From assembly GCF_000970305.1 (NCBI RefSeq), contig NZ_CP009517.1:2852001-2916000 (forward strand): a stretch of 64,000 nucleotides of DNA, written 5' to 3'. A program made the position numbers and the translations under genes. Numbering within the stretch: the first letter of the stretch is position 1; the number at the start of each line of letters is the position of its first letter. This stretch comes from Methanosarcina barkeri 3. GTDB lineage: Archaea; Halobacteriota; Methanosarcinia; Methanosarcinales; Methanosarcinaceae. The notes under the pieces were generated by a model. The model made no database searches. It was not told the DNA's origin and saw only the letters and a list, made by a program, of their open reading frames with translations. Positions 1 through 64,000 of the stretch are shown piece by piece.

Positions 1-39
1 AAAACAACTTATTATAACTCTCTTTCCGATAAGGAAAAA

Positions 40-92
40 GAAAAGGTTTCAAAAAAACAGGAAGTTTTATGTAAAGTTTTTGAAACCTTTTC
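40..92 (-). terminator. Terminator hairpin downstream of aconitase
   Basis: Positions 40-55 and 77-92 are perfect reverse complements (16 bp, 21-nt loop). Read on the minus strand the second arm is followed by a T-rich run, 38 bases beyond the aconitase stop codon. This is seen directly; its action as a terminator is inferred. Confidence 0.7.
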
Positions 93-130
93 AAAAAAGT
101 TCTTCATCTAATTCAAGAACTAGTAACCTG

Positions 131-2935
131 TTATTTTTTCTTCACCGAATCCCGCAGAAACTTATGCAAAATTCCGCCGTTCATGTAATATTCGATTTCC
201 ACAGCCGAATCCAGCCTCAAGGTTACCTGGAACTGAACTTCGTCGCCATTTTCGTCCTTTGCCCTTACTGTAAGTTCTCCATGAGGCTCCATGTATTCAA
301 TACCCAGAATATCATAGCTTTCCTTTCCTGTTAGACCCAGAGTGTCGGCATTCTCGCCTTCTTTGAACTGCAACGGAAGAACTCCCATCCCGACAAGGTT
401 GCTTCTGTGTATACGCTCGAAAGACTCAGCAATAACTGCTTTAACTCCGAGCAGGAATGTACCTTTGGCTGCCCAGTCCCTGGAACTGCCTGTCCCATAT
501 TCCCTTCCTGCAATAACGATCAGAGGAGTATTATTTTCCGCATAAAGCATAGATGCATCATAAATAGGAATTCCCTCGCAGAGCTCCTCAGGGAAGTCTT
601 CTTTCCGAGAATGGTATACGGTCCACCCTCCTTCTCTGTCCACGAGCCTGTTCCTGAGCCGAATATTCCCGAAGGTTCCACGCATCATTACCTCATGATT
701 ACCCCTTCTGGACCCATAAGAATTGAAATCTTCCGGGCTCACACCCCAGGAAATCAGGTACCTGCCTGCAGGACTATCTGAAGGAATATCCCCTGCAGGA
801 GAAATATGGTCCGTGGTAATGCTGTCCCCGAAAAGAGCCAGAACTCTTGCACTCTTTATATCTTCAGGTGAAGGTGGAGCAAGTGGGAAATCCATGAAGT
901 ACGGAGGCTCCTGAATATATGTGGACATTGGGTTCCAATCATAGAGAGTACCTGTCGGGGCTTCCAGTTCTTTCCAGCGTTTAGGGCCCTCCAGAGCGCC
1001 TGAATACTCTTTTTCGAACATTGAAGGTTTGATGCTGTTCTTTTCGGCATTCTTTATCTCCTCCTCTGCAGGCCAGATGTCCTTGAGGTAAACCGGGTGC
1101 CCGTTGGGATCATAAGCAAGAGGATCGTTTTCGAGGTTGATATTCACAGTACCTGCGATTGCATAAGCCACAACAAGAGGCGGAGAAGCAAGGAAGTTTG
1201 CTTTGACAAGCGGATTAATTCTTCCTTCGAAGTTTCGGTTTCCGCTGAGCACGGCTGCAACAGTAAGGTCATTTTCCTGAATCTCTTGTGAGACTTTCTC
1301 AGGTAAAGGCCCGCTGTTCCCTATACAGGTTGTACAGCCGTACCCAACCTGGTGGAAACCGAGAGCTTCAAGATAGGGCAAAAGGCCTGCAGCTTTCAGA
1401 TACTCTGTCGCTACCCTTGAGCCTGGTGAGAGACTTGTTTTTACAAAAGGCTTGACGTGCAGGCCCTTTTCTACAGCCTTTTTTGCTAGCAGTCCGGCTC
1501 CTATCAGAACTGAGGGATTTGAGGTATTGGTACAGGAAGTAATTGCTGCAATTACTACGGAGCCGTGTGTTACCCTGAAGGCCTTCTCAAGAACTCCTGC
1601 TTTTTCCTCTTCTGCAACAGGAGTTTCAGGTTCCTCTACGGGTGTCCCTCCGTCTTCTATCCAGCGCTGGTAGGCAGGATCCTGGGAAAGTCCAAGTCCT
1701 GACTCTTTCTTTCGGATAAATGTCTGCCGCATAGTTTCACGGTAGTTTTCAGGCACTTCACTTAAGAAGAGCTGGTCCTGAGGACGTTTTGGACCTGCAA
1801 GGGAAGGTTTTACCGTGCTCATATCAAGTTCAAGGGTAGTGCTGAAGACAGGGTCAGGCTTGTGAGTCGAATAGAGAAGACCCTGGGCTTCCAGATACCT
1901 TTTCACAAGGTCAACCTGATCTTCACTCCTGCCAGTTCTTCGCAGGTAATCAAGAGTCTCATCGTCAGGCGGGAAAATTCCAAGAGTTGCACCATATTCA
2001 GGAGCCATGTTGGAGATTGTTGCCCTATCCGGAAGACTGAGTGAGTTTAAACCGGGCCCGTAAAATTCCACAAACTTGCCGACAACTCCTTCTTTTCTAA
2101 GCATCTTAGTAATTGTCAGGACAAGATCGGTGGCAGTAACTCCCTGTGCAAGTTTTCCGTAGAGCTTGAAGCCCACGACCTCAGGTACAGGCATATAGTA
2201 AGGCTGCCCTAGCATTACGGCTTCGGCTTCTATGCCTCCTACTCCCCAGCCGAGTACTCCAATTCCATTAATCATCGTAGTATGAGAGTCTGTCCCTACA
2301 AGAGTATCGGGAAATGCAAACAGTTCCCCATTTTTCTCCTTGAGGTGTACAAGAGGAGTCAGGTACTCAAGGTTTACCTGATGGATAATTCCCCTTCCAG
2401 GGGGCACGACTCTGAAATTGTCAAAAGCTTTCTGGGCCCAGCGAAGGAGAGAATAGCGTTCCCCGTTGCGTTCAAACTCCTTTTTCTCATTTTCTTCAAG
2501 AGAGTAGGCCGTGCCATAGGAATCTACCTGGACCGAATGATCGATAACAAGATCAGCAGGGATAACAGGGTTTATTTTCGTGGGATCTCCCCCCAAACGC
2601 TGCATTGCAGAACGGAGGGCTGCCAGGTCTACTATGGCTGGAACACCTGTAAAGTCCTGCATAATTACCCTTGACGGAATGAACGGAATATCCCTGTCAC
2701 TTATATTTTCAGGGCTCCAGCGGGCAAGAGCCTCCACATCCTCAGCAGTTATTATATGCTTTTCCGTATCTGCATGCCTTAGCAGAGATTCCAGCAGGAT
2801 TCTTATGGAGTACGGAAGCAGGGAAATTCCCTCAAAACCATTTTCTTCCAGTTTGCCCAATCTGTAAATCGTAGCTCTTCCGGCAGCTGTTTCAATAGTG
2901 TCTCTTACCCCAAATGGGTCCGGACCTTCTCTCAT
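131..2935 (-). CDS. acnA: Aconitate hydratase (AcnA type)
   Basis: Cytoplasmic [4Fe-4S] hydro-lyase that isomerises citrate and isocitrate via cis-aconitate, part of the oxidative partial citric acid cycle that leads to 2-oxoglutarate and glutamate in Methanosarcina. The 934 residues match the long AcnA/IRP-type family. Cluster ligands appear in CTNTSNP and in GCTTCIGNSGPLPE. Active-site stretches VGTDSHTTMINGIG, FGDSITTDHISPAGDI and GREYGTGSSRDWAAKG are intact, the last lying in the C-terminal swivel domain. The ATG at 2935 has GGAGG about 10 bases upstream. The gene stands alone and ends in a strong hairpin terminator. Family assignment is very secure; physiological role is from general knowledge of the genus. 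Confidence 0.97.
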   Translation of the reverse strand: MREGPDPFGVRDTIETAAGRATIYRLGKLEENGFEGISLLPYSIRILLESLLRHADTEKHIITAEDVEALARWSPENISDRDIPFIPSRVIMQDFTGVPAIVDLAALRSAMQRLGGDPTKINPVIPADLVIDHSVQVDSYGTAYSLEENEKKEFERNGERYSLLRWAQKAFDNFRVVPPGRGIIHQVNLEYLTPLVHLKEKNGELFAFPDTLVGTDSHTTMINGIGVLGWGVGGIEAEAVMLGQPYYMPVPEVVGFKLYGKLAQGVTATDLVLTITKMLRKEGVVGKFVEFYGPGLNSLSLPDRATISNMAPEYGATLGIFPPDDETLDYLRRTGRSEDQVDLVKRYLEAQGLLYSTHKPDPVFSTTLELDMSTVKPSLAGPKRPQDQLFLSEVPENYRETMRQTFIRKKESGLGLSQDPAYQRWIEDGGTPVEEPETPVAEEEKAGVLEKAFRVTHGSVVIAAITSCTNTSNPSVLIGAGLLAKKAVEKGLHVKPFVKTSLSPGSRVATEYLKAAGLLPYLEALGFHQVGYGCTTCIGNSGPLPEKVSQEIQENDLTVAAVLSGNRNFEGRINPLVKANFLASPPLVVAYAIAGTVNINLENDPLAYDPNGHPVYLKDIWPAEEEIKNAEKNSIKPSMFEKEYSGALEGPKRWKELEAPTGTLYDWNPMSTYIQEPPYFMDFPLAPPSPEDIKSARVLALFGDSITTDHISPAGDIPSDSPAGRYLISWGVSPEDFNSYGSRRGNHEVMMRGTFGNIRLRNRLVDREGGWTVYHSRKEDFPEELCEGIPIYDASMLYAENNTPLIVIAGREYGTGSSRDWAAKGTFLLGVKAVIAESFERIHRSNLVGMGVLPLQFKEGENADTLGLTGKESYDILGIEYMEPHGELTVRAKDENGDEVQFQVTLRLDSAVEIEYYMNGGILHKFLRDSVKKK

Positions 2936-3464
2936 AAATTTCTTACCTCCAGCAGAAATATGGAATTAAAACATGATATTATAGATTTTTCTCTTTATCG
3001 TGTCAATTTCTTTATCACGTCAATTTCTTTATCGTGCGAATCTCTTGATAGTATGAAGCCCCATCTTATCTTCAGACTATTTTATTCCTTCGGGTTTACT
3101 ATTCCTTTATACATACAAAAGTTTGCCCTTATTGGAATGTTGCCTTTACTTTTTCCGGAATCTCCGAGAATTGCGCTATAATTAAATTATATATCAGCCG
3201 GTATAAAAATTACTGATTTACATCTAGCCTAACTGATTTACATCTAGCCTAAGATACTGACCCTTAACATGTGTTTTTTAGAGATTGTAGCAATACAGGA
3301 AAAAGAAAGGGTAGAATAATTAAAAGCTATTAAGAGAAAAAATGAATTTGAAGAGTCTTAAAACCCTAAAGTAGTCTAAACTTTCTTGTTTTCACAAATT
3401 ATATGAAACCAGATATCTATTCTATCCAGAATGTCTGAAATTAAAAGAAAAAATTGGAAGCTGC
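2936..3464. other. Intergenic region with short tandem duplications
   Basis: No gene is seen. It separates acnA from the next gene, whose 3' end faces it, so it should carry the acnA promoter. It holds imperfect 17-18 bp repeats around 2990-3040 (core TCAATTTCTTTATC) and an exact 19-bp duplication at 3212-3230 and 3232-3250 with a period of 20. Confidence 0.6.
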
Positions 3465-4874
3465 TTACTTTTCAGCAGCCCCGATTGTTACAGTATAATC
3501 AAAGTTCTCTGTATTTTCGGGAAAGATAGAAAGCTTCCATTTTCCCGTAGCTCCTGGTGCGGTATAGGTCTTAATAAAAGTTGTAGTCCCTCCCTGGTAA
3601 CTTCCTTGATTCTTAGTTTCCATATTGCCAGCTTCCACACTGTCCGCACCTCTTGAGGACATATATGGGAGAGAGTACAATGGCTGCGGGTATGTATCAT
3701 CTACTATAGTTATCGAGCCGCTATATTTCGTATCTACAGGGGTAGGGATAATTTCATTTCCGGAAGGATCTATCAGGCTCACATTAAAGGAAGGCGTAAG
3801 ATTCTGGTTTCCTCCGGTAGCATACAGGTTGTACCCATACTGGCTAGCTTTGATTTCCAGGGTAATTGGGCTATCTGTCCCGGCTTCAAAGGTACTTTCA
3901 TAAGGCTTTTCAGGAACCGGAAGGATACGGAAGTTCAGAGAAACTTTTCCTTCATACTCACGAATCCCCGGATCGTCAATATTCAGGTTAAGGCTGCCAA
4001 TATAGCTTCCTTTTGCATCAGCAGGAACTGCAAGTTCAAGTTTTACGATAGCTGTCTGTCCGGCTTTTATTTTGTCAGGAGCTTCTACGCGTATCGCATC
4101 ATCTCCGAAGGCCTGTTCCGGCATTCCTATAGAGTAAACCGCGTCTTTGGTAAGCTCAGGAGAAATTGCGATATCTTTACTACCTGTATTCTTGAGCTTT
4201 ATTTCATAAGTGTAATTCTTTCCGACTTCGACAAGGTCATTTACATAAGGTGTAAAAATCTGGACTGAGGGCTTGACCCAAACCTGTATATTGAGCTGCA
4301 TAGTGCCAGGGAAATTTGGATAAGAACCGGCTACGTCCCCTTCAGGAACTTTTTCCGTGAAAGCAAGGAGTACGGCATAGTTTCCAAGATCAGCGTCCTT
4401 AGGTATGTCTACCTTTACCTGAAATTCCTCTTTTTCTCCGGGCTTCAAAGTCCCTTTGGAAGGACCTATGCTGATCCAGCTTTCGTTTATGAAATTTTCC
4501 GTGTAAGGAGTAATTACAGGCTTCGGTTTCAATTCAATTGTCTTGTTGTCTTTGTTCTCAACGGTTACAGTAAAATTTGTACTGTCTCCGGGTTTAAGTT
4601 CCAGGTATTTATAAGTCGGATCAATCTTGAGTTTCTGAAATTCGGGAAAGTAATCGCCGGCATAACTCGAAGATGATGTACTGCTAGCAGCACTACTCCC
4701 ACTCGAAGATGATGCACTGCTTGCAACACTGACCCCGACTTTTGACTGCACTTCTTCTTTTACAGGCACGGCATTATCTCCGTTCCCTGCTCCTGCACAG
4801 GCAATCGAAAGAACTGCTACAACAAGGAGCCCACATGCGATTCCTTTTAGCGTCTTAGTATCCAGTATATGCAT
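3465..4874 (-). CDS. Secreted beta-sandwich surface protein
   Basis: No exact family is recognised. The N-terminus has a positively charged start followed by a hydrophobic segment ending LSIACAGAG, typical of a signal peptide and possibly a lipoprotein-like site. A serine-rich linker follows at about residues 50-70. Then come two or three repeated beta-sandwich units carrying phrases such as LELKPGDSTNFTVTVENKDN and SKGTLKPGEKEEFQV, typical of NEW3/CARDB-type extracellular domains. The C-terminus (GKWKLSIFPE) resembles a small secreted beta-domain. There is no C-terminal membrane anchor. It probably sits outside the membrane, associated with the S-layer or a transported substrate. It is monocistronic as far as spacing shows. 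Function unknown. Confidence 0.8.
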   Translation of the reverse strand: MHILDTKTLKGIACGLLVVAVLSIACAGAGNGDNAVPVKEEVQSKVGVSVASSASSSSGSSAASSTSSSSYAGDYFPEFQKLKIDPTYKYLELKPGDSTNFTVTVENKDNKTIELKPKPVITPYTENFINESWISIGPSKGTLKPGEKEEFQVKVDIPKDADLGNYAVLLAFTEKVPEGDVAGSYPNFPGTMQLNIQVWVKPSVQIFTPYVNDLVEVGKNYTYEIKLKNTGSKDIAISPELTKDAVYSIGMPEQAFGDDAIRVEAPDKIKAGQTAIVKLELAVPADAKGSYIGSLNLNIDDPGIREYEGKVSLNFRILPVPEKPYESTFEAGTDSPITLEIKASQYGYNLYATGGNQNLTPSFNVSLIDPSGNEIIPTPVDTKYSGSITIVDDTYPQPLYSLPYMSSRGADSVEAGNMETKNQGSYQGGTTTFIKTYTAPGATGKWKLSIFPENTENFDYTVTIGAAEK

Positions 4875-5304
4875 ATTTTTAACCTCGCTAATTATTTATT
4901 AAGGCGTGAAACTTATAAAAGAATTCCCTAGACTGCGAATCGATTTGCAGTTATTTTTAGAAAACAAGAGTTTATGAAACTCAATTTTCGTTATCCATCT
5001 TTTTGTGTGTTTGACTTCAAAAAAGGCAGGAGATTACTCGCTTGACTCAGTTATTTCCTAGCCAGAGATGAGAACTCAGACTTTGCCAGAAAAAAGGAAA
5101 GGAAAAGGACATCGAGCTTTAAAATTAAACTTTTTATAGATAATTAAATTGACAAGAGGTAATTAAATTAATACCCAGGTAGTTAAATTAATCTTATATT
5201 AACAGCTGGTTGACGCAAAGTGCCGGATGTGAGTTATTTCCGTACAAGTAAAGTTTTTTGTTTTAAGAAGGAAGGCATTTATTTTCAAGAAGGAGTGCAT
5301 TTTC
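4875..5304. other. Divergent intergenic region
   Basis: No gene is seen. The two flanking genes diverge from this AT-rich spacer, so it must hold both promoters. Around 5150-5200 there are three loose copies of an AATTAAATTAA-like stretch. No operator is recognised. Confidence 0.5.
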
Positions 5305-6066
5305 TTGCTTAAAGATAGAGTATTAGACAGACTTTCAGATGCAGGGTTCAGGATACGGAACAAATCCAAGTCCAGAAAGACCTCATCACGTGAAGCTATC
5401 TTTGGGTCCAGTCCTATAATTGATGCTGATTTCATTGAGGTATATAACGTTAAAGTAAATGACGTTGAGGCAGAGGAAGACTTTTTTCGCGATCCGGACC
5501 CCTTTTATAAAGAGAATTCAGAACCAATTGACTCGGACCTTCTGGAAAAACTCAGAGAATACCTTAAAACGAGGTCTGAGGAAGAGATTTCGGAAATCTT
5601 TAGAGAAGTTCGTAAAATTCTTGAGAGCCGAGGCTATGAAAGTGATTTTCAAAAGGCATCCGGAGAAGAGATTCCTATTAATCAAAGAGCAAGGCTAAAA
5701 AAGATCTCAGAAAATGCTTTCAAAATCTTTCTGGAAACGGCTTCTTATGGAAGGAAGCAGATAATTAACGCCTCAAAAGTAGCTTCTTCAAAAGCCTCAA
5801 CAATAGCATCCGAAGGAAAAGATTCAATAGTGGATTCTTCGAAGAAGATAAACGAAAAATGGAATAACCTGAGTCCCAGAGATCGCAAAATGATTTCCGA
5901 GTTAATTGTTGCAATGATCGAAATCGGGCTGCTTAAAGGAGCTAGCAGGAGCAAAAAAGCTGCTTTTGCTGTCCTGTCAAGCATATCCAGGCGCCAGACT
6001 CCGTCACGGAAAGACCTGGAAGACTTTGGAGAAGGTCTGCAGAAATTTTTAAGGCGCAGACATTAA
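5305..6066 (+). CDS. Conserved hypothetical soluble protein
   Basis: Not recognised. It is 253 residues, highly charged and lacks a signal peptide. Residues about 75-110 are acidic and helical (SDLLEKLREYLKTRSEEEIS). The central part is rich in Ala, Ser and Lys. A short hydrophobic helix lies near MISELIVAMIEIGLLKG, followed by a basic C-terminus ending FLRRRH. The start is a TTG codon, supported by AAGGAG at 5290-5295 nine bases upstream; no ATG fits as well. It converges on the ViaA-like gene. Peripheral membrane association is possible but not shown. Confidence 0.75.
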   Translation: MLKDRVLDRLSDAGFRIRNKSKSRKTSSREAIFGSSPIIDADFIEVYNVKVNDVEAEEDFFRDPDPFYKENSEPIDSDLLEKLREYLKTRSEEEISEIFREVRKILESRGYESDFQKASGEEIPINQRARLKKISENAFKIFLETASYGRKQIINASKVASSKASTIASEGKDSIVDSSKKINEKWNNLSPRDRKMISELIVAMIEIGLLKGASRSKKAAFAVLSSISRRQTPSRKDLEDFGEGLQKFLRRRH

Positions 6067-6138
6067 AGTATTAGAATCGAAACTATCTTAAAAATGTTCC
6101 ACAACCAGCAATGTCCCAGAATAAAAATATCCTGGAAC

Positions 6139-7977
6139 TTAAAGCCTGTAAGGTTTACTTATTGCCTTGATAAAACTTGCAGGGCTTTCTCCGACATCCC
6201 ATTTTTCGGCATTTCCTATAAGATATGTGTGGTCAGAAATCTGTTGTAGTCCGCCAGCATCATAATTTCCTATTATAAGGGAAAAGATCCGAGCTCTTCT
6301 TTCGGCTTTTATCTCATTCCATTCCCGAATAAGGGGTTTTTCCGAGAGTTCGGAAAAACCATCGGTAAGGAAAAGGAGATCAGCTCCCTCAAAAGCCTTT
6401 TCGTTTTTCATAGCCTTAAGACCTGAGCGAAGTGCGGTATTAAAATCGGTGCCGCCTCCGAAAGTAAGTTTCAGGAACTCCAGGAACTCCTCACCCATAC
6501 GCTTTTTGTTTGTAAGCTCAATTTCAACGGTCTGCCACTTAGAAGAGAATAGAATCACTTTAACATCCCTGTTTTCTTTTAACATTCTTCTAGTAGCTGC
6601 CAGAACTATGGCTTTTGCAAGAAGCTCCGGGCTTCCCCGCATTGACCCCGAGGTGTCTACAAGAGCGATTACAGGCCCTTTTCTCTTTTTTCCTGCAGCA
6701 TCCGAGTTCCAGTTTTCCCCTTGTAGCTGGTAGGTCAGAAGTTTTCCTTCAAGCATATCAGCATAGAACTTACGCTTCAGGAGAGGATTTTTTAGCTTTA
6801 CGGTTTCTGCTGGAAGTAATGTCTGAAGATCACCCGAGAAGGTAACCGAATGGACTTCACTTTTACTGTAAGGAGATAAATTCAGCTTTTTTGAACCGTA
6901 CTCAAGTTCGATTCTTCCTACCAGTTCAAGAATTTCATGAATATCCGAGCTCTTTTTAAGAAATGAAGCATATTTTTCAAGGTTTCCAAGGTATTCTCTA
7001 TGAAGGGCCTTCAAGGAATGATCCCAGGCTCTGTCCGGAAAGAGCAGTGAGAGAATATCCAGCATTTCAAGGTGGTCTTCAAGCACAGGGATAAGCTCTC
7101 CAATTTTTGCAGCTATGCTTTCTTCTATAACAGAATCAAGGGCTTCTCCTGCCTTTTCTGAAGACATAAAGTTCAGAGTCATTGAAGCAAGTTCTTCGGA
7201 ATCCGCAATATTTCCAGCCTGCAGACCCGGGTTCTCCCAGGTCTCATGCTCGACATCTTGCAGGGAACTTTCCTGTTTGAGAGAGTTTCCTTGTTTGAGA
7301 GAGTTTTCTTGTTTGAGAGAGTTTTCCTGTGGAAGAGAGTTTTCCTGTGGAAGAAAGTTTTCCTGTGGAAGAAAATTTTCTTGTCTGAGAGAATTTTCCT
7401 GTTTGTTTTCTTGAGTTTCCTGTTGATAGGGTACATTCGGATTTTCCTGAAACCGGAAATTTTTCTCAATATCTTTTATTCTGCTTCTTTCCCATGTCGA
7501 TTGAGTTTCATCGATCAGCTTCCTCAGAGCTTTAAGGCTTTTTTCGAGATTTCTTGCAAACTTTTTTGAAAATTTGGATTCCATCCTTCCGTAGTCATCC
7601 AGAAGTGTAAAGAGTTCTTCAAGCAGGACACGGAGTATAAAAATACCTGCCAGATTGTTGGTTCCGGCAAGAGCTTTTATTTCAGCCCAGACCCCGAAAT
7701 CCTTTAAACCTAGAAAGATCGGATAAAAAGCTCCAAATTTACTCATAAACAACTTTTCATCTTTTATTTCGTACCCATTTTCTGAAAAAAGCTCATAAAT
7801 AAGAACTTCTGCAATCTCTTCCCTGACTTGCCTTGGTATCTTTCGAGGAGTTGTCAGAACCTCCCTGAGCTCAAGATTCAATATTGTAGAAGGATTGAAG
7901 GCACGACTAAACGATAAAGATGAGCCTGATCCGGGAGTGTCATCAAAGTCTTCCTTCCGCCTTTTTAATTCCTGCAT
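6139..7977 (-). CDS. ViaA-like von Willebrand factor A domain protein
   Basis: Partner protein of a MoxR-class AAA+ ATPase. The C-terminal third is a VWA domain with an intact MIDAS motif (ALVDTSGSMRGS) and a later TDGFSEL segment that supplies the remaining metal ligands. The N-terminal half is helical, as in ViaA/CoxE-like proteins. At 612 residues it is about 130 longer than E. coli ViaA. Part of the excess is a low-complexity stretch (DNA 7268-7420) of six-residue QENSLK/QENFLP-type repeats. The RavA-like ATPase gene lies upstream on the same strand, 278 bases away, so the two are probably one transcription unit. In E. coli this pair is a chaperone linked to respiratory complexes; the archaeal target is unknown. 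Confidence 0.85.
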   Translation of the reverse strand: MQELKRRKEDFDDTPGSGSSLSFSRAFNPSTILNLELREVLTTPRKIPRQVREEIAEVLIYELFSENGYEIKDEKLFMSKFGAFYPIFLGLKDFGVWAEIKALAGTNNLAGIFILRVLLEELFTLLDDYGRMESKFSKKFARNLEKSLKALRKLIDETQSTWERSRIKDIEKNFRFQENPNVPYQQETQENKQENSLRQENFLPQENFLPQENSLPQENSLKQENSLKQGNSLKQESSLQDVEHETWENPGLQAGNIADSEELASMTLNFMSSEKAGEALDSVIEESIAAKIGELIPVLEDHLEMLDILSLLFPDRAWDHSLKALHREYLGNLEKYASFLKKSSDIHEILELVGRIELEYGSKKLNLSPYSKSEVHSVTFSGDLQTLLPAETVKLKNPLLKRKFYADMLEGKLLTYQLQGENWNSDAAGKKRKGPVIALVDTSGSMRGSPELLAKAIVLAATRRMLKENRDVKVILFSSKWQTVEIELTNKKRMGEEFLEFLKLTFGGGTDFNTALRSGLKAMKNEKAFEGADLLFLTDGFSELSEKPLIREWNEIKAERRARIFSLIIGNYDAGGLQQISDHTYLIGNAEKWDVGESPASFIKAISKPYRL

Positions 7978-8004
7978 ATTTTTCCTTTTCCAGAAATTTC
8001 AAAG

Positions 8005-8115
8005 TTTTAATTGTTTTTGAAGAGTCTCAAGAATTTCTGATGAGTTTTAAGAGTTTTTGATGAGCTTCAAGAATTTCTAATGAGTTTTAAAAATTTCTGA
8101 TGAACATCAACAGTC
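8005..8115. repeat. Imperfect tandem repeat between the viaA-like and ravA-like genes
   Basis: About four imperfect copies of a unit near 30 bp containing AAGAATTTCTGATGAG lie in the spacer between the two genes. No hairpin stands out. The block separates the two cistrons and might affect their relative expression, but that is only a possibility. Confidence 0.6.
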
Positions 8116-8255
8116 ATTAATCAAATTCAGAAATTTTTGAGAAGTTTAAAGAATTCTCTATTTAGAATTATATTTTTGATTATTATACTAGCGACCTTAT
8201 ATTTAGAGAACTTTATTCCTGTTTCAGAGGTTTTCCAGTTATATTTTAGAAATTT

Positions 8256-9776
8256 TTAAGTTTCAGCTACTTCTCCTGCTTTTTCAATGATTACATCAAA
8301 TACCCTGGGCTTTTCAAGCAGGAGTCTTACATCGTTTAGATTACTTGCAACCTCGTAAACATCGGTATTTTTGGAACGATATTTCATCAGGATTTCCTGG
8401 GTATCCTGCCCTGAAACCCAGATATTTTCCCTCAGGGTTTTCTCAAGCGCTTTTTCTTCTTCCTGGATTTGCCTTCTGAAATAGTTCAGTCTCTCCTCCA
8501 GATTTTCATATTCCTTCTCATAGAGCTTCTTATCTCCATAATCGAGGCTGATCTTGAATTCAAAACCATATTTTCTGCGGAATTGTTCGGCCAGGGATTC
8601 GAAGTTCAGAGAGCTGTTGACATTGCTGTAATCGAGCCCGAAATTGTAGGTATGAGTTGGAAACTCAGTATGGTGTTTCAGCAGGTCAAGGGCATTGTCG
8701 AATGTGAGGCTCCTCTGCACTTTGGCACCTGAAAACCTTGAGCTTTTCAGGCTGCCTGTTGTCCTTCTCTCTTCTTCGTAGCACTTATTACAGGCTACAA
8801 GATCCGGAAGGTCTTGCTGTAAACAACCGTAAATGGAATTTTTCAGGTCAAGGACATCCAGTTTCAGTTTGCCGGTATCCGTACCTCCTGAAACAACCCT
8901 GTCCAGAATAAGTTTTCTTATCGCTTCCTTCTGTTCCGGCACTTCCCAAAGCACATGCTGTAGCAGGACAGCAGTCATTCGGTCTACACTTGTATGCCCG
9001 TTTACTACTGAAGCTACCCTGAGTATATTTACAATTTTCTTCCAGCGCCTATCCGAAACGAAAATATTTGAGTTTCTGAGTTCTCTCCGGAGGGCCTTTA
9101 TAATTGCCCTGACCTCAGGATCAACAGGGAGGTCTCTTGCTCTCTTCTGGATCTCCTTTATATCTTCTATGCTGAGTTTCGTTGAGGGTACGAAATCTTC
9201 GGTGTTTTTGAAGATCAGGTCTTCAAGATTCTCTTCGTGCTGGATATAATCCACCCTGTACCGGAACAAGAAACGGTCGTAAAGAGCTTCGAGACTTTCA
9301 TCTTCTTCCGGCAGCTCGTTGGAAGCCCCAAAAACCGTAAAAAGAGGCACCTCAATAAGTTCCTTGCCGTTATGATATTTCCTCTCGTTCAGTACAGTCA
9401 ACATGCTGTTTAAGATGGAACTGTTTGCCTTGAAAATCTCGTCAAGCAGAGCTATATGGGCAGTTGGAAGGTAACCTTCCACCCGCCTGCTGAACTCGTC
9501 CCTTTCAAGCGCCTTAAGGGAAAGTGGTCCAAATACCTCTTCAGGTGTGGAAAAGCGGGTCAGAAGATAATGGAAAAAGTTTCCCCCCTCTATAGTTTCG
9601 CAAATTTTGCTTGCAAGCAGGGTTTTTGCAGTTCCGGGTGGGCCAAGTAAAAGAACATGCTCACCGGAAAGGAGTGCAAGAAGAGACCCGTTGATTTCAG
9701 CGTCCCGCTCTTTAAAGTAGCCTGAAAACTCCTGTTTGATGTTGATAACCGTATTTTTTAAATCCAGCACTCGCAT
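8256..9776 (-). CDS. RavA-like MoxR-family AAA+ ATPase
   Basis: Hexameric AAA+ ATPase expected to remodel protein targets together with the VWA protein encoded downstream. It has Walker A LLLGPPGTAKT, Walker B ALLDEIFKA, sensor 1 FGASNELPEEDESLEALYDR and arginine-finger region DRFLFRYR. The segments LLTRFSTPEEVFGPLSLKAL and GYLPTAHIALLDEI are very close to those of E. coli RavA. The C-terminal 170 residues form an extended helical lobe with heptad character, as in RavA. I take the ATG at 9776 (MRVLDLKN) because the 28 residues before it lack family similarity. The longer frame reaches 9860. Confidence 0.9.
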   Translation of the reverse strand: MRVLDLKNTVINIKQEFSGYFKERDAEINGSLLALLSGEHVLLLGPPGTAKTLLASKICETIEGGNFFHYLLTRFSTPEEVFGPLSLKALERDEFSRRVEGYLPTAHIALLDEIFKANSSILNSMLTVLNERKYHNGKELIEVPLFTVFGASNELPEEDESLEALYDRFLFRYRVDYIQHEENLEDLIFKNTEDFVPSTKLSIEDIKEIQKRARDLPVDPEVRAIIKALRRELRNSNIFVSDRRWKKIVNILRVASVVNGHTSVDRMTAVLLQHVLWEVPEQKEAIRKLILDRVVSGGTDTGKLKLDVLDLKNSIYGCLQQDLPDLVACNKCYEEERRTTGSLKSSRFSGAKVQRSLTFDNALDLLKHHTEFPTHTYNFGLDYSNVNSSLNFESLAEQFRRKYGFEFKISLDYGDKKLYEKEYENLEERLNYFRRQIQEEEKALEKTLRENIWVSGQDTQEILMKYRSKNTDVYEVASNLNDVRLLLEKPRVFDVIIEKAGEVAET

Positions 9777-10371
9777 AAATTCCAAGACCTTTATAAATTT
9801 CTTTTTTTCAGCATCCCGTCTTTTAGTATATGAGAAAGATACTACAATAGTGAACTGCAATAGCCGGTTAGAATAATGTAAAAAATGGACTTCTATTTTT
9901 ATGGGCCTTGCCTTAATTAATTTTTCTGAAAATTCTAATCCATACCACCGATATGACTGCTGGCTATGCTTCTTCTCAGTAATATACCTTTCTACTTTTA
10001 ATAATATCCTTTCTACTTTATGCTGAAACCCGGATTTTATCGAATTTCATGCCCTATTCTGACATCCACCTTGATAAGTTACTCCCGATTACTCCAATCC
10101 GCTAATCTGCCTTTACCATCCGAAGAGATTATGCATAAGGAAGATAATGACTAATGAGAATGATTCAAATTCACCTGGATGAGAATACTCCTGGTGACGA
10201 AAAATAGAAACTATATCCTGAAACGATCAATATCCAGATATAAAATGATCAAATCCAGATATAAAATGATCAAATCCAGATCTATTATATCTTAAACAGA
10301 TCGATATCCAGATTAATTATATCCTGAAATTAGCCAGTATCCATAAATAGACTGAACTCCGAAGTCCTTGC
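9777..10371. other. Divergent intergenic region with 21-bp tandem repeats
   Basis: No gene is seen. At about 10227-10312 a 21-bp unit (GATCAAATCCAGATATAAAAT) is repeated two to three times, followed by degenerate copies of ATCCAGAT. The repeats sit within 100 bases of the start of the ThiF-family gene. Confidence 0.6.
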
Positions 10372-11115
10372 ATGAATGATTTCGAACGTGAAAAATACAG
10401 CCGGCAAATTCTTCTTTTTGGGGAAGAGGGACAGGAAAAGTTGAAGAATGCAAAAGTTCTGGTTGCCGGGGCAGGTGGGCTTGGAAGTCCGGTTTCTACC
10501 TATCTCGCAATAGCAGGAATCGGAAAAATAATTCTTGCAGATTTCGATTCAGTTGATCCCAGCAACCTAAACAGGCAGTTCCTTCACCATCAAAAGGATA
10601 TCGGAAGGCTCAAGGTAGAGTCAGCAAAAGAAAAACTGCTCTCTATGAACCCGGATATTGAGGTTGAAACCATAGCAGAGATGCTTACCGAATCAAATCT
10701 CGAAGCCCTGGTTCCTGAATGTGACGTTATAGTTGATGCACTTGATAACCTCGAAACGAGACATATGCTTAACAAGCTTGCCATAAAAAGAAGGATTCCT
10801 TTAATACATGGAGCAGTTACCGGCTATGATGGCCAGGTGACAACAATAGTGCCCGGAGAAACTCCCTGTTTTTACTGTATTTTCCCACGTATTTCCAAAA
10901 AAGAAATTTTTCCGGTTTTAGGGGCAACCCCAGGGATTATCGGCTCCATCCAGGCAAATGAAGTAATTAAATTCCTGACAGGACAGGGAAAACTTCTGGA
11001 AGGGCGTCTCCTGTTCTGGAACGGGCTTTCCGGAAGTTTCAGCGAAATTTCACTCTCAAAGCTAAATAATTGTCCTGTTTGCGGAACTCTTAAGACAATA
11101 AGTGAAAAAAAATGA
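10372..11115 (+). CDS. HesA/MoeB/ThiF-family adenylyltransferase (E1-like)
   Basis: Activates the C-terminal glycine of a small ubiquitin-like sulfur carrier protein by adenylation, feeding molybdopterin, thiamine or thiouridine sulfur chemistry. The 247 residues show the nucleotide-binding loop VAGAGGLGSP, the ADFDSVDPSNLNRQFLHH segment carrying the Arg and Asn that contact ATP, and two zinc-binding pairs (CFYC near residue 166 and CPVC near the end). The C-terminal ATPGIIGSIQANE is characteristic of the family. No rhodanese domain is fused. ATG at 10372. Whether it serves MoaD-type or ThiS-type carriers cannot be decided from sequence, so no gene symbol is given. Confidence 0.88.
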   Translation: MNDFEREKYSRQILLFGEEGQEKLKNAKVLVAGAGGLGSPVSTYLAIAGIGKIILADFDSVDPSNLNRQFLHHQKDIGRLKVESAKEKLLSMNPDIEVETIAEMLTESNLEALVPECDVIVDALDNLETRHMLNKLAIKRRIPLIHGAVTGYDGQVTTIVPGETPCFYCIFPRISKKEIFPVLGATPGIIGSIQANEVIKFLTGQGKLLEGRLLFWNGLSGSFSEISLSKLNNCPVCGTLKTISEKK

Positions 11116-11247
11116 GAGTTTTACCATTTTAAATCAGGATAAACCTTTATTTAGATTCCCTGCCGTCCATTGACCAATTATATATATCTTCAGTAATAAT
11201 ATCTAATAGGGTATCTTACTACAGAGAATCTTGTACGAGGGGACTTG

Positions 11248-12228
11248 ATGAAAAAGAAGACCATGCCAGTTGATAAGAAAGTCAATGGTTTGGATGGGAA
11301 CTCAAATTTATGGTCCTATGGATTTCAGGATCTGAATATTTTCTCACCTGCTTCAACTCCTGTTTCACTACCTACTTCACTTTCTGCGTCTATCCCGAAT
11401 GCACCTTATTTTGACCTTCGAATCTATAGGGAACCCATGATAAAGTCATTGATCAAGATACAAAGTAAAGATATGTATCGGCTGCTTGGGAAAGTTCATT
11501 TTGATGGAAACTACTACAGAGTAAAATGTGTAAGTTCAGGAGAGTGGGAGTACTGCTGGGATCTGGCTGTCAGGATTCAGTTTTTCGGAAAAATGCTGGG
11601 AATGGCTCTTTATCCCAAGCGTCTGGTCTCACAGAAAGAAAAAAGGATTGTCTACAGATCTATGATCCTTGTTAATCCTTACCAGCTCTGGGATGAGGCT
11701 CTTGTGAAAAGATTCTGGAATTTACAGGAGAGAGTCGAATTCCTGATCGCCAGAATTCTTTTTCACGAGTGTATTCACGTTATGATCTCGCTTGGAAACA
11801 TCCTGCCTTCAGGTTCCGGAAACACGGACATTTATCTTGAGTTCAAGAAGATGCTGGAAATTTCGGTTTCCAAGAAGCTTTCTCACGAGCTTCATAATGT
11901 GCAGTTCCGCATCTGGAATCTTGTACTATTCGGATCGTCCGGTTCCGAAAGTGAAAAAAAACTGCTTGAAAGAGTTCAGGAGATTTACGAATTCCTGATC
12001 AACGAAAAGTACGCTAATCAGAAAACTGGAAAAGCTTTCCATTCTTCTTCAAACAATATAAAAATTGCCAGAAAATATGCCTGGATGGCAGCTGTTAAAG
12101 CCGGAGGAGATAAGCAGGTTAGCAAAAGAATCTGGCAGGTAGAAACCCGCAGGCTCAGAATAGTACTGAGAGAACTCTTTGATGGAATTGATACGGAATT
12201 AAGTAATATGGGCCTTGCAATGAACTAA
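11248..12228 (+). CDS. Hypothetical protein with an HExxH zinc-peptidase-like motif
   Basis: No family is recognised. It is 326 residues and soluble, with no signal peptide. The central segment ILFHECIHVMISLG contains HECIH, the zinc-binding signature of many metallopeptidases. It lies inside a predicted helix and is followed about 20 residues later by an acidic residue region (YLEFKKM) that might supply a third ligand. The C-terminus is basic and helical. A TTG at 11245 directly precedes the ATG at 11248; GAGGGG five bases upstream favours one of them. The gene follows the E1-like gene by 130 bases on the same strand. Peptidase activity is a guess from one motif. Confidence 0.7.
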   Translation: MKKKTMPVDKKVNGLDGNSNLWSYGFQDLNIFSPASTPVSLPTSLSASIPNAPYFDLRIYREPMIKSLIKIQSKDMYRLLGKVHFDGNYYRVKCVSSGEWEYCWDLAVRIQFFGKMLGMALYPKRLVSQKEKRIVYRSMILVNPYQLWDEALVKRFWNLQERVEFLIARILFHECIHVMISLGNILPSGSGNTDIYLEFKKMLEISVSKKLSHELHNVQFRIWNLVLFGSSGSESEKKLLERVQEIYEFLINEKYANQKTGKAFHSSSNNIKIARKYAWMAAVKAGGDKQVSKRIWQVETRRLRIVLRELFDGIDTELSNMGLAMN

Positions 12229-12451
12229 ATGGTATAAGTGGATAACCCGAGGTAAATTAAATGAAAGAACTTGAGTAATTACTGAAAAAAGTTAAATAAT
12301 TATAGGACAGATAAATTTTTAGGACTGATGAATTTCTGACCTTTTTCTTTCACGCTTTCATCCTATGATCGTTGTTTACTTTCCACTTCTTTCTTCCTGT
12401 GATTTTATTACTTATTTTAGATCTATTGCTTTGTTTTTTGAGAGCTGAACC

Positions 12452-12916
12452 TTATCTCCCCTGTTCCAGAACGTTTGCAATCTTTGCCATATCAGGAAGT
12501 TCATGCATAGGATATTCTTCGAAGAATATAACCTTCTTTTCCTCGTCAATAATAATATTCGCCCTCTGAGAAACCCCTTCTTTTTCTCTGAATATCCCAT
12601 ATGCTCTGGCAACTTCCCCATGAGGCCAGAAGTCAGAAAGAAGCTTGATGTGCGTAATTCCAAGTTCTTTAGCCCAGGCTCTTTTTGAAGGTATGGGATC
12701 CACACTTATGCCAAAAGCTACGGTGTTCAGCCTTGTGAACATTTCGTGGTTTTCCTCAAGTGATTTCATCTGTTCTGCACACACGCTTGTCCAGGCAAGT
12801 GGATGGAATGATAAAAGAACTTTCTTGCCAGAGAAATCATAGAGATGTACCTCTTTCTGTTTCTGGTCTCTTAACCTGAAGTCCTGAATTTTATCCCCAA
12901 TTTTAATCTCGCTCAT
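12452..12916 (-). CDS. Peroxiredoxin, AhpC/TSA family
   Basis: Thiol peroxidase that reduces hydrogen peroxide or organic hydroperoxides in the cytoplasm. The thioredoxin-like fold is indicated by the segments KVLLSFHPLAWTSVCAEQM, VAFGISVDPIPSKRAWA and LLSDFWPHGEVARAYG. The peroxidatic cysteine is the one in TSVCAEQ. No other cysteine occurs in the 154 residues, so it should work as a 1-Cys enzyme resolved by an external thiol. I chose the ATG at 12916 because GGGGA lies seven bases upstream; the longer frame adds six residues. It stands alone, next to the large AT-rich region. Confidence 0.92.
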   Translation of the reverse strand: MSEIKIGDKIQDFRLRDQKQKEVHLYDFSGKKVLLSFHPLAWTSVCAEQMKSLEENHEMFTRLNTVAFGISVDPIPSKRAWAKELGITHIKLLSDFWPHGEVARAYGIFREKEGVSQRANIIIDEEKKVIFFEEYPMHELPDMAKIANVLEQGR

Positions 12917-13028
12917 GATATTTCCCCAATTCAATAAAATCGCTTATGTTTAATAAATTGTCTGTCTGCTGACCCGTTTAACACTGCTGACAGTTTAACA
13001 CCTTTGACAGTGAGAAGTAAAAATTGGA

Positions 13029-13121
13029 ATGAAAAAAGGTTCAAAGCTAGTGTAAAATGTGAAAACAATATGAAAAAAGGTTCAAAGCTAGTGTAAAATG
13101 TGAAAACAATATGAAGAAAGG
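13029..13121. repeat. 41-bp tandem repeat, 2.3 copies
   Basis: The unit starts ATGAAAAAAGGTTCAAAGCT and recurs at 13029, 13070 and, truncated, at 13111. The two full copies are identical, so the duplication is recent. It lies upstream of the peroxiredoxin start and downstream of the small basic ORF, with no gene inside. Confidence 0.85.
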
Positions 13122-13284
13122 TTCATATTAAAAAATTAAGAAAATAAAAGTAAAAGTGGTATAAATAAAACTAACTAAATAATCAACAGTTATCAAATGA
13201 TATTAAAAATTTTATTTTTTTCCCTATATAAAGCACATAGTGAATTTGAAACTATGGTAAATTAAATTTTCAATCTTATTTTAC

Positions 13285-13434
13285 TTAGTTCTCCGAGTTT
13301 TTTTTCTTGAGAAGACTCTTGCATTTTTCAATTATACTCTTATTATCCGACGTTGGTTTGTCATTATTCATTCTGTTACGTTTCATTTGATCATGTTCTT
13401 TACGAGATACTGGTTTAGAGGTTTTTTTGGACAT
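13285..13434 (-). CDS. Possible small basic protein (49 residues)
   Basis: Weakly supported short frame. From the ATG at 13434 it encodes a lysine- and asparagine-rich peptide (MSKKTSKPVSRKEHDQMKRN onward) with one cysteine. CGGTG lies seven bases upstream as a possible ribosome site. A longer reading begins at 13497. It resembles small basic, possibly nucleic-acid-binding proteins, but no family is recognised and the surrounding DNA is AT-rich, so a chance ORF is possible. Confidence 0.4.
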   Translation of the reverse strand: MSKKTSKPVSRKEHDQMKRNRMNNDKPTSDNKSIIEKCKSLLKKKNSEN

Positions 13435-13497
13435 TGTTAAACACCGTTTAAATGTAACAAAATCAATCTTTCTAAGGTTATGTCCGTGAATTGTCAA

Positions 13498-14271
13498 TCA
13501 ATTATAAAAAATGAGTGTATTTGTTGTTTTTGAATAAACATCGATAGATTTTTACATGTTATTTTTAATAACTGACAGACACTGTTGTTCTTGCCTATTC
13601 AAGAGTTGATTCAACAACCTGAAAATATTAGTAACTCTAACCTTTCTTAAGATTGAAATGACATACCATTTACTGTACCACTTAAATATAAGAGTAACGA
13701 AAGTTTATGAGAAAATTAATATTCCTTTTCGGATATTGCAAATTTTATAATAAACTCAGTTTCGGATTCTCTTTTTAATTTAAGTTTGCTTCCTAGCTGA
13801 TTTACAAGGATAACAATTAGCTAAAGGTCAAGAATAGCAGAATCGGCTCAGTTGCAAAAAGTTCAGAACAAGCATGTAAATATATGAATGATGAACAAAA
13901 GACAAATATCCAAAGAAAACATAATATTATAGAACTATTCCAAATAGTTGATCAATATATTTAGCTTTATCAAGGCTAAGAGTAACTTAGATTCTGGACC
14001 TGCATTTTTACCCATATTCAAAGCTTCAATCCATTTTGACATTTTATTTACGTGTAGGACAAAAACTGAAAGCTTAACACTGGAGCAATTGGACATTTTA
14101 TGGACCTGTAATGTCGCGCATTAAAGTAAAATAAAGTAAAATAAAATAAAGTAAAGTAAAAAAATAAAAATTAAACGGTTAATGGAATATAAACGAATAA
14201 ATTATTTTGTAGTTTACGTTAAATAGGGTTTCTACAAGAAACTTCAATTATACCTGGTTTTTGTTATCGAG
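13498..14271. other. Gene-free AT-rich region
   Basis: No convincing reading frame, tRNA or strong hairpin is seen. At 14120-14160 there is a simple repeat built from AAAGTAAAATA units. The region borders the 3' end of the thioredoxin-PKD gene. Confidence 0.5.
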
Positions 14272-15609
14272 TTATTTCCACCTGCAGTTACAGTTCTTTT
14301 TTGTTACCACTATATAACTTGTTCTTGCTACTGTGTCACTACCTTCATCGTTTGTTACTGTAAGTTTAACAGTATAACTCCCTGCTTTGGAATACTCATG
14401 CTTTGGGTTCTGCTTGCTTGAAGTTGTTCCGTCTCCAAAATCCCATTTCCATTTAGTCGGCTCTCCTGTGCTAATATCAGTAAACTTCACACAAAGAGGA
14501 CCAGAGCCTTTGGTGACATCGCTGGTAAACTGTGCAACAAGAGCGTTTGTATCCTCATAAATATATTGAATGTTATCCTCATCAATATACTGAACACTGT
14601 CCTCATCAACATACTCAACATTATCCTCATCAGTATTAGAGGAGACAGCAGTCGGCTTTGTAATCACTATATAATTTGTTCTTGTTACTGTGTCACTACC
14701 TTCATCGTTTGTTACTGTAAGTTTAACAGTATAACTCCCTGCTTTGGAATACTCATGCTTTGGGTTCTGCTTGCTTGAGGTTGTTCCGTCTCCAAGATCC
14801 CATTTCCATTTAGTCGGCTCTCCTGTGCTAGTATCAGTAAACTTCACACAAAGAGGACCAGAGCCTTTGGTAACATCGCTGGTAAATTGTGCAACAAGAA
14901 CGTTTGTATCCTCATCAGTGTTCTGAACGTCTGTATCCTCTTCATCAACAGTGTTCTCTTCATCAGTGTTCTGAACGTCTGTATCCTCTTCATCAACAGT
15001 ATTCTCTTCATTAGTGTTCTGAACGTCTGTATCCTCTTCATCAACAGTGTTCTCTTCATCAGTGTTCTGAGCGTTTGTAGAACTCAGGGCAAGATCCAGA
15101 ACATTTTCTAATTCTTGTTTGTCCGTGAGTCCAATGATTCTTGCAGTGGATCTATCTTTAGTGACTTCTCCATTTTCCTGCATGTAAGAGTATTTACTGT
15201 TCATGACAATTACAGTGGAGTCAGGAATAACATCTCCGGCTCCAAAATAACTTGCAAGTTCAGGGCTCTTATCTATATCTACGGACATGATTGTTGCTTT
15301 TCCCTTGTATTCTGTTGCAAGTGCCTGTAAAATAGGCTTCATTTCATTGCAGGATTCGCACCAATCAGCACCAAATTTTAATAAGACCGGGCCTTTTTCA
15401 AGGGCAGCGTTTATCTGCCCTAGTTGAGTCACTTCTACAACAGATCCCGTAGTTGCCTGAGAATTAGTGGAGCTTTTTTGTAATTCAGTATAGGTAATAA
15501 CATTACCTGTTGCTGCACTTGCTGTTGTAATTGTTAATGTTGCTACAAAAAAGACTGCAAGAGAAACTAACAGTAATTTTTTTACTTCATTAAACTGCTG
15601 TTTTAACAT
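14272..15609 (-). CDS. Secreted thioredoxin-like protein with two PKD domains
   Basis: A signal peptide (KKLLLVSLAVFFVATL, then TASA) is followed by a thioredoxin fold at about residues 55-175. The redox motif is WCESC in LKFGADWCESCNEMKPILQA, and the family's cis-proline loop is likely at VIPDST. Next come three 16-residue acidic repeats (NTDEENTVDEEDTDVQ), then two nearly identical PKD domains. Each has FTDTSTGEPTKWKWDLGDGT-like and NPKHEYSKAGSYTVKLTV segments. They are separated by a second acidic linker of YIDEDN-like units. The domain pair and linkers look recently duplicated. It is probably extracellular and acts on surface-protein disulfides. There is no membrane anchor; the end (NCNCRWK) is unusual. 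Confidence 0.88.
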   Translation of the reverse strand: MLKQQFNEVKKLLLVSLAVFFVATLTITTASAATGNVITYTELQKSSTNSQATTGSVVEVTQLGQINAALEKGPVLLKFGADWCESCNEMKPILQALATEYKGKATIMSVDIDKSPELASYFGAGDVIPDSTVIVMNSKYSYMQENGEVTKDRSTARIIGLTDKQELENVLDLALSSTNAQNTDEENTVDEEDTDVQNTNEENTVDEEDTDVQNTDEENTVDEEDTDVQNTDEDTNVLVAQFTSDVTKGSGPLCVKFTDTSTGEPTKWKWDLGDGTTSSKQNPKHEYSKAGSYTVKLTVTNDEGSDTVTRTNYIVITKPTAVSSNTDEDNVEYVDEDSVQYIDEDNIQYIYEDTNALVAQFTSDVTKGSGPLCVKFTDISTGEPTKWKWDFGDGTTSSKQNPKHEYSKAGSYTVKLTVTNDEGSDTVARTSYIVVTKKNCNCRWK

Positions 15610-16406
15610 TTATTCACTCCTTTTTAAGGTTAATAAAAACTTTTGAAAGTTTAGTTAAATAATGTTTATAACATATCAGCATTTGCCATGCTGACGTCTA
15701 TTAATCTACACTTTTGTTATATAAATGTCGTTTTTAGATAAATAATAAGTTCTTTTTTATTTTTATATCAATTTCTAGACTACGTCATCTCTTATTAGTT
15801 TATATTACGCATAAAATATTTTTTATTGTGCAAAGATTCCTACAGGAGTTGTTAACTGAAACAATATTAGTAGAAGCTTATTTTGATAATTACTCTTTAC
15901 TTCGAATTTCAAAATATGATAATGCAAAATAGGATGTAATTTATAATATTTCACATACAATCTTAAAAAATATAACATTTAGACCCATGTATTTCCCACC
16001 ATTGTAATGATAAGACACTTTCCAAAATGACAGTTTGCACTAAATAGGTAAAAAGAATTTCCAGAAAAAAATTTTTAATGTAAGTTTAGTTAACCCACAT
16101 GACAGCTAAACTAAACTTAAAAAAACTAAGCTAACCCAAATGATTCTAAAACAGCAGTTAAGCTATAAAAATAAAAATCACTTATGAAAATGAAACTTGC
16201 TTATAAAACCCATTATAAAGCGCAATCTTTGAAAAATAGATTCCTAGTTATCACTGGAAACAAAATAATCTACAATTGAGTCTCTCAAGAAATTAGAAAC
16301 AATCCTATACGCACAACGATAGGAAATAAGAATTAAAGTGATCTTGCCTAAACGTATCTGTTGCGAAAATAACCAAAAAGGTGAGCTTTGAACTTCAAAA
16401 ACGAGA
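15610..16406. other. Gene-free AT-rich region
   Basis: No supported gene. It contains the promoter side of the thioredoxin-PKD gene and the 3' side of tRNA-Thr. A frame at 16244-16429 overlaps the tRNA and is not credible. Around 16085-16140 two loose copies of an AAGCTAACCCA-like stretch occur. Confidence 0.5.
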
Positions 16407-16480
16407 AGCCTCGTGCGTGATTTGAACACGCGACCTAGTGATTACAAGTCACTCGCTCTACCGGGCTGAGCCAACGAGGC
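16407..16480 (-). tRNA. tRNA-Thr (anticodon TGT)
   Basis: On the minus strand a 7-bp acceptor stem GCCTCGT pairs with ACGAGGC. A D-arm with GCTC/GAGC, an anticodon stem AGTGA/TCACT enclosing loop CTTGTAA, a five-base variable loop and a T-arm GCGTG/CACGC around TTCAAAT complete a standard cloverleaf. Anticodon TGT reads ACA threonine codons. CCA is not encoded; the discriminator is T at 16407. There is no intron. Confidence 0.97.
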
Positions 16481-17008
16481 AATTGGAAAATACTGCGACT
16501 TACCTAAATACAATACTCACAGATAAACTTTATGGCCAGATTCTCTATTCGGAAACCAGCCGTCCTTATTTATCTGTAGTCAGTTCTCATTTTTGTCAAG
16601 TGCCAGAGGTCACAGTATATAAACTTTATGGAATCTTTTGCTTAGATCTAGCTTAACATTATGTTTTGGGTAACTAATATTCCGTAAAGGAGATATTAAA
16701 CTGAAGTTAGCGGCATTGAAAAATGACCCTATAGTCATAGAGTGAATTGAGATAACAAATCCTAAAAACAACCGAACACTTACATAAGAGAATTGGAGAT
16801 TTACACTAAATATACAGCAAGTTTCCAGAGGAATTGATTGCAGAAGCAGAGGAATAACTATCATTTTTTTAAGTTGCAACCATTGCGAAGAGCCAATGCA
16901 TAAATGTAATGTACATCTTAATACAGTAAAAAAAAGTTATATATGTAAATGTGAGAGTATACTTGCAAACATTTTTGCAATGAATGATAAATATAAGGAG
17001 AAATCGTA
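16481..17008. other. Intergenic region upstream of the ChW gene
   Basis: No supported gene. A likely promoter lies at about 16934-16945 (AAGTTATATATGTAA), 65-75 bases before the ChW gene start. The antisense frame at 16610-16879 has no family resemblance or ribosome site. Confidence 0.5.
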
Positions 17009-17470
17009 ATGAGTGCAACTTTAGTAAGTCCAGTTTCGGACAATCAAATGTCGGAAAAATCGCTTTCGATGGATGTCCTCGTGCATTTGCAGGATATAGG
17101 AGATTTAGTATTCTCTGAAGACGATTTTGCAGGTACGCGTGGTCAATCTCGACGCTTAGAAGGGTTCCAACTTTCTTTCAATCCTCCAAAGGATGGCCTG
17201 AGCATGCAATACATGGCACACCTTGAAAACATTGGAGATGTGCAATGGGTAACAGAAGGAAATTTTGTCGGCACACGCGGCCAGAGTAGACGGCTCGAAG
17301 GTTTTGCTATTAAATTAACCGGTAAACTTGCCCCTCAATTCACTGTACAATATATGGCTCACCTTCAGGGCATAGGAGATTCCGGCTGGTTTAGTGATGG
17401 GGAGTTTTGTGGTACACGCGGTCAGAGTAGACGTGTTGAAGGAATCCGCGTTAGAGTACTTAGAAAATAA
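17009..17470 (+). CDS. Three-repeat ChW (clostridial hydrophobic W) protein
   Basis: The whole 153-residue protein is three ChW repeats of about 45 residues at roughly 22-66, 67-110 and 111-153. Each ends in a motif like FAGTRGQSRRLEGF. The conserved tryptophan is present in repeats 2 (VQWVTEGNF) and 3 (SGWFSDGEF) and replaced in repeat 1 (LVFSEDDF). ChW repeats are known mainly from surface proteins of Gram-positive bacteria. There is no signal peptide or catalytic domain here, so location is unclear. The ATG at 17009 has AAGGAG 10 bases upstream. The flanks are AT-rich spacers of more than 500 bases. Horizontal origin is inferred. Confidence 0.85.
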   Translation: MSATLVSPVSDNQMSEKSLSMDVLVHLQDIGDLVFSEDDFAGTRGQSRRLEGFQLSFNPPKDGLSMQYMAHLENIGDVQWVTEGNFVGTRGQSRRLEGFAIKLTGKLAPQFTVQYMAHLQGIGDSGWFSDGEFCGTRGQSRRVEGIRVRVLRK

Positions 17471-18211
17471 TCGATTCATCGTAAAATAAAACGAATTCTT
17501 TTTTCCATGCATAGTTTTTGTCATGAAAACTATGCATTTACAATATTATTTTGAAACCACTTATTTGTTTGAGAAAAACAGAAAGTATTGGGTTTAGTTT
17601 TCTCATAAACTACCCATAAAAAATGTAGCTGAAAAAAGAGACGGAATGTTGAATCCTCACCCTTATTTAGAGCTCGTGTTTATCTTTTTTACTTTCTTTT
17701 ATACAAAAACACAGCAAGCATTCGGTTAATTCTTATAAAAGTATTAAAACAGGCATTTTTGCCTCCATTGGCAGCAATTTTTGAGTTTTGCGTTTGTTCA
17801 GGTGTGAGCTAAACATATGGTTATCGAAGAGAAACATAGTCTTTTTAAAAATCTAAAATTAGGTAACAGTTTTCAAAAATAATTAAATAATCTTTTGAAT
17901 GATGTAAACAAAAACACACTTATGTATTTAACAGCAACGTTTTCATTTGCCAAGTTGACAAAATTCATAAAAAGGATCAATATTCGTTTAAAAAAATCGA
18001 TATCAGTTTTAAAAAAATCAATATTCGCTTAAAGAGAGCATTGTATAATTGTATTAAAATGAAATTTAAACTTATAATTTCTGTTAATCTATAGTGTTTT
18101 TATGTGCTTGAAAACAGGCAAAACAAAGAGATCATTGAGAGTAGCTAAGGGAGCACAGGAAAAGAAAAAGACTTCATGAGATATGAAAAAGAAAATTTAT
18201 GAGGCTTAATC
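17471..18211. other. Gene-free region
   Basis: No gene is supported. An inverted pair CATGCATAGTTTT / GAAAACTATGCAT at about 17507-17535, just after the ChW gene, is a likely terminator. Repeated ATCGATATCAGTTTAAAAAA-like and CAATATTCG segments occur at 17976-18035. Confidence 0.55.
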
Positions 18212-18772
18212 ATGGATCGAAGACAACGTTTTGAAAAATATGACTGGTTAATCTCAAAAACTCAAAGCATACTTAAACACTACAGTTGTCCTGAATCATG
18301 TAATGCGAGTTGCTGCAAACATCACATTGTTGATTTTCACAGAAAAGAATATGAAAAAGTCTTAAAAAACGTAGATAGAAAAAGTGCAGACATTTTAAAG
18401 TCGAATACAGTAAAATCAGAATTGGAAGGATGTTATAAAGCAATAAATGCTGTCGATCAATGCCCATTATTGATAAACTCAAAATGCAGAATATATGATA
18501 ATAGGCCGGAAGCGTGTAGAACTTTTCCTTTTGTAGTTTTTCAGGATTCGGATATAGGATTTGGTTTAACGTTGTTACTATGTCCGATGTCTGTTAACAT
18601 AATTCACGACTATGCACAATGGTATAAACCAATAAACTCAACAATGTATAGTCAATTAAATTCTATGTATGAACATTATAAAAACATAGACAAAAATAAT
18701 GATTTTTGTGTTCAGATGAAAGAACAGAATTTAGATTCATTCATAGAATTCTTGAAAAAAAGTAACCATTAG
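18212..18772 (+). CDS. YkgJ-family cysteine-cluster protein
   Basis: The 186 residues carry the typical YkgJ/UPF0153 cysteine pattern. CPESCNASCCKHH lies near residues 30-42, followed by CPLLINSKCRIYDNRPEACR about 55 residues later with the conserved RP-x-x-C-R-x-F-P ending. The family is thought to bind a metal or Fe-S cluster; the exact reaction is unknown. The ATG at 18212 has GAGG seven bases upstream. It is isolated in an AT-rich region and its own codon use is AT-rich, so recent acquisition is possible. Confidence 0.85.
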   Translation: MDRRQRFEKYDWLISKTQSILKHYSCPESCNASCCKHHIVDFHRKEYEKVLKNVDRKSADILKSNTVKSELEGCYKAINAVDQCPLLINSKCRIYDNRPEACRTFPFVVFQDSDIGFGLTLLLCPMSVNIIHDYAQWYKPINSTMYSQLNSMYEHYKNIDKNNDFCVQMKEQNLDSFIEFLKKSNH

Positions 18773-18828
18773 TTATTCCTTTTTATACAGTCCTTGTTGC
18801 ATAATCCTTATTATGTAATTTTTTTGCA

Positions 18829-18909
18829 ATTCATTATACGTAACCCTTCTTGCGTAATTCATTGTACGTAACCCTTCTTGCGAATTCATTGTACGTAACC
18901 CTTTTTGCG
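18829..18909. repeat. 28-bp tandem repeat, three copies
   Basis: Three imperfect copies of a unit containing TTCATTGTACGTAACCCTTC lie between the YkgJ gene and the aldolase gene. The spacer from 18773 to 19073 contains nothing else recognisable. Confidence 0.8.
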
Positions 18910-19073
18910 CAACCTGTTTTGTATAGTGTTCAGAAGAAAGGCAAGTATTGTTTTACAATAGTACACTCGTTTTAATTGTCATATACCAAAAGTTTGATGC
19001 AAGAGTGTAATTCGAACGCACGAACATCTAACCAATATATATTATTAACCGAAGGTATAATATACCGCTTAAG

Positions 19074-19643
19074 ATGTGGCAGGAAATCGCAAAATACGGG
19101 CGCAAACTGGTTGAACACGGGCTTGTCGAATCCAACTTCGGAAATATCAGCCTCAGAGCTGGTGACAGGATGCTTATTACCCGGACAGGTGCCGCACTTG
19201 ACGAAATTACAGAGAATAACGTTGTTGAAGTTGATGTTTGGGGCACTTCTTCCCTGGATATAATCGCATCTTCCGAAGCCATTGTACATAGAGAGATTTA
19301 CAGGCAAACCTCAGCGCTTGCAGTTATTCACGCCCATGCTCCGTATGCAGTTGTTGAGTCCTTGCTTGCAGGCTCTGAAGGAAGAATTTCACCGGTAGAT
19401 AGTGAAGGGCAGTACTTCTTAGGAGAAATTCCTGTCGTCGGAGGAGGAATAGGCAGCCGTGAACTTGCAGGAAATCTAGCAAATGCACTCTCAAAGTATA
19501 GAGGTGCTATAGTTTACAGTCACGGGACTTTTGCAATTGGGAAAACACTTGGAGATGCCTATATAGTAACCACGCAGCTTGAACATTCCTGCAAAGTTAA
19601 GTACCTGTACGAATGTGCAAAAGCAGAAAAAGGAAATAAGTAA
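19074..19643 (+). CDS. fucA: Class II aldolase (L-fuculose-phosphate aldolase-like)
   Basis: Zinc-dependent aldolase/adducin-family enzyme of 189 residues. The family splits L-fuculose 1-phosphate into dihydroxyacetone phosphate and lactaldehyde. In methanogens the characterised homologue has been linked to lactaldehyde supply for coenzyme F420. Visible features are the phosphate-binding NFGNISLR segment, the catalytic acidic residue in SSEAIVHREIY, and the zinc histidines in VIHAHAPYA and in the later YSHGTFAIG. The ATG at 19074 begins the conserved N-terminus; no strong ribosome site is seen. The CDP-alcohol transferase gene follows by 174 bases on the same strand. Confidence 0.85.
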   Translation: MWQEIAKYGRKLVEHGLVESNFGNISLRAGDRMLITRTGAALDEITENNVVEVDVWGTSSLDIIASSEAIVHREIYRQTSALAVIHAHAPYAVVESLLAGSEGRISPVDSEGQYFLGEIPVVGGGIGSRELAGNLANALSKYRGAIVYSHGTFAIGKTLGDAYIVTTQLEHSCKVKYLYECAKAEKGNK

Positions 19644-19817
19644 ACTTATCTGTTGAGTAAGTGGACAACCATACAGCTTAAGTATAAATATAAACAAGCA
19701 GGTAAACACAGAAAAGAATAAGTGAGCAAATCCAACCTGAATACCGAGTAAGATAAGGCGCCTGTTTCGGGGCGGCTTTCTGTTACGGGTATCACCTAAA
19801 GAAAAAACTCGAGTACC

Positions 19818-20429
19818 ATGACATTTAACACCCTGAGACCTTTTGCCTCAAAAATCATCGACCCACTAGCAGAGTATTTTGTTAGATATGAGGTCTCACC
19901 CAACACGGTTTCCATAGCTTCCCTTATCTGTGCATTTTTTGCAGGATTATGTTTTTATTACTCACCTGCATCCAGGGAATTTATCCTGCTGGCAGGCATC
20001 CTGGTAATACTTAACTCAATCTTTGATGCCCTTGATGGGGTAATTGCACGGAAGTCAAATAGGGCAACCCCAAGAGGTGACTTTCTGGATCATGTTATTG
20101 ATCGTTACTCGGATATTTTTATAATATGCGGCATATTTTTTGCAGGTTATGTTTCCTGGCAGTTAGGAGTTACGGCAATTGTAGGTGTGCTGCTTACAAG
20201 CTATCTCGGGACCCAGGCTCAAGCGCTCAGCCTCGGAAGATACTATGGAGGAATTATGGGTAGGGCTGACCGGCTTGTAGTCATAATTCTCGCAGCCTTC
20301 GGCAACTTTGCCTTTTCAGTGCCGATTGCAGGTTTTTCAATTCTCGGTTGGGCTGTCATTTTGATCGCTGTAACCAGTCACATAACAGCAGTCCAGAGAA
20401 TCTATTATATATGGGAAAAACTGCAATAA
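19818..20429 (+). CDS. CDP-alcohol phosphatidyltransferase (archaeal lipid head-group synthase)
   Basis: Integral membrane enzyme that transfers a phosphate-linked polar group from CDP-archaeol. The signature D-x2-DG-x2-AR-x8-G-x3-D-x3-D is complete in DALDGVIARKSNRATPRG plus the following DFLDHVIDRYSD. Around it are about six hydrophobic helices in 203 residues. The acceptor (serine, glycerol phosphate or inositol phosphate) cannot be told from sequence. It is close to archaetidylinositol-phosphate synthases in size and pattern. ATG at 19818. Confidence 0.88.
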   Translation: MTFNTLRPFASKIIDPLAEYFVRYEVSPNTVSIASLICAFFAGLCFYYSPASREFILLAGILVILNSIFDALDGVIARKSNRATPRGDFLDHVIDRYSDIFIICGIFFAGYVSWQLGVTAIVGVLLTSYLGTQAQALSLGRYYGGIMGRADRLVVIILAAFGNFAFSVPIAGFSILGWAVILIAVTSHITAVQRIYYIWEKLQ

Positions 20430-20467
20430 CAACATCCTTTTTTAATAATTTTGTAAATTTAATTTTG

Positions 20468-20586
20468 TTTCAATTACAATTCTGTTTCAATTATAATTCT
20501 ATTTCAATTATAATTCTGTTTCAATTATAATTCTGTTTCAATTATAATTCTGTTTCAATTATAATTCTGTTTCAATTATGATTTTA
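20468..20586. repeat. 17-bp tandem repeat, seven copies
   Basis: The unit TTTCAATTATAATTCTG is repeated seven times without spacers; the first, second and last copies vary by one to a few bases. Degenerate copies run on to about 20632. The period is too short and lacks unique spacers, so it is not a CRISPR. It separates the lipid synthase gene from archease. Confidence 0.9.
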
Positions 20587-20711
20587 TTTCAATTCATTAT
20601 TTCAATTGATTATTTCAGTTCACTATTTCAAGTAACAGAGATTTATCTCAAGCCTGAACATAGGTTCATATGGTAAATAAGTTAATGTAACAAAAATACA
20701 GTTATCTGGCT

Positions 20712-21152
20712 ATGTCATCTCAAGGAAAACTGTATGAGTATCTGGACCATACTGCAGATATCAAGTTTCAGGCTTACGGAAAAACGAAGGAAGAAGTGTT
20801 TGAAAATGCGGCTCTGGCTATGTTCAATGTTATAATTGATACCGAAAAAATCTCAGGAGACACCGTAAGAGAAATTTTCCTTAAGTCACCGGACCTGGAA
20901 TCCCTGCTTGTGGACTGGCTTTCTGAACTTCTATATCTCTTTGAAGTTGATGAAATCGTTTTTAAGGAGTTTCGTATTGAGAAGATCAGGGAAGAAAAGG
21001 ATGAATACTCAATAACAGCTCAGGTACTGGGTGAGAAATATTATCTCGAAAACCTCCCCTTTGAGACTGAAATTAAGGCTGTCACCTATAACCAGTTAGA
21101 AATAACGAAAGATGCTGACGGCTGGAAGGCCCAGGTTGTTGTTGATATTTAA
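20712..21152 (+). CDS. Archease
   Basis: Small metal-binding protein (146 residues) that activates the RNA ligase RtcB by promoting its guanylylation. Family hallmarks are the N-terminal YEYLDHTADIKFQAYG with the metal-binding His and Asp, the central LLVDWLSELLYLFEVDE and the C-terminal EIKAVTYNQLEITKD with the terminal DI. Its target enzyme RtcB is encoded 374 bases downstream on the same strand, supporting a joint role in tRNA splicing and RNA repair. Confidence 0.95.
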   Translation: MSSQGKLYEYLDHTADIKFQAYGKTKEEVFENAALAMFNVIIDTEKISGDTVREIFLKSPDLESLLVDWLSELLYLFEVDEIVFKEFRIEKIREEKDEYSITAQVLGEKYYLENLPFETEIKAVTYNQLEITKDADGWKAQVVVDI

Positions 21153-21526
21153 GGAAGCAGAAGTTTCTTTCTGTTCTCTGATACGGCTATTTTTTCTCTA
21201 ACTTATTTGTACCATGCATATCTTCATGTATAGGAATTATTATCCTATTCTACACTAAATATCTCAAGTATTATAAATATCTAAAATATATCTCAGTTTA
21301 TCTAGTCCTGAACTGATTCAATCATATTAGATCAACTTGGTTATAAGGAATTGATTTTAATCAGGCGTTTCCAAATTTAGTGGATTATTCATTATGGCTT
21401 TAATCTAGCCTAACACAATGCATTTGATCATATTTCCAAAGTAATTTGCATAACTCTAGGGAAACAGAAGGTAAATTAGTAGCTCCAGAATTACATCTAA
21501 AGTAAAAGGAGCAGGGAGCATAAATT
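21153..21526. other. Spacer between archease and rtcB
   Basis: No gene is seen. The 374 bases are AT-rich with no strong hairpin. Their length suggests that rtcB has its own promoter rather than strict co-transcription with archease. Confidence 0.5.
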
Positions 21527-23029
21527 ATGGTAGAAAGTGAAGATATAACTATCGAAGAATTAAGCACGGAAAATACACGGGAGGATGTAAAGGGTATGGT
21601 CAGGAAGCTTTCCGAAAACGAGTGGGAGATTCCTGTCGAGCACATCCCGAACATGCGAGTTCCGGGCCGTCTGTTTGTATCCGAAAGTTTGCTTGAAGGC
21701 ATTGAACCAGGGACTATTGACCAGATTGCAAATGTATCAACCCTCCCTGGCATTCAGAAGTACTCCATGGCAATGCCTGATGCTCATCTTGGCTATGGCT
21801 TTGCTATAGGAGGAGTTGCCGCTTTTGATGTAGAAGAAGGGATTATTAGCCCTGGTGGGGTTGGTTTTGATATCAACTGCGGAGTAAGGCTTATTCGCAC
21901 TAACCTTCAGAAAGAAGAGGTAGTTCCGAATATAAAGAGATTAACTGACGAACTTTTTAGTAATGTACCTGCAGGTGTTGGTTCCAAAAGCCGACTCCGA
22001 GCATCGGACAAGGAACTGGACAGTGCTTTTCTTGAGGGAGCAAGATGGGCTGTAGAAGCCGGATATGGCGTAGAGGCTGACTTTGAGCACTGTGAGGCAA
22101 ACGGATATATGGAAGGAGCTGACCCTTCCCAGGTAAGCACAAAAGCCAGAAATAGAGGAAAACCTCAGTTAGGAACTCTTGGAAGTGGCAACCATTTTCT
22201 TGAGGTTCAGTATGTTGATAAAATCTATGATCAGGAGATAGCATCAACCTTTGGGCTTCAAGAAGGTCAGGTTACGGTAATGGTTCACTGCGGGTCAAGG
22301 GGTGCAGGACACCAGATCTGTACTGACCATCTGAAGGAACTCTCTCAGGCCGTAAAGAACTATAAAATTGAGATTCCGGACAAACAACTTGCCTGTGCCC
22401 CTGCCCAGTCAAAGGAAGCCCAGAACTATTTTAAAGCTATGCTCTGTGCTGCAAATTATGCATGGGCAAACCGTCAGATAATAACTCACTGGACAAGAGA
22501 ATCGTTTGAAAAAGTATTTGGGAGAGATGCTGACGACCTGGGCATGGATCTGCTTTATGACGTTGCTCACAACGTAGCAAAACTTGAGAAACATATCGTG
22601 GACGGCAGGAAAAAAGAGGTATACGTGCACAGGAAAGGAGCAACAAGAGCCTTTCCTTCAGGGCATCCCGAAGTCCCGGCCGTGTATAGGGATGTAGGTC
22701 AGCCGGTACTGATTCCTGGAAGCATGGGAACTCCTTCATTTATATTGTGTGGTTCAGAAGAATCAATGAATATTTCTTTTGGTAGTGCCTGTCATGGGGC
22801 TGGCAGGGTCATGAGCAGAGCACATGCAAAGAAAGAATTTCGCGGACAGAGCATAAAAGAAAACCTTGAAGCTCGGGGCATTACAGTAAGAGCTACCCAT
22901 CCTTCAGTCATTGCAGAGGAAGCTCCGGATGTATACAAGTCCAGTAGCAAAGTGGTAAATGTCGTACACGAACTCGGCATTGCTCGTAAGGTCGCAAAAG
23001 TTCTTCCTCTAGGGGTTACAAAAGGCTAA
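21527..23029 (+). CDS. rtcB: tRNA-splicing RNA ligase RtcB
   Basis: GTP- and Mn2+-dependent ligase that joins 2',3'-cyclic phosphate and 5'-hydroxyl RNA ends, sealing tRNA exons after intron removal. The 500-residue chain contains the family blocks MPDAHLGYGFAIGGVAAFD, GFDINCGVRLIRTNL (metal-binding cysteine), LGSGNHFLEVQ, HCGSRGAGHQI and YVHRKGATRAFP, the last carrying the histidine that becomes guanylylated in the family. There is no intein, although some archaeal RtcB genes carry one. The N-terminal extension of about 25 acidic residues is longer than in many homologues. The ATG at 21527 has GGGAG eight bases upstream. Confidence 0.97.
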   Translation: MVESEDITIEELSTENTREDVKGMVRKLSENEWEIPVEHIPNMRVPGRLFVSESLLEGIEPGTIDQIANVSTLPGIQKYSMAMPDAHLGYGFAIGGVAAFDVEEGIISPGGVGFDINCGVRLIRTNLQKEEVVPNIKRLTDELFSNVPAGVGSKSRLRASDKELDSAFLEGARWAVEAGYGVEADFEHCEANGYMEGADPSQVSTKARNRGKPQLGTLGSGNHFLEVQYVDKIYDQEIASTFGLQEGQVTVMVHCGSRGAGHQICTDHLKELSQAVKNYKIEIPDKQLACAPAQSKEAQNYFKAMLCAANYAWANRQIITHWTRESFEKVFGRDADDLGMDLLYDVAHNVAKLEKHIVDGRKKEVYVHRKGATRAFPSGHPEVPAVYRDVGQPVLIPGSMGTPSFILCGSEESMNISFGSACHGAGRVMSRAHAKKEFRGQSIKENLEARGITVRATHPSVIAEEAPDVYKSSSKVVNVVHELGIARKVAKVLPLGVTKG

Positions 23030-23100
23030 CTAAAGATAAAAACGCCGAATTTAGACAAACGTAGAAATTATAGACTCAGACACGGAATAAAGCTTCTACG

Positions 23101-23160
23101 GGAACTTAAGATCTATGAGAACTTAAGATCTATGAGAACTTAAGATCTATGAGAACTTAG
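23101..23160. repeat. 17-bp tandem repeat, about 3.5 copies
   Basis: The unit GAGAACTTAAGATCTAT is repeated head to tail just downstream of rtcB. The copies are almost identical, which suggests a recent expansion. Confidence 0.85.
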
Positions 23161-23320
23161 TCTATAGGCTAAAGTTTTAACCCTCAATTTTTAATTTTTA
23201 ATTTTTTAAAAAGTCTTTAAAATTTTAGCTGTCTCCTGATTCTGGTCAGTAAATCTATGAACTCAATAGATGTGTGAACTCAAATAAATCTGTGAATTTC
23301 TTCAGGTTATTAGGGTCAGA

Positions 23321-24433
23321 TTATTTGGATTCTTCCGTTGACTCCATCAAATATAAATTTGAATTGTCAGATTCTTGTCCCTGGAAGAATCGGAACACAA
23401 TCATGCTTGAATACGAAAGTGTCTCGAAAGGCGTGCCATTTTCGAGGAATATGTTTGAAAAATATTTAATAAGATTACGAATAACCCTTTCGTCTTTGAA
23501 GTCATGGAAAATAGTTACTGATTCATTTCCAGGTTCAAGGGAAATTTCTATATTTTTTACAAGCTGGGTTGAAAGATACATTTTTCGGAACTGGACCAGC
23601 AAATCAGGAAGAGTCATGTCACTTACCGACTGCTTGCAAAGGCGCTCAAGAATTTTTGTCGGGTTTGGGACTTCGCCAGTTGCAAAAATTTCAAACTGGC
23701 TCCGGTGAAGAGTCACGAGATTGAATCTCTCAGCATTATAGGTGTACATGAGCTGAGTCCAGAATTCAGTATTATCGTCCAATTCCTTACATAAAATATC
23801 AAGATATCCAAAATGCTTCCGGATTCCGGGCATTATCTCGTTCGATGAGATAGAAGTGTTTCTTTTGAAAGAAATCTGAGTCGAGTTTGATCTCCTGAAA
23901 ACGTGCTCAACGTCAAGCTGTTTCCATCTGGAAAGGAAATGAGCCACCAACTGGGCAAAAAAGTCTCTACTATGGACGGTCGAATTGGAAATAAGTACCA
24001 GTGCAGACTCAGGGTTATTTATATCTTCGCACTTTATGGAAGTTCGAATTACCCATTGATAACTTCTAGAAACTCTGTTGAGATAATCTTCAAGTTGTTT
24101 CATATTCTGAATCTCAAACGGATTGATAAGCTCATTAACAAGCTCCTCATCCGTAAGCCTGCCCCTGGTACACCTGAACAGCCATTCAAGCATCGTTTTA
24201 TTTATAACGATATTTTCTCCGTTCTGGATAGTCTCGTTTAATTCTTCTTTCGCAGGGGTTTCTTTTAAGAATCGGATTGCTTCATCAATACTTTTATGAT
24301 ATAAGAGAGCCGTATCCGAAACTTCAATGGTATCCCTGACTGCAGCACTCAAATTCCCGTTATTGGCATCCAGAAGGGGCTGTAACTTTTTAAGGTATTT
24401 ATCATCCAGGGAAATGTTCTTTCTGATTAGCAT
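23321..24433 (-). CDS. Hypothetical protein with ribbon-helix-helix-like N-terminus
   Basis: Not recognised beyond its N-terminus. Residues 1-40 (ISLDDKYLKKLQPLLDA, then LSAAVRDTIEVSD) fit a ribbon-helix-helix DNA-binding fold: a short strand followed by two helices. The remaining 330 residues are a mixed alpha/beta region with no cysteine motif, transmembrane segment or catalytic signature that I can name. It may be a lineage-restricted regulator. The promoter region on its upstream side leads into the unexplained structured RNA locus at 24.9 kb. ATG at 24433. Confidence 0.75.
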   Translation of the reverse strand: MLIRKNISLDDKYLKKLQPLLDANNGNLSAAVRDTIEVSDTALLYHKSIDEAIRFLKETPAKEELNETIQNGENIVINKTMLEWLFRCTRGRLTDEELVNELINPFEIQNMKQLEDYLNRVSRSYQWVIRTSIKCEDINNPESALVLISNSTVHSRDFFAQLVAHFLSRWKQLDVEHVFRRSNSTQISFKRNTSISSNEIMPGIRKHFGYLDILCKELDDNTEFWTQLMYTYNAERFNLVTLHRSQFEIFATGEVPNPTKILERLCKQSVSDMTLPDLLVQFRKMYLSTQLVKNIEISLEPGNESVTIFHDFKDERVIRNLIKYFSNIFLENGTPFETLSYSSMIVFRFFQGQESDNSNLYLMESTEESK

Positions 24434-24853
24434 ATTTTCACCCGATAAATCCGGTTTCCTGGCTATTTATGCTATGATCCGTTTTGATGCCCGTAAAATC
24501 AGGACTTTTTGTGGTTTCTGGTTGACGTTTAGAAAAACATTTTTTCTAAAGAAGTAAACCGCGAATCCTAAAAGTTCTTATTTAGAGCTCTAGTTATGGT
24601 ACTGGTAAGTGCTACCGAATATTAAATCTTTCTATTTATTACTACTCTTTGATGATTAGGATTAAAAGATGTTCCATCCAAAGTCCCAATTAATTAAAAT
24701 ATAATACAATATTGGCATACCTACGAATTCCATAGAATTGTCTGATGTATATTTTTGTATACTATCCTACTTTTGAAACTTAGTTAAATTTTTATAGCGT
24801 TGAGCTAAAGACTTGACAAACAACCAGAAACGAATGGCACGGGTTCACAACAC
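24434..24853. other. Intergenic region upstream of the structured RNA locus
   Basis: No gene is supported. It should hold the promoter of the ribbon-helix-helix-like gene (minus strand). Base composition is AT-rich until the TATA element at 24854. Confidence 0.5.
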
Positions 24854-24882
24854 TTTATATATATATGTACAGAGAGTGTACA
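24854..24882 (+). promoter_or_regulatory. Strong TATA element with adjoining palindrome
   Basis: TTTATATATATA (24854-24865) is a near-ideal archaeal TATA box. It runs directly into a 6-bp inverted repeat, TGTACA-5-TGTACA (24866-24871 and 24877-24882), placed where a regulator could block initiation. A start of transcription at about 24884-24890 is expected from usual archaeal spacing. No regulator is identified. Confidence 0.65.
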
Positions 24883-24884
24883 AT

Positions 24885-25240
24885 ATGTAAATAAGAAACA
24901 TTGGGATGTAAGTCGGACTGCTATAACCTGGAAGATCGCATTATTGATTTCACCCTATCCTTACAGTTTGTATAACCTTCCATTATTTACCCTAATTTAA
25001 TTTCAAGGGCATAGGTTGACATGTTCAAAATCCGTGAGTTTCTTAGTAGATTGTATAGATCCTGCTCAAGTACAGGGTAAAAACTCACAGGTTATTACAA
25101 TTGTCCTGAAAACTCACAATCTTCAGAGGCGATAACGGTCCCAAAAAGCGAGTTTGGGAGTGGATTAATAAGTACCTGGCAGGTTCCAACGGACTATCTA
25201 GCCAGCCAGGGACTTTTCTCCTGAAGAAAGACAAAACTTT
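24885..25240 (+). ncRNA. Candidate structured non-coding RNA of unknown class
   Basis: This block is richer in GC than its flanks, follows a strong TATA box and ends near a T-rich run at 25237. It contains these stems: TGTAAG 24907-24912 with CTTACA 24960-24965; ATAACCT 24972-24978 with AGGTTAT 25089-25095, which encloses GTGAGTTT 25034-25041 with AAACTCAC 25081-25088, which itself encloses ATCCTG 25059-25064 with CAGGGT 25073-25078; CTGAA 25106-25110 with TTCAG 25122-25126; TCCCAAA 25139-25145 with TTTGGGA 25153-25159; CTGGC 25176-25180 with GCCAG 25201-25205. A G-U pair in the third stem fits only the plus strand. A second ATAACCT at 24922-24928 could compete for the same partner. No known RNA family is recognised. 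Longer frames here are broken by stops. Confidence 0.6.
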
Positions 25241-25772
25241 TTAATATAATCATATTTTCCGTTCTAGCTCACATATAGACCCTATTTCCCAAAATTCATG
25301 AATATTTCGATAAACTTGATTTTTATAAATTGATTATATAATAAATAGAACAGATTCGACAGAGATTGATATTTATTGAAATTCTCCCATATATCTCCTA
25401 TTTAATTGGTATCATGTTTTCTCTGGCTTGTCAAAACATCTTTTATTTTTTAGGTTTACAGGGACATTATGTTTTAAAGTAAACAAACGAAATGTTTTGA
25501 ATTAAATAGTCAGCTTTTTCTAAAAGTATTTAGGTAGTATAAATAGATTCTGAAAGTCTGTACAGAAAATAAAGGTAAAAAAATCCAGAAGCGATATAGA
25601 GAATAAAGACAGAAGACAATATCCAGAAGTAAGTGCAGAAAACAAAGATAAGAGATTCCAGAAGTAGGTATAGAGAATAAAGACAGAAAAAACAATAGGA
25701 AAACAAAGATAGAAAGTCAAGAAAAATAAGAACATGAAAGTGAGAGAGCTAGAAAAACCTTTTAAAAGAAGA
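25241..25772. repeat. AT-rich region with imperfect purine-rich repeats
   Basis: No gene is supported between the RNA locus and the mtr terminator. From about 25553 to 25712 a unit near 55 bp, containing CCAGAAG and TATAGAGAATAAAGACAGAA, is repeated about three times imperfectly. Antisense frames in it are low complexity and not credible. Confidence 0.6.
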
Positions 25773-25801
25773 AAAAGCAAAGGAAAATTTCCTCTGCTTT
25801 T
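25773..25801 (-). terminator. Terminator of the mtr operon
   Basis: AAAAGCAAAGGAAA at 25773-25786 pairs with TTTCCTCTGCTTTT at 25788-25801 with one mismatch. Read on the minus strand it is followed by a T run and lies 37 bases past the mtrH stop. Confidence 0.7.
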
Positions 25802-25837
25802 GAGTCCTGAGACTCTCTGTAATTTTCTCCTTTTTAT

Positions 25838-26788
25838 TTATGTCAGCTTGGTTACCGGGTGGTTTGCCAGGTCTGCGATCTCTACACCAATTTCTTTTGC
25901 AGTTTCACCGAGCATAATGTCAACCATTGCAACAGCTGGGAAAATCTGGTTAACATTCTCGATCGGACCGTAGAGCAGGTAGTCGGAACCTGCAATCTGA
26001 GCTACCAGGTTAGTACCAATGTCTGCAGGCATGTAGATTGCCTTGGGGTCAGGCTGGGTTTTCTTGAACTTGCGGAGCCAGTCCCATGCAGAAGCCATGT
26101 TGTGGTATCCACCACCGATCGGCAATCCGAACTTTGCTTTCAGTGTGGGTATTGAACGGATTGTTGCACCTGAGCCTGCACCGAGGGGCATGGCTGCAAC
26201 ATCGATAATTGGATACTTTATTCCACATTCTTTTGCGACCTGGAGCATACCCTTGGTCTGTCCAGAACCGCCTACTTCAAGGATATCAACCTTTCCTTTT
26301 ACGGTAGGGTCAGTTGCGTTGAAGGCAAGGACGATTGCAGCTGATACGTCGCTTTCTGTGAGGATATCGATTTCTTCCTGTTCAATACTTGCATTGATCG
26401 AGTTGTGGATTGCCCTGTCTGCAACACCTATTTCGGTACAGTGCTGAGCTGCGGCTGCACGCACATTTCCGGCTGAAGAGTCAATCAGGAAAGGTGTCCT
26501 GTCGTCAATCTCAATGAACCAATCAATATAGCGCTTGATCGCTTCAGGGGTTTCCCCTACAATCTGGTTTACATAAGGGAGCCCTGTGGCATCGCTCAGT
26601 GAAACCTGAGTATTCCAGAGGGTTTCTGCAGCTGCTCTGTCGAAGATACCCTTGTCTTCATCGGTCACAATCTTGTGCCTTGCATAGAACATAGTACTGA
26701 CTAACACGGTTGGGTTTTCACCCGGCTGTCCGCCGAATTTAACTCCGCCGATTTCAAAAACTTCCTGTTTCTTGTCAAACTTGAACAT
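25838..26788 (-). CDS. mtrH: Tetrahydromethanopterin S-methyltransferase subunit H
   Basis: Catalyses transfer of the methyl group from methyl-tetrahydrosarcinapterin to the cobalt of the corrinoid on MtrA, the first half-reaction of the Mtr complex. At 316 residues it is a soluble TIM-barrel of the pterin-dependent methyltransferase type. Visible segments include FKFDKKQEVFEIGGVKFGGQ, TPFLIDSSAGNVRAAAA, VGGSGQTKGMLQ and PLGAGSGATIRSIPTLK. It has no membrane segment, as expected for the peripheral subunit. GAGGG lies about six bases before the ATG. It is the last gene of the operon and is followed by a hairpin terminator. Confidence 0.98.
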   Translation of the reverse strand: MFKFDKKQEVFEIGGVKFGGQPGENPTVLVSTMFYARHKIVTDEDKGIFDRAAAETLWNTQVSLSDATGLPYVNQIVGETPEAIKRYIDWFIEIDDRTPFLIDSSAGNVRAAAAQHCTEIGVADRAIHNSINASIEQEEIDILTESDVSAAIVLAFNATDPTVKGKVDILEVGGSGQTKGMLQVAKECGIKYPIIDVAAMPLGAGSGATIRSIPTLKAKFGLPIGGGYHNMASAWDWLRKFKKTQPDPKAIYMPADIGTNLVAQIAGSDYLLYGPIENVNQIFPAVAMVDIMLGETAKEIGVEIADLANHPVTKLT

Positions 26789-26801
26789 TTTGATCCCTCA
26801 C

Positions 26802-27020
26802 TTACATGAACATTGATGATACCACGGTATATATCAGGAAGAGTAGCAGGCCAATAACTCCGCCGTAAAGAATTCCAATATCCCTTCCTACTTTCTTTCC
26901 GATTTTTTGTGCAACTTCACTGTTGACAAACTCAATCTTTTCATCGATCTTATCGAGCCTTTTCATTACTTCGTTAAATTCACCTGGCTCTACAAATGCT
27001 GCTGGTGCTTTTCCATCCAT
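26802..27020 (-). CDS. mtrG: Tetrahydromethanopterin S-methyltransferase subunit G
   Basis: Small subunit (72 residues) of the sodium-translocating Mtr complex. The N-terminal half is soluble and helical (EFNEVMKRLDKIDEKIEFVN). The C-terminal half is a single transmembrane helix (GVIGLLLFLIYTVVSSMFM). I take the ATG at 27020 because GGTGA stands six bases before it; the longer frame to 27056 would run into mtrF and lacks similarity. It lies between mtrF and mtrH with only 10-13 bases on each side. Confidence 0.95.
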   Translation of the reverse strand: MDGKAPAAFVEPGEFNEVMKRLDKIDEKIEFVNSEVAQKIGKKVGRDIGILYGGVIGLLLFLIYTVVSSMFM

Positions 27021-27030
27021 ATTCTTCACC

Positions 27031-27246
27031 TCACCAGACAAGTAACGGGAGTACAATGATCATCAGCAGCGAAAAGATGAAACCTGCTGCAAAGCCAATT
27101 ACTCCGGTGGCCGCAACCCCGGAGTCCAGCTTCTGGTTTCTCGCAATCAACTGTGCTCTATATCGAATGCTCTCAACAGTAGCATCAATTGCACCCATCT
27201 GAGGGGCAAGCACCATTGGGACGCCTTTGTCGTATTCTTCTGCCAT
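27031..27246 (-). CDS. mtrF: Tetrahydromethanopterin S-methyltransferase subunit F
   Basis: Small Mtr subunit of 71 residues with a soluble N-terminal part ([20 protein letters not shown]) and one C-terminal membrane helix ([21 protein letters not shown]). Its layout resembles the C-terminal part of MtrA, as known for this family. The ATG at 27246 is preferred over the one at 27252 because GGGAGG sits eight bases upstream of it and only two bases from the other. Confidence 0.95.
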
Positions 27247-27251
27247 TTTCA

Positions 27252-27974
27252 TTACCTCCCTAGCAGTAATAATCCAAGCAGGGATATGGTTATTGTCAAC
27301 CCTATCATGGCACCTTCGATCTTTCCTGCGTGAACACCTGAGTGGAACTTGTTCAAGTTTCCTATATCCATCATGCGGGCTTCAATTGCTTTCAGTCTGC
27401 TCCGGATAACTGCAATTTCCCCGGAGACCGGTCTGACAGCGCCGCCCTCTTCTTCTTCTCCACCCTCTTCACTGATTTCCACAACCAGTGGTTCTGCCTC
27501 AAACGCACCCGGATCTTTTGAGGCCAGTTCTCTAACTTTGGAGGTAATAGCACCCATATCCTCGGTATCCAGAAGGTTGACAACCTGAACCTGTTGCTGG
27601 AAGCGAGCAATTGCATCTGCATTCAGGTTTTCCACATATGGAATTGCACCTGTTGCCCCTGCAATCCTGTTTTCTTTTACACCGTTTGCATGGAGGGCCA
27701 TAATTGATTGTCCGGTAATGTGCCCTTTGACTTCAGAGCCAGTCACAAGCAGGTATCTGATGTTAGGATTTGAGATGACGTGAGCAACTACCTTTTCGAT
27801 ACCGAGATTTTCGGTCTTACATGATCCGGTAACGGCTGCACCTGCATCAAGGACTGGCTTTCCCGGAAGGTGGGACCCGCAGGTAATTACAAGTACACAG
27901 TTCTTGGCATCGCCTACTTCATATTCTCCTTTCAGGATAGGCCATCCTGGGGCTGGTTCTCTCTTATCTGCCAT
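27252..27974 (-). CDS. mtrA: Tetrahydromethanopterin S-methyltransferase subunit A (corrinoid protein)
   Basis: Carries the 5-hydroxybenzimidazolyl-cobamide that accepts the methyl group from the pterin and donates it to coenzyme M. The 240 residues contain the corrinoid-binding Rossmann-like domain with [15 protein letters not shown], where His85 corresponds to the known axial ligand. An acidic linker follows ([10 protein letters not shown]), then a C-terminal membrane helix ([19 protein letters not shown]) that anchors it to the membrane core. It starts at ATG 27974, one base from the mtrB stop. Confidence 0.98.
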
Positions 27975-27975
27975 T

Positions 27976-28302
27976 TTACACCACCCCTTTCATCAAACTT
28001 GATATATATATGATAAGGGCAAGTAACCCGCTGAAGGCAAGACCTATAACGACTCCGTAAAAAGTGTTTCCGTAAAATCCTGCCATATAGGAGGTGTTCT
28101 CACGCCCTGGCCAGGAACTAAGGAGTGGTTTGCTGGGCGAAAGGGAATTCAGCAGATCATCTGCGACTGCATCCAGTTTGTCCATTCTCTCAAACACTGG
28201 TTCCATGGAGTACTGAATCGAGTCTTTCCGTTCCTGTGTCACGGTTCCCGTGTCCGGGTCCAGAACTAAATTTATCTCGGGAGCTATTCTAACCATGCTC
28301 AT
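27976..28302 (-). CDS. mtrB: Tetrahydromethanopterin S-methyltransferase subunit B
   Basis: Mtr subunit of 108 residues. The soluble N-terminal portion begins [20 protein letters not shown], and one C-terminal helix ([19 protein letters not shown]) spans the membrane. GGAGG lies seven bases before the ATG at 28302. It overlaps the mtrC stop by four bases (ATGA), consistent with translational coupling. Confidence 0.97.
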
Positions 28303-29102
28303 TGTAGTTCCTCCGAACTTGGCAACAGACCGGTTCCAACGACTGCGTATGCGTCTCTCTTAATAAGTGCGTAATGCTTGCTGAAAGCAAAGTACCAGAT
28401 GACAATGCCTACAAACATGTTTAAGCCAGCAGCCATTAATCCTTCATGAAGTGAAGAGGCAAAGCCTGCAATTATTAATGCAATTGCTCCCTTCTCAACA
28501 GCAAGCATAAGGGTTCTGTCCTGTTTCTCATCAGGTCCCAGGCTAGCATTGAAGGGGTGAAGGATTCCCATACCACCTATTATAAAGATCAGTGCAATGT
28601 ATCCGTTTGCAACGACGTATTGGACAACTGAAGTATAATCGAAGGATCCGGCAATAACAACGCTCAATCCGAGAATTACAAGGGTACCTGCTCCCGCAAT
28701 CTCTACCATTGCCTGCTCCATAATAGGGATACCCATGCCGATTACTTTGTTCGCAAGGGCACCAATAACACCACCTATAATTGCTGCTACAACGAAAGCA
28801 ACAATAGGCCCTGCAACGCCTCCAATTGAAAGCCCGAAGAGAGATGCTAAAATACCCATACCAAGAGCAAGCATACCTATTGATGGGACACCTGTACCAA
28901 GTCCATAGCTTGCAACACGGCGAACCGCATCAGCACCCCAGACCGTTGCGCAGATTGCCCCAATTCCTCCGAAGAAGGAATATGCTGGAGGCATGAAGTT
29001 ACCAAGGTATATTCCGGCAAGGCCGCCAACTATACCTATAGCCATTATTGTTTGTGGAGGATAACCGCCTTTGGCTTCTCCTCCTGCTCCACCTGCAGAC
29101 AT
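28299..29102 (-). CDS. mtrC: Tetrahydromethanopterin S-methyltransferase subunit C
   Basis: Polytopic membrane subunit of 267 residues with about seven hydrophobic helices. With MtrD and MtrE it forms the sodium-conducting core. The start [17 protein letters not shown] at 29102 has GGAGG eight bases upstream. The longer frame to 29132 reads into mtrD and is rejected. Glycine-rich helix motifs ([20 protein letters not shown]) are typical of the subunit. Confidence 0.97.
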
Positions 29103-29103
29103 T

Positions 29104-29856
29104 TTAAATACCTCCGAGCTGTGCGATTGCAACTACCGCCACAATGGCGCACAGTATTGTTGCTATGAGGGAAGAAACTACAGCTTTTGGCCATTTTTTG
29201 AATTTCGGATCGTGGAACCCTTCAATTGTACCTCCTATGTTATAGGAAGGAATTACAGCGTTCACAAAAAAAATGCCTATTGCAAATATTGCTGCAACTG
29301 CTACAAGTGGGTTTCCTGTAACTGCATTGGTAATTCCAGCGCGCTCCAGTCCTACACTCATACCCACTTCAATAAGTGAATAATAAACAAGGGAACCTCC
29401 GATTCCACCAAGGCCTCCTCCAATAACTCCGCTCACAAAGCTTACAGTTGGAAGACCGTGCCCTTCAGTACCCTGGGATACATACAGATCCTGCCTGTAC
29501 TTTGTAATAGGGTCAACTTTTACTTTTGCTGAAGAAGGCACAACACCCACACCATAAACATAGACCAAGGTACCAACGATCATGGTCACAGCGATCATAA
29601 TCATTGCACCCACCGCACCTGAGGCAAGAATTAGCGGAAGGTTGTCTGTTACGTTCATCATAAAACCTGCGCTAACAAGCCCTGTCAGACCTGCTCCTGC
29701 TGCCAGCTGTACTGTACCGGTACCGATACCTGTCGCCTGAGCCATAGCTGCAGGTGCACCACCCACAGGCACGAAGTGGACACTCCAGGAGATAAGAACG
29801 CCGCCAATTGTGATTAGGGCCATCCAGATGATATTTCCAAAGAGAGCGTCAATCAT
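29104..29856 (-). CDS. mtrD: Tetrahydromethanopterin S-methyltransferase subunit D
   Basis: Polytopic membrane subunit of 250 residues with about six helices and a conserved soluble loop (KVKVDPITKYRQDLYVSQGT). Part of the Na+ channel module. GGAGG lies seven bases before the ATG. The gene overlaps mtrE by four bases and is followed by mtrC after one base. Confidence 0.97.
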   Translation of the reverse strand: MIDALFGNIIWMALITIGGVLISWSVHFVPVGGAPAAMAQATGIGTGTVQLAAGAGLTGLVSAGFMMNVTDNLPLILASGAVGAMIMIAVTMIVGTLVYVYGVGVVPSSAKVKVDPITKYRQDLYVSQGTEGHGLPTVSFVSGVIGGGLGGIGGSLVYYSLIEVGMSVGLERAGITNAVTGNPLVAVAAIFAIGIFFVNAVIPSYNIGGTIEGFHDPKFKKWPKAVVSSLIATILCAIVAVVAIAQLGGI

Positions 29857-30767
29857 GCTGAAGCCTCCTCAGCCTTGTCTTCCTTGTAAGGTCCATATGC
29901 TTTGCGGGCTTCGACTTCCATCTTCCAGTTCCAGATAATTAAGATAAGGACAATAATAACACCTGCAACAACAGAAAGCCATCCCATGGTCAGGCCTTTT
30001 GCAGGATCAAAAATAGTTGTTACCCAGCTTCCCAGGAATACAGTCATACCAAAAGCAAGTCCTGTGACAGGACCTCCGAACTTGGCACAGAACCAGGAGT
30101 TGTCGAAACCATCCCTGAGACCGGATTCGGCATATCTTACAATATTTCCTGAGTTTGAAGCATTCAACCCTGAACCGAACTCAAACTGCTGGAACTCACG
30201 TTCTGCACCGTAGTGAACGTCGCCTGTTGACGATCCGATTGCACCTACTGTAATACCCCAGATAAAAGCCAGCATAGTTAGCGGGAAGGGGTGTCCAAGT
30301 ACAACGGTCATCAAGTATGATACTACTAAAATACAGAAGGTTGTTATGAACGCATATCCCATAATTGCCGGAGTGTGAGCTCTTATCATATCAAGATAAA
30401 TCGGCTGCTTGAACCGACTCTGACTGGCACATCTACCCATTGTAGAAGTTATCGCAAAAGTACCGTGTACGCATGCTGCAATGAGGGAACCGAATACCAG
30501 TGCAAAAAGTGGGGACATCGTAAATTCACTTATTAATACTGTTGCAACGGCTGCACCAATCGAACACATTAATGCATTTGATGGCGGTTCTCCAGATATA
30601 GCTTTGTTAAATATTCTGTGGGGAAACATCATTTGGGGAGCTAACTGCACCTGAGAGTTAGGGTTGCTCTGCGAGCCTATATCAGATTCCAGATCTTCCG
30701 AGGCACCTGCAATGGTCGCAGCCACTCCGATAAGTGCAAGCACTCCCATGCTTATGAGTGGTTCCAT
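29853..30767 (-). CDS. mtrE: Tetrahydromethanopterin S-methyltransferase subunit E
   Basis: First gene of the operon, encoding a 304-residue membrane subunit with about six helices and a large cytoplasmic loop (GSSTGDVHYGAEREFQQFEF). MtrE contains the conserved acidic membrane residue proposed to bind Na+ in the family. GGAGG lies seven bases before the ATG at 30767. Gene order E-D-C-B-A-F-G-H is the standard one. The complex drives export of two Na+ per methyl transferred to coenzyme M. Confidence 0.98.
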   Translation of the reverse strand: MEPLISMGVLALIGVAATIAGASEDLESDIGSQSNPNSQVQLAPQMMFPHRIFNKAISGEPPSNALMCSIGAAVATVLISEFTMSPLFALVFGSLIAACVHGTFAITSTMGRCASQSRFKQPIYLDMIRAHTPAIMGYAFITTFCILVVSYLMTVVLGHPFPLTMLAFIWGITVGAIGSSTGDVHYGAEREFQQFEFGSGLNASNSGNIVRYAESGLRDGFDNSWFCAKFGGPVTGLAFGMTVFLGSWVTTIFDPAKGLTMGWLSVVAGVIIVLILIIWNWKMEVEARKAYGPYKEDKAEEASA

Positions 30768-31579
30768 TCATTTTCCTCCTTTTATATTATTACATGTAAT
30801 AAGGTGGATTCAAAAAACGCTGTATATTTTTTAAATCGTCTGCCATATCATTACAAAGAAATATGATTATGACGCGCGTTAATTTTTTGATTAGAGAGGA
30901 TCATTCATAAACCTTTCGAAATATGTATGCTTTTAAAATATTATTATATGGGTATATAATATACAATCAATTTTATAAGATAGATGGCGCAGGTGAAAGT
31001 ACACAAAAACGTATATTTATATAAATAAAAAAATTCTACTTTCTCCAATATAATATAAAGATTCCGATCTTAACCAGTGAATTTTTGCGTTTAGATTTGA
31101 AAAATATATGTGGTATTTTTATATTAATGAGTTATTCCGTTGTGGTTATTATAATATTGAGTTTTATAGAATATTTATTATATTAACTTTTTAGTTTATT
31201 TAAGGAAAGAAAAAGGTATGTTTTCTGTACCATAAAGTACAAATAATTTAATACTGCATGTGTCTATGAAGAAAGTATATTTATCACAGAAAACTATATA
31301 GTTTTTTAAAAGAATATTTATAAATAAAATTGCACTGTTTGCTGGATAACATTTAATTATATATAAATATGTTGGGTGACTTGATAAAATTAATAAAATG
31401 AAGGACTGCCTGGCTGCAGTCCAATAAAAATTAATGTATATTTTCAACTTTGTCAAAAAACAAACAATTAATTTTAAAAGTTAACTAACTATATTTATAC
31501 TGTTGTGAATTTGATTACTGAAGGCTTCAACTGAAGGCTTCAGAAAAGGATTTTTATATTTAGTTTCCTTGATTAATGC
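30768..31579. promoter_or_regulatory. mtr operon promoter and leader region
   Basis: No gene is supported in these 812 bases; the small antisense frame at 31196-31456 has no similarity to anything I know. Read toward mtrE, two TATA-like elements occur: TATATTATATACCC at about 30949-30962 and TTTATATAAATATA at about 31010-31023. Either would give a 5' leader of 150-230 nt, long for an archaeal gene and possibly regulatory. Confidence 0.45.
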
Positions 31580-32389
31580 GTGATTTTAGGAGCCTCATCA
31601 TTTGCCGGTTATCCTGGGGACTTGAAAGAACATGTCGAGTTTATAGAATTGTATGTCCCCAAACTTGGAATCTACAGCGGTTCGACACTTGAAATTGAAA
31701 AGCTTGATAGAGTACTTGATGAAATCTCAATCTATAATTTTGCAGTTACAGTTCATGCCCCTTACTCTTCAGGAGACTCAAAATATCCTTCAGCTCTCCA
31801 GGTTGACACTACAAAAATGGGCAAGAGAGAATTTACACTTATGGAAGAGTCAATCGCGCTTGCAAATCAAGTAGAAGCCCCTGTTGTGGTATTACATCCG
31901 GGAAGAATTGGGCCTGACAGGGAAAAATCTTATTACTCTATGATCAAAAACCTCAAAAAACTTGCATCCGTGGCTGATGACTATGGAGTTACTCTGGGCC
32001 TTGAAAATAAAGAAAGTACAGATCCTTCGAACTTTTGCTGTGAAGCCGAAGAGCTTTCCCTGGCTATAGAAGCTGTGAACTCCGAACATTTGAAAGCTAC
32101 CTTTGATATAGGACACGCAAACCTTACCTGTGGAGGAAATCCTGAAAAACTCAAGGAATTTGTCCTAACCTTGAAAAAACATATTATCCATCTTCACCTT
32201 CACGATAATAGCGGACAATGGACAGAAAAATACGATGGGGACGAGCACATGGCTCCGGGAGAAGGCTGTGTGGACTTTTCTGTCCTCAAATTGCTTTCGG
32301 GATATAGAGGAGTCTATAATTTTGAGGTGTTCTCTCTTGAAGATCTTCTTGTCGGAAAAAAGACCCTTGAGAATGCCTTCAAGCTTTAA
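31580..32389 (+). CDS. Sugar-phosphate isomerase/epimerase-like TIM-barrel protein
   Basis: The 269-residue protein belongs to the AP endonuclease family 2 / xylose isomerase-like TIM-barrel group. Metal-binding motifs are visible as VTVHAPYSSG, VVLHPGRIGP, LGLENKES, ATFDIGHANLT, HIIHLHLHDN and YNFEVFSLED. All positions expected for a divalent-metal site (His, Glu, Asp, His, Glu) are present. It could be an epimerase, an isomerase or an endonuclease; the substrate is unknown. The GTG at 31580 is the only reasonable start (MILGASSFAG), without a clear ribosome site. It converges on the symporter gene. Confidence 0.82.
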   Translation: MILGASSFAGYPGDLKEHVEFIELYVPKLGIYSGSTLEIEKLDRVLDEISIYNFAVTVHAPYSSGDSKYPSALQVDTTKMGKREFTLMEESIALANQVEAPVVVLHPGRIGPDREKSYYSMIKNLKKLASVADDYGVTLGLENKESTDPSNFCCEAEELSLAIEAVNSEHLKATFDIGHANLTCGGNPEKLKEFVLTLKKHIIHLHLHDNSGQWTEKYDGDEHMAPGEGCVDFSVLKLLSGYRGVYNFEVFSLEDLLVGKKTLENAFKL

Positions 32390-32419
32390 CATTTGCTAAG
32401 TATAAAAAGAGAAATAGAT

Positions 32420-32436
32420 GGGTTCTGTTAGAACCC
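32420..32436. terminator. Hairpin between convergent genes
   Basis: GGGTTC-TGTTA-GAACCC (6-bp stem, 5-base loop) lies between two converging genes and could terminate both. Confidence 0.55.
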
Positions 32437-32442
32437 TAAATT

Positions 32443-34365
32443 TTACTTAAAAAAGTCAAGACGTATGTTCTTCTGGCCAAGGACTTTTTTTAACTCTTCG
32501 TAGGCTGTGAAGAGTTCTCTTTTTTGTCTTCCCATGGTTTCAAGAGTAGGCTCGGCTTTGAGCCAGATATCCCTGTCTCCGCTCCCTCTCGTTATCGTTA
32601 CACAGGAAAGCATATCCCCATGGGTTAACCTGTATACTGAATCAATTCCTGTAGGAGTTATCCAGGCAGGATAGCTGATCTTAAGGCGTTCTGTTATTTC
32701 ATGCCAGTTGAGGTTTCCAGAAGCTCGAAGATTAAGCTGGAGATGAGCACGTTCCCCTGTAACTTTTTCATCAACGTTTTCGAGAAAAGCGCTATAAGAT
32801 TTATCTGTTTCACTGACCGCTTTTGATTCGTAACGGGCAAGCTTTTCGGCTTCTTCTTTGAAAAAGGGTGCAAGATTGATCTTGCTCGAGGGTTTTGTCA
32901 TAAGGGATACTCCAAAGAAAACAATTGCACTTATGGTCATTCCGACAATTACTCCATGACCTGTGAGGATAGGGTGGATTGTCTCAAGATAGTTGGTACC
33001 CATAGGTGGTGTTTTTATAAGATCCGTGGCCACAAGAGCCACCTGAACCAGGAATCCCACGACCATCCCTGCAAAAGCTCCTTCTTTAGTAGCCCGCTTC
33101 CAGTATAGACCTCCCATTAAGGGGAAGAAGTATGATGAACTTGCAATGAAGGTTGCGATTTGAATGGCACCGATAATGTCCGGAATTACAAATGAGCCTG
33201 CTGTTGCCGCAAGTATGATAGCGATGACACTTATTCTATTTACCGCGAGCATCTCTTTCATTGTGGCATCAGGCTTTATGTATCTCTGGAAAATATCCCT
33301 GGAGACACAGGAAGCTCCTGAAGTTGAAAAAGTGTCCGTACACGACATTGAAGCTGCCGCAAGCCCGATTGCGCTTAAGGATATGATCACGGGAGAAGAA
33401 CCAAAACGAGTATTGATAAAGTTCAAGAGTGCAGGTTCTGCCAGACCCATGCCTGCAGGAAAACCCATCTTTGCTATTTCAGGATATATGGAATTGAGAG
33501 CTATTGCAATTACAGCACAAGCTGCGAAGACTACAGAAATCATGAGAGCACCGACTACCATTCCGCGACTGGCAGATTTTGCATCTCTTGCAGCCCAAAC
33601 CTTCTGCCAGGGGTCCTGCTCAGTAATCCATCCAGGAATTAAGGCAAAGCTGAGGATAAGTACTAGAGGAAGACCGACTGAAAAGGGATTCCACCAGCTA
33701 CCAGACACATTACCAAAAAGCTGTGATGCGCTTATTGCAGTAGTATTAAGTCCTCCGTCAGCTACTGTTCCTACTGATACAAAAGCCATTCCCATTGCGA
33801 AGAGCGCAAGGAAGGAAAACTGGATGACATCTGTCCAGATCACTGCTGAAAGTCCTCCCAAGGTTACGTAGAGAGAGACTGAGACCGCAATGATAGCTGC
33901 AGCATAAAGCGGGTCAAGGCCATAAAATACTTGCAACACCAGAGAAAGCCCTTTAATATCCGATACTGAAAAAAGGGTCATTACCACAGTAATAATCACT
34001 GCAATTGGCAATCTTACTGAACTACCATAACGTTGTTCTAGAAGCTCAGGTTGCGTGATTGCAGGCAGGCTTTTAATTTTCCTTACAAGTACAGCAATAA
34101 CAAGGAGAGCAAGGATATTAGGAGCCACAAATTCCCATATGGAACCCATTCCTCCGAGCATAAAATACCCGACAACTGCAAGAACTCCTCCGGCTGTTAA
34201 CCACGAAGCTGCAGCCGAAAAACCGATCGCTGTGGGCCCTATCATGCGGCCAGCAAGCCAGAAATCGGTGATGGACTTTTGTCTACTATTAAAATACCAG
34301 CTAATAGCTACAAGTACGGCTATATAGACTGTAAGCATTATAAGAAAAACACTATAACCATTCAT
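32443..34365 (-). CDS. Sodium/solute symporter (SSS family)
   Basis: Integral membrane transporter of 640 residues with about 13 helices that couples uptake of an organic solute to Na+ entry. The first helix region SWYFNSRQKSITDFWLAGR and the segments FSAAASWLTAGGVLAVVGY and SAIGLAAASMSCTDTFSTS match the SSS (acetate, proline, pantothenate) family. The last contains the conserved serine cluster of the sodium site. About 130 soluble residues follow the last helix. I choose the ATG at 34365 (MNGYSVFLIM), with AAGG eight bases upstream, over the longer frame to 34404. Substrate unknown; acetate, proline or betaine are options. Confidence 0.88.
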   Translation of the reverse strand: MNGYSVFLIMLTVYIAVLVAISWYFNSRQKSITDFWLAGRMIGPTAIGFSAAASWLTAGGVLAVVGYFMLGGMGSIWEFVAPNILALLVIAVLVRKIKSLPAITQPELLEQRYGSSVRLPIAVIITVVMTLFSVSDIKGLSLVLQVFYGLDPLYAAAIIAVSVSLYVTLGGLSAVIWTDVIQFSFLALFAMGMAFVSVGTVADGGLNTTAISASQLFGNVSGSWWNPFSVGLPLVLILSFALIPGWITEQDPWQKVWAARDAKSASRGMVVGALMISVVFAACAVIAIALNSIYPEIAKMGFPAGMGLAEPALLNFINTRFGSSPVIISLSAIGLAAASMSCTDTFSTSGASCVSRDIFQRYIKPDATMKEMLAVNRISVIAIILAATAGSFVIPDIIGAIQIATFIASSSYFFPLMGGLYWKRATKEGAFAGMVVGFLVQVALVATDLIKTPPMGTNYLETIHPILTGHGVIVGMTISAIVFFGVSLMTKPSSKINLAPFFKEEAEKLARYESKAVSETDKSYSAFLENVDEKVTGERAHLQLNLRASGNLNWHEITERLKISYPAWITPTGIDSVYRLTHGDMLSCVTITRGSGDRDIWLKAEPTLETMGRQKRELFTAYEELKKVLGQKNIRLDFFK

Positions 34366-34699
34366 AAACAAACCTTCAGAGATACTAGTAATATGTATAA
34401 GCAACTCATTTTATCGAATTTTCAAGATAGCATTCAACTTCCAAATAGATTTTATATATAAACTTTCAAATAGATTTTTATATATGATCATTATATCGGT
34501 ATATAAATAAATGAACATTTACTTTTATCATAACATTTATTTAACTTTTCACAGTCATATAAGCACCTTTTTTATATTTAGGCAAACTAACTTGAATTAG
34601 AACTGTTTTTATATTTCTTATTTTTATGATAAGTTTGTATTAAAATAAGCTCAGGCTATTTTTATAATTTATGTTATTATTTCAGAATAGAATAGCAAA

Positions 34700-35213
34700 T
34701 AAAAAATTGATTGTACTATATTTACCTACGACCAGACTGAACCACAAATAATAGCTGACAGGATAATGATAATAATGAAAGGAAAAATTTATGTATGTAG
34801 GAATTCAGGAAGAAACTTTCTACAAGCCAGTTGGCAGTTAGACAGTCAGCTTATAGGATTCAAAAAATATATTGGACGGCAGGGTTATTTTTACTAACCG
34901 TGGAATTATAAGGACTGATGGGAAAATAATTGTTTATGCTTCAGGAGTACTAAAGTAGGGAGCCAGGTACACGCTTTTCTGAGACCTGAGAACATAGTTT
35001 TAAGTAAGACCTCCACACAATCCAGCATCAGAAACTCTTTACAGGGCAAGGTTACTGAAATCTGGATGCTGGAACTCTTTTCGGGTGAATGTTGACTTTG
35101 GCATTTTCCTTATGTCCTCATAACCCAATATAATCATGGAGAAAATACATACTCTTCCTTGAGTTCCGGTGTATGCCCAGTTCAGGACAAGTTCTGTCCA
35201 TGTACTCCGTGTA
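34700..35213 (+). pseudogene. Decayed ModC/WtpC-type molybdate/tungstate ABC transporter ATPase
   Basis: Piecing the three frames together gives the C-terminal half of a ModC-like protein. The order is: DCTI then FTYDQTEPQIIADRIMIIMK (the H-loop, where the family has THDQ) from about 34709; GIQEETFYKPVG; QLIGFK; NILDGRVIFTNRGIIRTDGK to 34958; GARYTLF; RPENIVLSKTSTQSSIRNSL followed by QGKVTEI from 34982; DAGTLF; RVNVDFGIFLMSS; and VYAQFRTSSVHVL ending at about 35208. The N-terminal part with Walker A and the signature motif is missing. At least five frame changes, in-frame stops and the His-to-Tyr change in the H-loop show it is dead. It directly precedes the ModE-type regulator gene, a usual neighbour of mod genes. 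Confidence 0.78.
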
Positions 35214-35225
35214 AAGGTGAAATTT

Positions 35226-35813
35226 GTGAAAGCAAGAACAAAAGTCTGGTTTACGGAAGACGGAAAGACCGTCATGGGTGCTGGAAGAGCTAAGTTACTG
35301 AAGACAATAGAAGAAGAGCACTCACTTCGGAAAGCCTGTAAGAAGCTTGATATATCATATAAACAAGCCTGGATAGTACTTAAAAAAATGAATGAAGCTC
35401 TTGGAGAACCCGCAGTCGTTACAGTGCGAGGAGGAAAAAATCAGGGCACCTTCCTGACTGACCTTGGAAGAAAGTTATTGGCTGAGTATGAAACCAGTAA
35501 GCAGCTTATTAGTGAAACCATAGGGGATGAAACAGCCTGGGAAAACATAAGTTTCAAGTTATCAGCCAGAAACCAGCTACCTGGTAAAGTGCTTGGGGTG
35601 GAAAAAAACGGGCTTGTATCGAAAATTACGATCCAAATGGAACCTTCAGTTATAACTTCAGTAGTCACTGAAGAAGCGGTAGAAAAACTTGATATCAAAC
35701 CCGGAGATAGGGTTTACGCGGTCATCAAATCTACCGAGGTAATGGTTGCAAAAATTGTCGGTGAAAAAGGACCTGCGAAAATTGATTCAAGGGAGATAGA
35801 GCGCTCAGACTGA
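35226..35813 (+). CDS. ModE-type molybdate/tungstate-responsive regulator with one Mop domain
   Basis: DNA-binding regulator that senses oxyanions. Residues 1-105 form a LysR-like winged helix as in ModE (KLLKTIEEEHSLRKACKKLD, then ISYKQAWIVLKKMNE). The C-terminal part is a single molbindin (Mop) domain: LSARNQLPGKVLGVEKNG, then ITSVVTEEAVEKLDIKPGDR and VYAVIKSTEVMVAKI. E. coli ModE has two Mop domains. I take the GTG at 35226, with AGGTGA six bases upstream. The in-frame extension to 35169 is left over from the adjacent ModC remnant and should not be counted as ModE. Confidence 0.88.
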   Translation: MKARTKVWFTEDGKTVMGAGRAKLLKTIEEEHSLRKACKKLDISYKQAWIVLKKMNEALGEPAVVTVRGGKNQGTFLTDLGRKLLAEYETSKQLISETIGDETAWENISFKLSARNQLPGKVLGVEKNGLVSKITIQMEPSVITSVVTEEAVEKLDIKPGDRVYAVIKSTEVMVAKIVGEKGPAKIDSREIERSD

Positions 35814-36068
35814 AAATTATAACTCAATTTGACAGAAGCATACATTTTCCAATACATAGACTGAAATTATATTCTCTATCATTACTCTATCCGGGTTGCA
35901 GTTTATAATTTTATGATAAATATGTTTTGGATTTTTGGTATTCTTCGTCTTCTTAAATACTTATGCCAGTGCAATGAATACCTTTTGTATTCAGCTTATA
36001 CCTTTTCTTCCAGAATCCTGATTTTTTCTAAAAGGCTTCCGGATAATAAAGAGTTTAAACTTTGTTCT

Positions 36069-36530
36069 TCATTCTTGACAACAAGAACCGGAACTCTTGA
36101 CAACAAGAACCGGAACTCTTGAGTTTCTCACCACTTTCTCTGCAACGCTTCCCATTAGAAATCTTTCAAGTCCGGTTGCTCCAAGGGTGCCCATTACTAT
36201 CAAGTCAATATTGTTATTTTCTGCGAAATAGATAATTTGACTGCTTGGATACCCTTCTAAAATGACCTCTCTTACCTCTACACCTGAGTCTATTCCAATC
36301 TTCTTAACTTTAGATACTGCTTTCTGCCCATCACCTTTCATAATATTGTAGATTGTTTCTTTGCCAGCAGTCCAATTTTCAGAAATTGTTGATGAAGTAT
36401 TAACTACGTAAAGGGCGTGGACAATAGCCCCGCTAAGCTTTGCAATTTCAATACCATGAGAAATAGCTTTCTGGGAATTCTTAGATCCGTCCGTTGCAAT
36501 AACTATATTTTGGAGAAATTCTTTCTTCAT
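36069..36530 (-). CDS. Universal stress protein (UspA family) with frameshifted tail
   Basis: Nucleotide-binding alpha/beta protein of 153 residues. The N-terminus NIVIATDGSKNSQKAISHGI and the ATP-binding GTLGATGLERFLMGSVAEKV are intact, so the fold should be functional. After RVPVLVV the reading frame is shifted by an exact 22-bp tandem duplication, giving the short tail KSSGSCCQE. Removing one copy restores a frame that continues KNEEQSLNSLLSGSLLEKIR and stops at 35996, making a 170-residue protein. ATG at 36530. The role is stress-related and unspecified. Confidence 0.92.
   Translation of the reverse strand: MKKEFLQNIVIATDGSKNSQKAISHGIEIAKLSGAIVHALYVVNTSSTISENWTAGKETIYNIMKGDGQKAVSKVKKIGIDSGVEVREVILEGYPSSQIIYFAENNNIDLIVMGTLGATGLERFLMGSVAEKVVRNSRVPVLVVKSSGSCCQE
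36074..36117. repeat. Exact 22-bp tandem duplication inside the uspA gene end
   Basis: CTTGACAACAAGAACCGGAA plus CT is present at 36074-36095 and again at 36096-36117, without mismatch. As 22 is not a multiple of three it changes the reading frame of the UspA-family gene. Confidence 0.97.
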
Positions 36531-36818
36531 ATTTTATTCCTCATTTGTTTCACATAAAATTCATATGGTAGAGTTAAACTAATTCAGTCATAAAATAGAC
36601 TAATTCAGTGTTACATTCAAATTGAGCTTTACAGTTATACACCATAATTGAAGAAAATTTAGTGTGATATTCAAGTCGAACTTTACAGTTATACGCCATA
36701 GTTGAAGCAAAAGTTCAAAAGTTATAAAACTTCACGAAAAAGAGCATAGGCAAATTCCCAAAAATAGATAGATGTAGTCTTTAAAAAGGCTACATACATA
36801 CTTTTCATTACATTTACT
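36531..36818. repeat. Spacer with imperfect 70-bp duplication
   Basis: Two similar copies of a segment containing AATTCAGTGTTACATTCAAA/TTTAGTGTGATATTCAAGTC and CTTTACAGTTATACRCCATA lie at about 36598-36705. No gene is seen between the UspA gene and the end of the exporter operon. Confidence 0.55.
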
Positions 36819-37880
36819 TCAATTCTGTTTCTTTCTCCTGAACATTACGAAACAGGTAGCTAGAGCTACGAATGTAATTCCTGTTCCAAGCTCGAATCCG
36901 GGAAGAGACTGTTTTGCCGCCATAACTTCGGTATTGATCTTGATCGTATCCGAGGTCTGGTCATGCCCGTCAGAGTCTTCATAGAAAATCTCACTGCTCA
37001 GGGAGTATGGCTTGGGAGTAGCAGTGTCATCCACATCCATATCAAAAGCAGCAACTTCACTATCTCCGGGCTTCAGAGTTCCAAGATAAGCCTGGTCATC
37101 AGTGGTACTGAAGGGATCAGCTGCACTAACTCTAACAGTCGCATCTTTTGCAGTTTCTTCTCCTGTGTTTTTATATGTGACATAGAGCATCCCGCCCTCA
37201 TCAGGATAAAGGTCACCTGTTACATTTGTAACTTCAAAGTGAGGCTCCTTCTTGACTTCGATATTTACTGTCTGCGTCTGAGTCTTATTTTCATACCAGA
37301 TACCTACTTCCTTATTTGTTACAAGACCTGTTGTACTGTCAAAATCATCTCCACCTACCTGGACATTACTCTGGTACTGATACGAAAGGTCAAGAGTCAG
37401 AGGATATATACCTGCAGGAGTATCTTTATTAATCTCAACTGTAAACTTTGTCGGACTTGCACTCTCTTTTCCCTGCTGGAGAGTACCAGCTTCCTGAGAT
37501 CCAGACTTAACTTTAATATTAGGATTATCAGATTTAAGGGTAGCAAGAATGCCTACTGCTGTCGTAGCCTGAGCCTCATACTGCATCTCCGACTGCTGCA
37601 GCATCTGATCCGTATATTCTCCAATATCCGCATCCTTTTCAGATTTAAAGCCGGAAATTTCACCCTTATTCATCATATTTAGATTGAGAGTTACAGTATC
37701 TCCTCTGGAGTACTGGTTGTCTCCAATAAGTGTTGCGTTAAGGTCAGGTCCTCCATACACTGAGTAGTAGTTTTTACTAATATCAAAATTATCCGGGATA
37801 GCTGCCTGAGCTGGGAAAACTGCCCAGCAAAGGATCAGAAGAGTTGTGACAGTAATAAATAACCCATTTTTAGTATTCAT
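36819..37880 (-). CDS. Secreted S-layer-like (CARDB-type) membrane-anchored protein
   Basis: 353 residues with a signal peptide (LFITVTTLLILCWAVFPAQA), tandem beta-sandwich domains and a C-terminal hydrophobic helix followed by basic residues (GITFVALATCFVMFRRKKQN). The anchor would leave the body outside the cell. Segments EVTNVTGDLYPDEGGMLYVT and GDTVTLNLNMMNKGEIS are typical of archaeal S-layer-related COG1361 proteins. It is a paralogue of the protein encoded just upstream. The ATG at 37880 has GGTGA five bases upstream and overlaps the preceding gene by 11 bases. It is the last gene of the exporter operon. Function unknown; possibly an external partner of the MMPL exporter. Confidence 0.82.
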   Translation of the reverse strand: MNTKNGLFITVTTLLILCWAVFPAQAAIPDNFDISKNYYSVYGGPDLNATLIGDNQYSRGDTVTLNLNMMNKGEISGFKSEKDADIGEYTDQMLQQSEMQYEAQATTAVGILATLKSDNPNIKVKSGSQEAGTLQQGKESASPTKFTVEINKDTPAGIYPLTLDLSYQYQSNVQVGGDDFDSTTGLVTNKEVGIWYENKTQTQTVNIEVKKEPHFEVTNVTGDLYPDEGGMLYVTYKNTGEETAKDATVRVSAADPFSTTDDQAYLGTLKPGDSEVAAFDMDVDDTATPKPYSLSSEIFYEDSDGHDQTSDTIKINTEVMAAKQSLPGFELGTGITFVALATCFVMFRRKKQN

Positions 37881-39015
37881 TTTCATCACCTGATGCATTC
37901 TTATCATTGTGGTTTCGTTTCCGGTGCACACTTATTATCTGGTAAAGGGCAATAACTATAATCAGTAAAATTGCGATTCCTGTGACGCTAAACTTTTCTT
38001 CTGTAGCTTCAACAGGTAAGTTCACCTTCATACTTTCTGAAAATTTAGAATTCTTATCGTCATCAAGGTACTTTATTTCACTATTGACGCCATATTTTTT
38101 TACAGTAGCATCCTGGGAGGCCTTAATTTCAAAACTGGCAGTCTTTTCTTCTCCAGGTCCAATATCCCCTAATCTTACTGTAGATTTCTCAGTGCTCAGA
38201 GGACTCATAACAATTATTCGCGCAAAAGCATCTTTTGCTGTGGTTTCTCTTGTGTTTTTATAAGTAACATTAACAACCTTACTTTCACCCTGTATCAGAC
38301 TGCCAGAGACATTGGTTACTTCGAATTTAGGTTCACTTTTTATGGAAATAGGTATTTTGAGAACTTCTGTTTTCGTTTTGTACTCTCTTGAATAGTCTAC
38401 ATTCGTAATCCCCAGATTTATTGCATCCGCAGTTACAGTTCGGACATTTGCCTGGTATTGATAGGTCACCGGCAGGAGAAGGTCATAATTTCCAGCAGGG
38501 ATATTGCCATCAACTTTTATTGTGTAGCTAAGGGGCGCTGTATGGCCGGTTTCAAGTTCTTGAACGTTCTGGAAATTGCCTGTAGACTCTACTTCAATGT
38601 ACTTCGTTTCGGATTGAAGAGTAGCTTCTATATCTTTTGCAGTAGTAGCTTCTTCTTCTTCTCCCATCTCTTTCAGTGCAATTGTTTCTTCAATTGAATC
38701 GTTTATTCTTTTCTGATTTGCATTTAGCCTCTTAAAACCGGATATAACTCCGACATTTGCGATTTTTATCTTTAAATCTGCAGTTTCTCCTCTTTCAAAC
38801 TCGGGATCTCCTGTAATTGACGCCTGTATTGCTGGCGCCCCGTAACTCTTGTAGTAATCCACAGTATACCCGTGATCAAGAGCAATGAAGTTATTTTCAT
38901 CATCTTCCCCGAGAGCTGGGAGTGCAGTCACTGATACTACTAATAGAATTAACGCAAACGTAGTGAATTTGTTAATCATGTTTTGCCTTAATTTTATTAT
39001 GGGCACTTTTATCAT
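37870..39015 (-). CDS. Secreted S-layer-like (CARDB-type) membrane-anchored protein, paralogue
   Basis: 381 residues with a signal peptide (FALILLVVSVTALPALGEDD), beta-sandwich repeats and a C-terminal membrane helix (VTGIAILLIIVIALYQIISV) with a basic tail. EVTNVSGSLIQGESKVVNVT parallels the corresponding stretch of the downstream protein. The ATG at 39015 overlaps the exporter's stop (ATGA), which suggests translational coupling. The alternative ATG at 38979 would give a more standard signal peptide. The tight linkage implies it works with the exporter. Confidence 0.82.
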   Translation of the reverse strand: MIKVPIIKLRQNMINKFTTFALILLVVSVTALPALGEDDENNFIALDHGYTVDYYKSYGAPAIQASITGDPEFERGETADLKIKIANVGVISGFKRLNANQKRINDSIEETIALKEMGEEEEATTAKDIEATLQSETKYIEVESTGNFQNVQELETGHTAPLSYTIKVDGNIPAGNYDLLLPVTYQYQANVRTVTADAINLGITNVDYSREYKTKTEVLKIPISIKSEPKFEVTNVSGSLIQGESKVVNVTYKNTRETTAKDAFARIIVMSPLSTEKSTVRLGDIGPGEEKTASFEIKASQDATVKKYGVNSEIKYLDDDKNSKFSESMKVNLPVEATEEKFSVTGIAILLIIVIALYQIISVHRKRNHNDKNASGDENEY

Positions 39016-41372
39016 ATCTCGGCCCCCTGAATTTGTTTTTTTGTCTCTGTCTGTTTTTCTGCTGTCCTGACTCCTTTTCTTTTATCGCGCCAGGTATCAA
39101 GAGTAACGATAAGAGGGGGAAAGACTACAAAGGTTGCCAGGAGAGCCAGCAAGACGTCAATAACCGTAACCGTACCAAAATCTGAAATCATCGGGAAAGG
39201 AGAAGCCAGCAGGGCCATGAACCCGAATACCGTTGTAGCTCCTGAAGCAACAATTGCACTTCCTATTTTGGAACTGGTCATCTGGATAGCCTCTAAAGGA
39301 CTTGCCCCTTTATCTTTTTCTTCAAAGTAACGTTCCATCATGAGGATAGCATATTCGGACCCGACTCCAAGTATCAGAGCTCCCAGGGTTGCTGTGAGAG
39401 GAGTATAGCTGATATTAAGAGAGCTCATGACTCCCCCTGACCAGCCAATGACTATTAACATTGGGATTATAGGAACCAGAGCTTTCACCCAGTCTCTGTA
39501 TACAATAAGAAGACCTCCGAGCACAAGAATCAGGCCAAGGAAAGTCATTGCTATTCTTCCACTGGTAAGAGCAGTAATAACTTCTATAAAGACGACCGAA
39601 TTTCCGGTAATCGTGACGGAGGTACCTGGCGGAGCCGGCATCCACTGCATATCCTGCTTGACAATATTCGAGAGCTCTTTAATACCTGTTACTTTTATGT
39701 CCGCAACCGCATTCCCTATATTGAAATTAAGAAGAAGCATGTTCTTCCCGTACATATAGCGGTCTTTCTGTGAGTCAGGAATTTCTGAGTAAATATTTTT
39801 TATCTCTTGACTAGTGTCAGGGATTACTCCTCCATTATATTCCTTTACGAGATCTACAATGCTCGAAGCGCTGTAAATGTGACCATTGGATGCTACTTCA
39901 TGTTCGGAAAACTGGTCAATCCACTTAAGAACGTCTGGATTAGTTGTATCCTCAACCTTGATGATGAGGTTTAATTCATCGCTTCCGCCCATGATATCCC
40001 CCATGTGTCTGAGATCCACAAGTGAAGGCATGTCCTGAGGCACAAAGGTTTGAACATCAGTCTCAATAGGTACGGACTGGTCCAGATAAAGGCCGCCAAA
40101 GCAGAGCAAACACGCGATACCCAGTACGACAACATCATATTTGATAGTTAGATTTGTAATTCTCCGGAGAATTCTCCCTATCAGGCGATCACTTTCGTCT
40201 CCTCCCTCAGACTTTTTCTTCTTTTCCGAGTTTGCAGGTCTTATCTTACTTGCTACTTTCCTCAGGGGATTTTTATCCGAGTATTCATCAAATAAAGAAA
40301 TCGTTATAACCCCTACGAAGATGGAGGCGAAGTAACACATTAAAATGCCTATCATGAGCAATTTTCCAAAATCCTGGATCATTGGCACAGTAGATGTAAA
40401 AAGGGAGAAAAATCCAAGGGCTGTCATTGCCAGAGCTATGAGGACTGCGGGCCCGGTATGCTTTACGGTTTCTATAACTGCTGTTGTTTTATTCCCTTTT
40501 TCCTGCAATTCTTCTTCAAGTCGGTTATGGAACTGAATGGCATAGTCAATCCCTACACCTATAAGGATCGGGAATGCAGACATCGAAACCATGGACATGG
40601 GAATCCCTAAATAACCCATAGCTCCGAAGGTGTAAACAATACCGAGAAGAACTACCGGTAAGGGAAGAAGGCACCAGCGGACGTGCCTGAAAACGAGAAG
40701 CAGTACAATAACCATGAAAACAGCTGAAAGCCCCAGAAGCATTCCCATACTGGAATTCATCTCCTTGTTCATGGAAATGCTGAACGCTGGATCGCCAGTA
40801 ACAATAACATTATAAGAAGGTGGAAAATCCGCCAGCTTAACGGCTTCTTCAGTGGCAGTAAGGATATCTTCCTGAGCTTTGTCGCTAGCTGAACCTGCCA
40901 TGACTACCGAAATCACCATATGGGTATTGTCAGAAATAATCTGACCAAAAATATCAGGGTTTCCGTCTATAATGGCTTTTACTTCTTCATCGGTATCCGG
41001 AAGTTCAGATTTCCCTGTCATCTGGTAATTGACCATTTTGATCAGTGAAGCAGGGCTTGTGGTTTCAATTACCCCATCTGTTGCCTGGACCTGATGTTCT
41101 AACCTGTCTACGGATTTCATCACGTCAGCATTTTTTACATCATTGCCCTCTACCATTACCACAATAGATTGTGTCTGGAAAATTTTTTGATAAAGGTGAT
41201 CATAATCCTGGTAGAGAGGAGAGTCTTTTCCGACAAAAGTTTCTGTTCCTGATTTCATCTCAATAAGCTGTGCTCCCTGCGTTGCTATAATTATACACAG
41301 TAAAGCTATCAGGAGTACGGAAAAACGGTTATTCTGAATAAAAAATCCCAGTTTTTCAAAAATATTTTTAAT
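39012..41372 (-). CDS. RND/MMPL-family membrane exporter with a possible ATT start
   Basis: Large transporter of two similar halves, each with one helix, a big extracellular loop and five further helices. GDPAFSISMNKEMNSSMGML and FPILIGVGIDYAIQFHNRLE (half 1) and ILGVGSEYAILMMERYFEEK (half 2) match the MMPL/HpnN type. The first ordinary start codon (ATG 41258) would delete helix 1. Upstream in the same frame, DNA to 41384 encodes KLGFFIQNNRFSVLLIALLC and IIIATQGAQLIE, exactly the missing helix, and contains no ATG, GTG or TTG. An ATT at 41372 has GAGGGG eight bases before it, giving 786 residues. Substrate unknown (lipid or hydrophobic compound likely). Confidence 0.85.
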   Translation of the reverse strand: MKNIFEKLGFFIQNNRFSVLLIALLCIIIATQGAQLIEMKSGTETFVGKDSPLYQDYDHLYQKIFQTQSIVVMVEGNDVKNADVMKSVDRLEHQVQATDGVIETTSPASLIKMVNYQMTGKSELPDTDEEVKAIIDGNPDIFGQIISDNTHMVISVVMAGSASDKAQEDILTATEEAVKLADFPPSYNVIVTGDPAFSISMNKEMNSSMGMLLGLSAVFMVIVLLLVFRHVRWCLLPLPVVLLGIVYTFGAMGYLGIPMSMVSMSAFPILIGVGIDYAIQFHNRLEEELQEKGNKTTAVIETVKHTGPAVLIALAMTALGFFSLFTSTVPMIQDFGKLLMIGILMCYFASIFVGVITISLFDEYSDKNPLRKVASKIRPANSEKKKKSEGGDESDRLIGRILRRITNLTIKYDVVVLGIACLLCFGGLYLDQSVPIETDVQTFVPQDMPSLVDLRHMGDIMGGSDELNLIIKVEDTTNPDVLKWIDQFSEHEVASNGHIYSASSIVDLVKEYNGGVIPDTSQEIKNIYSEIPDSQKDRYMYGKNMLLLNFNIGNAVADIKVTGIKELSNIVKQDMQWMPAPPGTSVTITGNSVVFIEVITALTSGRIAMTFLGLILVLGGLLIVYRDWVKALVPIIPMLIVIGWSGGVMSSLNISYTPLTATLGALILGVGSEYAILMMERYFEEKDKGASPLEAIQMTSSKIGSAIVASGATTVFGFMALLASPFPMISDFGTVTVIDVLLALLATFVVFPPLIVTLDTWRDKRKGVRTAEKQTETKKQIQGAEI

Positions 41373-41434
41373 AGTAGATTCCCCTCATAGTTTTTAATAT
41401 GAAATGCAATTTAAGGAACTTGGTGCATGTCTTA

Positions 41435-41680
41435 AACTTGCCTTTTCTCTCTGGGTTGAAGGCTCATTATCTAATATTTGCACACATTTTTATATTTGCA
41501 TATATTTTACACTTACATACATTTTACACTTACATACATTTATGTTTGCATACATTTTAATAATACTCGCCTTTTCTTTCTCTGAGCTCAAGGTTCATTG
41601 TCAAAGGTTTGCATAATTTACATGATACTTGCCTTTTTCTCTTAGCTGAAGACTTATTATCCAAGATTTGTATAAATATT
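41435..41680. repeat. Three imperfect ~50-bp direct repeats between divergent genes
   Basis: Copies begin at about 41435, 41566 and 41627. Each has the pattern ACTTGCCTTTTCTCT, then GAGCTGAAGGCTTATTATC, then a TTTGCATAA-like end. Between the first two lies a run of ACACTTACATACATTTT units (41505-41560). The block is the shared upstream region of the exporter operon and the TrmB-type regulator and could contain binding sites for it. Confidence 0.65.
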
Positions 41681-41779
41681 AAGAGATACATTATTATACG
41701 GCAAATTTCCAGTAACTTAGATCTTTTGACGTATACAAACAGAAAAGATTTAAGTCTATTGTTACATTAGGGGTAACAG

Positions 41780-42562
41780 ATGGTCTTACAAATTGATCCT
41801 CAGTTAATTCGCAACCTTGAAAAGCTAGGGCTAACCGAAAATGAGGCAAAAGCATATATCGGGCTTGTCAGTTTGAGAGAAGCTACAGCCCGTGAAATCC
41901 ATGAACTTACAAATGTTCCGAGAGCCAAAATATATGAAATTCTTAAAGTGCTTGCGAAAAAGGGATATCTGGAAGTGAGACAGGGATCTCCAACTTATTT
42001 TCGAGCAGTTGATCCAAAAAAGGTAATCGGAGAAATAAAATATGAATTTATAAGCTGTGCAATTGAGACGCTTGGTCAGCTCAACGAATTAAGTTATGAA
42101 CTTCCAAAAACTTCTCCTGTATGGTATATCCAGAGTGATTGGGGAATAAAGAACCGAATACGTGAAATTATGGCTGGAGTAAAAGAAGAACTAATTATTT
42201 TCTCGACCAGCCCTGAGTTTCTGCAGGAGTTTGAGCCGGATATAAAAAAACTGGAAAGAATCTGTAATCTAATTCTTATCGTTGATAAACTGGATAAGTT
42301 CAGGTCACTTCCTTTTGAGTTCAAAGAAACCGATAAAGAATTTGCAGATTTCATGGATAACATTATAATTGACGGCATCCAGTATAAAGAAGAATTTTTC
42401 ATGATTGCCGATGGAAAAGAATCAATAGGTGTTCACAGTGCAGGGAACAGAAGAGAAGCAGTAATAATCAAACTGCCTATTGTCTCTTATATGCAGAAAA
42501 TGATCTATGAAAGAGTGCTTGAACCAGGTTTTATCAAAAAGACGAAGCAACTAATGTCTTGA
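41780..42562 (+). CDS. TrmB-family transcriptional regulator
   Basis: 260 residues. The N-terminal winged helix (LEKLGLTENEAKAYIGLVSL, then REIHELTNVPRAKIYEILKV) is the TrmB signature. The C-terminal domain (VWYIQSDWGIKNRIREIMAG onward) is the phospholipase D-like sensing region common in these proteins. Many TrmB members bind sugars, but the ligand here is unknown. The ATG at 41780 has GGGG upstream. The gene is divergent from the RND/MMPL operon, which makes that operon a likely target. Confidence 0.9.
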   Translation: MVLQIDPQLIRNLEKLGLTENEAKAYIGLVSLREATAREIHELTNVPRAKIYEILKVLAKKGYLEVRQGSPTYFRAVDPKKVIGEIKYEFISCAIETLGQLNELSYELPKTSPVWYIQSDWGIKNRIREIMAGVKEELIIFSTSPEFLQEFEPDIKKLERICNLILIVDKLDKFRSLPFEFKETDKEFADFMDNIIIDGIQYKEEFFMIADGKESIGVHSAGNRREAVIIKLPIVSYMQKMIYERVLEPGFIKKTKQLMS

Positions 42563-42938
42563 AAACTTGACAATTTAATTGTTGAGCATGACCTTGGCAG
42601 CTTCTCGTCATAATACAATGATTTTAAGCTTAATACAATGATTTTAAGCTTATCAGATTGTCAATGACTAAACTTTCATGATACTAGCCTGCAGGCAAGG
42701 GTTCTTCAGTTTTTCTCAAAGCCACTTAATGCTTCTATGAATGCTATATAAAGCAGAAGTTTACTAACTTTTTAGAGTTATTTGTCTCTTTGAAGATAGA
42801 ATAAACTCTCTTTTGAGCACCATGATATAATTGAAAAACATTTTTTCTATAAATATAAATTTTATAAATATAATTGTGGAATAATCTGTCTATAAGTCTT
42901 CTTATTAAATTCAGTACGGAAATCCACAGGTGTTTGAA
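42563..42938. repeat. Spacer with exact 20-bp duplication
   Basis: TAATACAATGATTTTAAGCT occurs at 42611-42630 and again at 42631-42650. No other feature is recognised in the spacer. Confidence 0.75.
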
Positions 42939-43607
42939 ATGAACCGGGTAAAAATTGGAGACGTTATTATTGAGTGGCTAGGCCATTCCGGCTTTTTACT
43001 TGAGGGAGATGAAAAGAAAATTTATATCGACCCTTATGACCTTAGTGAAGAGCCGGACTTTGAAGATAAAGCCGATATCCTATTGATCACCCATGAGCAC
43101 TCTGATCACTGCAGTCCCGAAGATATACGAAAGGTCCGGCGGTCGGACTCAACCACCCTGATCCCTGAAAATTTATCCCTTCAATTCAAAGGAGATGCAA
43201 GGCGGATTGCTGAGGGGGATGTGCTAGCCGACGGGCTTGAGATCAAGGGAACCAGAATTGAAGTAGTTCCGGCTTATAATCTCGATAAACCTTATCATCC
43301 TCGTGGACTGGGAGTGGGATATATAGTAGAACTTGGAGGAATCAGGATCTACCATTCAGGAGACTGCGATTTTATCCCTGAGATGAAAAATATAAATGCC
43401 GATGTCGCCCTTTTGCCTATTGGGGGCACGTACACAATGGATGAAGAGGAGGCAGCAGATGCGGCTGCAGCTATCTCCCCAAAATACGTAATTCCGATGC
43501 ACTACGGGAAGCCAGATATGACAGACGGTGATCCCGAAAAGTTTAAAGCTCTTGTACACAGCAAGAACCCTGAGATCAATGTTATTATTCTTAACTCCCG
43601 ATTTTGA
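42939..43607 (+). CDS. Metallo-beta-lactamase-fold hydrolase (UPF0173-like)
   Basis: 222-residue metal-dependent hydrolase. It shows the zinc motif ITHEHSDHCSPED (HxHxDH), a downstream metal Asp and His in IYHSGDCDFIPEM and the terminal His in YVIPMHYGKPDM. Family members of this size are annotated as UPF0173 hydrolases of unknown substrate. The ATG at 42939 has AGGTG six bases upstream; the GTG at 42930 would add only three residues. It is followed 57 bases later by the RNase P protein gene. Confidence 0.9.
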   Translation: MNRVKIGDVIIEWLGHSGFLLEGDEKKIYIDPYDLSEEPDFEDKADILLITHEHSDHCSPEDIRKVRRSDSTTLIPENLSLQFKGDARRIAEGDVLADGLEIKGTRIEVVPAYNLDKPYHPRGLGVGYIVELGGIRIYHSGDCDFIPEMKNINADVALLPIGGTYTMDEEEAADAAAAISPKYVIPMHYGKPDMTDGDPEKFKALVHSKNPEINVIILNSRF

Positions 43608-43664
43608 TTTTTAAAGAAACTTAAAAACCAGGGTCTGGAACGAAAACGCAGGATCAGTTTATCC

Positions 43665-43988
43665 ATGTCCAGAATAGCAAGAAAACAGCAGAAAAACCTG
43701 ATTCAGGTAATTGCAACCCAGCGCATGTGGCGGCTTTTTGAGCTTGCAAAAAGCGAGCATGCAGAACACCCTGACCGCAGCGAGCGTTATGTGCAGCTTA
43801 TAAGGAACATTTCTATGAGAAACCGGATGAGTGTTCCAAGAGAAATAAAAAGCAGAATTTGCAAACACTGCTATACTTTTCTCGTGCCCGGAAAAAATGC
43901 TCGTTACAGGCTGAAGGAAGGATATATTGTTATTTCTTGTCAGCGCTGCGGAAAAGAAATGAGATATCCTTACAAAAAACACACATGA
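43665..43988 (+). CDS. rnp4: Ribonuclease P protein component 4 (Rpp21/Rpr2)
   Basis: Protein subunit of archaeal RNase P, which matures tRNA 5' ends. The 107 residues show an N-terminal helical region (LIQVIATQRMWRLFELAKSE) that binds Rpp29, and a zinc ribbon with C-x2-C pairs in KSRICKHCYTFLVPG and ISCQRCGKEMRYPY. ATG at 43665. Its stop codon TGA at 43986-43988 lies inside the stretch shared by both IS110-type left ends in this window, so the insertion sits exactly at the gene's end. Confidence 0.95.
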   Translation: MSRIARKQQKNLIQVIATQRMWRLFELAKSEHAEHPDRSERYVQLIRNISMRNRMSVPREIKSRICKHCYTFLVPGKNARYRLKEGYIVISCQRCGKEMRYPYKKHT

Positions 43989-44050
43989 TATTCTTCGAAT
44001 AACATGCCCAGAGAATGAAAGTCTTATTTCCTTACCTTTTTTAGAATTTA

Positions 44051-44210
44051 ACTCCATCATTACCTTGGACAGGAAGGTTGTTTTTACTTTGGTTCTCCGA
44101 AACCGTCAAAAAACTAACCCTTGAATTGCCATCGAAGGCCCAGATGTGACTTTGATCACGAATGCCAAATTGCCTTTGAGGCAATTCTACTGTCCTTGAA
44201 ATGATGGAGT
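44051..44210 (+). ncRNA. Candidate IS110 bridge-type RNA in the left end
   Basis: Positions 44051-44061 (ACTCCATCATT) pair perfectly with 44200-44210 (AATGATGGAGT). Just inside, GGACAG 44067-44072 pairs with CTGTCC 44190-44195. Further in, AATTGCC 44168-44174 and GGCAATT 44180-44186 form a hairpin. A structured RNA from the non-coding end next to the transposase gene is known for IS110-family elements (bridge RNA). That this region makes such an RNA is inferred from position and folding. Confidence 0.55.
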
Positions 44211-44218
44211 AATCTAAA

Positions 44219-45463
44219 TTGGAAGGGGAAATAAACAAATCTTGTGGTTTAGATATTCACAAACATTTTTTTATTGCTACAATTCTGAGTAGATCCGGTG
44301 AAAAACAGCAACAACGTTTTGCCAGAGATGATGATGGGATTTTAAACCTTAAAAATTGGGTAACATCAGAAAAATGTGACGTTGTAGCCTGTGAATCAAC
44401 AAGTGATTTTTGGGTTCCGATTTATGGGGCATTGACAGATCATTTGCCTGTTATAGTTGGAAATGCTCGGGATATGAAGGCATTTACACATAAAAAAACT
44501 GATAAAATAGACTCAGAAGTAATTGCACAACTTGCATTGAATAAAATGATTCAACCATCGAGAGTTTTTCCAAAAAGGCATAGAGAATTCAGGTCATATG
44601 TTAGGCTCAGGTTAACTCTGGTAAGAAAAAGAACAGATATTAAAAATGAATCTCATGCTATTCTTTCTTCCGAAATGTTACATCTGGGTGATGTGCTTAC
44701 TGACATTTTTGGGAAAAATGGTAGAGCAATTCTAGCAGGAATATCTTCAGGTAAAAACGTTGACCAGATTATAGAATCTCTTTCTCCAAATGTTCGGAAA
44801 AAAGCTGTTCAGATAAGAGATATTCTTGACAGAGAAATATCCCAGAGTGCTGCAATCAGGCTTCAGATATGCCTTAACCTTATAAAACATTTAGATGATG
44901 AGATTGAGACTCTAGAAAGGGAAATTTTCAATTATGCTTATCAAAAGCATAAAAGGGAAATGGAGATTTTAATGTCAGTTCCAGGTATTGGAGAACTTGG
45001 TGCAGCGACTCTAATTGCTGAAATAGGAAATTTTAGTGATTTTCCAACGGGAGATAAGCTTGCTTCGTGGCTTGGAATAGTTCCTAATGTATATCAATCT
45101 GCAGATAAATACCATAACGGAAGAATCACTAAGAGAGGATCAAAAGTAGCAAGGTGGATTCTAACTCAGATTGCTCAAGCAGCAGCAAGAAAGAAGAATA
45201 GCAGGTTAAAAGAATTTTTTAACAGGAAAAAGAAGTCAATTGGATATGCAAAGGCAATTATTGCCCTGGCAAGGAAAATTGCAACAATAATATGGCATCT
45301 TATCACAAAGGATGAGATGTACCAAGATGAAACAGGGTATGAAAAAGGAGAAGTTCAAAAGAGGAAGATTGTGGAAACCGAGATATTCTCGGTTGATGAA
45401 AGGATAACAATAATTAGTGGTATTATCGCAATTATGGGAAAAAAGGAACAAGAGAGTACGTGA
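44219..45463 (+). CDS. IS110-family transposase (DEDD)
   Basis: 414 residues. The N-terminal RuvC-like DEDD domain starts GLDIHKHFFIATIL, with further acidic positions at VACEST and TDKIDSEVIAQLAL. The C-terminal transposase_20 domain contains SVPGIGELGAATLIAEIG, LASWLGIVPNVYQS and the conserved serine region TKRGSKVARWILTQ. The gene looks intact. The start is uncertain: TTG at 44219 is the only usual in-frame codon near the family's N-terminus and GGAAGGGG lies just inside it. Confidence 0.92.
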   Translation: MEGEINKSCGLDIHKHFFIATILSRSGEKQQQRFARDDDGILNLKNWVTSEKCDVVACESTSDFWVPIYGALTDHLPVIVGNARDMKAFTHKKTDKIDSEVIAQLALNKMIQPSRVFPKRHREFRSYVRLRLTLVRKRTDIKNESHAILSSEMLHLGDVLTDIFGKNGRAILAGISSGKNVDQIIESLSPNVRKKAVQIRDILDREISQSAAIRLQICLNLIKHLDDEIETLEREIFNYAYQKHKREMEILMSVPGIGELGAATLIAEIGNFSDFPTGDKLASWLGIVPNVYQSADKYHNGRITKRGSKVARWILTQIAQAAARKKNSRLKEFFNRKKKSIGYAKAIIALARKIATIIWHLITKDEMYQDETGYEKGEVQKRKIVETEIFSVDERITIISGIIAIMGKKEQEST

Positions 45464-45483
45464 AAAACAAATAATCACGTACT
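45455..45483 (+). terminator. Hairpin across the transposase stop
   Basis: AGTACGTGA (45455-45463) pairs with TCACGTACT (45475-45483) over an 11-base loop. The first arm contains the transposase stop codon. It could end transcription or be part of the element's right end. Confidence 0.6.
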
Positions 45484-45647
45484 TTCATGCCAAATTAAAA
45501 TAAAAGTTATCTGGGCTTATAACAGCTGCCTGAAGTTCGGAAGAAAAATTTTCAACATGTATGGGGCTTTTTAGTTTTTAGGAGTTAGAAGTCCTCCATT
45601 TTCTTATTACTCTTTTATTAACTCCTGTTGGAAAGCAGTATTAACCT

Positions 45648-45959
45648 TTAGGTCTTGGCTGAACTCTCCGGACCTCGAATCTTCTTTATGGCTAAAGCTA
45701 TCTGTTTTGCAACAACTGTTTTCGGACCATTATTATCCACGAGCACTCTCCCGCTTATTTCCCACCAGGATTTGGGATAGGCTTTTTCAGGCTCTACTTC
45801 GGGATTCAGGCCAAGTTGTCGGGCTGCTTCTTTAATCTCATTAAGCTGCGGTTCCCTTATCGCGTTTTTCCTGGAGATAATTCTGCCGCTGCTCCTTGAT
45901 TTTGTCTGGTCGAGATATACTGGCCAGATTACAAGTTTTCCCCTATCTCTCATCATCAT
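45648..45959 (-). CDS. srp19: Signal recognition particle 19 kDa protein
   Basis: RNA-binding protein (103 residues) that joins helices 6 and 8 of SRP RNA and allows SRP54 to bind. Family markers are LVIWPVYLDQTKSRSSGRII near the N-terminus, PKSWWEISGRVLV in the middle and the basic C-terminal helix. Three ATG codons follow each other at 45959, 45956 and 45953; any may start. The IS110 element lies downstream, and a small unknown gene is divergent. Confidence 0.95.
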   Translation of the reverse strand: MMMRDRGKLVIWPVYLDQTKSRSSGRIISRKNAIREPQLNEIKEAARQLGLNPEVEPEKAYPKSWWEISGRVLVDNNGPKTVVAKQIALAIKKIRGPESSAKT

Positions 45960-46115
45960 GGTTATCTTCGTCCTAAATTGCTTTCATGAAATTTAAAACT
46001 GCCCCGGAGACTTATACGGACCAGGACTTTTTTCCTGCTTATGAAAAATTTTATTATATTGAAACTATAACCTGTAATTATTTATCTTTCCCGGACAAGT
46101 TCTTCAGGTGTTAGT

Positions 46116-46373
46116 ATGATTCCGTTGTTTTCAATTGATGAAAAGGTAAGAGCATATATAAGAAAGAGCGGGCAGGATTTCAGGGTCTGCACCTCTCCTG
46201 AGGGCCCTGTGCTTCTTCCAATAGGTACAGCCGAGCCCAAGCCATCAGACCTTAAAATCCTGATTGGAAGTAACATTCTTTATGTTTCCAAGCTTCAAGC
46301 AAAGTATATAAAGAAAGTTGAGTGGGCTATGGTGGAAAGGTTTCTGAACTCTTCCGGAGAACTTGATACCTGA
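46116..46373 (+). CDS. Small conserved hypothetical protein
   Basis: 85 residues, soluble, not recognised. The chain reads like a compact beta-rich fold: FSIDEKVRAYIRKSGQDFRV, GPVLLPIGTAEPKPSDL, ILIGSNILYVSKLQAKYIKK. Good ribosome site CAGGTG five bases before the ATG at 46116. It is divergent from srp19, which suggests a shared promoter region. Confidence 0.72.
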   Translation: MIPLFSIDEKVRAYIRKSGQDFRVCTSPEGPVLLPIGTAEPKPSDLKILIGSNILYVSKLQAKYIKKVEWAMVERFLNSSGELDT

Positions 46374-46583
46374 ACTTGTTACCTGCCAGGTTTACTCCTT
46401 TTATATGATAAAGTAATCTTTATGTCATACTTCTTAGAGATGTCTATCCGTGTTGTTTATTAAGAAGAGAGAGCATAAGATAATGTTAACCTGTTCCAGA
46501 CCCTGTACAGGTTTTACCTCGAAAATGAGGGAAACTGCAGCAGGCTGAAAAGAGATCACTTGAAGTTTAGGGAGAATTTGTCT

Positions 46584-47447
46584 GTGAAAATGAGAACGAA
46601 AATCGTGTTTATGCTTCTTGCCCTGCTTGTGGTCTTAGTATCGGGCTGTATGGAGCAAAAAAAGGAAATTGTCATAGATAAGCCTGGCAATATTTCTAAC
46701 TATGAATTTGAGATTTTTCAGAACGAATCAGGCAATCAAACGCTTGCAAATACCACTACCTACTACCTGATGAAAAACGATACAAAAGTACAGGTTGTCA
46801 ATATGGTAGTAAATACCAGCAAGCTTGAGATCTATCCTCCCGACATTCTGGATGGCGGATCAGATGAGACTCCTATTCAAAATTTCGTACAGCTTGTGAG
46901 CCCGACAAACGAGACTGTACCTAACCCGCAAACGTTTCAAGAACTTTCTAACAGAAACGAAACTTCGGCTATTAACTATACCCTGACTCAGGAAGTTATC
47001 CAGGGTATGAAAGTTATAAACCTGGAGTTCAAGGAACCAGTTACAGGTTTTGTTGCGTATACTCTCAGGAATTCGGGAAATCAGAGATTTACATTTGTTA
47101 AACACGATTCCGAATTCATTCGCGTAGTACTTCCGGAAGGATATGTTACCGGCAACAGGGTATTCGGGATAGCAAGGCCTGAGCCTTCAAGTGTAACTTA
47201 TGATGAAAAAGGAAGGCAAACCCTCCTGTGGATTTCCTCTAAGATGGGAGACCGGGAAAAAACCATTCAGGTGAAATACTATATCCAATCAGCCCCCCTG
47301 CTGTTCTCAGCCGCAATTATAGCCCTGCTCTGTGGAGTTGGCCTTGTACTTTTACATTATGTAAAAAGTAAAAAGGAACTTGAAGCTGTTAGAGGAATTC
47401 TCGATCTGGAAAAAGAATATGAGAGGAAACAGCGAAAAAGGAAATGA
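46584..47447 (+). CDS. Lipoprotein-like membrane protein (DUF5803-like)
   Basis: About 287 residues. The N-terminal signal region LALLVVLVSGCMEQKKE looks like a lipobox. A beta-rich extracellular domain with several N-x-S/T sites follows, then a C-terminal membrane helix (LLFSAAIIALLCGVGLVLLH) and a charged tail with coiled-coil character (LEAVRGILDLEKEYERKQRK). Start at GTG 46584 or ATG 46590; GGGAG lies upstream. A longer TTG start at 46560 is less likely. The DUF assignment is from memory of similar archaeal proteins and is tentative. Confidence 0.75.
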   Translation: MKMRTKIVFMLLALLVVLVSGCMEQKKEIVIDKPGNISNYEFEIFQNESGNQTLANTTTYYLMKNDTKVQVVNMVVNTSKLEIYPPDILDGGSDETPIQNFVQLVSPTNETVPNPQTFQELSNRNETSAINYTLTQEVIQGMKVINLEFKEPVTGFVAYTLRNSGNQRFTFVKHDSEFIRVVLPEGYVTGNRVFGIARPEPSSVTYDEKGRQTLLWISSKMGDREKTIQVKYYIQSAPLLFSAAIIALLCGVGLVLLHYVKSKKELEAVRGILDLEKEYERKQRKRK

Positions 47448-47472
47448 TCTGGAGGATGTTTTCCCTCCAGAT
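47447..47472 (+). terminator. Hairpin at the end of the lipoprotein-like gene
   Basis: ATCTGGAGG (47447-47455) pairs with CCTCCAGAT (47464-47472) over an 8-base loop, beginning at the last base of the stop codon. There is no T run, so termination is uncertain. Confidence 0.5.
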
Positions 47473-47542
47473 TTGGCTATAGGCAGCATATCTTTTTAAA
47501 GTTAAGAAATTATTTATGACAGTTTGTCATATTTTCTTATTG

Positions 47543-48226
47543 ATGAAAGTCTGGGGAAAATTACGAACTGAATATTACTTTTCGTTTAAATCAACATCTG
47601 AAGCCGTAGCCCCTATTACAGGTTCTCTTCTTATGTTAAGTATCCTGGTTATACTTGCAAGTACGGTTGCCGTAACATTCTATAATACTGCTGGGGAAAG
47701 CACCCAATCCCTGATGGCAAAGATTTCACTTGAATCATGCGAAGGCGGACTTCCTAATGCAGCGACAGGCCAAAATGCATCTTTTGAGAATAATAAGATT
47801 GTACTTATACACAAAGGAGGCAGACCTCTTCCTCTTGATGCTATATCCATAAAGATTTTTGGATATGGAAAGTCTTACAGGCCTGCTATTGAACCGGGTA
47901 CAAAGGGTTTTCTTACAGGAAATATTTCTCTTTTTTACCTGGATTTGAGCGTCTATGGAAAAAATTCTACATGTTATAATATTAATAACAAAGCTACTCT
48001 TGAAGACAGCTTATGGAGTGTCGGAGAAAAACTTGTTCTCTGTGGGCAGGATAGTGCAATAGGGACCACTAAATCCAGTGTAAAAGTTAGTGTGGATGGG
48101 GACAGTGACACTTCCGATAATTACGGATTCAAGGTAGGTTCTGAAATTATCCTTAAGGTTATTGACACAAAAAGCAGCAATGTTATTGCTGAACAAAAGG
48201 CTTTTGTAAAACATTATGAAGATTAA
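47543..48226 (+). CDS. Archaeal type IV pilin-like protein
   Basis: 227 residues. The N-terminus has a class III prepilin-like signal. A short basic leader is followed by SEAVAPITGSLLMLSILVIL, which matches the archaeal Pilin_N family with its SxAV(S/A)P(V/I) hydrophobic start. The rest is a soluble beta-rich head with two to four cysteines (SLESCEGG, STCYN, VLCGQD) that might form disulfides. I favour the ATG at 47543 over the one at 47516. Such proteins form surface pili or pilus-like adhesins. A strong terminator follows. Confidence 0.85.
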   Translation: MKVWGKLRTEYYFSFKSTSEAVAPITGSLLMLSILVILASTVAVTFYNTAGESTQSLMAKISLESCEGGLPNAATGQNASFENNKIVLIHKGGRPLPLDAISIKIFGYGKSYRPAIEPGTKGFLTGNISLFYLDLSVYGKNSTCYNINNKATLEDSLWSVGEKLVLCGQDSAIGTTKSSVKVSVDGDSDTSDNYGFKVGSEIILKVIDTKSSNVIAEQKAFVKHYED

Positions 48227-48240
48227 AACTGAAAGAGAGG

Positions 48241-48266
48241 AGTCTCCTCTTATAGGAGACTTCTTT
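48241..48266 (+). terminator. Rho-independent-like terminator after the pilin gene
   Basis: AGTCTCCT (48241-48248), a 5-base loop and AGGAGACT (48254-48261), then a run of T from 48264. It is 14 bases after the pilin stop. Confidence 0.8.
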
Positions 48267-48298
48267 TTAATTTGAAGCTGTTTCCCTTACTAAACGCA

Positions 48299-48445
48299 CA
48301 TGATATTCTTCGAATAACAGGCACAAAGAAAGGAAAGTACTTTTCATCCATCCTTTTTGACTATTGATCTCATCATTACCTTGAGTAGTAATGTTGTCCT
48401 AATTTTGGTTTTTCAAACCATCGCTAAATTTGCCTATTAGGATAT
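48299..48445 (+). mobile_element. Solo, diverged IS110-type left end without transposase
   Basis: CACATGATATTCTTCGAATA at 48299 matches the left end of the complete element at 43983. Similarity continues with substitutions through CTCATCATTACCTTG and TTTTGGTTTTTCAAACC to about 48430. No transposase sequence follows; the MTH865-like gene begins within about 20 bases. This is either a deletion remnant or a stand-alone copy of the RNA-coding end. Confidence 0.7.
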
Positions 48446-48457
48446 GACAAAATCAAG

Positions 48458-48697
48458 TTACAGTCCGGCTCTTTCGACCATTAGACCTGCCACATGTTTT
48501 GCATCTTTCAGCGGGAAATCCTTTTCAGTAATCAGACCTTCTGCCTCTCTTGCAGTAACTTCAACATCACCTATCATGCATGTGGTGTCAAGCCCTTCGG
48601 GCAAGGCAGCAATCAACTCATCCATCGTGTTTATGGGAAATTTTGCATTTTTAAGAATTTCAAGGATTTGTTCGTAAACTTCTTCCTTTACGTCCAT
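48458..48697 (-). CDS. MTH865-like small protein
   Basis: 79 residues matching the archaeal MTH865 family, small helical proteins of unknown function with an EF-hand-like arrangement. DVKEEVYEQILEILKNAKFP, then the glycine-containing turn LPEGLDTTCMIGDVEVTA, then the terminal helix HVAGLMVERAGL. GGAGGG lies about six bases before the ATG at 48697. Confidence 0.85.
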   Translation of the reverse strand: MDVKEEVYEQILEILKNAKFPINTMDELIAALPEGLDTTCMIGDVEVTAREAEGLITEKDFPLKDAKHVAGLMVERAGL

Positions 48698-48795
48698 CTT
48701 TTCCCTCCGATACGGGTCTCTTTATTTCTCACTTTAAAGAGTCTATAAATATTGACTCCTGCCCATTAATCCTGTTTTCATTTTATTTCCATATT

Positions 48796-48905
48796 TCCTT
48801 CAGGTTTACTTTTCCCCATAGATTAAATGATAGTTGTAATTAAAGGCTATTCCTTCAGGTTTACTTTTCCCCATAGATTAAATGGTAGTTGTAATTAAAG
48901 GCTAT
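48796..48905. repeat. 55-bp tandem duplication at the methyltransferase gene end
   Basis: The units 48796-48850 and 48851-48905 differ at one base only (G versus A). The second unit contains the last codons and stop of the methyltransferase gene; the first lies beyond the stop. Confidence 0.95.
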
Positions 48906-49622
48906 CCGTTTCCGAAATGGCATATTCTCTTTCTGAAGGTTCATGATATCTTTCAGGTCAATATCTTTTATATTTTTGAATCCTGCAGCCCTGAAATATT
49001 CAAGCATTTTTTCAGGAGGGACTCCATGCCTGTTTGGAAGCTCACTGTCGAGTTCTCTGGAATAATGCCCTTTTCTAGGATTCCTTCTTTCAACAAGCAA
49101 AGTACAGAAATCACTTACAAGTCGCCTTGCATTTGTTTCGATTGAACCGTCGTTCCAGACTCCGTCAATAACAATAAGTTTTCCCCCATCCACGAGTACT
49201 TTTTTCCAGTTCTGGACCGCGATATCAGGATGCGGAAGAGTCCAGAGGAGGTGGCGATTGACAACAATATCAAACGACCCTGCTTTAAAAGGAGGAGCCT
49301 CAGCATCCCCTTTTTTGAAAACACTGTTGAACTTCCTTTTAGAGGCTTTTTCCCTGGCTTTAGAGAGCATTTTTTCCGAAAGGTCAAGGCCTGTAACGTG
49401 GTGTCCCATTTCAGCAAACAGTAGCCCGATTTCGCATGTTCCGCAGCCTACGTCAAGCACCTTCAGCCTGCCTGGAGGAAGCAGGTTTTTAAACACATTT
49501 TTCCAGGCTTCTCTTTCAGCTTCACTCTTGATCCCATGCCCTTCATGGCTGTCATATGTCTCGGATGAAACGTCCCATATTCGGGTAATAGTCTGTTTGA
49601 TCTGGTTTTCCTGAGCTGTCAT
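48861..49622 (-). CDS. SAM-dependent methyltransferase (class I), transporter-linked
   Basis: 253 residues with the Rossmann methyltransferase motifs: motif I LKVLDVGCGTCEIGLLFAE, an acidic residue after strand 2 in VTGLDLSEKML, motif II region AGSFDIVVNRHLLWTLPHPD and motif III GGKLIVIDGVWNDG. The N-terminus HEGHGIKSEAEREAWK is shared with its paralogue at 54890. It is the last gene of the ABC transporter operon and overlaps the preceding ATPase gene by four bases. Substrate unknown; the constant link to the importer suggests it modifies the imported compound or a chelator. Confidence 0.9.
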   Translation of the reverse strand: MTAQENQIKQTITRIWDVSSETYDSHEGHGIKSEAEREAWKNVFKNLLPPGRLKVLDVGCGTCEIGLLFAEMGHHVTGLDLSEKMLSKAREKASKRKFNSVFKKGDAEAPPFKAGSFDIVVNRHLLWTLPHPDIAVQNWKKVLVDGGKLIVIDGVWNDGSIETNARRLVSDFCTLLVERRNPRKGHYSRELDSELPNRHGVPPEKMLEYFRAAGFKNIKDIDLKDIMNLQKENMPFRKRIAFNYNYHLIYGEK

Positions 49623-50326
49623 CTTTTAACATCTCTCTTTATATTTTCAATTGAAGTAATGGTCCCGTTATCGAGATAAGCAATCCTGTGGCAGACCTTC
49701 CTTAACACCTCAAGATCATGCGAGATCAGCAGGTAGGAAACACCTGTTTCCCTCTGAAGTTTCTGCATAAGGCGCAGGATCTGGGCCTGTACTGAAACAT
49801 CAAGCATGGATGTGGGCTCGTCGGCAACTATAAAATCGGGAGATAAAGCCATGATCCTTGCGAGTACTATCCTCTGTATCTCCCCTCCGCTGAGCTGAAT
49901 AGGATAACGAGCAAGGTGTTCAGGGCGCAAACCTGTAAGCTCTGCCAGTTCCTCTCCCCGCTTAAAGAGAGCATCTTGCTTTAACCCTGAATGGAGTTTC
50001 AGAGGCTCTATAAGGTTTTCAAAGGCTTTCATGCGGGGATCAAGGGAAGTCTCAGGATGCTGGAAAATAATCTGTATTTTAGGGCGTAGTTTCCTGAACT
50101 CCTTTTTTCCCATGTTCAGTATATTCGCTCCCTGAACACGGATTTCGCCTCCAGTGGGCCTTTCAAGCCCTACAATACATTTGCCAATCGTAGTTTTTCC
50201 GGATCCGCTTTTTCCGAAAAGTCCCAGGGTTTCTCCGCGATCTACTGAAAAACTGACACTCCTGAACACCTCCAAAGTCCCGAAACTCATTGCCAGTTCG
50301 TTTACTGCAAGGATTGGAAGTGACAC
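49619..50326 (-). CDS. ABC transporter ATPase, nickel/dipeptide type (NikE/DppF-like)
   Basis: 235 residues. Walker A LFGKSGSGKTTIGKC, signature LSGGEIQRIVLARIMA, Walker B DFIVADEPTSMLD and H-loop LLISHDLEVLRK are all present. It energises import together with the other ATPase. It lacks the usual C-terminal oligopeptide-specific extension and is short for the family. The GTG start at 50326 lies inside the preceding gene (25-base overlap), indicating coupling. Confidence 0.92.
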   Translation of the reverse strand: MSLPILAVNELAMSFGTLEVFRSVSFSVDRGETLGLFGKSGSGKTTIGKCIVGLERPTGGEIRVQGANILNMGKKEFRKLRPKIQIIFQHPETSLDPRMKAFENLIEPLKLHSGLKQDALFKRGEELAELTGLRPEHLARYPIQLSGGEIQRIVLARIMALSPDFIVADEPTSMLDVSVQAQILRLMQKLQRETGVSYLLISHDLEVLRKVCHRIAYLDNGTITSIENIKRDVKR

Positions 50327-51243
50327 CTGATCCAGCCTCCGTTATGGTTTTTCATTTCAGGGTGTTTTCTGAAACACTCAATACTCGAGTATCTGCACCT
50401 CTCATGGAAAAAACAGCCATCGGGAAGGCTTATCCTGCTAGGGCTCTGCCCGCTAAGGGGAACAAGTCCGTTTCTTGGCTGAGCCCGGACAAGCCCTTTT
50501 GTATAGGGATGAGAAGGTGCGTTCAAAACCTTTGAAGCCTTATCCAGTTCTACAATCTCTCCTGCATACATCACAGCTATCCGGTCGCATACCTCAAGAG
50601 CCAGATCGAGATCATGGGTGATCAGGAGCATTGTCTTCCCATAATCATTTTTAATTTTAGTAAAAAGTTCCACTGCTCCTTCCTTTGCCTCGGGATCCAG
50701 CCCTTTTGTAGGTTCATCCGCAATCACAAGTTCGGGTTCAAAAGAAAGAGACATACAAGCTATCAACCGCTGCCTCATGCCTCCAGATAACTGGTGGGGA
50801 TAGAGATTGCAGAGTTTTTCAGGATCTCTTAAAAGGAGTTTTTTCATAAGCCTCAGAGATTTTTTCATTCCCTCTTTTTTGTCAATACCTCTTTCTTCGA
50901 AAACTTCCTCTATCTGAAGCCTGTTTTTCAGGACAGGGTTCAGGGCTCCAGCAGGGTTCTGGGGCATAAGAGAAATACGTTTTCCCCTAATTTTCCTGAG
51001 TTCTGAGGGTCTCAGAGAAAAAAGATCCTGTCCTTGGAAAAACACCGCTCCTGAAACATTTGCGTTTGCCGGAAGAAGCCTTAGCAAGGCAAGGCCAATA
51101 ACGGATTTTCCTGAGCCGCTTTCCCCAATTATCCCGAGAGTTTCTCCTTCCCCTACCTTAAAGAAGACGTGAGAAACTGCTTTTACAGTGTTCTCTCCTG
51201 CAGAAAACTCTACCGAAAGATCTTTTATTTCAAGCAAACTCAA
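50302..51243 (-). CDS. ABC transporter ATPase, nickel/dipeptide type (NikD/DppD-like)
   Basis: 313 residues with Walker A IIGESGSGKSVIGLALL, Q-loop SLMPQNPAGALNP, signature LSGGMRQRLIACMSL, Walker B ELVIADEPTKGLD and H-loop LLITHDLDLAL. The C-terminal oligopeptide/nickel extension carries three cysteines (GCFFHERCRYSSIECF), a family feature thought to bind a metal cluster. It overlaps the upstream permease gene by four bases (ATGA). Confidence 0.93.
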   Translation of the reverse strand: MSLLEIKDLSVEFSAGENTVKAVSHVFFKVGEGETLGIIGESGSGKSVIGLALLRLLPANANVSGAVFFQGQDLFSLRPSELRKIRGKRISLMPQNPAGALNPVLKNRLQIEEVFEERGIDKKEGMKKSLRLMKKLLLRDPEKLCNLYPHQLSGGMRQRLIACMSLSFEPELVIADEPTKGLDPEAKEGAVELFTKIKNDYGKTMLLITHDLDLALEVCDRIAVMYAGEIVELDKASKVLNAPSHPYTKGLVRAQPRNGLVPLSGQSPSRISLPDGCFFHERCRYSSIECFRKHPEMKNHNGGWIRCHFQSLQ

Positions 51244-52142
51244 TCGATTTCACCCCCGTCGTGGTTTGGGTCAAGGATATCCCTCATTCCATCCCCAAGG
51301 ATGCTGAAGATGATCACAATGAAAGTTATTGCAAGCCCTGGAAAGATCGTCTGGTAAGGGGCTGTCCTCATGAATTCCTTTCCTGCAGAAAGCATTGCTC
51401 CCCATTCAGGCACATCGGCAGGAAGCCCTATTCCGAGAAAACTCAGTGTAGCAATAGAAAGAATTACATGCCCGAAGTCAATTGTGGCAAGCACGAAGAG
51501 AGTAGCTATGGCATTGGGCACAATATGCTTGCGGATTATGTAGAAATCTCCGGCCCCACCCGTTATGGCGGAAAGGACAAATTCCTGTTTTTTGATAGAA
51601 AGTACCTGACCTCGCATCATCCTGGCATACTTTGCCCAGTGAACTATGGAGAGAGCAAGCATCAGGTTGAAAACCCCAGTCCCAAGTGCCCCCATAATAG
51701 TGAGGGCAAAGATGACACTGGGAAAAGAAAGGAAGATATCTGTAACCCTGGAGATGCTTTCATCCACAAAGCCTCCGTAATAGCCTGCTGCACAACCTGT
51801 GGCAGTTCCAAGAAACAGGGAAATCAGCACTACTCCTGAAGCAATTGAAAGAGAAGTCCGGGCCCCTATAAGGATTCGACTCAGGAGATCTCTTCCAAGA
51901 TAATCAGTACCCAGGATGTGCTCCTCTGAAGGGTTCAGGTTCTTGTTTTTCAGGTCAATTGCATTAGGGTCATAAGGAGAAAGTAGGGGGGCAAAAATGG
52001 AAAGTCCGGCAAAAAGCAAAAGAGCTGCCAGTGCAAAAAGCATATCTTTTCTTTGAAAAACTCTTTTTACAAATTGACTTCCGTAAGCTTCAGGAAGCGA
52101 AAAATTCTTTTTTCTTAACCTATTAGTAAATACATTGTCCAT
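51240..52142 (-). CDS. ABC transporter permease, nickel/dipeptide type (NikC/DppC-like)
   Basis: 300 residues, six membrane helices. The N-terminal segment LLSPYDPNAIDLKNKNLNPS and HILGTDYLGRDLLSRILIGA match the OppC/NikC family. The ATPase-contact EAA loop is visible as VLSAITGGAGDFYIIRKHIV. It lies five bases from the second permease gene. Confidence 0.93.
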   Translation of the reverse strand: MDNVFTNRLRKKNFSLPEAYGSQFVKRVFQRKDMLFALAALLLFAGLSIFAPLLSPYDPNAIDLKNKNLNPSEEHILGTDYLGRDLLSRILIGARTSLSIASGVVLISLFLGTATGCAAGYYGGFVDESISRVTDIFLSFPSVIFALTIMGALGTGVFNLMLALSIVHWAKYARMMRGQVLSIKKQEFVLSAITGGAGDFYIIRKHIVPNAIATLFVLATIDFGHVILSIATLSFLGIGLPADVPEWGAMLSAGKEFMRTAPYQTIFPGLAITFIVIIFSILGDGMRDILDPNHDGGEID

Positions 52143-52147
52143 AAATA

Positions 52148-53089
52148 TCAGCCGTACCTTATCCGTGGGTCCAGATGCGTATAGAGCATATCCACAAGGA
52201 AATGCACAAAGAGGAACATCATAACGATCGCAAGCACACAGCCCTGGACCACAGGCAAATCCCTGGCAGAAATCGAGTCTACAAGCAAGCTTCCTATCCC
52301 TGGCCAGGCAAAGATCTTTTCAATCACAACAGTCCCTCCAAGCAAGCCTCCCATCTGAAAACCAATAACTGTGATAACAGGTAGCATTGCATTTTTAAGC
52401 GCATGCCTGCTTACGATTTTCCATAAAGGAAGCCCTTTGGCTTTTGCAAACCTGATATATTCCTGTCCCAGGGTCTCAAGCATGCTTGTCCTTGTAACTC
52501 TCATAACCGCAGCAACGGAATGAAGAGAAAGTGCTGCAGCGGGCAAAAGCAGATTTTCCAGACTCCCGTAACCAGTCACAGGTACAAGTTTCAGCCTCAG
52601 GGAAAATATCAGAATAAGAAGCAGGGCTACCCAGAAACCAGGCATTGAAACTCCAAAGAGAGTCACAATCCTAAGAATGTGATCCGAAATTTTGTTTTCC
52701 CTGATAGCTGAGTAAATTCCCAGACTTACTCCTGCAAGTATTGCAATTAGCATACTCATCACAGCGAGCTGAATAGTTGCTGGAAGGCGTAAAGCCAGAA
52801 GGTAAAGAACTGGCTTTTTGAAAACATAGGAGGTTCCTATGTCCCCTCTTAATACTGCTTCTTTAATCCACCTGAAAAACTGCAGGTAAAGAGGGTCATC
52901 CAGGTCATATTTATCTGAAATCTGGTTAAGCTGTTCTTCTGTTACGCTTTCTTCCAGGCCCACGAATGTGTGCTTGAGGACTAACTTAGCCGTGCCTCCA
53001 GGAATTACATTCATAAGGAAAAAGGTCAAAGCACAAACTGCAAAAATCGTAAGTGCCATGAAACCTACCCTTTTTATGAAATATTTCAT
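52148..53089 (-). CDS. ABC transporter permease, nickel/dipeptide type (NikB/DppB-like)
   Basis: 313 residues with six membrane helices. The N-terminal FLMNVIPGGTAKLVL and DPLYLQFFRWIKEAVLRGDI are typical of OppB/NikB. EAA loop: YIRFAKAKGLPLWKIVSRHA. The binding-protein gene lies 125 bases upstream, the only sizeable gap between transporter genes in this operon. Confidence 0.93.
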   Translation of the reverse strand: MKYFIKRVGFMALTIFAVCALTFFLMNVIPGGTAKLVLKHTFVGLEESVTEEQLNQISDKYDLDDPLYLQFFRWIKEAVLRGDIGTSYVFKKPVLYLLALRLPATIQLAVMSMLIAILAGVSLGIYSAIRENKISDHILRIVTLFGVSMPGFWVALLLILIFSLRLKLVPVTGYGSLENLLLPAAALSLHSVAAVMRVTRTSMLETLGQEYIRFAKAKGLPLWKIVSRHALKNAMLPVITVIGFQMGGLLGGTVVIEKIFAWPGIGSLLVDSISARDLPVVQGCVLAIVMMFLFVHFLVDMLYTHLDPRIRYG

Positions 53090-53214
53090 GGTTTTTCCTC
53101 AACCCGGACAGAAAGCAAGTCTCAAAGCAAGTCTCTCCATCCGTACTACTCTGAGTAAATATGAGTCCCAGGGTTAGAGTCCGAAAAATCCGGACCCTTC
53201 CCTGAAAAATCCTT

Positions 53215-54858
53215 TCAGCTTTTATTTTCCAAATACATGCCCGCATTTATGCGGTAGTCATGAGCTGTCGGATCGAAAACATACCCTTTTACATAATCTT
53301 TCTTTACTATTGCACAACCGTAATAAGCCACTATGATCATGGGCTGTTCATCATAAACGATAGCCTCTACCTCATTGAACTTTTTATAGCGTTCATTTGG
53401 ATCCGTGATTTTTCTGGCTTCAGTTATCAGGGAGTCTACTTTAGGATTGGAATATCCTGGCGTATTGTCAGTTCCGTTTGTCGTGTACCAGTTCGTGAGA
53501 ATATATTCCGGATCGGGAACCATTGCAATATTGTAAGCGGCGAGATAGAGATCCCAGTTGCCTTTTTCCCTTCTGTCATCTATTGACCCCATTTCCATAA
53601 CTTCTGTCTCTATGCCTATGCCTGCCTCCCTTAACTGGGCAGCCATAGCTTCAGCCATTGGAGGTAGTCCGGGCCTTGCAGCATAAGTCATCAGGTTGAG
53701 CTTGAGAGGTTTTCCGTCCTTATCCCTTATCCCGTCCCCATCAGTGTCCACCCAGCCTGCAGCTGTCAGAAGCTCATTAGCTTTCTCAAGATTCTGGCTG
53801 TAGGGCTTCAGACTCTTATTTGCCCAGACCATTGTGGGCAGGAAAGGACCTGCAGCAGCTTCTCCTACATTATATAGCACATTTTCTGCGATATCAGACC
53901 TGTTAATGGCATAGGACATGGCCTGCCTTACTCTGACATCTTCAAGGGGTTCATGCTTCAGATTCAGGTCAAGTTTGTAGACTCTTGGCGTTTTGTATTT
54001 CTCTACATTAATGCCGTCTATGGTGTCAATCCTGTCAGTTTCACTATACGGTACATCGACAGTAAAGTCAACTTCTCCGTTTTCAATTGCCATTGCTCTT
54101 GTGTTCGGGTCAGGTATCCCCTTAAGGATCAGTTTATCAAGCCCTACTTTTCCTCCCCACCAGTTTTCGTTCTTTACAACTGTCAGAACTCTGGTCTGTT
54201 CATCAAAGGATTCGAATTTATACGGGCCCGTTCCAACAGGTTTAACAAGTTCTCCTTTTTCATTATAAGAAGAGGGACTTATTATAGCGGTATCAGGATA
54301 ATGTAGAACTCCAGGAAGGATAGGATTGATTTCTTTGGTTTTGATTTTAAGAGTATAGTCGTCAACTACTTCTATAGAGTCTATTTTTAACATGGAAGCA
54401 ACTTTCGAGTTTTCCGAGATGACTTTTTCCAGAGTGAACTTTACTTCTTTTGCAGTCATTTTGCTTCCGTCATGGAAAGTAACATTATTTCGTAGCTTAA
54501 ATTCCCAGGTATTTTCATCAAGCTGTTCCCAGGAAGTTGCAAGCTCGGGCTTAAGTGAGAAATCTTCATTGGCACCAACGAGAGTTTCGGTTATTGCAGC
54601 TTTCTCGCAGATAAGGGTACCATCTCCATTAATAGGATCAATCGATTCGATGTCCCACATTTCACCAAGTACGAGTGTATTATTTTCAGAGCCTCCTTCC
54701 GGCTGGGAGGCGTTATCCGAACCGGAGGTTACTTCCATCCCGGAAACTGCATCTCCTGTTCCATTTTCGTCTTTACTGCTGCATCCTGAAGTCGTCAGGA
54801 AGGCACAGGTAAGCATGATAATTAACAATATAATCAAGGGGGAGTTTTTACATTTCAT
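53215..54858 (-). CDS. Extracellular solute-binding protein of a nickel/dipeptide-type ABC importer
   Basis: 547-residue SBP_bac_5 family lipoprotein. The signal and lipobox-like segment is LTCAFLTTSGCSSKDENG. The body has the family blocks WEFKLRNNVTFHDGSKMTAK, DVRVRQAMSYAINRSDIAEN and DPEYILTNWYTTNGT. An insert DTDGDGIRDKDGKPL looks like a calcium-binding loop. Ligand uncertain: nickel chelates, dipeptides or another small compound. GGAGA lies seven bases before the ATG at 54858. The upstream methyltransferase gene is 31 bases away, so all seven genes probably share one transcript. Confidence 0.92.
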   Translation of the reverse strand: MKCKNSPLIILLIIMLTCAFLTTSGCSSKDENGTGDAVSGMEVTSGSDNASQPEGGSENNTLVLGEMWDIESIDPINGDGTLICEKAAITETLVGANEDFSLKPELATSWEQLDENTWEFKLRNNVTFHDGSKMTAKEVKFTLEKVISENSKVASMLKIDSIEVVDDYTLKIKTKEINPILPGVLHYPDTAIISPSSYNEKGELVKPVGTGPYKFESFDEQTRVLTVVKNENWWGGKVGLDKLILKGIPDPNTRAMAIENGEVDFTVDVPYSETDRIDTIDGINVEKYKTPRVYKLDLNLKHEPLEDVRVRQAMSYAINRSDIAENVLYNVGEAAAGPFLPTMVWANKSLKPYSQNLEKANELLTAAGWVDTDGDGIRDKDGKPLKLNLMTYAARPGLPPMAEAMAAQLREAGIGIETEVMEMGSIDDRREKGNWDLYLAAYNIAMVPDPEYILTNWYTTNGTDNTPGYSNPKVDSLITEARKITDPNERYKKFNEVEAIVYDEQPMIIVAYYGCAIVKKDYVKGYVFDPTAHDYRINAGMYLENKS

Positions 54859-54889
54859 TTAGGAATCTCCATCTGCTTTTAATGGATTT

Positions 54890-55657
54890 TTATTTTCGGC
54901 CGCAAATGAGATAGTACTGGTAACTGCGTACAATCCGTTCACCCAACGGCATCTTCTCTTTCTGGGCATCTCTTACTTCTTTCAGGTCAAAAACCTGGAG
55001 ATTTTCAAAGCCTGAATTCAAAAGGTACTCCTTTACTTTTTCAAGCGGAGCTCCTCCGGAATGCGGGAGCTGGGCTTTGAGTTCATCAGAATAGCCAGAG
55101 TGCCCTTTTCGGGGGTCTTTTCTTTCAAGGAGCAGTGTCAAAAGAGCACCTGCGTTTCTTCGAACTCTGGACTCCAGTGTCCCGCTGTCCCACACTCCGT
55201 CGATAATCACGACTTTCCCATTCTTCCGCAGAACTCGTTTCCAGTTCTCCACAGCTGCTTTTGGATTTGGGAGTGTCCAGAGAAGATGACGGCTGAACAC
55301 AATGTCAAAAGAAGATGTATCAAAAGGAGGGTTTTCTGCATCCCCTTCCCTAAAGGCTATGTCAGCTCCGCAGGCTTCAGCTTTTGCTTTTGCAATTTTC
55401 AGCATTTGTCCGGAAATATCAATTCCTGCGACCTCATGCCCCATTTCAGCAAATAGTAAACTTAACTCTCCTGTCCCGCAGCCAACATCAAGAATTTTCA
55501 AGCTTTTTTCCGGGAAAACCTTCAAGAAAGCACGCTTCCAGGCATCTCTTTCTTTTTGACTCTGGATCCCATGCCCTGCATGAGTATCAAAAGTCTCGGA
55601 TGCAAGATCCCACTTATGGGCTACCATCTCTTTTATCTGGATTTCTGAAGAAGACAT
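54890..55657 (-). CDS. SAM-dependent methyltransferase, paralogue at the operon start
   Basis: 255 residues, clearly paralogous to the methyltransferase at the other end of the operon. Both share an N-terminal HAGHGIQSQKERDAWKRAF-like block, motif I LKILDVGCGTGELSLLFAE, SFDIVFSRHLLWTLPNPKAA and GKVVIIDGVWDSGTLE. Motif I here is the canonical GCGTGE, whereas the partner has GCGTCE. First gene of the transporter operon. The two enzymes may methylate the same compound at different stages; this is inference. Confidence 0.9.
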   Translation of the reverse strand: MSSSEIQIKEMVAHKWDLASETFDTHAGHGIQSQKERDAWKRAFLKVFPEKSLKILDVGCGTGELSLLFAEMGHEVAGIDISGQMLKIAKAKAEACGADIAFREGDAENPPFDTSSFDIVFSRHLLWTLPNPKAAVENWKRVLRKNGKVVIIDGVWDSGTLESRVRRNAGALLTLLLERKDPRKGHSGYSDELKAQLPHSGGAPLEKVKEYLLNSGFENLQVFDLKEVRDAQKEKMPLGERIVRSYQYYLICGRK

Positions 55658-56149
55658 TAACAGGTACTTAATTATCTTATGATTAATAATTTTCTATTTT
55701 GTAACACTATTTGTAATAAAACGACTTTTTAATAACATTAAATAGAGACAAATTTTATAAAAATAAGAAAAGGAAATTTACTCCCTGTTTATTTTTCACT
55801 TCACAGTAATCGTCTCAACTGAAGCTCAGGGAAATGACTACTGGAAGTTTTCAATGTAGACAAAAACTAAAAATTTGGGAATGCAAAAAAGATATGTTTG
55901 AGTAAACACGGAATTTTTCAAAAAACGATAGTAAGAAGTATTGCAAAATTTAACGACCATCTGCTTAAATACTGCTTAAAGACTGCTAAACTATAGAAAA
56001 TTATATGTAATAATAGTAGGAAATAGGTAACCGTTTTCCTTTAGAAATTTTATTTCAAAATTCTAACAAGACCATAAACGTTCCGCGATCAATAATTATA
56101 CCTATCCTGCGACCTTGTGTACATTTTCACAGGATAAAACCTCAATATG
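55658..56149. other. Divergent intergenic region
   Basis: No gene is seen. The spacer lies between the transporter operon and the MolA/BtuF-like gene, which diverge, so it contains both promoters. Apart from the palindrome at its right end, only loose ACTGCTTAAA repeats at about 55962-55990 stand out. Confidence 0.5.
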
Positions 56150-56173
56150 CATTATGTTTGTTTGAACATAATG
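56150..56173. promoter_or_regulatory. Palindromic operator candidate, site 1
   Basis: CATTATGTT (56150-56158), six bases, AACATAATG (56165-56173). The 24 bases match the palindrome upstream of fmdE at 20 positions, and all four differences are transitions placed symmetrically. It lies 32 bases before the ATG of the binding-protein gene. Binding by the ModE-type regulator is inferred. Confidence 0.7.
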
Positions 56174-56205
56174 GCTAAATAATCAAAAGTGTGATAGGCG
56201 TTTTT

Positions 56206-57318
56206 ATGAATCGAAAAGTATATATTATATCGCTTCTCGCCCTCCTGCTCCCAGTTGCTATGCTATGTGGATGTGTAGAAAATACGGATCAACAGGCTGT
56301 ACCGAACTCAAGAACCGAGCTTCAGAACTCAAGTACCGTGCAGATAACCGACATGCTGGGAAGGCAGTTAACCGTGCCTGAGGAAATATCCTCGACTATA
56401 GGCACTTCTTCGCCTCCTGCTATCCTTGTGTATATGCTTGCTCCGGACAAACTTGCAGCCTGGAACTCCAGGCAAAATTTCACCCATCCCTTCATGGATG
56501 AAAATTACTCAAATCTGCCTGTAATAGGAAACTGGTTAGGAACCAAGACCGGAAACTATGAAACTATAATTGATATGCATCCTGACATTGTTATTGAAAG
56601 TACCTCCACGGACGGAGGAACTAATGAAGTTATAGAACGCAGGCAGGAAAATCTCGGCAGCATTCCTGTGGTGGCTATTAATGATTCTATTCTTTTTGTG
56701 ACACAGTCCGATCCTACTATCGAATATGTAGGCAAGCTGCTTAATTGTGAAGCTCAGGCAAAAAAACTGATTGAATTCCGCAGTTCAATTCTTAACGAGA
56801 TAAACAATACTGTAAAAGACATTCCCGAGGACCAGAAAGTACGCGTTTATTATGCCGAAGGTCCAAAGGGACTAATGACCGATCCATCAGGTTCGCAACA
56901 TTCTCAGGTAATTGATATTTGTGGAGGTATCAATGTTGCCGACTGTCCTCTCACGCCCGAAAGCGGCATGACTCAGGTCTCAATAGAACAGGTTATGAAC
57001 TGGAATCCTCAGGTAATTATCACTTCCAATCCGCAGTTCTATTCGACAGTTTACTCTGATTCTCTCTGGAAAAATGTGGATGCTGTTCAGAAAAAACGAG
57101 TGTATCTCGCACCTCAGAATCCTTTTTGCTGGATTGACAGGCCTCAGGGCCCTCACCTTATCCTCGGAACTGCCTGGACTGCAAAAATGCTGTATCCTGA
57201 TCGGTTTGCAGATATGAACCTCTCCGAATTGACTCATGAATTCTACTCGGAATTCTTCCACTATGACCTTAAGGATAAAGAACTTAACATGCTCCTTAAT
57301 CCTGCAACCGAAACCTGA
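56206..57318 (+). CDS. Substrate-binding lipoprotein of the BtuF/FecB/MolA class
   Basis: 370-residue class III binding protein (periplasmic_binding_2 fold). The signal and lipobox are LLALLLPVAMLCGCVEN. Domain landmarks are VQITDMLGRQLTVPEEIS, GNWLGTKTGNYETIIDMHPD, VRVYYAEGPKGLMTDPSGSQ and VEQVMNWNPQVIITSNPQF-like text. It uses a metal or cobamide ligand in relatives; Haemophilus MolA of the same fold binds molybdate and tungstate. No permease or ATPase gene is adjacent. A palindrome shared with fmdE precedes it, so I favour molybdate or tungstate as the ligand. ATG at 56206; the GTG at 56191 would add five residues. Confidence 0.85.
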   Translation: MNRKVYIISLLALLLPVAMLCGCVENTDQQAVPNSRTELQNSSTVQITDMLGRQLTVPEEISSTIGTSSPPAILVYMLAPDKLAAWNSRQNFTHPFMDENYSNLPVIGNWLGTKTGNYETIIDMHPDIVIESTSTDGGTNEVIERRQENLGSIPVVAINDSILFVTQSDPTIEYVGKLLNCEAQAKKLIEFRSSILNEINNTVKDIPEDQKVRVYYAEGPKGLMTDPSGSQHSQVIDICGGINVADCPLTPESGMTQVSIEQVMNWNPQVIITSNPQFYSTVYSDSLWKNVDAVQKKRVYLAPQNPFCWIDRPQGPHLILGTAWTAKMLYPDRFADMNLSELTHEFYSEFFHYDLKDKELNMLLNPATET

Positions 57319-57765
57319 GCATAAACCTGAGCATGGGTGAGAATTTCTCTCCAGAAATTACATGACTTCAAATTTTTTATTGGGGCAAGCAACATGGGAA
57401 AATTTCGATTTTTGCCCTTGTTTTCCTCTTATTAATTATTTATCTCTGTTTAGATCCACTTTAAATAGGTAACTTTAAAATATAATGTGTAGAACACATT
57501 TTTCCAAACTTCAAAAAAGAGTTTCTCTATATGTCCTTTTTAACAGAAAATTCCTATTTTCATCGATAATTTTATAAAAGACCTGTTTATATATTTTAAG
57601 TGCACAGTCCTGTTCAGTATTTATAGAGAGATGTTGAGCTTTACGTATATGGAAGTGGTCAAATTCTGGCTGGTGTTTTTTTATGTCCGGCCAATATTAG
57701 GGTTCTAAACCTTATATTGAAATTTCACCTCAATATCACTTAAAAATAAGTAAGTTTCTGTAAAA

Positions 57766-57855
57766 GAGTTATCTTAAAAAAGTTACCTTAAAAGAGTTAT
57801 CTTAAAAAAGTTACCTTAAAAAAGTTACCTTAAAAAAGTTATCTTAAAAGTTACC
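57766..57855. repeat. 14-bp tandem repeat, about six copies
   Basis: Units of the form GTTACCTTAAAAAA and GTTATCTTAAAAAA follow one another head to tail. Some copies have a G in the A run (AAAAGA). Confidence 0.8.
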
Positions 57856-57883
57856 TATATAATACACTGTATCCTTCTGCGTT

Positions 57884-57952
57884 ATGCTGGAATTTGAAGA
57901 ATTTGGACTGTGCGCCTGCGAGACGCAATCACAAAGTAGGAATCGTTATTAA
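57884..57952 (+). CDS. Possible 22-residue leader peptide
   Basis: ATG at 57884 opens a frame beginning MLEFEEFGLCAC and ending QSRNRY before TAA. It lies about 25 bases after a TATA-like element, so a leaderless transcript is possible. The CxC pair is notable for a peptide upstream of a metalloenzyme operon. Its GC content is higher than the flanks. Evidence for translation is weak. Confidence 0.25.
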   Translation: MLEFEEFGLCACETQSQSRNRY

Positions 57953-58088
57953 ACACGAAATTTAGACAGTTAAAGGTTTGACGCTATCTACGTTTCAACC
58001 GTGTAAGTCCTGACATATAATTCCTTTAGATAACCTGACTGCCTTAAAATAATCCTGTTGGTACTTATGCTGGTATTAATATCATTAG

Positions 58089-58112
58089 CGTTATGTTTAT
58101 TTAAACATAACG
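58089..58112. promoter_or_regulatory. Palindromic operator candidate, site 2 (fmd)
   Basis: CGTTATGTTTA (58089-58099), two bases, TAAACATAACG (58102-58112): a perfect 11-bp inverted repeat. It resembles the general layout of ModE operators (TAAC-type outer bases and AT-rich core). It abuts the first possible fmdE start codon and should overlap the transcription start. Confidence 0.75.
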
Positions 58113-58169
58113 GTGAAACTCACGGTGGTGTACAAATTGAATAAAAATTCAGATGAAGAAAAACGCCAG

Positions 58170-58739
58170 ATGGAGACGATTCTGAAGCAGGTAAAGGATC
58201 CCGAACTACTTTCACAGATTGAAAAGGTTGTCCCCTTTCACGGCTTCCTGACCTCTGGGGCATTAATCGGTATCCAGATGCTCAATATCGCAAAACGGGA
58301 ACTCGATGTTCAGAACGGGGAACGCATATACGTGACCTGCGAAACGAAAAGCTGCATGCCTGACCCATTCCAGATCCTTGCCGGAGCTACCATCGGAAAC
58401 AACGGATTAAAGATCATGAACTTTGGGAAAATGGCGGTCACGGTAAATAAGCAGGCACCTGAAGGAGCTAACAACGTAAAAGGGATCCGAATTATTCTCG
58501 ACCCTGAGAAAACAAAGGATTACCCCAAACTTCACGCCTGGTTCCTGAATACTGAAAAGCTCCCTCATGTAGAAGTTTTACCAATTCTCCTGGCTGCAGG
58601 AGAAAAAGTATACTCCTGGAAGTTTGTGGACATCGAGGTTTCGGTACGCAAAAAAAAGAGGATACAGTGCTGCAAAAATTGCGGTGAAATGTTCATTCAA
58701 CATGATAACGAGCTGCTGTGCGGCGGTTGCACAGAATAA
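58170..58739 (+). CDS. fmdE: Formylmethanofuran dehydrogenase operon protein FmdE
   Basis: Accessory protein of the molybdenum Fmd operon. The FmdE domain contains VVPFHGFLTSGALIGIQMLN and the cysteine stretch VTCETKSCMPDPFQIL. The C-terminus is a zinc ribbon (QCCKNCGEMF then ELLCGGC). A role in metal or cofactor delivery is suspected for the family, not proven. I take the ATG at 58170 (METILKQ). An in-frame GTG at 58113 directly follows the operator and would leave no untranslated leader, although leaderless initiation there cannot be excluded. Confidence 0.92.
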   Translation: METILKQVKDPELLSQIEKVVPFHGFLTSGALIGIQMLNIAKRELDVQNGERIYVTCETKSCMPDPFQILAGATIGNNGLKIMNFGKMAVTVNKQAPEGANNVKGIRIILDPEKTKDYPKLHAWFLNTEKLPHVEVLPILLAAGEKVYSWKFVDIEVSVRKKKRIQCCKNCGEMFIQHDNELLCGGCTE

Positions 58740-58756
58740 CGTTAAGAGGTAAGCAA

Positions 58757-59797
58757 ATGCAAGAAGATATGCGATTGTCTGTCTTTGCCGAAAAAAAAGA
58801 CAAGCAGCTGATATATTACCCCGAAAAATGCATTGGCTGCGGGACCTGCGTGCAGGCATGCCCGAAAGGTAACCTGACAGTTGGAGCTGTTGGAGCAATA
58901 ACACGAGGGTTGCTGGATGCGGATTTCCTGGAAATAAAGGAACGTGAAGCCTGCCTTGTCTGTGGAATTTGCGCAAAAGTTTGTCCCACAGGTGCTCTTG
59001 AAATGAAGCAGGAAGGAAAAACTCTCACTGACATGTCCTACCTTTCAAGAGCCATGAAACCCACGTCAGTAAATGAAAGCTGTGTTCATTGCGGGCTTTG
59101 TGAGGATATCTGCCCGCAAGGCTGCATTGAGGTAACCCGTGAAATTTCAGCAGATGGAAAACTGAAGCTTGTCGGAAAGACCAACATTGATACCGAATGT
59201 TGTGTCCACTGCGGCTGGTGCGCAGAAGTTTGTCCGGTTAATGCTATTTCCGTCGAAAAACCTTTTGAAGGGCGCTGGACCAGAGATGAGAACATCTGTC
59301 AGACCTGCCACACCTGTGTGGAAGTTTGTCCTGCAAATGCTATTTTTAATAAAAAAGCTAAACCTGGAGAACGAGTCGAAAAAATAAGTCACCGTCCGGA
59401 TGCCTGCATTTACTGTGGAGCCTGTGCGATTGCCTGCCCTGTTGACGCTATTGATGTCAGAAAAACAGCAATTCTCCCGGATATGGAAAAAAAGGGTGTG
59501 CTTGAGAAAAAGTTACTTGAAGCCCCTGTTCAGCCGGCTCAGCTACGTACTTACCTGGAAACCGATGAAGCTGCATGCCTGGGCTGCGGAAACTGTGTAA
59601 TTGTCTGTCCTGTTAATGCCCTTTCTGACCGTGAACTTGCAGCCGGACACCTGAACAACATGGACGAAAAAGCTCTTCTAGGAGTTAAAAATGGGAGAAT
59701 TTCAGTCATAGACCAGGACCGCTGTGGAGCAGATGGTACATGTGCCCTTATCTGCCCTGTTGATGCGATCAGGCTTGTAAAAAGAGAGGTGGAGTGA
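58757..59797 (+). CDS. fmdF: Formylmethanofuran dehydrogenase polyferredoxin subunit F
   Basis: 346 residues containing eight ferredoxin-type cluster motifs in a row. Examples are CIGCGTCVQACPKGN, CLVCGICAKVCPTGA, CVHCGLCEDICPQGC, CVHCGWCAEVCPVNA, CQTCHTCVEVCPANA, CIYCGACAIACPVDA and CLGCGNCVIVCPVNA. The eighth motif, CGADGTCALICPVDA, has Asp in place of the second cysteine. It relays electrons between ferredoxin and the FmdB active site. AGAGG lies seven bases before the ATG. The last codon abuts the fmdA start. Confidence 0.96.
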   Translation: MQEDMRLSVFAEKKDKQLIYYPEKCIGCGTCVQACPKGNLTVGAVGAITRGLLDADFLEIKEREACLVCGICAKVCPTGALEMKQEGKTLTDMSYLSRAMKPTSVNESCVHCGLCEDICPQGCIEVTREISADGKLKLVGKTNIDTECCVHCGWCAEVCPVNAISVEKPFEGRWTRDENICQTCHTCVEVCPANAIFNKKAKPGERVEKISHRPDACIYCGACAIACPVDAIDVRKTAILPDMEKKGVLEKKLLEAPVQPAQLRTYLETDEAACLGCGNCVIVCPVNALSDRELAAGHLNNMDEKALLGVKNGRISVIDQDRCGADGTCALICPVDAIRLVKREVE

Positions 59798-61552
59798 ATG
59801 GCAGGAACAATTGCAATTAAGAACGGATACGTCTTTGATCCCCTCAATGAAATAAATGGGGAAATTATGGATATCTTCATCAAGGACGGAAAAGTTGTAA
59901 GAGAGCTTTCTGCAGCCGAAATGAAAGATATAAAGGTTATTGATGCCTCTGGTATGACAGTCATGCCCGGAGGAGTTGACTCTCATTCTCACGTTGCAGG
60001 TGCAAAGGTTAATGCCGGCAGGTCAATGCGTCCTGAAGACCATTATAAAGCAAATCTCCAGAAGACCTCACTTACCCATTCCGGTTCAGGTTATACTGTT
60101 CCCTCGGTCTACAAACAGGGATACGATTACGCAGCAATGGGGTACACAACTGTTTTTGAAGCTGCAGTTCCTCCTCTTGAAGCCCGTCACACCCATGAAG
60201 AGATGCGCGCTACTCCGCTCCTTGACATGGGCGGCTATATGGTTCTCGGAAATAACTTCTTTTTAATGCGTTATTTCCGAGACGGAGATATGGAAAAAGC
60301 TGCTGCCTATGTGGCATGGATGATGAAGACCCACAAAACCTATGGAATTAAATGTGTCAATCCCGCAGGAGTCGAAAACTGGGGCTGGGGTAAAAACATA
60401 AATTCTCTTGATGAGGCGAACATACACTTTGAAATTACTCCAAGAGAAGTTATAAAGGGACTTACTGAAATCAACGAACTTCTCGGCATGCCTATGCCTG
60501 TTCACCTGCATGCAAATAACCTGGGACACCCTGGTTGCTATGCAATTACTAAAGATTCTCTTAAAATTTCGGATGGGGTAAAGACCAGACAGGATATGGA
60601 TGTGGAGTGGGCTGAAACCAAAACAGATCCTTCAAGAGACCGTTCCGTATACCTGACCCATTTGATGTTCAACAGTTTCGCAGGTACAACCTGGGGAGAC
60701 TGTGAGTCTGGAGTAAAAGATATTGCAGACTATATTAACAACAAGGATCACGTGGTAATCGATAGTGGATGCACTCCCTTTGGAGAAGCAACAGTTATGA
60801 CAGGAGACGGGCCTGCCATTCATGACCTTTACACGCTTACAGGTAACAAGTGGTCAAATACCGACGTTGAAATGGAGTGTGGCTCAGGAGTTCTTCCCTT
60901 TACCTATTTCAAGTCAAACCCTGTACACAGCTTGCAGTGGGCAATGGGACTTGAATGTCTTTTGCTTATTAACGACCCCTGGAAGACAATTATGACCACG
61001 GACAGCCCCAATGGTGGGCCGTTTACGAAGTATCCGGAGGTTATGACCTGGATCATGTCCGAGGCTTTCAGGAAACAGACCTTCAGCGAATGCCATAAGT
61101 GGGCAAATGACAGGAGTGAACTCGGAGGCATAAACCGGGAACTTTCTCTTTATGACCTTGCGATCCTGACCAGAGCTAACCCTGCTAAGACAATTGGAAT
61201 GGCACACAGGAAAGGTTCACTTGGCGTGGGTGCTGATGGAGATGTCACAGTTTACAACATAAATCCGCAACAGCTTGACGCAAATAACTACGAAGCTCTT
61301 CTCAGAACTTTCAGGAAGGCAGAGTACACTGTAAAGGACGGTGAAGTTGTAGCTGTAAAAGGAGAAATTGTTTCCTTACCTGAAAAGAGAACTTATTATT
61401 CCGAAGTGCATGTCGAAGACGAACGGGAAAAAGAAATGCTGACCGATGTGAAGGAATGGTTCAGGTACTACACCCTGGGTTTTGCTAACTATCCAACTCC
61501 AGAGAAGTATCTGCAAAATCCGACTCCCATACAGGTTAATGTTGTGAGGTGA
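59798..61552 (+). CDS. fmdA: Formylmethanofuran dehydrogenase subunit A
   Basis: 584-residue amidohydrolase-type subunit that condenses the formate made by FmdB with methanofuran to give formylmethanofuran, using a binuclear zinc site. The metal motif HSH is at residues 63-65 (GGVDSHSHVAGAK). Further ligands are in PVHLHANNLGHPG and SVYLTHLMFNSF, and a late catalytic Asp lies in IMTTDSPNGG. The GTGGAG just upstream within fmdF serves as ribosome site. Third gene of the operon. Confidence 0.97.
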   Translation: MAGTIAIKNGYVFDPLNEINGEIMDIFIKDGKVVRELSAAEMKDIKVIDASGMTVMPGGVDSHSHVAGAKVNAGRSMRPEDHYKANLQKTSLTHSGSGYTVPSVYKQGYDYAAMGYTTVFEAAVPPLEARHTHEEMRATPLLDMGGYMVLGNNFFLMRYFRDGDMEKAAAYVAWMMKTHKTYGIKCVNPAGVENWGWGKNINSLDEANIHFEITPREVIKGLTEINELLGMPMPVHLHANNLGHPGCYAITKDSLKISDGVKTRQDMDVEWAETKTDPSRDRSVYLTHLMFNSFAGTTWGDCESGVKDIADYINNKDHVVIDSGCTPFGEATVMTGDGPAIHDLYTLTGNKWSNTDVEMECGSGVLPFTYFKSNPVHSLQWAMGLECLLLINDPWKTIMTTDSPNGGPFTKYPEVMTWIMSEAFRKQTFSECHKWANDRSELGGINRELSLYDLAILTRANPAKTIGMAHRKGSLGVGADGDVTVYNINPQQLDANNYEALLRTFRKAEYTVKDGEVVAVKGEIVSLPEKRTYYSEVHVEDEREKEMLTDVKEWFRYYTLGFANYPTPEKYLQNPTPIQVNVVR

Positions 61553-61556
61553 GGTA

Positions 61557-62462
61557 ATGACAGAGGGAGTTCTTATAAACAAAAAAGAGACCGAGAGTAA
61601 GCTAGAAGCAGTTATAAAACCTGAATCATTTACCGGCAAAAGTACTGTAGAAATGGAAGAAGTAACGCTTGTTCCTAAAAAAGATATTGACATAAAACTG
61701 GAAGCAGATGTTATAACTCCTGATTCCTTTGCAGGCAAAAACTCCGAGGAAATCGGAAACCTGGCAGTCTGGCAGGGGCCAAAGACCTATCCTCTCTCCG
61801 AGTTTTTTGAAGTGACAGGCAATGCAGGCAGTTCTGCAGCTGAGACCTTCATCCGCATAAAAGGTGACGCAATGAGAGTCAAAAGGATTGGCGAAGGCAT
61901 GAGCGCAGGAAAAATCGAAATTGAGGGTTCTGCTGGAATGCACGTAGGCACAGGGATGAAAGGAGGAGAGATTGTCGTTTACGGAGATGCTGATTCCTGG
62001 GCAGGTATGGAAATGACAGGCGGGCTCCTGCATATTAAAGGCAATGCCGGAGACCACGTGGGCTGTGCTTACAGAGGTAAATGGCACGGCATGAAAGGTG
62101 GACGGATCCTTATAGAAGGCTCGGCACGCCACCAGCTAGGAGGCGGCATGGACGGAGGGGAAATTCTTGTAGAAGGCAATGTTGAAAGCTTCTGCGGAAT
62201 CCGTCAGAATGGAGGTCTCATCTTCGTAAAAGGAAACGCTCTTCGTGGAGTAGGCGCTGAAATGGCAGGAGGCACCATAGTTATTGGGGGTAAAATTGAG
62301 CGTTTCTCCCCTGGTTTTGAATTTGTGTCTATGGAAAATAGTGTCAAATCCGGTGAGACTGAGCTAATAGGCGAATTCAAGAAATTCATAGGAGACTATG
62401 CAATTAGCAAGCGGGCAAAAGGAGCGCTTTACGTAATTGCAGACATAAACCCTGAACTTTGA
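61557..62462 (+). CDS. fmdC: Formylmethanofuran dehydrogenase subunit C
   Basis: 301-residue subunit with a right-handed beta-helix of glutamate synthase alpha-C type, shown by repeats such as GEGMSAGKIEIEGSAGMHVG, GGEIVVYGDADSWAGMEM and GGRILIEGSARHQLGGGMDG. It provides structural contacts in the Fmd core. Near the N-terminus a short segment occurs twice (KLEAVIKPESFTGKS and KLEADVITPDSFAGKN, 35-40 residues apart); relatives normally have one. ATG at 61557, four bases after the fmdA stop. Confidence 0.95.
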   Translation: MTEGVLINKKETESKLEAVIKPESFTGKSTVEMEEVTLVPKKDIDIKLEADVITPDSFAGKNSEEIGNLAVWQGPKTYPLSEFFEVTGNAGSSAAETFIRIKGDAMRVKRIGEGMSAGKIEIEGSAGMHVGTGMKGGEIVVYGDADSWAGMEMTGGLLHIKGNAGDHVGCAYRGKWHGMKGGRILIEGSARHQLGGGMDGGEILVEGNVESFCGIRQNGGLIFVKGNALRGVGAEMAGGTIVIGGKIERFSPGFEFVSMENSVKSGETELIGEFKKFIGDYAISKRAKGALYVIADINPEL

Positions 62463-62472
62463 GGTGAGAAGC

Positions 62473-62862
62473 ATGGAAGTAATACTCCTTACAGGAAGTA
62501 CGATTAATGAAGGCAGGCTTGCCAAAGGTGGGGACAAATTTACTGACGACTACACTATGGAATGTGCATCGTGCTGGATTTCTCCAGTGGATTTTACATC
62601 ACTCTGTTCCCCTGAGAAAGTAAAAGTAACGAGCGGGAATGGAAAACATTCTGTCGTAGTTTATACAAAATGTACGGACTCGGTCCAGCCAGGGCAGGTG
62701 TTCATGCCGAGGGCTATTTGGGCGAATGTAATCGTCGACCCTGATACTCTTTCTACAGGTTCTCCCCTCTATAAGGGCGCTCCAGTGACGATTGAACCCA
62801 CTGATGAAGAGGTTCTTAGCGCCGAAGATGTAGTATTGAAAGTTTATATCGGAGGGCAGTAA
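62473..62862 (+). CDS. fmdD: Formylmethanofuran dehydrogenase subunit D
   Basis: 129 residues, homologous to the C-terminal molybdopterin-dinucleotide-binding beta-barrel of formate dehydrogenases and DMSO reductase-type enzymes (VFMPRAIWANVIVDPDTLST, then GSPLYKGAPVTIEPTDEEVL). Together with FmdB it makes up the equivalent of one large molybdoenzyme. The ATG at 62473 has GAGGTGA five bases upstream. Two bases separate it from fmdB. Confidence 0.95.
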   Translation: MEVILLTGSTINEGRLAKGGDKFTDDYTMECASCWISPVDFTSLCSPEKVKVTSGNGKHSVVVYTKCTDSVQPGQVFMPRAIWANVIVDPDTLSTGSPLYKGAPVTIEPTDEEVLSAEDVVLKVYIGGQ

Positions 62863-62864
62863 GT

Positions 62865-64000
62865 ATGATTTACAAAAACATAATCTGTCCGGTCTGCGGG
62901 GCGTCCTGTGATGACATCCAGGTTGAATTCGGAGACGGAAAGATTGAAGCTAAAAACGCATGTAAAATGGGAAATGCCAAATTTCAGGAAGTTGTAAGTT
63001 CCCACAGACTCAGGCAGCCACTTAAAAAGAATGAAGGAAAATTGACACCCACAGTCTGGGATGAAGCTCTTGAGAAAGCTGCCGATATTCTTGTTTCGGC
63101 AAAGCGGCCCCTGCTTTTCATGGGCAGTGAGACCTCCTGCGAAGCACATGAAATAGGGCTCAAGATAGGGGAATACCTTGGTGCAATTGTCGATTCCAAT
63201 GCTACTATCTGTCATGGCCCAACTGCTATGGGAATCCAGGAATCCGGAAAAGTCGGTGCAACCGAAGGGCAGAAGAAAAACAGGGCCGACCTTTTAGTTT
63301 ACTGGGGAACCAATCCACTTGAATCCATGCCAAGACAGATGTCAAGGTATGCAGTTTTCCCAAGAGGTTACTGGACAAAACGCGGACGTTTTGACAGGAC
63401 AGTTATCACTGTAGATCCGAGAAAAACTCCAACTGCTGAAGCTTCCGACCTGCACGTACAGCTCAAACCTGGATCGGACTACGAACTGATTAGCGCACTT
63501 ATGACTTTACTTCACGGAAAAACTCCCCATCCGTCGGTAGAAGAGATTACCGGAGTTCCCATTCCTGTTATGGAAGAGATGCTTGATATGATGAAGAACT
63601 GCACTTTCGGAGCTATCTCAGTGGGACTCGGGCTTTCATCATCAATCGGAAAACACAGGAACGCCGAAATCGCCATGAACTTCGTAAAGGAAATGAATAA
63701 CTATTCCAAGTTCACCCTCGGAGCTCTCCGTGGCCACTGCAACGTAGCCGGCTTTAACCAGGTTGCTGCTTACATGTACGGCTATCCCTTCGGGCTTGAC
63801 TTCACACGCGGACACCCGCGTTACAATCCAGGAGAATTCACAACCGTGGACGTGCTGCGAGAAAAAGATGTGGATGCAGCTTTTGTAATGTGTGCTGACC
63901 TTGTCTGTCACATCCCTGCAGATTGCGCCTCTTATCTTGCTGAAATCCCTATGGTCTGCCTGGATATTGCTCCCTGCCCGACAGTAGCTGCTTCGGATAT
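62865..64000 (+). CDS. fmdB: Formylmethanofuran dehydrogenase subunit B (truncated by window end)
   Basis: Catalytic molybdopterin subunit that reduces CO2 to formate. About 378 codons are in the window and the frame is open at the edge. The N-terminal [4Fe-4S] motif uses Cys8, Cys11, Cys15 and Cys33 (CPVCGASC onward). Cys116 in SNATICHGPTAMG is at the position of the metal ligand in the family, so this is the cysteine rather than the selenocysteine form. The pterin-binding segments LLVYWGTNPLESMPRQMSRY and ITVDPRKTPTAE follow. The gene order E-F-A-C-D-B is that of the M. barkeri molybdenum operon, which supports Fmd rather than Fwd. Confidence 0.96.
   Translation, partial: MIYKNIICPVCGASCDDIQVEFGDGKIEAKNACKMGNAKFQEVVSSHRLRQPLKKNEGKLTPTVWDEALEKAADILVSAKRPLLFMGSETSCEAHEIGLKIGEYLGAIVDSNATICHGPTAMGIQESGKVGATEGQKKNRADLLVYWGTNPLESMPRQMSRYAVFPRGYWTKRGRFDRTVITVDPRKTPTAEASDLHVQLKPGSDYELISALMTLLHGKTPHPSVEEITGVPIPVMEEMLDMMKNCTFGAISVGLGLSSSIGKHRNAEIAMNFVKEMNNYSKFTLGALRGHCNVAGFNQVAAYMYGYPFGLDFTRGHPRYNPGEFTTVDVLREKDVDAAFVMCADLVCHIPADCASYLAEIPMVCLDIAPCPTVAASD

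Follow-up and report, generated by a model that had tools for sequence, protein, structure and literature searches.

Gene setting and promoter

The window analysed here is a 64,000-nt stretch of DNA from a genome consisting of a single contig of 4.56 Mb (G000, the genome under study). Within it, a gap of 1.4 kb extends from the start of an RHH-like gene (24433) to the end of mtrH (25838), and the open reading frames in this gap include no plausible protein gene. The first-pass annotation had proposed that the gap is not empty and that it holds an unannotated, plus-strand structured RNA with its own promoter. Both proposals are supported: the gap contains a conserved promoter and an RNA block that is conserved beyond this strain. 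Judged from the sequence, the locus is a structured non-coding RNA gene beside mtrH with a promoter of its own (Table 1). Frequent indels that are not multiples of three, together with a 1-nt change in the length of the core described below, argue against a small protein gene. The block had also been described as having a higher GC content; its G+C content is indeed approximately 0.34 to 0.47 versus approximately 0.25 outside, but the rise is modest and covers most of the block only. mtrH lies downstream in 24 of 27 loci, and the sequence of the other 3 (L016 to L018) stops short of the mtrH position. Since the next gene downstream of the RNA is the convergent mtrH, the RNA is not placed as a cis-riboswitch leader would be. 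The RHH-like gene on the other side matches no Pfam family above cut-off; a gene for RtcB RNA ligase (window 21527-23029) converges on this conserved neighbour.

The TATA box noted in the first pass is real, has a TTCACAA element just upstream, and is conserved together with that element in the 27 aligned copies. The combination of the two has a single exact match genome-wide, i.e., a search of the genome for other genes with this promoter gave none that was exact. From the usual archaeal spacing, transcription of the long RNA is expected to start near 24885-24887; the ends of the predicted RNA of approximately 340 nt are based on the promoter and on a 3' hairpin with a U-run. By contrast, the TGTACA-N5-TGTACA palindrome that had been joined to the TATA box is confined to L001-L003, which are the genome under study and its 2 closest relatives. 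Other copies read TGTTAA or TGTAA, and the element is probably not functional as a palindrome.

Table 1. Features of the RNA locus and its neighbours (window positions).
Feature	Positions	Strand	Remarks
RHH-like gene	23321..24433	-	divergent neighbour; syntenic in every locus tested
TTCACAA upstream promoter element	24844..24850	+	identical in 27/27 aligned Methanosarcina copies and in three sister-genus copies
TATA box region	24854..24867	+	kept across the genus; altered form in the sister genus
TGTACA palindrome of the first-pass annotation	24867..24882	+	left half in L001-L003 only
Predicted RNA, ~340 nt	24886..25225	+	block kept in 28 Methanosarcina genomes; where mtrH can be read, the two are convergent
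P1 5' strand (GGACUG, UAU, CCU, GAAGAUCG)	24915..24938	+	long closing helix
P2 arm	24960..25038	+	CUUACAGUUU 24960-24969/25029-25038; UAACCU 24973-24978/25013-25018
P3 arm	25050..25101	+	AUUGUA 25050-25055/25096-25101; CCUG 25061-25064/CAGG 25088-25091; AGU 25069-25071/ACU 25083-25085
P1 3' strand	25117..25141	+	support as for the P1 5' strand
Core AGCGAGUUUGGGAGUGG, 17 nt	25147..25163	+	complementary to type-1 sRNA
P4 3' hairpin GUACCUGGC/GCCAGGGAC, then UUUU	25172..25213	+	94.1% standard pairs in 27 sequences
mtrH	25838..26788	-	convergent neighbour; open frame

Conservation in Methanosarcina and beyond

The RNA region was matched at the DNA level in 27 of the 31 Methanosarcina genomes, and a model recovered it in one further genome, so that the comparison suggested in the first pass places the locus in 28 of 31 genomes. 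The alignment has 2 conserved blocks, one comprising the promoter and 5' leader and the other positions 25147-25215, while the sequence from the end of the RNA towards mtrH is not conserved. The search beyond the genus used a covariance model (R1) built from the 3' domain of the long RNA. It located the RNA in the same position in 3 genomes of a sister genus (G036, G037, and G038), whose copies retain the TTCACAA element and a core of the form AGCG(A/G)GUUUGGGAGUGGAUUC. Weak model matches in 2 other genomes (G084 and G067) were not on the mtrH contig and were taken as chance. A pattern scan of genome contigs also gave matches in many bacteria, in numbers close to the chance expectation; only those in Methanosarcina are considered real.

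One genome that is 99% complete (G022) has no long RNA, and its mtrH and RHH-like genes are only approximately 450 bp apart. Going by this arrangement, G022 is a natural deletion of the whole RNA gene in which the neighbouring genes have been kept. As the RNA is missing from G022, it is not essential in every setting. Several species of another genus, g11, have directly 3' of mtrH a hairpin that is much shorter and contains a GGUUGGGGAGUGG-like sequence; it may be a minimal relative of the long RNA. We limit the claim to a possible relationship because the core-like sequence varies and does not follow the sRNA variants in detail (G090). In these g11 hairpins (L183, L185, L189, L193, L194, and L195), the sequence resembles GCNGGUU(G)GGGAGUGG, and a T-run comes after a conserved CCTNCGGCTC.

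A search with all 4227 Rfam families at the gathering score returned a single match in the window, a tRNA elsewhere, and none at the locus, in agreement with the initial remark that no SRP, RNase P, box C/D or riboswitch signature was recognisable. In a permissive search of the RNA region, the best E value was at least 3.8, far under gathering scores, and the related loci and partner hairpins described below are likewise without an Rfam match. Among the papers covered by a literature search, none dealt with the RNA locus or with a Methanosarcina sRNA sponge.

Fold of the long RNA

For the fold, the Methanosarcina copies were treated as group A (barkeri-like, 18 sequences) and group B (acetivorans/mazei, 9 sequences in the fold tests). 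Both follow a common plan, in which a leader precedes a closing helix, P1, that encloses 2 inner arms, P2 and P3, and is followed by the core and by a 3' hairpin with U-run, P4. P1 has 94.7% standard pairs in the 18 group A sequences, with 2 double-change pairs, and the analogous helix of group B has 92.6-96.7%, depending on the segment. The 2 helices of P2 reach 87.6% and 87.7% in group A; a group B homologue, CUCACaGUUU/AAAUgGUGAG, came out of unsupervised folding with 95.6%. In P3, the CCUG/CAGG helix is well kept in group A (94.4%) and AGU/ACU is weak (64.8%), and the version in group B is longer and has 3 double-change pairs. P4 likewise has 3 double-change pairs, and its covariation score in 27 sequences exceeds those of all 500 shuffles; with the UUUU that follows, it is a probable terminator.

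As a whole, the group B consensus fold has 96.2% standard pairs, a percentage inflated by the derivation of the fold from the same sequences, and 8 double-change pairs, compared with a mean of 2.9 in shuffles, none of which (0/500) reaches 8. The revised fold of group A has 90.1% standard pairs and 6 double-change pairs versus 4.6 in shuffles; in a column-preserving simulation on the tree, its percentage paired is above all 1000 nulls and its covariation gives p = 0.03, for helices that were partly picked by eye. A blind all-pairs covariation scan against a tree-based null, with probably low power, yielded no significant pair. The covariation check proposed in the first pass is answered in part, with double changes in the named helices of group B and in P4, weaker support in group A, and nothing significant in the blind scan. 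In several helices (the 8 pairs of group B, and P4), changes in the relatives are compensated. The folding energy of the single sequence is not unusual for either the plus strand (z = -0.97, with 19 of 100 shuffles as good) or the minus strand (z = -1.26). G-U pairs outnumber A-C mismatches in group B (67 versus 11), which favours the plus strand as the RNA, but group A has a ratio of only 73 versus 56.

The 3 nested stems of the first-pass annotation do have complementary arms where it placed them, but they are not supported as the conserved fold, with 81.6% standard pairs in group A versus 90.1% for the revised structure. The tree simulation does not separate the 2 folds, because the earlier stems pass it as well (p < 0.001 for canonical pairs and p = 0.04 for covariation); compensation beyond controls was not found for them in group A. 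Since they share bases with both P2 and P3, they are alternatives to these arms. An ATAACCT copy at 24922-24928, formerly seen as a replacement arm, sits within the conserved closing helix P1. Two features had been missed, namely the stretch with the highest conservation (25147-25167) and the 3' hairpin at 25172-25213.

The conserved core and its proposed type-1 partner

Conservation of the RNA is highest in the core, which hardly varies among 31 copies and has been kept in the sister genus. It is G-rich and located between P1 and P4, and its GGGAGUGGAUU resembles a ribosome-binding site, but in the genome under study no start codon is found at the usual distance from it. In predicted folds, the core is only partly open (mean unpaired probability approximately 0.45). 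An alifold pairing of the core with TTCACAA was rejected, since TTCACAA precedes the expected start of transcription. In one copy (L176), the 5' leader contains UUGGGAUGUGGAUU, similar to the core UUGGGAGUGGAUU with an additional U; this makes an imperfect direct repeat that flanks P1, possibly by chance.

When the genomes were searched for the core motif outside the RNA locus, intergenic hairpins turned up in several genera. The pattern search gave, per Methanosarcina genome, the core and usually one other intergenic site, with near-zero counts for reversed-pattern controls. In the genome under study, this other site, which we call type 1, is at G000:C1:24272-24285 (near 24.2-24.3 kb), outside the window and unlinked to the RNA locus, and carries AGCGAGUUUGGGAGUGG exactly. 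Its conserved block, on the opposite strand, consists of TTTAGAAAAGTATATATAAAAC (BRE and TATA box), a spacer of approximately 24 nt, and a hairpin GAACGGGCGAG...AACCCCCCACUCCCAAACUCGCUCGUUC, and conservation stops past the far end of the hairpin. With the orientation taken from this promoter conservation, the simplest reading of type 1 is a minus-strand hairpin RNA of approximately 62 nt whose loop is C-rich and whose first base is at the foot of the stem. The long RNA and type 1 would then come from opposite strands of the motif and therefore be complementary over 17 nt. G022 keeps the type-1 sRNA, with a 3' arm that reads GAACGGACGAG instead of the otherwise constant GAACGAGCGAG; as it is retained where the long RNA is gone, the sRNA should have other work. 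In G001, the RNA locus lies at about 326.1-326.5 kb and type 1 at about 5721.8 kb; in G008, type 1 lies at about 23.4 kb. One genome has a second, diverged type-1-like hairpin (L374, G019:C304:9741).

Complementarity between the two RNAs

The core complements the loop and 3' arm of the type-1 hairpin, perfectly over 17 bp in the genome under study. For a genome of this size, simple arithmetic puts the chance expectation of a given 17-mer at approximately 5 in 10,000. With G-U pairs allowed, the complementarity is unbroken over 16-17 bp in 28 of the 30 genomes in which both partners were read, and the core variants AGUGAG and AGCGGG retain pairing via G-U. The exceptions are G017, which loses the terminal pair, and G024, which has one internal, uncompensated A-C mismatch. 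The core of group B is one U short, and the expectation that its type-1 hairpin should be one A short was fixed before testing. Long cores go with long partners in 20 of 30 genomes (17 of group A and 3 of the sister genus) and short with short in the 10 of group B, whose partners stay matched because both lack the same single nucleotide. This matched 1-nt change is one coordinated evolutionary event on one branch and no more.

Duplexes between own partners have mean energies of -32.7 and -31.5 kcal/mol versus approximately -28 for swapped partners, i.e., a swap between the groups costs approximately 4 kcal/mol. For the full RNA and the type-1 sRNA of the same genome, the binding energy is calculated at -15.1 kcal/mol; among 318 other window stretches, the mean is -0.3 (sd 1.0, minimum -7.0) kcal/mol. 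Binding falls to 0.0 when the core is scrambled and to a mean of -0.8 kcal/mol when the loop of the sRNA is shuffled. Strong binding (mean -8.5, down to -23.6 kcal/mol) is seen for sRNAs shuffled over their whole length with the composition unchanged, because shuffling destroys their own fold as well. Composition alone can thus bind so long an RNA strongly, so that the energy by itself is unconvincing, and it is position and conservation that convince. In the predicted complex, P1 remains closed and the core is drawn from a local hairpin, UCCCAAA/UUUGGGA. Pairing in trans between the long RNA and the type-1 sRNA is well supported by sequence. What the sequences show directly is a conserved and syntenic locus, a large part of its fold, a partner hairpin with a conserved promoter of its own, and the matched complementarity.

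A search for mRNA targets with the complement GAATCCACTCCC gave matches mostly within coding regions. One candidate, porB, was rejected; it has extended complementarity in 4 genomes, but its duplex (-22.9) is equalled by unrelated window stretches (to -25.1). The complementarity of the porB coding stretch (L226-L229) covers GGGAGUGGAU(U)CAU as well as a portion of P4.

Possible functions of the RNA pair

With a probability that we put at roughly 55%, the long RNA is non-coding, stable and structured, and acts as a decoy (sponge) that titrates the type-1 sRNA from other targets. A decoy is favoured because the core resembles a ribosome-binding site without having a start codon at the usual distance. 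An RNA of approximately 340 nt would be made from its own promoter and present the core between P1 and the terminator hairpin; the core would pair with the type-1 sRNA along its exposed, C-rich loop and the 3' arm of the stem next to it, unzip the hairpin and occupy the loop, and in this way draw the sRNA away from its other targets. Three points are inferred here: transcription of both RNAs in the sense given, an encounter between them in the cell, and titration of the short one by the long one, not the reverse. The wider proposal, a dedicated archaeal sRNA sponge beside the mtr operon in most Methanosarcina and the sister genus that has co-evolved in trans with its cognate sRNA, is put forward tentatively, at somewhat less than even odds.

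The main rival reverses the direction of control, with the type-1 sRNA binding the core so as to destabilise the long RNA or block a protein site, and the long RNA serving a function of its own. The same complementarity would serve, and the structure of the long RNA is more elaborate than a simple decoy needs; we nevertheless consider this unlikely, given that the sRNA is kept in G022 without the long RNA, and hence has other work, and that the core looks like a ribosome-binding site, as that of a decoy would. Less likely again is that the 2 loci do not pair at all and one protein recognises the motif at both, as DNA or, if both are read in the G-rich sense, as RNA. The related GGGAGUGG hairpins, present in several copies across the family, are what a protein-binding element would look like, and a T-rich tract comes after the type-1 hairpin when this is read in the G-rich sense. 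The conservation at type 1, however, takes the form of a promoter reading into the C-rich strand and ends at the far end of the hairpin, which puts the 2 loci on opposite strands of the motif.

The convergent arrangement with mtrH at every judgeable locus would suit a cis element, with the mtr operon insulated or down-regulated by the plus-strand transcript together with its 3' hairpin, but the RNA ends approximately 600 nt before mtrH without overlap, and it is the core and promoter that are conserved and not the space towards mtrH, making such a role improbable. We give the least credence of all to a riboswitch-like or two-state RNA. Alternative pairings that share P2/P3 bases do exist, as the first-pass annotation saw when it suggested a two-state switch, and approximately 82% of them are kept in group A, but nothing shows switching: these stems are without compensation beyond controls, and downstream on the plus strand there is no gene to control.

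Bacterial sRNA sponges and target mimics are separate transcripts in which a short conserved site complements the active region of a conserved sRNA that acts in trans. The predicted Methanosarcina RNA would share the separate transcript and the conserved site complementary to a conserved sRNA, but it is much larger, independently structured, and archaeal, and its decoy action is a proposal. C-rich loops suit ribosome-binding sites. To our knowledge, few archaeal sRNAs have known partners. In Methanosarcina mazei, sRNA41 and sRNA154 have been reported to mask mRNA ribosome-binding sites (PMC5867862). The type-1 partner, also intergenic and from Methanosarcina, has an exposed C-rich loop suited to masking such sites, whereas the long RNA is the G-rich partner and not a C-rich regulator. 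M. mazei sRNA162 is likewise an archaeal sRNA, with distinct target-binding domains; its reported target, the MM2441-MM2440 mRNA, is a different one (PMC3510493).

A sponge, if true, could link methanogenesis to genes regulated by an sRNA with a C-rich loop, and a regulatory circuit in which either of the 2 RNAs captures the other would be unusual among archaea. The pair is concrete and occurs in methanogens that are genetically tractable; the site involved is defined to exactly 17 nt, and G022 offers a natural deletion to compare with. Beyond this pair, the results point to hairpin RNAs with C-rich loops across the family that Rfam does not include, identity with named M. mazei sRNAs aside.

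Related hairpins elsewhere

Type-2 hairpin RNAs (G000:C1:3570133, comprising L321 and L333; L312, L329, and L332) are near-identical in 4 Methanosarcina genomes. They have a GUGAGCGGG stem, 2 CCACUCCCC blocks in the loop and a TATA box reading into the C-rich strand, adjoin an MFS-type transporter gene, and have no Rfam match. Type-3 hairpins (G000:C1:691191, comprising L320 and L335; L325, L323, L292, and L305), with several copies in G036 of the sister genus, have stems resembling GGGCAUC...GAUGCCC and carry the GGGAGUGG motif one to three times. In genus g11 (L260-L289), GGTTGGGGAGTGG or a close variant occurs in 27 of 27 genomes, with reversed-pattern controls near zero, and mostly within intergenic hairpins that have GAGCGGG/CCCGCTC stems.

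Follow-up and report, generated by a model that had tools for sequence, protein, structure and literature searches.

Two near-identical palindromes in a 64,000-nucleotide stretch of a Methanosarcina genome (hereafter the window), one upstream of the gene for a class III substrate-binding protein (SBP1) and the other upstream of the molybdenum formylmethanofuran dehydrogenase (fmd) operon, are very probably operators for the regulator ModE. They belong to a conserved DNA signal that looks ModE-dependent and whose targets are molybdenum/tungsten (Mo/W) genes and the binding-protein family of SBP1. The reading that we favour, which we hold to be probable though well short of assured, is that the palindromes are ModE operators and that the MolA-like SBP is part of a type II importer scavenging Mo and/or W. 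The features of the window on which this reading draws first are the following.

35169-35813, plus strand: ModE, with an HTH domain and one Mop (TOBE) domain, 214 aa (TIGR00637, TIGR00638)
56150-56173, strandless: putative ModE-type operator 1, CATTATGTTTGTTTGAACATAATG, 32 bp 5′ of the SBP1 ATG
56206-57318, plus strand: SBP1, a class III (Peripla_BP_2) lipoprotein-like SBP of 370 aa, MolA-like (PF01497, 3.5e-22)
58089-58112, strandless: putative ModE-type operator 2 (proximal site), CGTTATGTTTATTTAAACATAACG, 24 bp 5′ of the fmdE TTG start
58137-58739, plus strand: fmdE, first gene of the molybdenum formylmethanofuran dehydrogenase operon (PF02663, 4.2e-32)

Both palindromes lay exactly where a sequence-only reading of this DNA had placed them, agreed at 20 of 24 positions as it had counted, and were followed by the genes it had named, a MolA/BtuF-type binding-protein gene (Peripla_BP_2) 3′ of operator 1 and fmdE 3′ of operator 2. 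It had also taken the differences between the two for symmetric transitions and hence as evidence of a dimer's site, which held for the outer difference (positions 2/23) but not for positions 11 and 15, which are not partners; moreover, half-sites vary independently at 2/23. With up to two mismatches allowed, YRTTATGTT-N6-AACATAAYR occurs in just these two places in the whole window, against a chance expectation of 0.03 (mean of shuffles), and none of 100 shuffles contained two. Operator 2 matches the 24-bp inverted repeat CGNTAT-N12-ATANCG exactly, and operator 1 has A/T at positions 2/23. The ModE-Mop regulator that the same reading had seen at 35.2 kb was confirmed by its ModE-HTH and Mop domains: it scored 64 bits (1e-17) with TIGR00637, under the curated cut-off of 98.5 bits, and 63.5 bits with TIGR00638, over the cut-off, with one Mop unit rather than two. 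It is the single ModE found in its own genome (G000:C1:2887274-2887516), and its relatives in the PDB include 2ijl, 1o7l and 1b9m.

We scanned the single 4.56-Mb Methanosarcina contig that holds the window with the motif CRTTATGTT-N6-AACATAAYG and found three exact matches, three with one mismatch and four with two mismatches. The six sites with zero or one mismatch lie upstream of two fmd operons, modA, an anf nitrogenase operon, SBP1 and its paralogue SBP2, and three of the four two-mismatch sites adjoin Mo-linked genes (two vnfH-radical SAM, one modD-like).

L001: 5′ of a second fmdE-F operon
L002: 5′ of SBP1, the window binding protein
L003: 5′ of the window fmdE
L004: 5′ of modA-modB
L005: 5′ of a glnB-glnB-anfD operon
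L006: 5′ of SBP2, the paralogous binding protein
L007 and L008: two sites, each between a radical SAM gene and vnfH
L009: 5′ of a modD-like gene, followed by a DUF364/DUF4213 gene

At the remaining two-mismatch site (L010:1501-1524) we looked for a Mo-linked neighbour and found none. A genome scan with downstream genes listed was the check proposed along with the original suggestion of a Mo/W regulon, and the targets that it returned (fmd, modA, anf, vnf, modD-like and SBP genes) support that suggestion, with the addition that the regulon serves nitrogenases besides Fmd. This genome has 15 clear Peripla_BP_2 genes; apart from the two close paralogues and a single weak case, none of them bears a site.

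The same signal recurs across the genus. In 30 Methanosarcina genomes the motif was present 92 times with up to one mismatch allowed, and a reversed control motif was absent; the sites lie upstream of fmdE in most genomes, where operator 2 is kept across the genus, and also upstream of modA, fwd genes, anf/vnf nifH, the SBP operon and other SBPs. A site, with no more than two mismatches, was present at all 30 SBP loci that we examined (46–100% identity) and lay immediately 5′ of the SBP gene or else 5′ of the operon leading into it. A second type of unit under ModE sites, seen at L163, L202 and L205, consists of a more distant class III SBP gene adjoining a BioB-like radical SAM gene.

By sequence, the closest solved structure to SBP1 is PDB 4pag, an SBP of Sulfurospirillum deleyianum (1.6e-52), and MolA (HI_1472) also matches (3e-25). 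An AlphaFold2 model (pLDDT 86.5) gave the same first hit in Foldseek (4pag 5e-31, 3psa 5e-20), with MolA fourth and iron-siderophore binding proteins after it. MolA is the nearest functionally characterised structure; 4pag and 4ovk, which rank higher, came without an assigned function, and for 4pag the sources consulted name no ligand either. The identity of MolA to SBP1 is only about 24%, and several siderophore-type SBPs, YiuA among them, are nearly as good matches. The fold does not fix the ligand. The NCBIfam BtuF model gave 40 bits against a cut-off of 234, on which we rejected a B12-binding identity, and the haem and siderophore models also fell far under their cut-offs. SBP1 likely carries Mo or W.

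SBP1 had been described as an orphan. The window copy indeed has no adjoining permease or ATPase gene, but SBP2 heads a five-gene ABC/methyltransferase/radical SAM operon, and in the M. acetivorans-type orthologue (L076, genome G083) the SBP gene is followed by genes for a FecCD permease and a FecE ATPase. In a tree, SBP1 grouped with barkeri-type SBP1 copies and the G083 copy, and SBP2-type proteins formed a separate clade. By these relationships SBP1 is one of two old paralogues, without an adjoining permease, and does not represent a true orphan lineage. The gene does adjoin a peptide/nickel-type ABC transporter operon (51240-55657), with a class I methyltransferase gene (54890-55657) divergent from or adjacent to it; in several other species, genes of this kind lie beside fmdE.

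The SBP2 operon (L062) lies behind the same operator as SBP1 and has the order SBP2, SAM methyltransferase, a fusion of a radical SAM (rSAM) enzyme to an SBP C-lobe, FecCD permease, FecE ATPase. We traced this order in eight more genomes, either by reading each gene or by similarity, and it is widespread in named genomes; among the Methanosarcinaceae listed in both searches, the presence and absence of the SBP and of the rSAM were identical. The rSAM protein, of about 590 aa, joins a PFL-activase-like barrel to a class III SBP C-lobe (residues about 372-565); by sequence the protein matched 4pag (4.8e-12) and MolA (3.4e-8). By fold, PFL-activating enzyme came top, with 4hn9, 4ovk, 4pag and MolA also found. 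Like AmmeMemoRadiSam-type and PFL-activase enzymes it has a radical SAM barrel and an N-terminal Cys motif (TIGR04337, 88-99 bits, cut-off 220); unlike them it has the C-terminal lobe and co-occurs with a metal importer.

In 2003 Studholme and Pau (BMC Microbiol 3:24) reportedly described that Methanosarcina has ModE and, 5′ of its Mo genes, operators like those of E. coli. Control of modABC and nitrogenases by ModE in Methanosarcinales is also on record (PMC9765008, which refers to Studholme and Pau 2003 and to Chanderban et al. 2021). The SBP/methyltransferase/radical SAM operon does not appear as a ModE target in PMC9765008 or PMC545781, and our literature search found no description of it, although the 2003 ModE paper may list some SBP genes. 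For Methanosarcina, that ModE controls Mo genes was already known; what we did not find described is this operon as one of its targets.

Relatives of the rSAM protein extend the association to other phyla. From a scan of GTDB genomes we kept 80 of 141 loci, from Methanomicrobiales, Methanolliviera, Desulfobacterales, Desulfosporosinus, Deferribacteres, Sulfurospirillum, Clostridium, Chlorobi and Synergistales, with neighbouring genes for SBPs, methyltransferases, FecCD/FecE, DUF364, AnfD and NifH. ModA, above its curated (equivalog) cut-off, adjoins the rSAM family in six loci, a full ModE lies nearby in Sulfurospirillum, and a Mop gene does so in Methanolinea. In Chlorobi and Seleniivibrio, E. 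coli-type ModE boxes lie directly 5′ of the rSAM gene; in Sulfurospirillum they lie near modE. The homologues in Sulfurospirillum, the bacterial host of 4pag, are clustered with ModE, rSAM and ModE boxes. In the bacterial loci, five ModE boxes lay near genes of the system, compared with 0.9 in simulations and one in the reversed control, and exact E. coli-type boxes numbered eight overall versus none; these counts suggest, without more weight than that, a link to ModE. Additional methyltransferases and DUF364 recur in the rSAM/importer clusters, the latter outside the Methanosarcina SBP operon itself, and DUF364/DUF4213 "heavy-metal chelation" proteins have been connected through their genomic neighbourhood with transport of Mo, W and V (PMC2954201). 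In Desulfosporosinus (L131:4193-7899), a trio of distant relatives of nitrogenase D/E/H (22-44% identity) sits between the methyltransferase gene and the rSAM gene, just 5′ of an anf operon.

Methanogen formylmethanofuran dehydrogenases and nitrogenases depend on Mo or W. We propose that SBP1 acts as the MolA-like subunit of a type II (BtuCD/MolBC-like) ABC importer, with its partner permease and ATPase probably supplied by the SBP2 operon under the same operator, and that this importer would scavenge molybdenum and/or tungsten for Fmd and nitrogenase. More speculatively, the methyltransferase and the rSAM-SBP-lobe fusion would probably act on an organic metal ligand, either making the ligand or releasing the metal. 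The broader form of this idea, in which Methanosarcina and many anaerobes use an organic Mo/W carrier whose uptake is controlled by ModE and whose ligand is built, or stripped of its metal, by the rSAM and methyltransferase, we put forward only tentatively. Through this regulon a large and unnamed family of anaerobe clusters (SBP, methyltransferase, rSAM-SBP fusion, FecCD/FecE) would gain a probable metal. It would also make a testable case that methanogens have, besides ModABC, another way of taking in Mo or W, and give a starting point for asking why certain radical SAM enzymes bear half a periplasmic binding protein.

It is also possible, and we regard it as a serious minority view, that the SBP carries the bare oxyanion as Haemophilus influenzae MolA does and that the methyltransferase and rSAM genes are passengers or regulators. 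H. influenzae MolBC-A (HI1470-1472) resembles the SBP system in consisting of a class III SBP, a FecCD-type permease and a BtuD-type ATPase; it has been described as low-affinity, and MolA, the nearest characterised relative, binds molybdate and tungstate directly (PMC4031551). Consistent with such transport, neither the window copy nor the L076 copy has a methyltransferase gene in the same operon. However, the methyltransferase-rSAM pair accompanies the importer all the way from Methanosarcinaceae to bacteria, the rSAM enzyme bears the importer's own SBP C-lobe, and further methyltransferases and DUF364 recur in the clusters.

Less likely, though still deserving some weight, is that the operators belong to ModE but the SBP imports something other than Mo or W that the cell needs under Mo shortage, such as vanadate for a V-nitrogenase, iron for an Fe-nitrogenase, or a cobamide- or haem-like compound. 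Binding proteins for iron-siderophores, nickel, haem and B12 share the SBP fold, and the vnf and anf operons, which fall in the same regulon, have class III SBPs of their own and a permease nearby. Against this, AnfG/VnfG was found in seven of 100 genomes of the family, whereas a close SBP occurred in about 30, so most SBP carriers lack an alternative nitrogenase, which also disfavours an importer of vanadium only. The scores of the NCBIfam BtuF, haem and siderophore models, far under their cut-offs, and the modA, modE and Mop neighbours in other phyla likewise argue against such a cargo.

The identity of the regulator rests on the site itself and on its distribution. The upstream region of E. 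coli modA (read from NC_000913) contains CGTTATattgtcgcctacATAACG, which has the 24-bp frame CGTTAT-N12-ATAACG in common with the window palindromes, and the window half-sites match those of the published ModE consensus, ATCGNTATATA-N6-TATATANCGAT (PMC545781). Across 100 Methanosarcinaceae genomes, a site was present in 64 of 90 ModE carriers versus one of 10 non-carriers (Fisher p 2.8e-4, a value weakened by shared ancestry and incomplete genomes); 26 ModE-positive genomes had no site with zero or one mismatch, and ModE was single-copy in nearly all carriers. Genomes without ModE are thus almost always without the motif, and genome G096, whose ModE remnant is broken by three stops, has no site. 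Single TrmB-type and other regulators do lie near some sites, but given the E. coli-like frame and half-site, the co-occurrence with ModE, the Mo-linked targets and the G096 remnant, we find it very improbable that a regulator other than ModE binds the motif. A Methanosarcina genome estimated at 92% complete (G097) has an AnfG/VnfG gene and lacks both ModE and the motif.

Positions 2/23 were complementary in 32 of 70 distinct sites, compared with 35.8 expected if they were independent, and the six central bases were non-complementary; this independent variation of the half-sites and the non-complementary centre point to protein–DNA recognition. Although both palindromes fold as short hairpins and the proximal fmdE site is probably within the leader, we reject the idea that they work as RNA hairpins in 5′ leaders, which has next to no chance of being right, since the 70 sites show no pairing covariation, the SBP1 leader folds no more stably than shuffled sequences (z 0.11), there is no match in Rfam, and the motif abuts the TATA box in SBP operons.

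At SBP-operon promoters the palindrome lies directly 3′ of a TATA box, TTTTATA[CT], and in fmd2, the second fmd operon, it lies directly 3′ of ACTATATAAAC. The TATA box is clear for relatives and degenerate at SBP1 in the window. In archaea, an operator directly after the TATA box blocks RNA polymerase, so this placement argues for repression, with metal-loaded ModE as the likely repressor. We infer that ModE, encoded at 35.2 kb, senses molybdate or tungstate and binds both palindromes; the metal-bound dimer would sit between the TATA box and the gene and repress it, and a shortage of Mo (or W) would lift the repression.

The fmd promoter has further structure, which we describe from two additional features.

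57854-57864, plus strand: probable fmd TATA box, CCTATATAATA, aligned with CCTATAAATA 5′ of fmdE in most other Methanosarcina compared
57880-57903, strandless: decayed distal ModE site, CGTTATGcTggaatttgAAgAATt, with its right half lost; other species have an intact second site here

The operon extends from fmdE, whose TTG start stands behind a GGTGGTG ribosome site, to at least 62862, with ORFs for an fmdF-type polyferredoxin, an fmdA-type amidohydrolase and more operon genes (read by eye) 3′ of fmdE. Most Methanosarcina fmdE promoters have two sites (L175, L178, L179, L182, L192, L193, L196 and L198), usually 83–85 bp apart (range 79–88), with the distal site near the presumed transcription start. 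Because 84 bp is eight helical turns, the pairing suggests cooperative or looping binding; in the window the distal–proximal spacing is 209 bp. M. acetivorans fmd1 is strongly transcribed in routine medium (PMC2838876), which is at odds with simple repression by Mo at fmd. Directly 5′ of the probable fmd TATA box, at 57752-57856, lies a 14/28-bp tandem repeat (TAAAAAAGTTACCT and variants) in about six copies.
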